DNA of 24,026 bases, from positions 1-24,026 of IMG/VR virus record IMGVR_UViG_3300029787_004217; one strand, given 5' to 3'. The stretch comes from a virus. How positions within the stretch are numbered: the stretch's first letter is position 1; each line of letters begins with the position of its first letter. The translations under genes were made by a program, and so were the position numbers. The notes beneath the pieces were generated by a model, which was given only the letters and a program-made list of their open reading frames with translations, was not told the origin of the DNA and searched no databases. This document shows, one piece after another, positions 1 through 24,026 of the stretch.

Positions 1-428
1 GAAATATGCACAATCTATCATATGAAGTAATGGCAAATCCTATCGGAGTAAAGGGTATTGGAAAGTATATATCAGAGGATGAGGAAACATCATTTGCTAA
101 GTATAAAAAGGGTGCACCAGTTCACGTCAAGGCAGCAATTAATTACAATTCATTGATTGACCATTGGTATGAGGGTAAACGATATGAAAAGATTACAAAT
201 GGTAGTAAGATTAAATGGGTGTATTTGAAAGAGAATACATTTGGATTTGACGCAATCGCATTCAAAGGACACGAAGACCCACGAGAAATATTAGAATTGA
301 TTAAGAATCACATAGACCACAACAAAATGTATGAACAGGCGATGTCAAAGAAACTCGGTATGTTTTATAAAGCAATGCATTGGGGTGGAGTAGAGGACAA
401 GACAACATCTATGAATAGGTTTTTTTAG
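1..428 (+). CDS. gp43: DNA polymerase gp43, C-terminal part (5' end outside window)
   Basis: This is the C-terminal end of a family B, T4-type replicative DNA polymerase. The first in-window Met is at base 6, but the frame is open to the left edge, so it is almost certainly an internal residue. The visible 140 residues fit the thumb-domain end of T4/RB69 gp43: a GVKGI(G)KY segment, a GxPVHVKAAINYN segment, a GSKIKWVYLK strand pair and a final W...SMNRFF tail. In T4 and RB69 the last residues of gp43 are a short hydrophobic peptide that docks on the sliding clamp, and the SMNRFF tail is in the right place to do this. The downstream Mom-like gene starts at the last base of the stop codon. A split polymerase gene cannot be excluded because the upstream part is not visible. 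Confidence 0.88.
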   Translation, partial: NMHNLSYEVMANPIGVKGIGKYISEDEETSFAKYKKGAPVHVKAAINYNSLIDHWYEGKRYEKITNGSKIKWVYLKENTFGFDAIAFKGHEDPREILELIKNHIDHNKMYEQAMSKKLGMFYKAMHWGGVEDKTTSMNRFF

Positions 429-1207
429 TGGAACAATATGTAAACGCAGGTTCAGTATTCATAGAAGAGATTCCACCTCCAGTAGCCAAGAAGATGATTA
501 TTGAAAAACACTACACTCACGCATTCAGTATGTGTAGATATGCTTTGGGTATTTATTATGTTGGTGAGAAAGACCACAAGTTCTATGATGAAAAGGAAAA
601 GAAACTAATTGGTTGTATGACTTATGGATATCCAGTTGGTCGTTCGGCAATCAAGTCTATGATACCTACATTGGAAAAGGAAGAAGTATTAGAGTTGACA
701 AGACTATACATTGATGACGGATACGGAAAGAACATTGAGTCTTTGAGTATGGGTAAATCATTTAAATGGTTGAAACAAAATGCCAGCAACATCAAAATGT
801 TACTCAGTTATGCAGACCCTGAACAAATGCACTTGGGAACAATCTATCAGGCAACGAATTGGTTGTATCAAGATTGTCGTGATATACAATTAATGCCAAA
901 CTATTCAGTATCATTAGGGGAACCACACAAATGGATACATAGTCGTACGGTATTTTCAAGATGGGGTAGTCATAATGTAGAACATTTGAAAAAACACATA
1001 GGACAAACATTTTATAGGAAACGAGAAGCACCTAAACACAGATATTTATATTTCTTGGGTTCATCAAGAGAAAACAAAAAGATGAGAACACAATTGAAAC
1101 ACGATTGTAAAGCATACCCAAAGAACAAAAAAGAATTCATACCACCAATTGAAAAATATGAAGTGGAGAATACAAACAGAAAAAAATCTATGGAAAAATA
1201 TTTTTGA
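428..1207 (+). CDS. Mom-like DNA-modification protein (GNAT-type acyltransferase fold)
   Basis: 259 residues with a GTG start that overlaps the gp43 stop by one base; AATAGG lies upstream. It resembles the phage Mom family, which makes the N6-carbamoylmethyl-type adenine modification in phage Mu. Matching features are IEKHYTHAF near residue 25, a CMTYGYPVGRSA turn, an ELTRLYIDDGYGKN strand, and Y128-A-D-P followed by HLGTIYQATNWLYQD. The final third is basic (many Lys and Arg), as expected of a DNA-binding protein. It ends in SMEKYF, almost the same as the polymerase tail SMNRFF, which suggests sliding-clamp binding. It lies between the polymerase and clamp genes, so expression with the replisome is likely. 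The assignment rests on motif recall; another GNAT-like function is possible. Confidence 0.68.
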   Translation: MEQYVNAGSVFIEEIPPPVAKKMIIEKHYTHAFSMCRYALGIYYVGEKDHKFYDEKEKKLIGCMTYGYPVGRSAIKSMIPTLEKEEVLELTRLYIDDGYGKNIESLSMGKSFKWLKQNASNIKMLLSYADPEQMHLGTIYQATNWLYQDCRDIQLMPNYSVSLGEPHKWIHSRTVFSRWGSHNVEHLKKHIGQTFYRKREAPKHRYLYFLGSSRENKKMRTQLKHDCKAYPKNKKEFIPPIEKYEVENTNRKKSMEKYF

Positions 1208-1238
1208 TTTTCGGATTATTAAATGATATTTATAGATA
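1207..1238 (+). promoter_or_regulatory. Putative promoter upstream of gp45
   Basis: This gap holds a 27-base element (1207-1233) that matches an element upstream of gp62 (11383-11409) at 24 of 27 positions. Its left part reads TTTTCGGATTATTAAA and its right part TGATATTTAT. It ends 24 bases before the gp45 ATG, and a good ribosome binding site, AGGAG, lies at 1247-1251. Position and conservation suggest a phage promoter, but no transcription start can be read from sequence. The right part includes TATTTATA, the reverse complement of the T4 late box TATAAATA. Confidence 0.5.
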
Positions 1239-1256
1239 AACCAAATAGGAGTTACA

Positions 1257-1988
1257 ATGAACAAATCTCAATTAACTAATTTCATTAACAAATACACATT
1301 AGGTGGAGAAATTAAATCTACTAAATGGGTTTCTAATGGTGATAGTTTAGCAACAAGATTTATCTCAGGTGATAAGTCAGTTGTCGGTAAAGTAGTTTTA
1401 AGTAAATTTAAACACTTAGAACCTTGTGAACTTGGAGTATATAATACTGCACAATTAGGTTCACTACTATCAGTATTAGGTGATGATGTTGATGTAAGTT
1501 TATCACGAGCAGGTGATAAGTTTATTTCTATGGAATTAGAAGATAGCAAAAGAAAAACAAAATCTAAATATATGTTGAGTGATTTGTCAGTTATACCGAC
1601 ACCACCAGAACTGAAGAATCTACCAGATTCATTTGAGTTAGGTATCAAGGTAGACGCACATTTCATCAATACATTTATTAGTGGTAAAGGTGCTTTATCA
1701 GAAGCAGAAACTTTTACGATATTAACAGATAACGACAAAACAAGCATTGTGATTGGATATGCAAGTATCGCATCTAATCGTGTTACGATTCCAGTTGAAA
1801 CTACAAAGTTCAAAATGATGGAACCAATCTCATTCAATGCTAATATGTTCGCATCTATTCTACAATCAAATAAAGATTGTGAAAGTGCAACATTAGAAGT
1901 TAGTTCACAAGGGTTATCAAGAATTAAATTCGCAATTGACAATTACGATTCAGAATATTTCTTGGTATCAACACAAGCAGTTAACTAA
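1257..1988 (+). CDS. gp45: Sliding clamp gp45
   Basis: A 243-residue DNA polymerase processivity factor of the T4 gp45 family. The protein forms a trimeric ring that is loaded by gp44/gp62 and holds the polymerase on DNA. In T4 the clamp also activates late transcription. The sequence has the family's length and two-lobe pattern of alternating beta strands: an N-terminal SQLTNFINKYTLGG segment, a central LSDLSVIPTPPELKNLPD linker, and a second lobe with TFTILTDNDKTSIVIGY. T4 gp45 is about 228 residues. ATG 1257 follows AGGAG at a suitable distance. The stop overlaps the gp44 ATG by one base. The conserved element upstream marks the start of a transcription unit. Confidence 0.9.
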   Translation: MNKSQLTNFINKYTLGGEIKSTKWVSNGDSLATRFISGDKSVVGKVVLSKFKHLEPCELGVYNTAQLGSLLSVLGDDVDVSLSRAGDKFISMELEDSKRKTKSKYMLSDLSVIPTPPELKNLPDSFELGIKVDAHFINTFISGKGALSEAETFTILTDNDKTSIVIGYASIASNRVTIPVETTKFKMMEPISFNANMFASILQSNKDCESATLEVSSQGLSRIKFAIDNYDSEYFLVSTQAVN

Positions 1989-2911
1989 TGGAAAGTCTAA
2001 AACATAGTTTATGGGTAGAGAAATATCGCCCTAACGAGTTAGACAATTATATCGGTAATGACCATTTAAAATCAAAGGTGTCGGTGTATCTTGAATCAGG
2101 AGATATACCACATCTATTGTTATTCGGTAGAGCAGGAACAGGTAAAACTACCCTTGCTAAACTATTAATCAATAACATTGATTGTGATTACCTTTATATA
2201 AACGCATCTGATGAGAATTCAGTAGATGTAGTTCGTGAGAAAGTCAAGAACTTCGCATCAACATTAGGTTTCAAAGATATGAAAGTCATAATCTTGGACG
2301 AGTGTGATTACATTACACCAAACGCTCAAGCAGCACTTCGTAATCTTATGGAAACTTTCTCTAAGAATTGTCGTTTTATATTAACTTGTAATTATGTGGA
2401 ACGAATTATTGACCCGATACAAAGTCGTTGTCAGTCTTTCCAAATAGTTCCACCTGATAGAAAACAAGTAGCACAACATTTGGCAAATATATTGACAAAT
2501 GAAAGTGTAGAGTATGATGTTAAAGACATAGCTACCATTGTAAATGGTGGTTATCCAGATATCAGACGAGTAATCAATGGTGCTCAAAGACAAGTTGTAA
2601 ACTCTCAATTAACAATTGATGAAAATACTATTGTTCAAAATGATTACAAAAATCAAGTGTTAGATATATTGAAAACACAAGATAAAAAGAATTCATTTAA
2701 AAACATTAGACAATTGTTAGCAGATTCAAAAGTAACAGACTTCTCTGATTTATTCAGATTGATGTTTGATACGGTTGATGATTGGGGAGCAGGACATATC
2801 GCTGAGTGTATATTGATTTTAAGTAAATACCAACAATCAGATGCGGTAGTAGTTGATAAAGAAATCAACATTATGGCTATGTTTGTAGAAATCATAGGGA
2901 GTATAAAATGA
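1988..2911 (+). CDS. gp44: Clamp loader large subunit gp44 (AAA+ ATPase)
   Basis: A 307-residue AAA+ ATPase of the RFC/gp44 family. With gp62 it opens and closes the sliding clamp on primed DNA. Visible motifs are the N-terminal WVEKYRP box, Walker A GRAGTGKT (residues 47-54), Walker B ILDECD with D104 and E105, and the RFC-type SRC motif (S146-R147-C148) that supplies the arginine finger to the neighbouring subunit. Length matches T4 gp44 (about 319). The gene overlaps gp45 by one base and the next gene by ATGA. In T4, gene 62 follows directly; here a zinc-ribbon gene takes that place and gp62 lies at 11431. Confidence 0.95.
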   Translation: MESLKHSLWVEKYRPNELDNYIGNDHLKSKVSVYLESGDIPHLLLFGRAGTGKTTLAKLLINNIDCDYLYINASDENSVDVVREKVKNFASTLGFKDMKVIILDECDYITPNAQAALRNLMETFSKNCRFILTCNYVERIIDPIQSRCQSFQIVPPDRKQVAQHLANILTNESVEYDVKDIATIVNGGYPDIRRVINGAQRQVVNSQLTIDENTIVQNDYKNQVLDILKTQDKKNSFKNIRQLLADSKVTDFSDLFRLMFDTVDDWGAGHIAECILILSKYQQSDAVVVDKEINIMAMFVEIIGSIK

Positions 2912-3174
2912 GTAGTCATCCAAAAGGAATGCCACCAAGAGAAGACGGACTTCAAATAGATATATCAAAAGCAGATACTATTGTTTGTGAGGAGTGTGGA
3001 AACGCATCTTTTATACCGGCTTTCTTTTTAAAAAAGGTATCGGCACTGATGTCACCAACAGGACAAGAAGCTATTATTCCAATACAAGTTTATAGTTGTG
3101 GAAATTGTGGAACCGTACCGAGAAAATTATTAGAATCATCAGGTATGACAGGTGGACAAGAAATTAGTAAATAG
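2908..3174 (+). CDS. Small zinc-ribbon protein, function unknown
   Basis: An 88-residue protein with a two-knuckle zinc ribbon, C27-x2-C30 and C64-x2-C67, separated by about 33 residues. It starts in an ATGA overlap with the end of gp44, so the two are probably translationally coupled and made in related amounts. The N-terminus is proline-rich (HPKGMPPRED). It bears no resemblance to gp62, although it occupies the position of gene 62 in T4. A role as a replisome or RNA-polymerase accessory factor would suit the context, but nothing in the sequence proves it. Confidence 0.72.
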   Translation: MSSHPKGMPPREDGLQIDISKADTIVCEECGNASFIPAFFLKKVSALMSPTGQEAIIPIQVYSCGNCGTVPRKLLESSGMTGGQEISK

Positions 3175-3958
3175 AGTTCATTACAATGTAGATAAATTCT
3201 ACAACGAAAATTATAGAGTAGTTCTAAGAGAACAAACTGAAAATAATTTTCCAAAAGGTGAACACGGACTAAAACTCTATCAACACAAAGATGATGAGGG
3301 AAATACTATTTACACTAACGACCAAGGTGAGTATGTTTATAATCATCACCAAGCTTTAAATATTTACCAAAACAATATGGGTAGATTTGAGGGTGGTAGA
3401 CAACACGACCCAATCTATAATGATGAAAACGCAAAATATCAAATCTACACCTTTGGTTGTAGTTGGACTTATGGTTGGGATATTCAACAACAACAAACCT
3501 TTACTCATTTACTCGGAGACGAAAACACAGCAGTTCATAATTATGGAGCAGGTGGAACAGGTTTAGACTTCGCAGTCAAGACATTATCTGAAGTTTACAT
3601 ACCAGAATCAAGACGACAAATATTTATTATCACAATGCCACACTTTTTTAGAAGAACTTGGTTTGATGATAATGGTGTTGTGTTGAGGTCTTGGCAGGTA
3701 AAAGAACAAACCGATGTAAATGAGTATAATCATTATTTTAATTTTTTACACAATTATGAATTACTTAATAGATTTGTAGGTCGTGATAAAATTATATGGG
3801 GAACTTGGGAAAATGACATACCGAGAGATAAATTTGATGTGGTGTTTGAGTGTATTGACCATACAACAGATGGATTACATCCAGGTCCAAAAGCTCATAA
3901 GAAATATGCTAGTGAACTAAAGAAAATACTTAAAGAAAAATATGAATCCAAACGATAA
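3152..3958 (+). CDS. SGNH/GDSL-type hydrolase-like protein
   Basis: A 268-residue protein with the blocks of an SGNH hydrolase: FGCSWTYG with nucleophile candidate S104, NYGAGGTG (residues 130-137) as the Gly/Asn block, and DGLHPGPKAH with D240 and H243 as the acid and base. Family members are esterases or deacylases acting on lipids, acetylated sugars or acyl groups. The GTG start at 3152 overlaps the zinc-ribbon gene by 23 bases; the earliest good hydrolase motif lies about 100 residues in, so the N-terminal 90 residues are extra and unassigned. There is no clear signal peptide, so it probably acts in the cytoplasm or on the virion. It opens the accessory block between gp44 and gp62. Its substrate is unknown. 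Confidence 0.72.
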   Translation: MDKKLVNRVHYNVDKFYNENYRVVLREQTENNFPKGEHGLKLYQHKDDEGNTIYTNDQGEYVYNHHQALNIYQNNMGRFEGGRQHDPIYNDENAKYQIYTFGCSWTYGWDIQQQQTFTHLLGDENTAVHNYGAGGTGLDFAVKTLSEVYIPESRRQIFIITMPHFFRRTWFDDNGVVLRSWQVKEQTDVNEYNHYFNFLHNYELLNRFVGRDKIIWGTWENDIPRDKFDVVFECIDHTTDGLHPGPKAHKKYASELKKILKEKYESKR

Positions 3959-4598
3959 GAAGTGGAAAGAAAAAAAATTAAATCATTATGATAACAAAAT
4001 ATTATTTGATGATAATGAAAGAAATTTTGTAATGGGAGATTGGGAAGAGCCGGTTATGAAAGCTCATGCGGAAATAACTTGTCGTAATGGTGGGGATATT
4101 TTAGAGATTGGATTTGGTATGGGTATTAGTGCTGATTACATTCAACAACAAGATATTAAATCACATACAATTATTGAGTTGAATGATGAGATACACGAGA
4201 AAGCAGTTGAATGGTCAAAAGATAAACCAAATACAAAAATAATTCACGGAGATTGGAAAACTATTAAATTAGAGAAGCAGTTTGATGCTATATTTTATGA
4301 CGCGGGTGAGCAAGCACCTTCCGATACAATAGCTTTATCTTTATTACCTTTGTATATATTAAGATTTTGTAAAGTTGGGACAATAGTTACTATGTTTAAT
4401 CATATGTGGGAACCAACTACAACTTGGCACAAAAGATTTTTTACTGACAAACAAATAAAGTTTTATGAGGTAGACGCGAGAGTGCCAGATGGTAGGGAAA
4501 ATGGTTACAATGAGGAACACGAAATATATTACTTACCAGAGTGGGTGGTGGCAGAAGACGACACAGAGGAAAAATACAGAAAATGTATTACAAGATAG
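3942..4598 (+). CDS. SAM-dependent methyltransferase resembling GAMT/RMT2
   Basis: 218 residues, class I SAM-methyltransferase fold. Motif I is ILEIGFGMG (residues 53-61), and IIELND (E79, N81, D82) follows, where the acidic residue would bind the SAM ribose. Then come GDWKTI and FDAIFYDAG. This combination, with an upstream DWEEPVMKAHAEI segment, resembles guanidinoacetate N-methyltransferase and the arginine delta-N-methyltransferase RMT2 (consensus W..P.M......GG.vLEvGFGM...A......IE.ND) more than typical phage DNA methyltransferases. No DPPY-type DNA methyltransferase motif is seen. It overlaps the hydrolase gene by 17 bases. The substrate could be a guanidino or amino group on a small molecule or protein. 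Confidence 0.75.
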   Translation: MNPNDKKWKEKKLNHYDNKILFDDNERNFVMGDWEEPVMKAHAEITCRNGGDILEIGFGMGISADYIQQQDIKSHTIIELNDEIHEKAVEWSKDKPNTKIIHGDWKTIKLEKQFDAIFYDAGEQAPSDTIALSLLPLYILRFCKVGTIVTMFNHMWEPTTTWHKRFFTDKQIKFYEVDARVPDGRENGYNEEHEIYYLPEWVVAEDDTEEKYRKCITR

Positions 4599-5023
4599 AT
4601 TTAAGTAATTACGAACCACGAGAAGTTCCAAAATTTCAAGAGTTCAATAATTGGGAACAGATGAAATGGAACGAGGTTCAAACAGATATTTTAAGAGAGT
4701 TAAATGAATTCAAGGACTCATTCGGTAAAGATTGGGAAGAGTGGAACTTATCTGATTTAAAACACAGACTACAAAATAACTGGTCGTTTTATTTAGTTGA
4801 GGGTGGTTGGTGTTTTATTGATTGGAATAGGCAATATCCTTATCTGGCAAATCGTTATGTGTTTCCAGAAAATAGAAATAAAGGATTGGGTAGTGATTTA
4901 GTGTGGTTAAGGTGTAATGAAATTAAACAACAAGGATACGATACTGCTATGATTAAGTTAGAAGATTGGAATACGCCAGCACTATCGGTTATGAAAGAAA
5001 AAATGTTTACTAAAATGAACTAA
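4583..5023 (+). CDS. GNAT-family acetyltransferase
   Basis: 146 residues from ATG 4583, which has AGAGGA at 4565-4570 upstream. A longer reading frame from 4541 only adds residues read in another frame of the methyltransferase gene, so I reject it. The acetyl-CoA binding motif is clear: YVFPENRNKGLGSDLVWLR matches the GNAT motif A pattern (R/Q-x-x-G-x-G/A), followed by a GYDTAMIKLEDWNTPALSVMKEKMF region typical of the C-terminal part of GNATs. The N-terminal 60 residues are rich in Trp and Glu and not assigned. The substrate is unknown; the neighbours are a methyltransferase and a processing-type protein. Confidence 0.72.
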   Translation: MYYKIDLSNYEPREVPKFQEFNNWEQMKWNEVQTDILRELNEFKDSFGKDWEEWNLSDLKHRLQNNWSFYLVEGGWCFIDWNRQYPYLANRYVFPENRNKGLGSDLVWLRCNEIKQQGYDTAMIKLEDWNTPALSVMKEKMFTKMN

Positions 5024-5041
5024 ATTGATATTTATAAGTAG
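5022..5041 (+). promoter_or_regulatory. Putative promoter upstream of the Hint-protein gene
   Basis: The 27-base gap before the ATG at 5051 contains TTGATATTTAT at 5025-5035, matching the right half of the elements upstream of gp45 and gp62. The left half of that longer element is not evident, so this may be a weaker or differently timed promoter. There is no strong Shine-Dalgarno sequence (only AGAGAAAA) between the element and the ATG. The role is inferred. Confidence 0.35.
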
Positions 5042-5050
5042 AGAAAAATT

Positions 5051-6856
5051 ATGTCAGTACAAACAAAAGTAGAAAATTATTTAAATTATATCACAGGAAG
5101 TGCAGGTGGTTGGCCAACAAATACTAATATTGGTATAGTGGGTGGAATAGATTATATCATTGAAAGTGGTTCAGACGATGTATACTTCCACGAGATGAAC
5201 ACTGCTTGTGGTGTTTATGGTTCTTATTCAACACAATTAACAATATTTAATAAAATATCAGATTATGCAAATGAACAAGGTTGCTCAACTGCGTATGTTT
5301 ATGGACAAAGTGACTCACGAAAAAGAAATCCATCATCAATACAAGAACCTTTAATTAGTTCAAGTTTTGCACGACACAATATTTCAGTTAATTTTGAGTA
5401 TAATGATAACACATCAGTAACCTATTTTTCACAAAGAGGACAAAATCAATACACAGGTAGCTTTCATTTATTTATGCAAACACCTTGGTATAGTGATGAT
5501 AAATTATTAGAAATTGTTAGTGGTTCATTTAATAAAAATACATTTAGAACAATTTTATCAAGTTCACCAGTCAGTTCTTCTTTGACACCAGTGTTTAATA
5601 CAGGTTCATTCTCAACATCAAATCTATATCATCCAGATTTTGTTGTAAAGGATGCGAGTCAAGACGGAACTGCACACGAGGGAACAGGATTAGAATTTTA
5701 CAAATATATTTCAGCGAATCCAACTTATCAAAATGCAGTCAATAGTGGTTCGTTGATAGAAACTTTTATTGTTCCGAGTGGTAGTATAGTTGGTGGGGTT
5801 GGTTATGCAAGCACAAGAAAAATGAATTACTTGATGACACCAGATAAACAGATATTACTTGAAGACAAAGATGAGTTACCATTAATTGTAGCACCAAAAT
5901 TTGTTTTGATGTCAGGAAAAGATAGATGGGTACACGCAAATCAAATGATGTATTCAAGTGCAAGTGGTAGTTTGATTCAAATGTATGATAACTCTACGAA
6001 GCAAATCCAAGATATAGAGGTTGGTGATGTTGTAAAATCATATAAACCAGTTGGATTACCTGATGAAAGTTATAAGTATGATTGGTTAGATTATTCTACG
6101 ACAGATTTAAGTGGTTCAGTGGCTTCTGGTTCAGTCGTTGTGAGAACTATGGAGTATGACCACTATGGACATATTTTAGTTAATGGTTCAATAAAGATAG
6201 CCATTATGAATCAGTCAATGATGAAAGGTGCCAGATATTTCTTAAAACAAGGAGACACTTGGAGTTTTGCAAAACCAGACGAAATATCAGTGGGGGATTA
6301 TTTATTTGATAAGGATGGAAATGAAGTGGAAGTAACATCAGTTTCAGAAGTTGGAGAAAATTTAACTTGGCATTCTTTAGATGTTGAGGACATTGATACA
6401 TATTTTACATCAGAGATACTAGTTCACAACATCCCACCAAGAAAATGTTTCACAGGTGATACGATGATTACTTTGGCAGACGGAACTTATGAAAATATAC
6501 AAAAGATTAAGCCAGGAACAGAAATTAAAACTTATAATGAAGAAACTGGTAAATTACAAAATTCAGTTGTGGGTGAGATTACAAAAATCAGACACGACAA
6601 TTTAGTCAAGTATAAATTTAATGACAACACAGAAATTAAAGTAACAGACGACCACCCGTTTTATGTAGAGGGTCAAGGTTATAAAGCACCATTAGAGGTT
6701 GGTGATGTAACTCTAAATGATAAATTAAGTAAAATAAAAATGGTTAGTGTGGAAGAACTTGACTTAAATGAAATCACATATAATATAGATAACACAAATA
6801 ATAGCAATAATTATTTTGCAAATAGGGTTTTAGTTTCTGATGAGTCTGATACATAA
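5051..6856 (+). CDS. Large protein with two C-terminal Hint (intein/Hedgehog-type) modules
   Basis: 601 residues. Residues 1-300 are unassigned and rich in Ser, Gly and Thr (repeated SGS and GSF), like virion structural proteins. A segment at about 34-55 ending in FHEMNT slightly recalls an ATP-grasp acidic strand, but this is weak. Residues about 303-460 form a first Hint module ending in SEILVHN (H459-N460), with no Cys at its start and no clear TxxH box. A second Hint module begins at C466 (CFTGDTMITLADGTYENIQ), has a good TxxH box (T532-x-x-H535, then PF) and a final NNYFANRVLVSD, but lacks the terminal His-Asn. Hint modules perform N-S acyl shifts for splicing or autocleavage. The gene overlaps the first oxygenase by 17 bases. 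Confidence 0.75.
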   Translation: MSVQTKVENYLNYITGSAGGWPTNTNIGIVGGIDYIIESGSDDVYFHEMNTACGVYGSYSTQLTIFNKISDYANEQGCSTAYVYGQSDSRKRNPSSIQEPLISSSFARHNISVNFEYNDNTSVTYFSQRGQNQYTGSFHLFMQTPWYSDDKLLEIVSGSFNKNTFRTILSSSPVSSSLTPVFNTGSFSTSNLYHPDFVVKDASQDGTAHEGTGLEFYKYISANPTYQNAVNSGSLIETFIVPSGSIVGGVGYASTRKMNYLMTPDKQILLEDKDELPLIVAPKFVLMSGKDRWVHANQMMYSSASGSLIQMYDNSTKQIQDIEVGDVVKSYKPVGLPDESYKYDWLDYSTTDLSGSVASGSVVVRTMEYDHYGHILVNGSIKIAIMNQSMMKGARYFLKQGDTWSFAKPDEISVGDYLFDKDGNEVEVTSVSEVGENLTWHSLDVEDIDTYFTSEILVHNIPPRKCFTGDTMITLADGTYENIQKIKPGTEIKTYNEETGKLQNSVVGEITKIRHDNLVKYKFNDNTEIKVTDDHPFYVEGQGYKAPLEVGDVTLNDKLSKIKMVSVEELDLNEITYNIDNTNNSNNYFANRVLVSDESDT

Positions 6857-7397
6857 CAACAATTTTAGATGGTATCATTACAGAGATAATTTCTTATCTC
6901 AAAAACAATGTTCTAAATTAGTGGAGGAGATAGACAACGCCTCAGAGAAACCAGAAGATAGATTTTGGTCTGATTCTAAAATTGAGAAAGCGGTTAAACT
7001 TAATGATATTAAGGTGTGTGATGAATCATTAGTTGATAAATATTGGAAACTTTTTAAGTTAGTTAATGTTAATTACAATTTTCACATAACAGGAATTCAA
7101 AGAAATGGTGTTTATGGTAAAAGATATTCAACAGATTGGACAGAGGACGAATTTCCACACACAGACTTTTCAGCAGGAGAGGGAAAGTATGTTGATAGCA
7201 CTACAAAATTTACTTGTGTGACTTATCTAAATGATGATATGGAAGGTGGGGAACTACAAGTTACGAATGACAAAATACCAGTGGAAGTTGGAAGAGCAAT
7301 AATATTTCCTTCTTTTACTAATCACAAAGTTATGCAATTCTATAATAAAAATAGATATGTTTTAGTATGTTTTGCAGAGGGGAATACTTTTAAATGA
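6840..7397 (+). CDS. 2-oxoglutarate/Fe(II) oxygenase, copy A1
   Basis: 185 residues of the prolyl-hydroxylase-like double-stranded beta-helix family. These enzymes hydroxylate or oxidise a substrate with O2, 2-oxoglutarate and Fe(II). The iron ligands are H107 and D109 (PHTDF) and the distal H162 (NHKV); R172 (NRYVL) would bind 2-oxoglutarate. GGEL lies between them as expected. It is the first of four such genes in a row and is closer to the third (shared NNNF(R/K)W opening, GI.RN and LNDD.EGGE segments) than to the second. It overlaps the Hint gene by 17 bases and the next gene by ATGA. The substrate is unknown. Confidence 0.88.
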   Translation: MSLIHNNNFRWYHYRDNFLSQKQCSKLVEEIDNASEKPEDRFWSDSKIEKAVKLNDIKVCDESLVDKYWKLFKLVNVNYNFHITGIQRNGVYGKRYSTDWTEDEFPHTDFSAGEGKYVDSTTKFTCVTYLNDDMEGGELQVTNDKIPVEVGRAIIFPSFTNHKVMQFYNKNRYVLVCFAEGNTFK

Positions 7398-8011
7398 AAT
7401 ATAACGACGATTTTAAATTTTCAATTCAAATACCTAATTTTCTTTCAGAAGAAAAGTGTGATGAATTAAAAAAAGATATAATGGAATCAGAACAAGATGT
7501 AATTGGTTGTGTTGGAGATGAAAACGGAACAGCGATATTACCAGAAATTAGAAAAACTAATGAGTGGTATTTGTTTGACCAACCTGACAATGAATTTAGA
7601 CCAGACAAAACCAACAAAGATTGGAAATGGTTACAAGATAAAATGTTTCAAATGGTGAACATAGTTAACGATAGTGTTTTTCATTTTGATGTTGATGGGT
7701 GTGATGATGAATTAAAACTGATAGAATATCAGGATGGTGGTTTTTATGGTTGGCACACAGACTTTAACGCAGGTAGTTGTTCCAATAGAAAGATTGTAGG
7801 AATTGTTCAACTTACGGACCCAAGTGAATATGAGGGTGGAGATGTTCAATTCGGTATCCAAGATAAAGATACAAAAGAGTGGTATACAATGGAAAAGAAA
7901 AAGGGTTCATTGACATTATTTCCGGCATTTCTATGCCATAATGTAACACCAGTCACAAAAGGTAAACGATATGTAATTCAAGAATTATTTGTCGGAGACC
8001 ATTTCAGATAG
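7394..8011 (+). CDS. 2-oxoglutarate/Fe(II) oxygenase, copy B1 (PKHD-type)
   Basis: 205 residues, same oxygenase fold as its neighbours. Ligands are H121 and D123 (WHTDF), the distal H182 (CHNV) and R192 (KRYV). The stretch EYEGGDVQFG and TLFPAFLCHNVTPVTKGKRY is typical of PKHD hydroxylases (PiuC-like) common in marine phages. It is more similar to copy B2 at 8579 than to A1 or A2: both have FGI(Q/T)DK, LFPAFL or IFPAFL, and H.VTPVTKG(K/R)RY. It begins in an ATGA overlap with A1. The known family includes protein and free amino-acid hydroxylases, so the target cannot be read from sequence. Confidence 0.88.
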   Translation: MKYNDDFKFSIQIPNFLSEEKCDELKKDIMESEQDVIGCVGDENGTAILPEIRKTNEWYLFDQPDNEFRPDKTNKDWKWLQDKMFQMVNIVNDSVFHFDVDGCDDELKLIEYQDGGFYGWHTDFNAGSCSNRKIVGIVQLTDPSEYEGGDVQFGIQDKDTKEWYTMEKKKGSLTLFPAFLCHNVTPVTKGKRYVIQELFVGDHFR

Positions 8012-8018
8012 GATAAAT

Positions 8019-8582
8019 ATGTATAAACCAGTAGATATGGATAATTTGAAGTTAAATAATAATTTCAAATGGGTAATAACAAAAGATAACTTCTTTTCCG
8101 AAGAAGAGTGCGAATATATAATAGATAAGGTTGATAACTATTCTGAAAGAAAAAAAACAAAATACTTTGAAGCAGATGATAGTATTTGTTTATTAAACAT
8201 TAATAAAAACAACGAACAAAAATACTTAGATAAATTTTGGGAAGCTATATCAATAGCAAATCAAATTCACTACAAATATGATATTCAAGGTATTTATAGA
8301 AATAGAATACAATGTCATAGATATGATGTAGGAGATTGGTATAATCCACACTCAGATTTTTATCCAACAGACCAGTATAGTTCACTAAAATTAACTTGTA
8401 TTGTATCATTAAATGATGATTATGAGGGTGGAGAGTTTAAATTGTTTGACGGAAAAACCATAGAACAAAAACCAGGTAGATTAATTATTCATCCGGCATT
8501 TGCAGGACATCAAATTACCGAGATAACAAAAGGTAAAAGATATTCTTGTGTTGCTTGGGCAGTAGGGGATACTTTCGTATGA
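8019..8582 (+). CDS. 2-oxoglutarate/Fe(II) oxygenase, copy A2
   Basis: 187 residues from ATG 8019, with ATAGGA at 8008-8013 as ribosome binding site. A TTG start at 7989 would read back into copy B1 without conserved sequence and is rejected. Ligands are H111 and D113 (PHSDF; here Ser replaces the Thr of the other copies), the distal H164 (GHQI) and R174 (KRYS). The opening NNNFKW and the GIYRNR and LNDDYEGGEFKLF segments pair it with copy A1. All catalytic residues are present, so it is likely to be active. The gene ends in an ATGA overlap with B2. Confidence 0.88.
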   Translation: MYKPVDMDNLKLNNNFKWVITKDNFFSEEECEYIIDKVDNYSERKKTKYFEADDSICLLNINKNNEQKYLDKFWEAISIANQIHYKYDIQGIYRNRIQCHRYDVGDWYNPHSDFYPTDQYSSLKLTCIVSLNDDYEGGEFKLFDGKTIEQKPGRLIIHPAFAGHQITEITKGKRYSCVAWAVGDTFV

Positions 8583-9148
8583 TACAAAATGATAACTTTA
8601 AATTCGTAGTTCATAGGGAGGACTTTCTATCATTGAGTCAATGTCAGAAGCTAATGAGGTATTTAGAAACAGGTGAACCAACTGAATCAGAACTCGCCGG
8701 TAATTACGACGAAAATATATTGAACAAAGAAGTTCGTGATAATAAAGAAGTCACGATTAATAATGATAAACTTAACAACAAACTACAAATGGTATTTGAA
8801 TTGTCTAATCAATCTATATGGAAATACAATATAGAAGAAATGGAAAAGGTAAAAATACTACGATATGAAAATGGTGGTAAATATAAATGGCATACTGATT
8901 GTGGTTCACGAGAAACTTCATTAAGAAAACTAACCGCTATTATTCAATTATCAGATGAAACAAAATATGAGGGTGGTAATTTAGAATTTGGAATCACAGA
9001 TAAATCAGGTAAAAATAATTACACCGCACCAAGAACACGAGGAAGTATTACAATCTTTCCAGCGTTCTTATCACATAGAGTTACACCAGTAACAAAAGGT
9101 AGAAGATATTCATTGATAACTTGGATGTTAGGAGATTGTTTTGTATGA
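8579..9148 (+). CDS. 2-oxoglutarate/Fe(II) oxygenase, copy B2
   Basis: 189 residues from the ATG at 8579, which overlaps the A2 stop (ATGA). A longer frame from 8546 would lie inside A2 and is rejected. Ligands are H105 and D107 (WHTDC), the distal H166 (SHRV) and R176 (GRRYS). The segments LSDETKYEGGNLEFGITDK and IFPAFLSHRVTPVTKGRRY align with B1. The last codons overlap the radical SAM gene (ATGA). Four intact oxygenase genes in succession without any damaged copy suggest that each is kept by selection, perhaps for different positions or substrates. Confidence 0.88.
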   Translation: MIQNDNFKFVVHREDFLSLSQCQKLMRYLETGEPTESELAGNYDENILNKEVRDNKEVTINNDKLNNKLQMVFELSNQSIWKYNIEEMEKVKILRYENGGKYKWHTDCGSRETSLRKLTAIIQLSDETKYEGGNLEFGITDKSGKNNYTAPRTRGSITIFPAFLSHRVTPVTKGRRYSLITWMLGDCFV

Positions 9149-11373
9149 AAATAGCACTATGTATATGTCCACAATGGTCAATTGAATCACCTTCATACGC
9201 ATTAGGCGTATTAAAGTCCGAAATAAATAATCCAAAAGTAGAAGTAAAACAATTTGATATAAATATGGATAGTTCAATTTATATGAGAGATGTTGATTAT
9301 GAGTTTTGGTATGATTGGGGTAATGATAAACCTTGGAATTCTGACAATAACTTTAAAGAATATGTTCTACCAAGATTACAAGATTTTTGGAAACCTTACA
9401 TTGAGGAATTATCCACTTATGATGTTGTAACTTTCACAAACTATACTTCTAATATTATGTCAACAGACTACATAGCTAGGTATGTTAAAGAAAAGAATCC
9501 AAATGTTCAAATATGGTATGGTGGACCTTATTCTTGGTATTCTGAGTATGGTGGTCTTGTTGAACAAGGTGGTATGCAAAATAATGTAAAAAGAATATTT
9601 GATGTTCATCATAGAGAATTTGTTGATGTTGCTTGTAATAGTTCTGATGGAGAAACTGTAATTGGTAATTTAGTAGATTGTTATGTGAGAGACGGACATT
9701 ATGAAAATGTAAAAGGAATATGGCGTTGGGATAAAATGAAACCAAGTTTTCCAACATTTATGAAAGCAGGTAGAAGTGGTAGAACAGCAGTTTTTAATGG
9801 GAGAACAATACCTTTAAATCTAAATGATACAAAAACACCAATGTGGGACGAGGATATACTTGAAAACTATTTAACATTATGTAAAATAAGAACAGAAGAC
9901 CCAACATTTTTTGGAGAGGAAGCACAAGCTTTTACAGAGGAGCATATGTTAGAAAACGAGGACGGATATGACCCAAGAGAAATGAAAGGTGCAATTCCAG
10001 GTAGAAATAGAAACTCAATGATACCAGAAATGGACAAAACTATAACCGGTGAAAAGGCATTCGCAGGTGAATTATCAAGAGACGGACATAGTAATTTGTA
10101 TAGTGATTTTGCAGTCTTACCAATTCAAGGGTCAAGAGGTTGTACTTTTAAATGCACATTTTGTGCGGAAACAAGATTGTATAGATATAAAAGTCCAGAG
10201 AAAATAATTGAGCAAATGAAACATATGATTGATAAAACTGGTATTTATAAGTTTTGGTTTACAGATTCATTGATAAATGGTTCTATGAAATTATTTAGTA
10301 AGTTTGTGGAAGAATTAGAGTGTGAAATAAAGAATGGTAGATTACCGGAAAATATTGAGTGGGGTGGACATTTTAGAACACATAAAAAGTTAGATGGTGA
10401 TTTACTATCAAGGGCGAACAACGCCGGACTAAACCATATGAATGTTGGATTTGAAAGTGGTGTTCCAAAGATATTAGGTTTAATGGAAAAGGGACAATTG
10501 CCAGAACAGATTAGTGATTTTTTAAAGGGTTGTTATGAAAGTAAAGCTAAGTTTCAAGGTAATTGGTTACCAGGTTTCCCAAAAGAAAACCATATGGACT
10601 TTTTAGTTGGTTCTAAATGGTTGTATGATAATGCAAAATACTTCAGAGCTAATGGTGAAATAACTTTATTACAATCAACGGACATATATGACAACACACC
10701 ATTAGATGTTTACAAAGATGAGTTTGATGTTTCAAAAGAAAACTCATTTCTTAATGATTGGGTTAGTAATGATAACAAGAACTTTTTATTAGTTAGACAT
10801 CTTCGTTCTTTTTTATATGAAGCACAAGTTAATATATTTGAAATCTTTTATCGTAGAAGAATATGGAACAACCCACTAAAAATAAACAAACTTAAGGTTG
10901 ACTTAAAAGATAAAGTTGATAGTATACCATTTGAGTCTGAATTCTTAAATTCAAAAAATTTCAGAAATCCGAAAAAAATAATTGAAAATGAAATAATACT
11001 TACAATTAAATCTTTCGTTTGGAATGTTATTAACGTCAGTAAAAAAGTAGAACTTGACATAGAAGTGAAAGATAAGTTTTTAACTTACAGATGTAAAAAT
11101 TCATTTTCAAATATTCATATTAAATTGGATTCAGTTGGAGATGATTTTGATTTAATCATTGATTATGATGTTAGAATTGACAAAGAAGATAAAAATCTTT
11201 CAAATAAATACACAGATGATTTAGACTTTATCATAAAGGATAAACTAGTTATCAGTGGTAATGTAAATGACTACAAGTCAAATGATAAAGTAAAAGAATT
11301 ATACAACGATACTATGGATTACAAGAAGTATAAGATAAATCTAAAAAGAACCGAAATGACAAGTCAATACTAA
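9145..11373 (+). CDS. B12-binding-type radical SAM protein
   Basis: 742 residues from ATG 9145 (ATGA overlap with B2); a TTG start at 9121 would sit inside the oxygenase. The radical SAM signature C333-TFK-C337-TF-C340 would bind a 4Fe-4S cluster, and AETR follows. Residues 1-200 look like the cobalamin-binding Rossmann domain of the BchE/P-methylase group (YDVVTFTNYTSN, IWYGGPYSW, DGETVIGNLV), but no DxHxxG B12-base motif is seen, so cobalamin use is uncertain. Residues about 200-320 are an extra insert and about 530-742 a Lys-rich, unassigned C-terminal region. Such enzymes methylate or rearrange unactivated carbons. It is the last gene of the accessory run; a conserved promoter-like element follows it. 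Confidence 0.85.
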   Translation: MKIALCICPQWSIESPSYALGVLKSEINNPKVEVKQFDINMDSSIYMRDVDYEFWYDWGNDKPWNSDNNFKEYVLPRLQDFWKPYIEELSTYDVVTFTNYTSNIMSTDYIARYVKEKNPNVQIWYGGPYSWYSEYGGLVEQGGMQNNVKRIFDVHHREFVDVACNSSDGETVIGNLVDCYVRDGHYENVKGIWRWDKMKPSFPTFMKAGRSGRTAVFNGRTIPLNLNDTKTPMWDEDILENYLTLCKIRTEDPTFFGEEAQAFTEEHMLENEDGYDPREMKGAIPGRNRNSMIPEMDKTITGEKAFAGELSRDGHSNLYSDFAVLPIQGSRGCTFKCTFCAETRLYRYKSPEKIIEQMKHMIDKTGIYKFWFTDSLINGSMKLFSKFVEELECEIKNGRLPENIEWGGHFRTHKKLDGDLLSRANNAGLNHMNVGFESGVPKILGLMEKGQLPEQISDFLKGCYESKAKFQGNWLPGFPKENHMDFLVGSKWLYDNAKYFRANGEITLLQSTDIYDNTPLDVYKDEFDVSKENSFLNDWVSNDNKNFLLVRHLRSFLYEAQVNIFEIFYRRRIWNNPLKINKLKVDLKDKVDSIPFESEFLNSKNFRNPKKIIENEIILTIKSFVWNVINVSKKVELDIEVKDKFLTYRCKNSFSNIHIKLDSVGDDFDLIIDYDVRIDKEDKNLSNKYTDDLDFIIKDKLVISGNVNDYKSNDKVKELYNDTMDYKKYKINLKRTEMTSQY

Positions 11374-11382
11374 ATAATTTAC

Positions 11383-11417
11383 ATTTTCAGATTATTAAAA
11401 GATACTTATTTATATCT
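11383..11417 (+). promoter_or_regulatory. Putative promoter upstream of gp62
   Basis: A 27-base element at 11383-11409 matches the one upstream of gp45 at 24 of 27 positions. Its left part is TTTTCAGATTATTAAA and its right part GATACTTAT. It ends 22 bases before the gp62 ATG, against 24 bases at gp45. The right end also forms a small dyad, AGATA (11400-11404) and TATCT (11413-11417), with an 8-base loop. Conservation outside coding sequence with equal spacing argues for a regulatory element; the polymerase or sigma factor that reads it is unknown. Confidence 0.5.
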
Positions 11418-11430
11418 AAGGTTATTCACT

Positions 11431-11862
11431 ATGAAAACAAAAACACTATTTGACCACATAAAACAAATTACTAATGTTCAAAACCAATTGTATTGGGACA
11501 ACATTACAGATGCGGACAAGAAAACTTGGTCCAATTATATGGTGCATAGGTTTTTATCAATGAAAGCAGAGTGGATAGAAGTTGTAAATGAAATACAACA
11601 ATATTGGGAATTGAAACCAAAATCAGTTTATCAATTCTACACCAATATACTACCAAGAGGAAATACATACTTAAGATATACTAAATCTAAGAAGAAATCC
11701 AAGATAGAAAAGTGGGCTATGGATATATTATGTGATTACTTTGAAGATAGTTCAGAAAATATTGAAAAAACGCTTGACATTATGGGTAAAGATGTTGTAT
11801 ATTCAATTATATCAAAGTATGGTGTAGATGAAAAACAACTAAAAAAAATATGGAGTAAGTAA
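11431..11862 (+). CDS. gp62: Clamp loader small subunit gp62
   Basis: 143 residues. It fits the reduced gp62 of marine T4-like phages: a W...D..KKTWSNYMVHRFLSM opening, a central Y.FY.NILPRG block, a Lys-rich KSKKKSKIEKWAMDIL stretch, and a C-terminal YGVDEKQLKKIW helix. gp62 joins four gp44 subunits to form the clamp loader and has no ATPase site, as here. T4 gp62 is about 187 residues, so this is the shorter form. It lies 8.5 kb from its partner gp44, with the accessory block between. It overlaps the next gene by one base. The family is highly divergent, so confidence is moderate. Confidence 0.7.
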   Translation: MKTKTLFDHIKQITNVQNQLYWDNITDADKKTWSNYMVHRFLSMKAEWIEVVNEIQQYWELKPKSVYQFYTNILPRGNTYLRYTKSKKKSKIEKWAMDILCDYFEDSSENIEKTLDIMGKDVVYSIISKYGVDEKQLKKIWSK

Positions 11863-12248
11863 TGATTAAAGACACACCTACAAAAAAAGAAATGGAAATG
11901 GTGGACACACAAGATGTCGTAAAATATATGGAACAAACTTATCCTGAAATGACAGGTGAGTTTCTAAAAATACAATCAGAACAATATGAATTATTTTGTA
12001 GAAAACAATACGACTATGGTCCACAGAATATCGCAGTCGGAACAATTCTAAAAACACCAGAAGATATTAAATTATCGTTGTTAGGATTGTGGTTCAGAAT
12101 GAACGACAAGATAGAAAGAATGAAAACATTATTGTTGAGAAACGGAGAAAATTCAGTTGAGGGTGAACCCGTAACTGATAGTTTTTCAGATGTATCAAAT
12201 TATGGAGTTATGGCGCAAGTCGTAGCAAGAGGTAAATGGGCAAAATAA
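11862..12248 (+). CDS. Nmad1-like (DUF1599-type) protein
   Basis: 128 residues. The segment FCRKQYDYGPQNIAVG (residues about 45-59), then GLWFRMNDKIERMKTLL and a later DSFSDVSNYG, is the pattern of the small family called nucleotide modification associated domain 1 (DUF1599). This family is predicted, from genome context, to work in base-modification pathways. No catalytic mechanism is established. It is fully helical by eye. The gene starts on the last base of gp62 and overlaps the nuclease gene by 13 bases. With the Mom-like gene at 428, it is a second hint that this phage modifies its DNA. Confidence 0.65.
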   Translation: MIKDTPTKKEMEMVDTQDVVKYMEQTYPEMTGEFLKIQSEQYELFCRKQYDYGPQNIAVGTILKTPEDIKLSLLGLWFRMNDKIERMKTLLLRNGENSVEGEPVTDSFSDVSNYGVMAQVVARGKWAK

Positions 12249-13102
12249 GTTATAGTCAATTTTCACAATGGGATAAGTGTCCACAGATGTGGAAACTTAA
12301 TTATGTAGATAAAGTCGGAACATTTACGGGTAATATCTATACGATATTCGGTAGTGCTCTACACGAAACTATTCAAGCATATTTAGTTTGTTATTACGAA
12401 CGAACAATCAAAGAAGCAGATGAATTACCATTAGATGATATTCTATTGTATCGTATGAAAGAAAACTATAAGGAGTCAGAAAAAAGATATGGAGACGGAT
12501 TTGAAGTTACCAAAGAGGAAATGGCAGAGTTCTACAAAGACGGATTAGATATCATTGAGGAATTTAAGAAACGAAAAGGTAGTCATTTCAAAAAGAAAGA
12601 TACTGAATTAGTCGGTATTGAAATGAATCTAAACTTTGAATTACCACAAGATATGAAATTTGTTGGGTTTATGGATGTTGTTCTACACGACAAGAAAACT
12701 GGTCGTATGAAAATTATTGATATCAAAACTTCCACAATGGGTTGGAACAAGTATATGAAAGCCGATAAGAACAAAACCAATCAGTTGTTATTGTATAAAC
12801 ACTTTATGGCTAAACAATTAGAGATATCAGAAGATAAGATTGATGTGGAATATTTTATTCTGAAACGAAGACTATATGAAAATATGATGTATCCACAAAA
12901 AAGACTTCAGTCGTTCTCACCAGCGAGTGGAAAACCAAGTATCAATAAAGTTATGACAAGACTACAAGAGTTTATAGATGATTGTTATGATGACAAGGGT
13001 AAAGTTATCAACAAAGAATATGTGAAAATGGCATCAACAAAGAATTGTAAGTATTGTGAGTTCAAAGATAAACCAGATTTATGTGATAGGAATAAAAAAT
13101 GA
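12236..13102 (+). CDS. RecB/Cas4-like PD-(D/E)XK nuclease with probable Fe-S cluster
   Basis: 288 residues. It opens with ISYSQFSQWDKCPQMWKLNYV, a typical start of RecB-family nucleases. Catalytic residues are H43 (GSALHE), D147 (GFMDVV) and D162-I-K164 (IIDIKTS), and a Q..LYKHF helix follows. Four cysteines, C15 near the start and C271-x2-C274-x8-C283 at the end, match the split Fe-S cluster of AddB, Cas4 and related nucleases. It probably acts as an exonuclease in phage recombination, DNA processing or host DNA breakdown. It overlaps the Nmad1-like gene by 13 bases and the next gene by ATGA. No helicase domain is attached. Confidence 0.85.
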   Translation: MGKISYSQFSQWDKCPQMWKLNYVDKVGTFTGNIYTIFGSALHETIQAYLVCYYERTIKEADELPLDDILLYRMKENYKESEKRYGDGFEVTKEEMAEFYKDGLDIIEEFKKRKGSHFKKKDTELVGIEMNLNFELPQDMKFVGFMDVVLHDKKTGRMKIIDIKTSTMGWNKYMKADKNKTNQLLLYKHFMAKQLEISEDKIDVEYFILKRRLYENMMYPQKRLQSFSPASGKPSINKVMTRLQEFIDDCYDDKGKVINKEYVKMASTKNCKYCEFKDKPDLCDRNKK

Positions 13103-13554
13103 TAACACCAGTATTAAGATTAAAATTATCAGATTTTTTAGGAACAGAATATGAACAAGAGGTTCTAAATAAATTACAAGAAATAAATAACTTAGATTTT
13201 TTTACAGCTTTCCCCGTTTATCTATGGTATGATAGAGATAACGATAGAGTTGACCTAAGTCGTTTAAAAGATTTCATTGTAGAGTGGGAAAGTAAAGGTG
13301 ATTTCAAAAGTAAGACCATTATTGTTCCTGAATTTTTTGATAGATTTAGAGATTTTATTTGGTATGATATAATACCAAAGGAGGTATATGATAAACATCA
13401 CATACAATATTCAAGATTTTCATACATCTACTCAAATCCAAGTTGTATTTTAGACGGACTTGAAGAGTTCAGAAAAATGTATGAGTTCACAATCAGAGAA
13501 AAACCAATCAGAAAACAAAAACGAAACGACTATGAAGATAGCAATCATAGGTAG
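13099..13554 (+). CDS. Hypothetical protein, family not recognised
   Basis: 151 residues with no motif that I recognise. It is rich in aromatic and acidic residues: several Tyr, Phe and Trp in FPVYLWYDRDNDRVDLS and FFDRFRDFIWYDIIP. The last 20 residues are strongly basic (KPIRKQKRND). There is no signal peptide or membrane segment. Codon use matches its neighbours, and it starts in an ATGA overlap with the nuclease gene and ends 23 bases into the SLOG gene, so it is very likely a real gene of the same operon. It is not RegA by eye. Confidence 0.65.
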   Translation: MITPVLRLKLSDFLGTEYEQEVLNKLQEINNLDFFTAFPVYLWYDRDNDRVDLSRLKDFIVEWESKGDFKSKTIIVPEFFDRFRDFIWYDIIPKEVYDKHHIQYSRFSYIYSNPSCILDGLEEFRKMYEFTIREKPIRKQKRNDYEDSNHR

Positions 13555-13930
13555 TAGAAACTACACCAACAAAACTCAAATCAAAAACTTTATGTTTAGA
13601 TTAAAAATGGAACATAAAGGTATAGAAATAGTTAGTGGTGGTGCCAAAGACGGAGCGGATAAATATGCAAAGAAATTTGCACTAGAATTCGGTTTAGATT
13701 ATTCTGAGTTTCCACCACAACACGAATCACACAATCAACATTGTGTATTGGAAGCTTATGATTATGGTAAACCTTATAATGTTGGATACTACCACAAAAG
13801 AAATAAAGATTTAGTGAAATACTCAGACAAAGTTGTAGCATTTATCAAAGATGATATCATTACCAACGGAACAAAATCAGCATTAGAATATTGTAAAAAA
13901 ATAAATAAAAAATTCGTTATTTTGAGTTAA
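13532..13930 (+). CDS. SLOG-family (YpsA/DprA-like) Rossmann protein
   Basis: 132 residues from ATG 13532; the longer frame from 13460 only adds residues overlapping the previous gene. It has MKIAIIGSRNY at the start and IVSGGAKDGADKYAKKFA (V34 onward), the two nucleotide-binding loops of the SLOG superfamily (DUF2493-type). Next come LDYSEFPPQH and a YYHKRNKDLVKYSDKVVAFI segment with the RN..I/V.......AF pattern of this family. SLOG domains bind or hydrolyse nucleotides and nucleotide-sugars, and are used in cytokinin release, DNA uptake and defence signalling. Its role in this phage is unknown. The gene closes the run; a gap with a promoter-like element follows. Confidence 0.78.
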   Translation: MKIAIIGSRNYTNKTQIKNFMFRLKMEHKGIEIVSGGAKDGADKYAKKFALEFGLDYSEFPPQHESHNQHCVLEAYDYGKPYNVGYYHKRNKDLVKYSDKVVAFIKDDIITNGTKSALEYCKKINKKFVILS

Positions 13931-13958
13931 GATTGATATTTATATATACATATATACA
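13931..13958 (+). promoter_or_regulatory. Putative promoter upstream of the RHH protein gene
   Basis: TTGATATTTAT at 13933-13943 repeats the core seen before 5051 and 1257, and it ends 24 bases before the ATG at 13967. Just after it, TATATACA occurs twice in tandem (13943-13950 and 13951-13958), making an AT-rich tract that could be an operator or a melting region. The following AAGGAA is the ribosome binding site. The role is inferred from position and similarity. Confidence 0.4.
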
Positions 13959-13966
13959 AGGAAATT

Positions 13967-14161
13967 ATGAAAGAAGAAAAATTAACATCAGTAAAAGTCA
14001 TAGATGAATTATATAAAAAGTTTAGAGAAAAATCTATCGTGGATGATTTTACTTTACAAAAACTTGTCAATAGAAGTTTAGATTTATTCGTTTATGATGA
14101 GGAGTTTGCAAAGAAAGTTCTTAATTATAAAGAACTTGAAAAAAGTGGTTCAAAATATTAA
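13967..14161 (+). CDS. Small ribbon-helix-helix-like DNA-binding protein
   Basis: 64 residues. The pattern TSVKVIDELYKKFREKS followed by FTLQKLVNRSLDLFVYDEEF fits an RHH (CopG/Arc-type) fold: one short strand, then two helices. RHH proteins act as dimers and bind DNA with the paired strands. It is the first gene after the 13931-13966 gap, which has the tandem TATATACA tract, so it may control its own promoter and the sugar genes that follow. AAGGAA gives a good ribosome binding site. Fold assignment is by pattern only. Confidence 0.6.
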   Translation: MKEEKLTSVKVIDELYKKFREKSIVDDFTLQKLVNRSLDLFVYDEEFAKKVLNYKELEKSGSKY

Positions 14162-14180
14162 TTAAAATATAAAGGGTTAT

Positions 14181-15731
14181 ATGGAAAAATTAAAGTTACC
14201 AAAGTTAAAAAGTGTATCAAACGATAAGAATTTTGAGACTAATGAGGAGTGGGTGGACTCAGTATCAACAAAAGTTAAGAAAAAGAAAATCATTTTATTA
14301 TCAGACGACTTGAGAATGTCAAGTGGTGTCGGAACGATGTCAAGGGAATTTGTTCTTGGGACTATTGATAAATTTGATTGGGTTCAAGTGGCGGGAGCGA
14401 TTAATCATCCAGACGCGAATAAAGCAGTTGATTTATGTGAAAGCACACGAAAAGAAACTGGTGTTGCGGACGCATATCTAAAATTATATCCCGTTTCAGG
14501 TTATGGAAGTCCAGAATTATTAAGAGAATTATTAATAGTGGAAAAGCCAGACGCAATTCTACACTACACAGACCCAAGATTTTGGCAGTGGTTGTATCAA
14601 ATGGAACACGAGATAAGACAAAATATCCCTATTTTCTATTATAATATTTGGGACGATTTACCTTACCCAAGATGGAACGAACCATTTTATGAGAGTTGTG
14701 ATTTGATTATGAATATTTCAAAACAAACACACAACATAGTTCAAAATGTATGTCAGAACAAACCAAGAACAGATTGGGACTCAACTTACGTTCCACACGG
14801 AATTAGTGAAAAACATTTCTATCCGATAAAAAATGAAAAAGAAAGATTAGAAATGAACAAAATGAAATCTCAATTGCTTCAAGGTAAAGACATAGAGTTT
14901 TGTTTATTTTATAACAATCGTAATATAAAAAGAAAAATGACTTCAGACACCATTTTGGCATTTAAAGAATTTGCAGATAAGTTACCAAAAGAAAAAAGAG
15001 ACAAAACAGCTTTTGTGTTACACACTCAACCAATTGACCAACACGGAACAGATTTACCGGCAGTTGTCCAAGAAATTTGTCCAGATTTAAACATTATATT
15101 TTCAACCAACAAACTATCACCACAACATCTAAATTATTTGTATAACATCGCAGATGTGACAATTAACATCGCATCCAATGAGGGGTTTGGATTAGGAACT
15201 TGTGAATCACTGATGAGTGGAACACCAATCGTGGTAAATGTCACGGGTGGTATGCAAGACCAATGTGGATTCAAATTAAAGGGTGAGCACATTACTTACA
15301 AAGATTATGCAGATATTCACTCACTACACGATTGGAGAAAGTGGCAAGATAATGAAGACTTAACTCACGGAGAGTGGGTAAAACCAGTATGGCCTAAAGT
15401 TCGTTCTTTACAAGGTTCACCACCAACACCATATATTTTTGACGATAGATGTGATTTTATTGATGTATCTAAAGCCATCCAATATTGGTATGATATGTCA
15501 CCAGAGGATAGAAAAGAGTGTGGATTCAAGGGACACGAATTTGTTTGTGGTGACGAATCTATGATGAGTGCAAGATGGATGAATAAGAATTTTGAAGACC
15601 ATATGAATACTGCTTTTGATAAATGGACTAAAAGAAAACGATATACTTTAATCAAGACAGATGATGAACAGAAGATTTGGTCAGACGGAGAACGAAAGAT
15701 TAACTTACCTAAATTGGATAAAAGAGGATAA
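14181..15731 (+). CDS. GT-B glycosyltransferase, GT4-like (first copy)
   Basis: 516 residues with the two-domain GT-B architecture. Residues 34-50 (KKIILLSDDLRMSSGVG) form the N-terminal nucleotide-fold start with an acceptor loop. The C-terminal donor domain carries NEGFGLGTCESLMSGTPIV, which gives the E-x7-E motif of GT4 retaining enzymes with E334 and E342. It transfers a sugar from a nucleotide-sugar donor. The protein starts with KLKLPKLK and ends with KINLPKLDKRG, short peptides that recur at the end of the next enzyme. It begins 20 bases after the RHH gene and its stop lies one base before the ATG of the second GT-B gene. The acceptor is unknown. Confidence 0.85.
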   Translation: MEKLKLPKLKSVSNDKNFETNEEWVDSVSTKVKKKKIILLSDDLRMSSGVGTMSREFVLGTIDKFDWVQVAGAINHPDANKAVDLCESTRKETGVADAYLKLYPVSGYGSPELLRELLIVEKPDAILHYTDPRFWQWLYQMEHEIRQNIPIFYYNIWDDLPYPRWNEPFYESCDLIMNISKQTHNIVQNVCQNKPRTDWDSTYVPHGISEKHFYPIKNEKERLEMNKMKSQLLQGKDIEFCLFYNNRNIKRKMTSDTILAFKEFADKLPKEKRDKTAFVLHTQPIDQHGTDLPAVVQEICPDLNIIFSTNKLSPQHLNYLYNIADVTINIASNEGFGLGTCESLMSGTPIVVNVTGGMQDQCGFKLKGEHITYKDYADIHSLHDWRKWQDNEDLTHGEWVKPVWPKVRSLQGSPPTPYIFDDRCDFIDVSKAIQYWYDMSPEDRKECGFKGHEFVCGDESMMSARWMNKNFEDHMNTAFDKWTKRKRYTLIKTDDEQKIWSDGERKINLPKLDKRG

Positions 15732-15732
15732 T

Positions 15733-17076
15733 ATGATTAACACTAAACCATTAGTATTAGTAACAGGACCAGTCACAACAAGGAGTGGATACGGAAACCA
15801 CGCAAGAGACATTTGTCAAGCATTGATAGAAAGTGACAAATATGATGTTAGAATAAATAAATGTCGTTGGGGGAATACACCAATGAATGCTCTTGAAAAA
15901 GGTAATCCAGTTCACGAAGCCATAAGTCAAAGATTTCTTAATGGTCCAAACTTAGAAAGGCAACCTGATTTACATTTACACGTGGTTGTTCCAAATGAAT
16001 TTCAACCAATAGGTAAAAAGAACATTGGGATAACCGCAGGGATAGAGCATACCATTCCACCTGCTTATTGGATTGATGGTGTTAATCGTATGGATATGAC
16101 TATCTGCACTTCTGAATTTACAAAATCATCATTTGAAAATATTCAGTTTGATAAAGTTGATAAAAAAACTAACCAACCTATCGGTAAAGTAAAAGTTGAA
16201 AAACCATTAGAAACTTTATTTGAGGGAGCAGACCCAAATTTATACAAAGAAACGAATGAGTTTTCAACTGAGTTAGTAGAAAGTTTTTCTGAAGTTAAAG
16301 AGGATTTTTGTTTTCTATTTGTAGGACATTGGTTGAGTGGTAATATGGGTGAGGATAGAAAAGACATAGCGATGTTGATTAAAGTATTCATAGAAACTTT
16401 CAAACACTTTGATGAAATGCCAGCGTTAATTTTAAAAACAAGTGGAGCTACTTTTTCAATCATAGATAGAGAGGAAATTTTAAAAAAGATAAGTGAAGTA
16501 AAAAAGTCAATCGGTGGTAATAAATTTCCAAGTGTTTATCTCATACACGGAGATTTTACAGACGAAGAAATGAACCAATTGTATAATTATCCAAAAGTAA
16601 AAGCTCATATTACTTTTACACACGGAGAGGGATTTGGAAGACCATTGTTAGAGGCGACTTTTAGTGGTAAACCGGTTATGGCACCATTTTGGAGTGGACA
16701 AGTTGATTTCTTAGACGCAAATTATAGTGTTGAACTTCCAAGTGTGACAACAAAAGTTCCAGCATCAGCTTTCCCGAAAGAGTATGGTAATCCCGAGGCA
16801 GAGTGGGCAACCGTAAATTATAGTATTGCGAGTCAGATTATGAAGGATGTGTTTAACAATTATAAAAAGTATGAACTTCGTGGTAAAAAACAAATGATAG
16901 TTAATAGAGAAAACTTTACACACGAAGCTATGAAAGATAAGTTGGTATCAATCATAGATAGTATGTTGACAAATATCCCACAACAGGTAAAATTAAAATT
17001 ACCAGAACTAAATAAGAAGTCAGAGAAGATTTCTAAAGATAAAATTAATTTACCTAAATTAAAAAGGGAGGTTTGA
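15733..17076 (+). CDS. GT-B glycosyltransferase, GT4-like (second copy)
   Basis: 447 residues from ATG 15733, preceded by AGAGGA at 15723-15728; a frame from 15661 runs back into the previous gene and is rejected. It has LVLVTGPVTTRSGYGNHARDI at the start (acceptor/Gly loop) and THGEGFGRPLLEATFSGKPV with E299 and E307 as the GT4 E-x7-E motif. The central region FLFVGHWLSGNMGEDRKDIAMLIKVF is typical of the interdomain link. The last 30 residues carry KLKLPELNK and KINLPKLKREV, like the tails of the first copy. It is probably the partner enzyme adding a second sugar or acting on another acceptor site. Confidence 0.85.
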   Translation: MINTKPLVLVTGPVTTRSGYGNHARDICQALIESDKYDVRINKCRWGNTPMNALEKGNPVHEAISQRFLNGPNLERQPDLHLHVVVPNEFQPIGKKNIGITAGIEHTIPPAYWIDGVNRMDMTICTSEFTKSSFENIQFDKVDKKTNQPIGKVKVEKPLETLFEGADPNLYKETNEFSTELVESFSEVKEDFCFLFVGHWLSGNMGEDRKDIAMLIKVFIETFKHFDEMPALILKTSGATFSIIDREEILKKISEVKKSIGGNKFPSVYLIHGDFTDEEMNQLYNYPKVKAHITFTHGEGFGRPLLEATFSGKPVMAPFWSGQVDFLDANYSVELPSVTTKVPASAFPKEYGNPEAEWATVNYSIASQIMKDVFNNYKKYELRGKKQMIVNRENFTHEAMKDKLVSIIDSMLTNIPQQVKLKLPELNKKSEKISKDKINLPKLKREV

Positions 17077-17077
17077 T

Positions 17078-17530
17078 ATGGCGGAGGTTAAAATAACTTG
17101 TCCTAATTGTTTTAATACAGAGATGTGTTTTGAGGACAAATTAGAAATTGAGGATTTCAGTAGTTATATGTGTTTTAATTGTGGATTTAATAGCAACTCA
17201 CTATATGTAACAGACTCAGAGGAATTAAAAAAAGTAAGGGAGTTGTCTACTGAGTTAGCTAAAAGTCTTAGTTTTTATGATTATGATAGAAAAATACATT
17301 GGTTTCCAACCATTTTAAATATGGGTAAGTTAGGAATAATATATCCCGAAGGAACAAAAGACAATTGGAATTGGAAGTTTGCCAGAGTTCGTGAGTTAAC
17401 AGAGGAAGAGAAAAAGGACCCAAAATACGGCGGTCACGAACATACATTGGATATGGATAACGCTGATGAGTATGGTCAACACGAATTTTTACAGGCGTGT
17501 AAAGATATGGGAATTATTAAAAACATATGA
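17078..17530 (+). CDS. Hypothetical protein with N-terminal zinc ribbon
   Basis: 150 residues. The N-terminus is a zinc ribbon, C8-x2-C11 and C32-x2-C35. After it comes a Lys- and Trp-rich region (IHWFPTILNMGKLGIIYPEGTKDNWNWKFARV) that I do not recognise, and a C-terminal acidic stretch ending in CKDMGIIKNI. The ATG comes one base after the previous stop and the end overlaps the next start (ATGA), so it is co-expressed with the glycosyltransferases. It could be a nucleic acid-binding or scaffold protein; there is no evidence for either. Confidence 0.65.
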   Translation: MAEVKITCPNCFNTEMCFEDKLEIEDFSSYMCFNCGFNSNSLYVTDSEELKKVRELSTELAKSLSFYDYDRKIHWFPTILNMGKLGIIYPEGTKDNWNWKFARVRELTEEEKKDPKYGGHEHTLDMDNADEYGQHEFLQACKDMGIIKNI

Positions 17531-18006
17531 AAAATACTACTTGGACAACTGTAAAAGGAGGGCAAATACTTACTTTTAGATATCAATCTGAGGGTGATGT
17601 TAGAGGATTCAAAAGAACGATAATTTGTCTTGACCCAAAATATGAGTACAGAAAAAAATCAACAGGTAGAGTTGTTAATTTAGTCGTTGGTTTGGAGGTG
17701 AAACATCAACTTAAAGGTTCTATTTCACCAAGTAAGTTAAAAAAGTTACTTGAAATACTAGGGGCGACTTCAAAAGATATTCAAAATAAAAATTTAAATG
17801 AGACACAAGTTCTTCAGGAAACTTATTTTGGTTTGAAAAGCTTTTTGAAAGCAGAACCAATATTCAAAACTTATTTGTTAAGAAAGTGTAGAAAGTATAG
17901 GGTGTTCTTAGAGAATAATTTAGATGGATTAAATGAATTACAAATTAAACAGGTGGCAAAGAGGGTAATTAAAGAGGGAAGTGTTGAGGTAAGTAGTGAA
18001 AATTAG
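17527..18006 (+). CDS. Hypothetical protein, basic
   Basis: 159 residues, strongly basic. The N-terminal half is strand-rich with QILTFRYQSEGDVRGFKRTIICLDPKYEYRKK and VVNLVVGLEVKHQL. The second half is helical and Lys-rich (FLKAEPIFKTYLLRKCRKYRVF). This strand-then-basic-helix layout loosely recalls small conserved hypothetical proteins of T4-like marine phages, but I cannot name a family. It starts with an ATGA overlap and ends 11 bases into the GT2 gene. It was probably inserted between the glycosyltransferase genes as an unrelated phage gene. Confidence 0.6.
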   Translation: MKNTTWTTVKGGQILTFRYQSEGDVRGFKRTIICLDPKYEYRKKSTGRVVNLVVGLEVKHQLKGSISPSKLKKLLEILGATSKDIQNKNLNETQVLQETYFGLKSFLKAEPIFKTYLLRKCRKYRVFLENNLDGLNELQIKQVAKRVIKEGSVEVSSEN

Positions 18007-18613
18007 TTATGCTATTACGGTTTGTTATGAATATGACGAACTAAAAAAATTGGTTTCATTCTTAAAAAATAAAATAAGAGAAAATGATGAAATAGTGGTT
18101 ACTTTTGATAGACAAGGTGGGACATCAGAGGTTAGAGATTATTTATCTAAAAATGAAAATACACTAAAATGGTTTCAGTTTGATTTCAATAAAGACTTCG
18201 CAGAGTTAAAAAACTTTAGTAAATCAAAATGTTCAGGTGATTACATATTTCATTTAGACGCAGATGAAATACCAAATGAAATATTGTTAAAGCAATTACC
18301 ACAGATATTAGAGATAAATGATGTTGATTTACTTTGGATACCAAGAGTCAACATAGTGAATGGACTGACAAATGAACATATTAAAAAGTGGGGATGGCAA
18401 GTCAGTGAAAAAGGTTGGGTTAATTTCCCAGATTATCAATCAAGAGTTTTTAAAAATGAAGAGAGTATACTTTGGTCCGGTAAAGTTCACGAGATGATAC
18501 AAGGTGCAAAAACTTATTCACATTTACCACCACACGAGGAACTATCTTTATATCACGAGAAAGAGATTGAAAGACAAGAAAAACAAAATAATTTATATGG
18601 GGAGATATCATAA
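17996..18613 (+). CDS. GT2-type glycosyltransferase
   Basis: 205 residues from GTG 17996, with GAGGT upstream. It is a GT-A fold family 2 enzyme. It opens with ISYAITVCYEYDELKKLVSFL, has EIVVTFDRQGG and the DxD-type metal site D88-A-D90 (FHLDADEIPNE), and a WSGKVHEMIQ segment typical of the WaaE/KdtX-like GT2 subgroup. It is short for the family (often 250 or more) and ends in a basic, charged tail, so it may be a minimal version. It overlaps the epimerase by one base. It would transfer a sugar from a nucleotide donor. Confidence 0.82.
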   Translation: MKISYAITVCYEYDELKKLVSFLKNKIRENDEIVVTFDRQGGTSEVRDYLSKNENTLKWFQFDFNKDFAELKNFSKSKCSGDYIFHLDADEIPNEILLKQLPQILEINDVDLLWIPRVNIVNGLTNEHIKKWGWQVSEKGWVNFPDYQSRVFKNEESILWSGKVHEMIQGAKTYSHLPPHEELSLYHEKEIERQEKQNNLYGEIS

Positions 18614-19464
18614 TGAATATATTAGTTACAGGTGGAGCGGGTTTTATCGGAACAAACCTAATCAAAAGATTATTAAAAGACGGACATAATGTGGTGTCGT
18701 TAGATAATTACTCAACAGGCACAGAGGACAATCATCAAGAGGGTTGTGAGTATCACAATGTTGATATCAGAGACGCATTTGATTTTGATTTCTTTATGGA
18801 GAAACCAGATGTGATTTATCATTTGGCAGCACTTCCAAGAATTCAACCATCATTTGAGTATCCTGCATTGACTATGGAAATTGGTATGTTGGGGACTATG
18901 AACATATTAGAGTGGGCGAGAAATAAAGATTGTAAAGTAATTTACGCAGGTTCATCATCAGTTCATAGTGGACACTACGAAAATCCTTATACTTTTTCAA
19001 AAGTAATGGGTGATGAACTTTGTATGGCTTACAAACATATGTTTTCAGTTGACTCTAAAATTTGTAGATTTTACAATGTATATGGTCCACACCAACTAAC
19101 AGAGGGAGAATATTGTACGGTAATTGGTATATTTGAAAAACAATATGAAGAGGGAGTTGAGTTAACAATAACAGGAGATGGAGAACAAAGAAGAGATTTC
19201 ACTCACGTTGATGATATTGTTGATGGATTAATTTTAACTTCTGAAAGTGAAGACTTTGACTTAGATTTTGTTGAACTTGGAAGAGGAGAAAATCATTCAA
19301 TCAATGAATTGGCAAAAATGTTTGGTAGTGGATACACCTACATACCAGCGAGACCAGGTGAAGCGAGAGTCACTCTTTGTGATACATCAATCGCTAAAAA
19401 GTCTATCGGTTATGAACCAAAAGTTAATTTAAAAGATTATATAAAAGAGGTTACGAGTGAATAA
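18613..19464 (+). CDS. NAD-dependent nucleotide-sugar epimerase/dehydratase (extended SDR)
   Basis: 283 residues of the extended SDR group (GalE/WbpP/WcaG-like). The NAD site is TGGAGFIG (residues 6-13). The catalytic Y126-x3-K130 (NPYTFSKVMGDE) is intact, and SSSVHSG supplies the catalytic Ser. RFYNVYGP and GDGEQRRDFTHVDDIV are the conserved substrate and C-terminal blocks. Such enzymes epimerise or dehydrate UDP- or dTDP-sugars to make the donor used by the neighbouring glycosyltransferases. Length is slightly short of the usual 310-340. The substrate cannot be read from sequence. It overlaps the next gene by 8 bases. Confidence 0.87.
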   Translation: MNILVTGGAGFIGTNLIKRLLKDGHNVVSLDNYSTGTEDNHQEGCEYHNVDIRDAFDFDFFMEKPDVIYHLAALPRIQPSFEYPALTMEIGMLGTMNILEWARNKDCKVIYAGSSSVHSGHYENPYTFSKVMGDELCMAYKHMFSVDSKICRFYNVYGPHQLTEGEYCTVIGIFEKQYEEGVELTITGDGEQRRDFTHVDDIVDGLILTSESEDFDLDFVELGRGENHSINELAKMFGSGYTYIPARPGEARVTLCDTSIAKKSIGYEPKVNLKDYIKEVTSE

Positions 19465-20209
19465 AAACTTGGTTTATATGGTCGCAATAGACCACGATAA
19501 ATCACAATACAAACATTCAGACTTTTCACAATTTTCAGTTAAGTCTTGGAAGTATTGGTGTAAAAAAAATAACGCTGATTTACACATAGTTACCAAACAT
19601 AAAAAAGAGTATGGATTCCCTATTTGGAATAAACTTGATGTTTGTGAAGTTGGTAAAGGTTATGATAAGATTGCGATAGTTGATTGTGACACTATGATTA
19701 AGTGGGACGCTCCTAATATTTTTGAACAAATTGAAACTGGTATTTATGGAATAAATGACACCGCAAACTTACGTTGGGTATACGATAGTGTGAATAATTA
19801 TGGTGATGAGTTTTTTCCAAATTTTGAAATGAATTTAGAAAAATATATAAATGCAGGTGTTGTTTATCTTGATAATAGTTCACTATCGGTTTATGATAAG
19901 TTAAGAGACTTTTATTTTAAGAATAAGGAAAAACTTGATAGTTGGAATAGGGGTGGTGGAAAAGAGCAAACATTATTTAATTTTGTTTTACAGACTAATG
20001 ATTATGATGTTAAATTATTACCACCGATTTGGAATTTAGTTTCAATGCATAAAACAGAACTATTCGGTTATAATTGGCAAGATGGTGATGATACAACACC
20101 ATTTTTTATCAAATATGGTTATGTTTGGCATTTTACAGGATTTGAGATAGAAAAAAGATTTAATATGATGAGAGACACTTGGAGATTAACAGAGTCAAAG
20201 TATGCATAA
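19457..20209 (+). CDS. GT-A glycosyltransferase-like protein (first of a pair)
   Basis: 250 residues from GTG 19457. The core is GT8-like: KLDVCEVGKGYDKIAIVDCDTMIK with metal ligands D76 and D78, a YINAGVVYLD segment, a KEQTLFNF segment, and a C-terminal WHFTGFE histidine site. These four blocks match the metal and acceptor regions of GT8 and related GT-A enzymes. It is clearly paralogous to the next gene, which opens with the same (N/H)KNLV(Y/F) and shares the VD.DT, DQT or EQT, and W.(Y/F)HF blocks. Starts and stops overlap by 8 bases on both sides. Confidence 0.72.
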   Translation: MNKNLVYMVAIDHDKSQYKHSDFSQFSVKSWKYWCKKNNADLHIVTKHKKEYGFPIWNKLDVCEVGKGYDKIAIVDCDTMIKWDAPNIFEQIETGIYGINDTANLRWVYDSVNNYGDEFFPNFEMNLEKYINAGVVYLDNSSLSVYDKLRDFYFKNKEKLDSWNRGGGKEQTLFNFVLQTNDYDVKLLPPIWNLVSMHKTELFGYNWQDGDDTTPFFIKYGYVWHFTGFEIEKRFNMMRDTWRLTESKYA

Positions 20210-20942
20210 GAATTTAGTATTTATAATCGCAGTTAAAAAAGACGGACAACTCAAACCAGAATACGAAATAGGTATTGAGAGTTGGAGAAGATGGTGTGAA
20301 AAAAATGACACACAAATGTTTTTATTAGAAGAGCCAGTATTACCAATGGAGGATATGCACATTATCTGGCAAAGATATTTCTTGTTTGATATTTATGACG
20401 CAAACGAGATTAAAGCAAATCAAACTTTAATGGTTGATGCGGACACGATTATTCATCCAGATTGTCCAAACTTTTTCAATGAAACAGAGAATAAGTATTG
20501 TTTAGTACACGACGACGGAAGTTATGATTGGGTGTTAAGAGGTATGGAACACTATTCAAAATATGTTTATGGTGGGGATTGGTTTAATTTTTGGGAGTAT
20601 GGAAATAGTGGATTTCAAATTGTTAATGATTCACACAGAGATTTCTTTCAACATATGAGAAATTTCTATGAGGAAAATAGAGAGAATATACAATCCATAC
20701 AATCTAATTTTGGGATAGGAACAGACCAAACACCATTAAACTTTAATTTAAGAAAACAAAATATTGATGTAAAACTACTTCCATACAGATATAATATGGG
20801 TTGTATGTTAAAGAAAGAAATTATAGCAGATGACTTTTTGTTTACTAAGTTAGGTTGGATATATCATTTCAATGGACTACCAAACAAAGACCAATCAGTT
20901 CCACATTGGATGGAGAAAACATTTAGGTATTTGTATGGTTAA
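20202..20942 (+). CDS. GT-A glycosyltransferase-like protein (second of a pair)
   Basis: 246 residues, paralogue of the previous gene. Blocks in order: opening HKNLVFIIAVKKDG, then SWRRWCEKN, TLMVDADTIIHPD with metal ligands D79 and D81, EYGNSGFQIVN, GTDQTPLNFNL, and a final GWIYHFNGLP. All positions expected for a GT-A site are present. It overlaps the next gene by 8 bases. Two diverged copies side by side suggest that the products act on consecutive residues or on different donors; the donor and acceptor are unknown. Confidence 0.72.
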   Translation: MHKNLVFIIAVKKDGQLKPEYEIGIESWRRWCEKNDTQMFLLEEPVLPMEDMHIIWQRYFLFDIYDANEIKANQTLMVDADTIIHPDCPNFFNETENKYCLVHDDGSYDWVLRGMEHYSKYVYGGDWFNFWEYGNSGFQIVNDSHRDFFQHMRNFYEENRENIQSIQSNFGIGTDQTPLNFNLRKQNIDVKLLPYRYNMGCMLKKEIIADDFLFTKLGWIYHFNGLPNKDQSVPHWMEKTFRYLYG

Positions 20943-22632
20943 AGTTCATTTAATAGGACACGGAAACTGGGGAGCAGTCATTGATAATGCAATTAATGAC
21001 TTGAAATACATTGAGTGGGTTGATTCAAAAGACGCAGACTGGATTATATTATCAACACCAAATGATTTACATTATGAACAAGTTTCTTATTGGTTAGGAC
21101 AGGGTAAAAATGTATTTTGTGAAAAACCATTAACATTAAATTATAAAGCAGCAAAAGAATTGTTTGATTTTGCAGACACTATGGGTGTGGAATTATATGT
21201 GGATGATGTTTTTACTTGGAGAGATGATTATGATATCTATTCTGATGTAAATCATTTTGTTTGGACTAAACCAAATCAGAAAGATATAAATTATATTGAT
21301 AGACTGGCATATCATCATTTCTATATGTGGGTCCTTGATACTGACTTTGAAATTAGAGATATCACAGGTGAACCAAATGATTTCAAAATAGAATTAGAAG
21401 ACGGAAGAACCGCAGAGTTTTTCTATGGTGATAGTTCTCAAGTGGTTCATTTTGTAAATCAAGATGATATGACAAACAATCAAAATAATCCATTGAGAAC
21501 AATGTTTGATTTCTTATTTTCAGGTTCTGGTAATTATGAACTAAATAAAAAACTAACATTAAACGCCACCAAGTTATCAGAACAAGTCAAGAAAACATTA
21601 TTACCAAAAGCATTAGTTGTGGGTGGGGGAATCTTTGGAACTACATCAGCAGTCACATTAGCAAATAATGGTTATCAAGTAGAATTACACGAAGAACTTG
21701 AAGATGTAATGATGGCGGCATCCGATATTAATCAATATAGATTACATAAAGGTTATCATTATCCACGAAGTAAAGAAACTGCAGAGGAGTGTTTGAGAGG
21801 ACTAAAAACATTTAAAAGAAAGTATGAAAGAAGTGTTGTTAATGGTGACATAGAACATTATTATGCAATAGCATCCGAGGACTCAAAAGTATCTGAATTT
21901 GAGTATCTGGCATTCTTAGATGATTTAGAATTACCATATGAAAGAGTTAAACCATTACCAAACACAGATGTTACAATAAAAGTAGAGGAAGAATTATTTG
22001 ACAATTACAAATTGTATGAATCAGTTAGAGATAAATTATGGTCAAGTGGAGTTGAGGTTTTGAAAAACAAAACAACAACCAAAGATGACTTCAAAGGATA
22101 TGATGTAGTTGTGATTGCAACTTACTCAAAGTTAAATGATTTACTTGATGAAAAGAAATGGTATCAGTATGAATTATGTGAAAAGCCAGTCGTTAGATTA
22201 CCAAGAAAATATCAAGGTAAAAGTATAGTGATTATGGATGGGCCATTTATGTGTTTAGACCCATATGGAGAAAAAAATCACGTGTTGGGTAATGTGAAAC
22301 ACGCAATCCATTGTTGGAACGAGGGAACTGAGGCATTCTGGCCACATAGATACACAAAGTATTTGAACAAAGGTGTGATAGAAAATCCAAAACACACCAA
22401 AATAGATAAGTTTATAGAAACAGGTAAAAAGTTTTTTAAAGATTTTGACAAATTAAAACACATAGGTTCAATGTATACCATTAGAACCGTACTAACAAAT
22501 AGAGACCACGACGACGCAAGACCTACCTTGGTTAATCACGAGGGTGGAAATGTTTATAGTTTATTTTCAGGTAAAATAGATACTTGTGTTGACGCAGCAA
22601 ACGAACTAATAAGGAGAATCAATAATGATTAA
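20935..22632 (+). CDS. Fusion of Gfo/Idh/MocA-like dehydrogenase and FAD-dependent oxidoreductase
   Basis: 565 residues from ATG 20935; a frame from 20872 runs back into the glycosyltransferase and is rejected. Residues 1-220 are Gfo/Idh/MocA-like: G8-H-G-N-W-G13 nucleotide loop, LSTPNDLHYEQ, and the catalytic-lysine box C62-E-K64-P-L. Its second domain looks shortened (AYHHFYMWVLD). Residues 225-565 are a DAO-type FAD protein: VVGGGIFGTTSAVTLANNGYQVELHE with the GxGxxG at G230-G235, then NQYRLHKGYHYPRS, and a C-terminal NVYSLFSGKIDTC. Each half type oxidises or reduces sugars or amino compounds, so this may make a keto- or amino-sugar donor. Its end overlaps the next gene by 8 bases. Confidence 0.8.
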   Translation: MVKVHLIGHGNWGAVIDNAINDLKYIEWVDSKDADWIILSTPNDLHYEQVSYWLGQGKNVFCEKPLTLNYKAAKELFDFADTMGVELYVDDVFTWRDDYDIYSDVNHFVWTKPNQKDINYIDRLAYHHFYMWVLDTDFEIRDITGEPNDFKIELEDGRTAEFFYGDSSQVVHFVNQDDMTNNQNNPLRTMFDFLFSGSGNYELNKKLTLNATKLSEQVKKTLLPKALVVGGGIFGTTSAVTLANNGYQVELHEELEDVMMAASDINQYRLHKGYHYPRSKETAEECLRGLKTFKRKYERSVVNGDIEHYYAIASEDSKVSEFEYLAFLDDLELPYERVKPLPNTDVTIKVEEELFDNYKLYESVRDKLWSSGVEVLKNKTTTKDDFKGYDVVVIATYSKLNDLLDEKKWYQYELCEKPVVRLPRKYQGKSIVIMDGPFMCLDPYGEKNHVLGNVKHAIHCWNEGTEAFWPHRYTKYLNKGVIENPKHTKIDKFIETGKKFFKDFDKLKHIGSMYTIRTVLTNRDHDDARPTLVNHEGGNVYSLFSGKIDTCVDAANELIRRINND

Positions 22633-23491
22633 AATTGAAAAAGGGAAAAAATATTTAATAACCGGTGGAGCAGGTTTTTTGGGTGGAGAGTTGATTGAAA
22701 GAATTCTTCAACAAGGAGGAGATGTTATCACGGTTTCAAGAAATGAGGGTAAACTAATAGAATTAAAATCTAAATACAAAGATAGTAACTTAGAAATACA
22801 TACAGGCGATATTTGTGATGATTTCACACTACCAAGATTGATGAGAGGAATAACAGGTGTATTCCATTTAGCAGCATTCAAACACGTTGGATTAGCAGAA
22901 ACACAAGGTAGAGAGTGTATCAAGTCTAATGTGATTGGTAGTATGAATGTATTGGAAGAAGCAGTCAAAAATGATGTAGAGTTTGTTATTGGTATCTCAA
23001 CAGATAAAGCAGCTCAAGTTACAGGAACATACGGAGCAACAAAATATCTAATGGAAAGAATGTTCACACAATTTGAACAAGATTATCCACAAACTAAATT
23101 CAGAATAGTTAGATACGGAAATGTGTTGTATTCAACCGGTTCAGTATTGTGTATTTGGAAAGACAAACTACAAAAAGGTGAAGAAATAATCGTAACAGAC
23201 CCAAATGCCACAAGATATTTTTGGACATTAAATCAGGCGGTTGATTTGATATTTGATTGTATGGAAAATGCCACCAATAGTGAATTCCATTTCCCAAGTA
23301 TGAAATCTATGAGTATGGGTGATTTACTTGACGCAATGGCAGAAAAGTATTTACCAGAGGGTCAAGAACTAAAAGTAAAAACAATTGGACTACAAAAAGG
23401 TGAGAATCTACACGAGAAGATTTCAGAAGACGGATTGTATTCCAATGAAGCAGAACAATTTACTATTGAGGAAATCAAGGAGTTAATCTAA
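22625..23491 (+). CDS. UDP-GlcNAc 4,6-dehydratase-like SDR (PseB/FnlA/CapD-type)
   Basis: 288 residues. Markers are TGGAGFLGG (residues 13-21), HLAAFKHVGLAE, ISTDKAAQ with D127 and K128 replacing the usual Ser/Thr catalytic site, Y136-GAT-K140, and VRYGNVLYSTGSVLCIW followed by ITD-like IVTDPNATRYFWTL. The STDKAA and RYGNV.GS boxes are diagnostic of the inverting UDP-GlcNAc 4,6-dehydratase group, which begins pathways to pseudaminic, legionaminic or bacillosamine-type sugars. Length is slightly short of PseB (about 330). It probably supplies a 4-keto-6-deoxy sugar for the cassette. The stop overlaps the next ATG by one base. Confidence 0.85.
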   Translation: MIKIEKGKKYLITGGAGFLGGELIERILQQGGDVITVSRNEGKLIELKSKYKDSNLEIHTGDICDDFTLPRLMRGITGVFHLAAFKHVGLAETQGRECIKSNVIGSMNVLEEAVKNDVEFVIGISTDKAAQVTGTYGATKYLMERMFTQFEQDYPQTKFRIVRYGNVLYSTGSVLCIWKDKLQKGEEIIVTDPNATRYFWTLNQAVDLIFDCMENATNSEFHFPSMKSMSMGDLLDAMAEKYLPEGQELKVKTIGLQKGENLHEKISEDGLYSNEAEQFTIEEIKELI

Positions 23492-24026
23492 TGGATTTAG
23501 AAGAAGTAATGGGACTACAAGAACTTGAAAAGAGAAAAGACAAGTTCAAAATAATGATTACTTATGTTGGTGGTATCGCCGGACAATCAGTAATCAAAAT
23601 GATTAAAAAGTCTAAATACAAAGATAGAATAGAAATCATTGGAACTGATTGTGATAAGTATTCCGCAGGGTTTGAGTGGGTAGATAAACCATATTTAGTT
23701 AGTAAAGTGCCTGAGTGTTTAAGTCAGTATGACCAAATAATCAAAAAAGAAAAACCAGACTTAATTCTACCAACAGGTGAAGAGGACTTAACTCACTTAT
23801 CAAAATATGAAAATGCATATATGTGTGATGAAAAACTAATTGAATTGTGTCAAGACAAATATGATTTCTACAAACACTATAAAACTTTCTTTGGTTTTCA
23901 AATGCCACAAACAGAATTAAGTTGGGAGGATTTAGAACTTCCAATGATTCAAAAGCCAATCACAGGCCGAGGTAGTCGTGGATTTGAATTACTTGAAAAT
24001 GCAGGACACATAGCCGCAGTTGAAAA
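23491..24026 (+). CDS. ATP-grasp ligase, N-terminal part (cut by right edge)
   Basis: The frame is open for 178 codons from ATG 23491 to the window end, with no stop. The N-terminal 45 residues carry KIMITYVGGIAGQSVIKMI and IEIIGTDCDKYSAG, the pre-ATP-grasp Rossmann start seen in CarB-like carboxylate-amine ligases. KPDLILPTGEEDL and CDEKLIELCQDKYDFYKHY follow. Near the edge KPITGRGSRGFELLE is the ATP-grasp nucleotide-binding loop. These enzymes ligate a carboxylate to an amine with ATP. In sugar loci they are often found with SDR and dehydratase genes. It is the first part only; the catalytic C-terminal part is missing here. Confidence 0.75.
   Translation, partial: MDLEEVMGLQELEKRKDKFKIMITYVGGIAGQSVIKMIKKSKYKDRIEIIGTDCDKYSAGFEWVDKPYLVSKVPECLSQYDQIIKKEKPDLILPTGEEDLTHLSKYENAYMCDEKLIELCQDKYDFYKHYKTFFGFQMPQTELSWEDLELPMIQKPITGRGSRGFELLENAGHIAAVE

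Follow-up and report, generated by a model that had tools for sequence, protein, structure and literature searches.

Why should a putative DNA-modifying enzyme end in residues similar to those of the DNA polymerase encoded directly upstream, with the gene for a sliding clamp following it? The question arises from a 24-kb virus record, IMGVR_UViG_3300029787_004217, of which positions 1 to 24,026 were analysed (hereafter, the window). An earlier note on this DNA had described a shared tail on the polymerase and a Mom-like protein at 380–1207 and had proposed that the modifier is tethered to the clamp. The coordinates were right, the Mom-like identity was confirmed by profile and model matches, and a sliding clamp gene does follow Mom; the fate of the proposed tethering is described below.

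The Mom gene lies between the polymerase and clamp genes

The ORF translations give the gene order polymerase, Mom, sliding clamp and clamp loader, all on the plus strand. The start of the window truncates a family B DNA polymerase, of which the C-terminal part is present (3–428; phrog_1918, E 2.5e-23; phrog_262, E 6.5e-22). This fragment ends in ...VEDKTTSMNRFF, with a clamp-binding-like tail, KTTSMNRFF (399–425), that fits the pattern [LIM]xx[FY][FY] and has an equivalent in relatives. The GTG start of the Mom ORF (428–1207; 259 aa, ending in ...NTNRKKSMEKYF) overlaps the polymerase stop. The clamp gene (1257–1988) was identified by phrog_223 (E 7.5e-7), and the clamp of a close relative (L013), which is 87% identical to that of the window, was modelled as a sliding-clamp fold with PCNA as its best match (E 5e-13). 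Hence both features of a gp45/PCNA-type clamp, the fold (by way of the L013 model) and a neighbourhood of replication genes, are present. The gp44/RFC-type clamp loader follows at 1988–2911 (phrog_168, E 2.4e-87). Further downstream there is a protein of 601 aa with a Hint/intein-like domain at its C-terminus (5051–6856; PF07591), four 2OG-Fe(II) oxygenase genes in a row (6840–9148; PF13640) and, after these, a radical SAM protein of 750 aa (9121–11373).

The 259-aa protein belongs to the Mom family and has the Mom fold. It matches PF25680 (E 2.7e-47), with 161.5 bits against a curated cut-off of 27.1, as well as phrog_1384 (E 5.3e-43) and the profile of PDB 8bv8 (E 5e-22). The best PDB match of its AlphaFold model (pLDDT 88) is Mu Mom 8bv8, which has the Mom GNAT-like fold (E 1.2e-13). 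The Pfam stretch and the alignment with Mu-type Mom delimit a catalytic domain of residues 11–232 (458–1123), in which serine 105, within an NxES motif, aligns with Mu Mom S124; the active-site serine is thus retained. Since Mu Mom stops at a YPK that corresponds to residues 230–232 here, residues 233–259 are an addition. This 27-residue extension consists of a variable linker (1124–1177), which the alignments show to be absent from Mu Mom, and a clamp-binding-like tail, RKKSMEKYF (1178–1204). The final eight residues of the model (252–259) have pLDDT values below 50, so that the end of the tail is predicted to be disordered. The ORF most likely encodes, then, a Mom-family DNA-modifying acyltransferase joined by a flexible linker to a C-terminal PIP-like motif, S-M-x-x-Y-F.

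The tail of Mom resembles that of the polymerase and is conserved

All ORFs of a genome were ranked by the likeness of their last residues to the tail of their own polymerase. For T4, which served as the control (268 ORFs), gp55 came first and gp33 second; both have polymerase-like tails that are known to bind gp45 (PMC2988020, PMC9690074). The alpha-glucosyltransferase and Dam of T4 were also considered as bearers of such tails, and were not seen as such in the T4 ranking.

In the window, Mom ranked first of 30 ORFs when the last 12 residues were compared with the polymerase tail. Translation confirmed the similarity that had been reported between the two ends, KTTSMNRFF and RKKSMEKYF, which read S-M-x-x-F-F and S-M-x-x-Y-F, respectively. 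Among 31 non-overlapping ORFs of the window, two aromatic residues within the last four are found only in the polymerase and Mom. A scan for the clamp motif matched these two and one minus-strand ORF, where 0.2 matches were expected. The end of Mom, SMEKYF, also conforms to the pattern [LIM]xx[FYLM][FYL] that describes the clamp-binding motifs of T4 gp43, gp55 and gp33.

Twelve IMG/VR contigs with 89–96% identity to the window have the same polymerase–Mom–clamp–loader order, as far as each contig extends. None of the 12 lacks the tail; their Moms end in [SP]MEK[FY][FI] and their polymerases in SM[NS]RFF. For 11 Mom genes, including that of the window, dN/dS was 0.09 in the core, 0.17 in the linker and, from the few codons available, 0.09 in the 7-residue tail. 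The motif of Mom is thus carried on a variable, flexible linker, given the tail pLDDT below 50 and a linker dN/dS about twice that of the core and tail.

By analogy with Mu Mom, the chemistry would be adenine carbamoylmethylation. As this assignment comes from homology alone, the protein could be a clamp client that does not modify DNA, being either an inactive Mom or an enzyme that acylates another substrate. We consider this very improbable, because conservation extends to the serine equivalent to S124 and to many residues of the family, and the core has a dN/dS of 0.09.

Similar pairs of tails occur in cultured phages

The best case was found in Aeromonas phage AsFcp_1 (Straboviridae), where the polymerase ends in TSLTDLFGDW and Mom in KGLTDLFGDF, the two being identical over LTDLFGD. 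This Mom ranked first of 340 ORFs by polymerase-tail similarity, with a score of 38 compared to 23 for the next ORF. A duplication of the 3′ end of the polymerase gene at the DNA level was considered and rejected: the codons differ at five of the seven identical residues, and the Mom tail is therefore not a recent DNA copy. The Mom of phage PX29 is 99.7% identical to that of AsFcp_1. The closest relatives of the PX29/AsFcp_1 Mom (56–58% identity), in Enterococcus phage 159 and Lactococcus phage PMBT69, end differently, and no T4-type clamp was detectable in PMBT69.

The motif scan of AsFcp_1 gave 11 matches, with 4.4 expected. These include gp33 (PF16805) and DNA ligase (PF01068), both of which are clamp clients in T4, together with a Dam-type methyltransferase (PF02086; L264:12309–13178) ending in SSLMKMFDI and an ABC-ATPase/GNAT protein (L264:16385–17563) ending in SGLDFMFGI. 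Another of the matches is a baseplate protein, so single matches can be due to chance.

In Methylophilales phage Melnitz-2 (Kyanoviridae), the polymerase ends in TTLEDFFG and Mom in ATLEGFF, and Mom was joint first of 216 ORFs. The protein tied with it is a TET/JBP-type oxygenase (L246:5157–6194; end GNLNDFLGE), whose gene lies two genes downstream of the polymerase and next to that of an HhaI-type methylase, which precedes it. A TET-like protein of Caulobacter phage Cr30 has an ambiguous end, YPQTGATLF.

Polymerase-like tails recur on Mom enzymes of T4-like phages

More than 130 Mom loci were surveyed, many of which duplicate a single contig, and their tails sort into lineages. Polymerase-like tails recur in T4-like genomes on four Mom subfamilies: the main one, Mom2, the ICP1-type and the PX29-type. 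Pairs of polymerase and Mom ends include FTLDQFF and MTLDNFLR (L197/L198), TAEKFFNF and SNKFFDI (L023), KAEEFFEL and NSFF (G026), and INEFFSF and NSFFV (G028). The second Mom paralogue of G026, 27% identical to the window Mom, ends in SRQFFDI. The third Mom of L017 and L023, which is of the ICP1 type, has an extension of 11–12 residues ending in KMLKWFGF and SLLNKWFK, respectively, beside polymerases that end in SEFFGF (L017) and EKFFNF (L023). This extension is missing from the ICP1-type homologues of ICP1, Vibrio phage F97 and Enterococcus phage Max, where no T4-type clamp was found, and also from that of S-SSM7, where a clamp is present.

Other Mom ends are aromatic in a more general sense. 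Those of L014–L040 are mostly FW, those of L041–L048 mostly FYE, and those of L049 and its relatives KWEN or KWES. In the ranking, the FW and FYE tails were no closer to polymerase tails than those of many other proteins, and we therefore rejected the idea that all aromatic Mom ends are clamp motifs. Matching of each Mom to the polymerase of its own phage was evaluated by permutation over 18 pairs, giving p = 0.007, or 0.11 without AsFcp_1. Own-phage specificity as a general law was rejected for this reason, and an own-phage match is claimed for single cases only.

These data bear on whether the resemblance could be due to chance. The coding sequence looks AT-rich, and the resulting abundance of codons for Phe, Tyr, Lys and Met could make neighbouring genes end alike; moreover, several of the other Mom tails are merely generic aromatic ends, and the motif pattern also matches a few unrelated ORFs. 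However, the near relatives keep the tail with a dN/dS of 0.09, Mom has the top rank among 30 window ORFs, AsFcp_1 has independent, near-identical tails in which most of the shared residues use different codons, and similar pairs are seen in Melnitz-2 and L197. Chance is thus an unlikely explanation.

Several genomes have two or three Mom paralogues (L014–L040, G026, L017, L023), and the paralogue ending in KLxPxER is tail-less where other paralogues of the same genome are tailed. In two further genomes, small proteins of 108 and 113 aa end in KTNRSEWFD (G016, 110846–111172) and KTNRTQWFD (G007, 38173–38514), respectively; in length and tail they would be suitable for a role like that of gp33.

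The tail is not present wherever Mom and the clamp coexist

The 13 control phages that were searched and in which no T4-type clamp was found have mostly tail-less Moms. No T4-type clamp was found in SfMu, a relative of Mu. The Moms of Listeria phages A511 and LP-010 (L218 and L220) end in NTVFYQ, and no T4-type clamp was detected in these phages. The NTVFYQ ends, and the end KTGQMELFI of the Mom2 of L208, could be suited to binding a bacterial beta clamp or a different partner; the QMELF of the latter is similar to the beta-clamp motif.

The earlier note held that tail-less homologues in close relatives that keep the clamp would refute tethering, and this is partly the case. Such homologues occur in the clade L149–L162 (53–57% identical), where the polymerase tail, clamp and loader are kept and Mom stops short of the tail, with the start codon of the next gene overlapping the Mom stop in some members; among the near relatives, by comparison, the tail is kept in every case. 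Differing small genes lie directly after Mom and before the clamp loader in this clade. Tail-less Moms are also found alongside a clamp in S-SSM7, in AdhaM_G2 and among tandem paralogues. The tail is thus not essential everywhere.

A hydrophobic tail could instead have a different role, such as a contact within Mom, binding of another partner or a signal for host proteolysis. The variety of FW, FYE and KWEN ends exceeds what one clamp pocket might accept, one clade has lost the tail, and the Listeria phage Moms have their VFYQ end where no T4-type clamp was detected. Against this, the strongest tails copy the motif of the polymerase itself, the window tail is predicted to be disordered, and the existence of tail-less tandem paralogues indicates that the Mom fold does not need the tail. 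We regard such a role as rather unlikely.

A model for tethering of Mom to the clamp

Because similar tails recur in T4-like phages and are mostly absent where there is no such clamp, the best reading of the data is that Mom carries a clamp-docking tail and rides the clamp to modify new DNA; we put the probability of this reading as a whole at roughly 0.7. The S-M-x-x-Y-F motif of Mom would dock in the hydrophobic pocket of the clamp, as would the S-M-x-x-F-F of the polymerase. Mom would then ride the clamps that remain on new duplex DNA, and would modify the duplex soon after synthesis, ahead of contact with host nucleases. Binding of Mom to the clamp is suggested by the likeness of the tails, and the timing of modification relative to synthesis would follow from such binding. 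That the Moms of several T4-related phages end alike suggests that Mom may accompany the replication machinery and modify DNA during synthesis. The tethering proposed in the earlier note therefore stands as an interpretation, although docking was not reproduced by modelling: in an AlphaFold model of a read-through fusion of the L013 Mom tail and clamp, the clamp was confident, whereas the tail, with a pLDDT below 50, was not seen to dock. Given the artificial linker and the shallow alignment of 20 sequences, this does not refute docking.

Modifying enzymes might be regular clients of T4-type clamps as a class, making modification part of the replisome. Mom tails appear to have been gained repeatedly, in four subfamilies, and the TET/JBP-type, Dam-type and ABC-ATPase/GNAT proteins each provide a possible example from a single phage; we consider the odds for this broader proposal to be about even.

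If tethering is correct, it would explain how DNA that is modified only after synthesis is protected early, ahead of attack by host nucleases, as the modifier would be placed on the ring by which new DNA is marked. Clamp-tethered modifiers could then also be recognised by a simple rule at the sequence level. PX29, the AsFcp phages and the Melnitz phages are cultured and suited to testing, and a natural comparison is offered by Moms with and without the tail, both between related phages and within one genome.

Comparison with known clamp-coupled systems

The earlier note knew of no described coupling between base modification and replication. Clamp-coupled phage DNA modification does have a precedent, since T4 alpha-glucosyltransferase binds gp45 (Sommer 2004, as cited in PMC6024577), an interaction confirmed by pull-down (PMC13216743). 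The pull-down study attributes the predominance of alpha-glucosylation mainly to expression, and concludes that gp45 binding is not its main cause (PMC13216743). The parallel with the proposed role of Mom is that a DNA modifier encoded by a phage binds the clamp; the glucosyltransferase differs in being another enzyme with another chemistry, and its C-terminus, KEQFDIITK, was not ranked as polymerase-like. A literature search that covered few subscription papers yielded no paper that connects Mom-like proteins with a sliding clamp, and clamp tails of the polymerase type appear to be undescribed for Mom enzymes, and perhaps for other modifiers.

Mu Mom (PDB 8bv8), a methylcarbamoylase, shares family and fold with the window Mom, and the residue that aligns with S105 here, S124, was mutated to obtain its inactive crystal form. 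It differs in having neither linker nor tail beyond its YPK, where the window Mom continues for 27 residues.

In T4, gp43, gp55, gp33 and DNA ligase, which also binds the clamp (PMC7892883), have a short hydrophobic motif of the form L/M-x-x-hydrophobic pair, located at the C-terminus in gp43, gp55 and gp33 (PMC2988020, PMC7892883). The C-terminal motifs of these three are interchangeable, and in gp55 the motif is carried by a divergent linker (PMC2988020). The tail of Mom is similar to these motifs; the T4 proteins act in replication and transcription, whereas the bearer here is a DNA-modifying enzyme and putative clamp binder. Among eukaryotic systems, the closest parallel in the comparison is DNMT1 with PCNA: DNMT1 is a DNA methyltransferase with a PCNA-binding motif that acts on newly replicated DNA (PMC9690074), but it carries out cellular maintenance methylation and is of an unrelated family and architecture.

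Follow-up and report, generated by a model that had tools for sequence, protein, structure and literature searches.

What does a phage protein do with two C-terminal Hint modules when each lacks exactly what the other keeps? The question is raised by a gene in the window, the whole stretch of DNA analysed here, which is a 24,026-base IMG/VR virus fragment carrying a T4-like phage gene set. A first-pass annotation had described a first module (M1) that retains the terminal His-Asn, a second (T) that retains Cys1 and a TxxH box, and a gap of five residues between them. H459-N460, C466, T532-H535 and the gap all lie where it had placed them (residue 301 begins at 5951), and the opposite losses are borne out by the motif counts among relatives, the Hint homology of both modules by sequence profiles and the predicted model. 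Sequencing error as the source of the pattern is excluded by intact orthologues, and a chance or one-off event by the fixation of the losses across all relatives. We computed the Hint homology of both modules, the polarity of their losses, the gain and loss of T and the selection acting on residues. Once made, the protein probably removes or activates its own end. The features of the locus are listed in Table 1.

Table 1. Features of the Hint-protein gene and its immediate neighbours (window coordinates).
Feature	Position	Strand	Remarks
Upstream neighbour, GNAT acetyltransferase	4541..5023	+	Likewise upstream in L150, L230 and L241, the three relatives whose genes were inspected one by one
Whole gene, 601 aa (N-terminal domain, M1, linker, T)	5051..6856	+	Open reading frame; orthologues found
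N-terminal domain, residues 1-297	5051..5941	+	D34-x13-E48-x-N50 motif, resembles D-Ala-D-Ala ligase (ATP-grasp) metal site
Hint module M1, residues 302-460	5954..6430	+	Ends H459-N460, without Cys1 and TxxH; from profile and model strand order
H459-N460 of M1	6425..6430	+	Invariant 90/90; codons vary synonymously
Linker I461-P-P-R-K465	6431..6445	+	Position matches the C-terminal tail (IPPK, LPPK or IPQK, then stop) of short relatives
Hint module T, residues 466-601	6446..6853	+	C466 and TxxH present; SDES in place of HN
C466, predicted nucleophile (Cys1) of T	6446..6448	+	Cys in 64/64; intein_Nterm match begins here
T532-D-D-H535, block-B TxxH of T	6644..6655	+	64/64
C-terminus SDESDT and stop	6836..6856	+	HN position of other Hint modules; overlapped by the start of the following gene (ATG at 6840)
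Downstream gene, 2OG-Fe(II) oxygenase	6840..7397	+	17-base overlap with T

Both modules belong to the Hint superfamily

T is a member of the Hint superfamily by profile, by fold and by its Cys1 and block-B TxxH. In Pfam it passed the cut-offs for PT-HINT (7.5e-10) and Vint (4e-8) and stayed slightly below those of Intein_splicing and Hint; the NCBIfam model intein_Nterm scored 37.9 bits (cut-off 24.5), with a match that begins exactly at residue 466. A full-length AlphaFold model built on 53 diverse rows reached a mean pLDDT of 82 and a pTM of 0.70 (with 23 close sequences the mean pLDDT was 54, and M1 and the N-terminal half were poor). Searching known folds with the full model gave only Hint/intein chains among the matches listed, and the aligned ranges reported all fall in T (464-600). 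The model of T matched 6y75_A, the BIL2 of Tetrahymena BUBL1, with a Z score of 22.2 (rmsd 1.4, 135 residues), followed by CthBIL4 (2lwy, Z 20.2) and Hedgehog (1at0, Z 18.8). Cys1 and TxxH are present in all 64 T modules found among relatives and the terminal His-Asn in none of them; the module is under purifying selection (median dN/dS 0.22). That T has neither His-Asn nor a C-extein, as the first reading held, is seen directly from the gene, which ends VLVSDES(DT) at the end of the Hint fold. In a search of 50,697 phage records, T was the only part of the protein with matches, which were distant inteins in isolated phages.

M1 belongs to the same superfamily by homology. The Pfam scan of the window protein gave no match above cut-off in M1; searched against solved Hint chains, its family profile matched BIL2 (6y75/6tmm) with an E value of about 5e-6, CthBIL4 (2lwy) with 3e-4 and 8w20 with 1e-3. 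Using hhalign, M1 aligned end to end with the intact modules A' (3.6e-9, 124 columns) and B (3.4e-6) of its own family and also with T (4.3e-5), against reversed controls that gave no E value better than 0.02. The succession of strands in the full-length model is alike in M1 and T. The predicted structure is thus in keeping with a Hint fold for residues 300-460, on which the earlier reading depended; the fold-search result covers T, and the fold of M1 is called from the profiles and the strand order of the model.

Among relatives, M1 shows Cys1 in 0 of 87, TxxH in 0 of 87 and HN in 87 of 87 modules. These counts require the end of M1, and the short-form regular expression was seeded on HN, so that an M1 without it would escape; HN is invariant as well in the homology-search alignments, which were not seeded on it. 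Position 1 is Ser in the window and Ser, Thr, Ile or Met across relatives. Ser302 was considered as an alternative nucleophile and rejected on account of the Ile or Met found there in 13 of the 87. M1 therefore has no N-terminal acyl-shift machinery, being without a Cys1/Ser1 nucleophile and without TxxH; cysteine is absent from window residues 300-460 altogether, and just 10 of 87 M1 modules have any. Its terminal dipeptide is written with mixed codons (His, CAT 59 and CAC 31; Asn, AAT 85 and AAC 5; n = 90) and is followed by Ile or Leu in 90 of 90. M1, too, is under purifying selection (median dN/dS 0.29). The strong conservation around HN could have a structural cause; cleavage after N460 is a candidate activity that the retained residues may permit. 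A match to PHROG 38766 ('virion structural protein') is confined to the M1 part. Neither M1 nor the N-terminal domain had relatives in the 50,697 phage records or in bacterial and archaeal genomes.

A family with one to four consecutive Hint modules

The family consists of T4-like phage proteins and was seen in environmental DNA only. Several hundred matches came from scans of viral contigs, with 90 distinct proteins that include the M1 end. Their architectures are M1 alone (19), M1+T (48), M1+A (3), M1+A' with or without T (3), M1+A+T (10), M1+A+B (3) and M1+A+B+T (4), two of these assignments being affected by a contig end (L114) or a frameshift (L085). Four consecutive Hint modules are found in L209 (898 aa) and in L246-L248. 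M1 always comes first and T, where present, always last, while the intact modules A, A' and B carry Cys1, TxxH and HN in 27 of 27 cases. Linkers measure 1-5 residues at the first position and mostly 1-8 further on, with no domain between modules. Short forms, 17 distinct proteins, stop right after M1 with HNLPPK (10), HNIPPK (4) or HNIPQK (3) directly before the stop codon; where these end HN-[IL]P[PQ]K, the long forms carry HN-[IL]Pxx(K/F/..)-Cys. The genuinely new element is a tandem array of variable length with fixed polarity, N-dead first, intact in the middle and usually C-dead last; in the literature covered, which is a part of the whole, we found no description of such tandem Hint/BIL arrays of variable number (1 to 4) on one protein.

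Two observations concern individual members. The frameshift in L085/L138 (same contig; 904-3063) ends T with ..NGITLRIGF, and the VLVSDESETE ending continues in another frame. The intact module A of L209 (464-568 aa) and of L211 (457-561 aa) scored above the Hint models against Pfam AXH (1e-28 and 2e-22), the Ataxin-1 and HBP1 module, which possibly reflects either a link or contamination between the AXH and Hint families.

Comparison with known Hint systems

A-type BILs retain His-Asn, and B-type BILs cleave at the N-terminal junction although they have no C-terminal motif (PMC7765530). T fits the B-type definition of intein motifs without a C-terminal His-Asn, an assignment made by this definition, and like these domains it would be expected to cleave at its N-junction. 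Unlike them, it forms the extreme C-terminus of the protein, with no C-extein, and is joined to an N-dead Hint module and sometimes further intact ones. The family's A, A' and B resemble A-type BILs such as CthBIL4 (2lwy) in having Cys1, TxxH, HN and, directly after HN, mostly a non-nucleophilic residue (Lys), but are arranged in tandem; M1 likewise ends HN, but without Cys1 or TxxH.

Neither M1 nor T is a class 1 intein, which combines Cys/Ser1, a C-terminal Asn and a +1 Cys/Ser/Thr in a single domain (PMC7664689): T has no C-terminal Asn and no C-extein, and M1 has no Cys1 and Ile or Leu at +1. Class 2 inteins proceed by direct attack of the +1 nucleophile and class 3 inteins use a W-C-T motif with a block-F Cys (PMC7664689); the +1 Ile/Leu and the rarity of cysteine set M1 apart from both.

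Tetrahymena BUBL provides T's closest solved structure among the matches listed and M1's closest sequence match (BIL2, 6y75/6tmm), and also has repeated BIL modules within one precursor. There, however, the BILs alternate with ubiquitin-like domains, whereas the phage modules follow one another directly after a single unrelated N-terminal domain, and no ubiquitin-like domains lie between them. The Hedgehog C-terminal autoprocessing domain (1at0) performs the N-to-S shift only and, as for T, needs no His-Asn; T differs in that no sterol-recognition region follows it, as the Hint fold and the protein both end at residue 601. PT-HINT, from polymorphic toxins, is T's best-scoring Pfam family, but in the phage protein no toxin domain follows the Hint module and the gene stops.

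T as a candidate N-cleaving cassette

We propose, with a probability of roughly 0.6, that T is an N-cleaving domain resembling B-type BILs, which forms a thioester between K465 and C466 and whose release leaves an end near that of the short forms, while M1 is fixed, N-dead and may cleave at N460. The steps of thioester formation, cleavage and fate of the C-terminus are modelled on known BIL chemistry. The protein would be a two-module member of a family with one to four C-terminal Hint (BIL) modules. M1 would be its permanent part, the N-side machinery gone, cutting at most after N460 through asparagine cyclisation, and T an accessory cassette that keeps the N-terminal half-reaction alone. C466, aided by T532 and H535, would attack the K465-C466 bond to give the thioester, and water or an amine or thiol would then resolve it, so that T is shed; formation of the thioester and release of T are what the cleavage of N-terminal junctions by B-type BILs without a C-terminal motif would lead one to expect. 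The mature end would read ...VHN-IPPRK, near the VHN-[IL]P[PQ]K that short relatives encode, or the protein would be passed on through this end to another molecule. The close likeness of the two ends suggests the short tail as the mature state, with T serving as a cassette that can be removed or that activates. In the first-pass annotation, such a thioester had been put forward as a way to release residues 1-465 or to join them to a nucleophile. That part stands as the most likely reaction, to go by the retention in T of all the residues needed; the parallel to Hedgehog offered with it is a loose one: the fold matches, but T ends where the Hint fold ends and has no sterol-recognition region. 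One point counts against the cleavage model: were T always cleaved immediately, the phage would be keeping 136 codons for a discarded product.

If the modules are active, the family would offer a natural series in which evolution has separated the half-reactions of protein splicing, useful for studying Hint modules that have been retired or restricted to one cleavage, and T4-like phages would be able to trim or activate the end of a protein with no protease involved. If they are inactive, another reason must be sought for the invariance of Cys1/TxxH and of HN across dozens of diverged relatives. Both Hint modules could be dead relics, M1 serving structure only and T-type cassettes being neutral or selfish passengers at a permissive gene end. 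Such a state would accord with the absence of N-terminal catalysis from every copy of M1, the lack of HN in T and the variation of module number at a single place. It is nevertheless improbable: catalytic residues would be the first to go in a dead module, yet none of the 64 T modules has lost Cys1 or TxxH, each of the 27 intact modules has all three motifs, and the dN/dS of T speaks against it as well.

The fate of the thioester leaves a second alternative. T might conjugate as Tetrahymena BUBL or Hedgehog do, passing the K465 thioester to an amine, thiol or lipid, so that residues 1-465 would be transferred through their IPPRK end to another molecule. BIL2 of BUBL1 reportedly attaches its N-terminal partner to lysines by an isopeptide bond without ATP (PMC8616854), and since BIL2 is the nearest structure to T among the matches listed, conjugation has to be considered beside hydrolysis; moreover, with no C-extein on T, a foreign nucleophile or water must complete the reaction. 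Hydrolysis would also fit, however, and the protein has no sterol-recognition region, attached ubiquitin-like domain or identified acceptor; we regard conjugation as unlikely.

Are the two losses coupled?

As read from the relatives' sequences, the losses in M1 and T are fixed yet uncoupled. The first-pass annotation had suggested that the two modules act as a split active site, which would join the His-Asn of M1 with the Cys1 and TxxH of T. The losses are indeed exactly complementary and fixed, and the modules only five residues apart, but the family argues otherwise. M1 retains HN in the 17 distinct short proteins that have neither T nor any other module. T is without HN even where one or two intact, HN-bearing modules separate it from M1. 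In a quick tree of the N-terminal domain, the presence of T changes at least six times on the same backbone, by gain or loss, while M1 never varies. In addition, gene overlap would account for the HN missing from T: the codons that follow its VLV hold the downstream gene's ATG (gATGag) in 64 of 64 cases, with the Asp codon always GAT, and this invariance raises the possibility that the SDES ending is kept for the downstream start and not for the protein. A shared site is therefore very unlikely. Also highly improbable is an array wired inwards, in which a C-side cut by M1 and an N-side cut by T would free the linker, a conserved and proline-rich peptide (IPPRK/IPPGK/LPPRK); were the freed Ile461 amine to attack the K465 thioester, a small cyclic peptide would form. 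The order M1-linker-T is that of laboratory split-intein cyclisation constructs (C-half, peptide, N-half), and such a product, if real, would be a phage peptide made naturally by Hint modules.

In the cases examined, the next gene overlapping T encodes a 2OG-Fe(II) oxygenase. A natural frameshift joining T to this oxygenase, whose frame encodes IHN, was considered and rejected, as the downstream product starts MSQKQNND or similar, without HN, in most relatives; no slippery site for it was seen.

N-terminal domain and gene neighbourhood

The D34-x13-E48-x-N50 motif (within residues 32-57, window 5144-5221) is invariant in the family alignment. NCBIfam Ddl models matched 7 of 35 members weakly (best 0.0055), and hhalign placed residues 31-57 against 254-279 of a Ddl profile (E 0.0076), a 26-residue match that covers the D..ExN stretch only. 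The motif lies near the N-terminal rather than the C-terminal end, so that an ATP-grasp fold would need circular permutation; a circularly permuted ATP-grasp domain, suggested by this short stretch of sequence, is a lead only. No family could be assigned to the domain with confidence: against solved structures, its profile matched antibody chains alone, and these weak matches were rejected as chance. In L230, a neighbouring 194-aa open reading frame (4924-5508) has a similar 'GYLTEINTN' motif followed by the same kind of pattern, and is possibly related to the N-terminal domain.

The genes of the window include those for a DNA polymerase (C-terminal part), a Mom-like DNA modification protein, a sliding clamp, the large and small clamp-loader subunits and an exonuclease; the best isolated-phage match of the clamp loader is just 42% identical. 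The Hint-protein gene sits in an island flanked by clamp-loader genes (1988-2911 and 11431-11862), preceded by the GNAT acetyltransferase and followed by four 2OG-Fe(II) oxygenases and a radical-SAM protein. This island (2911-11431) spans 8.5 kb between the gp44- and gp62-like clamp-loader genes and holds, besides the Hint protein, a methyltransferase, the GNAT protein, the four oxygenases in tandem and the radical-SAM protein. The Mom-like protein is encoded at 428-1207, between the DNA polymerase and the sliding clamp (Pfam Mom 2.7e-47, PHROG 1384).
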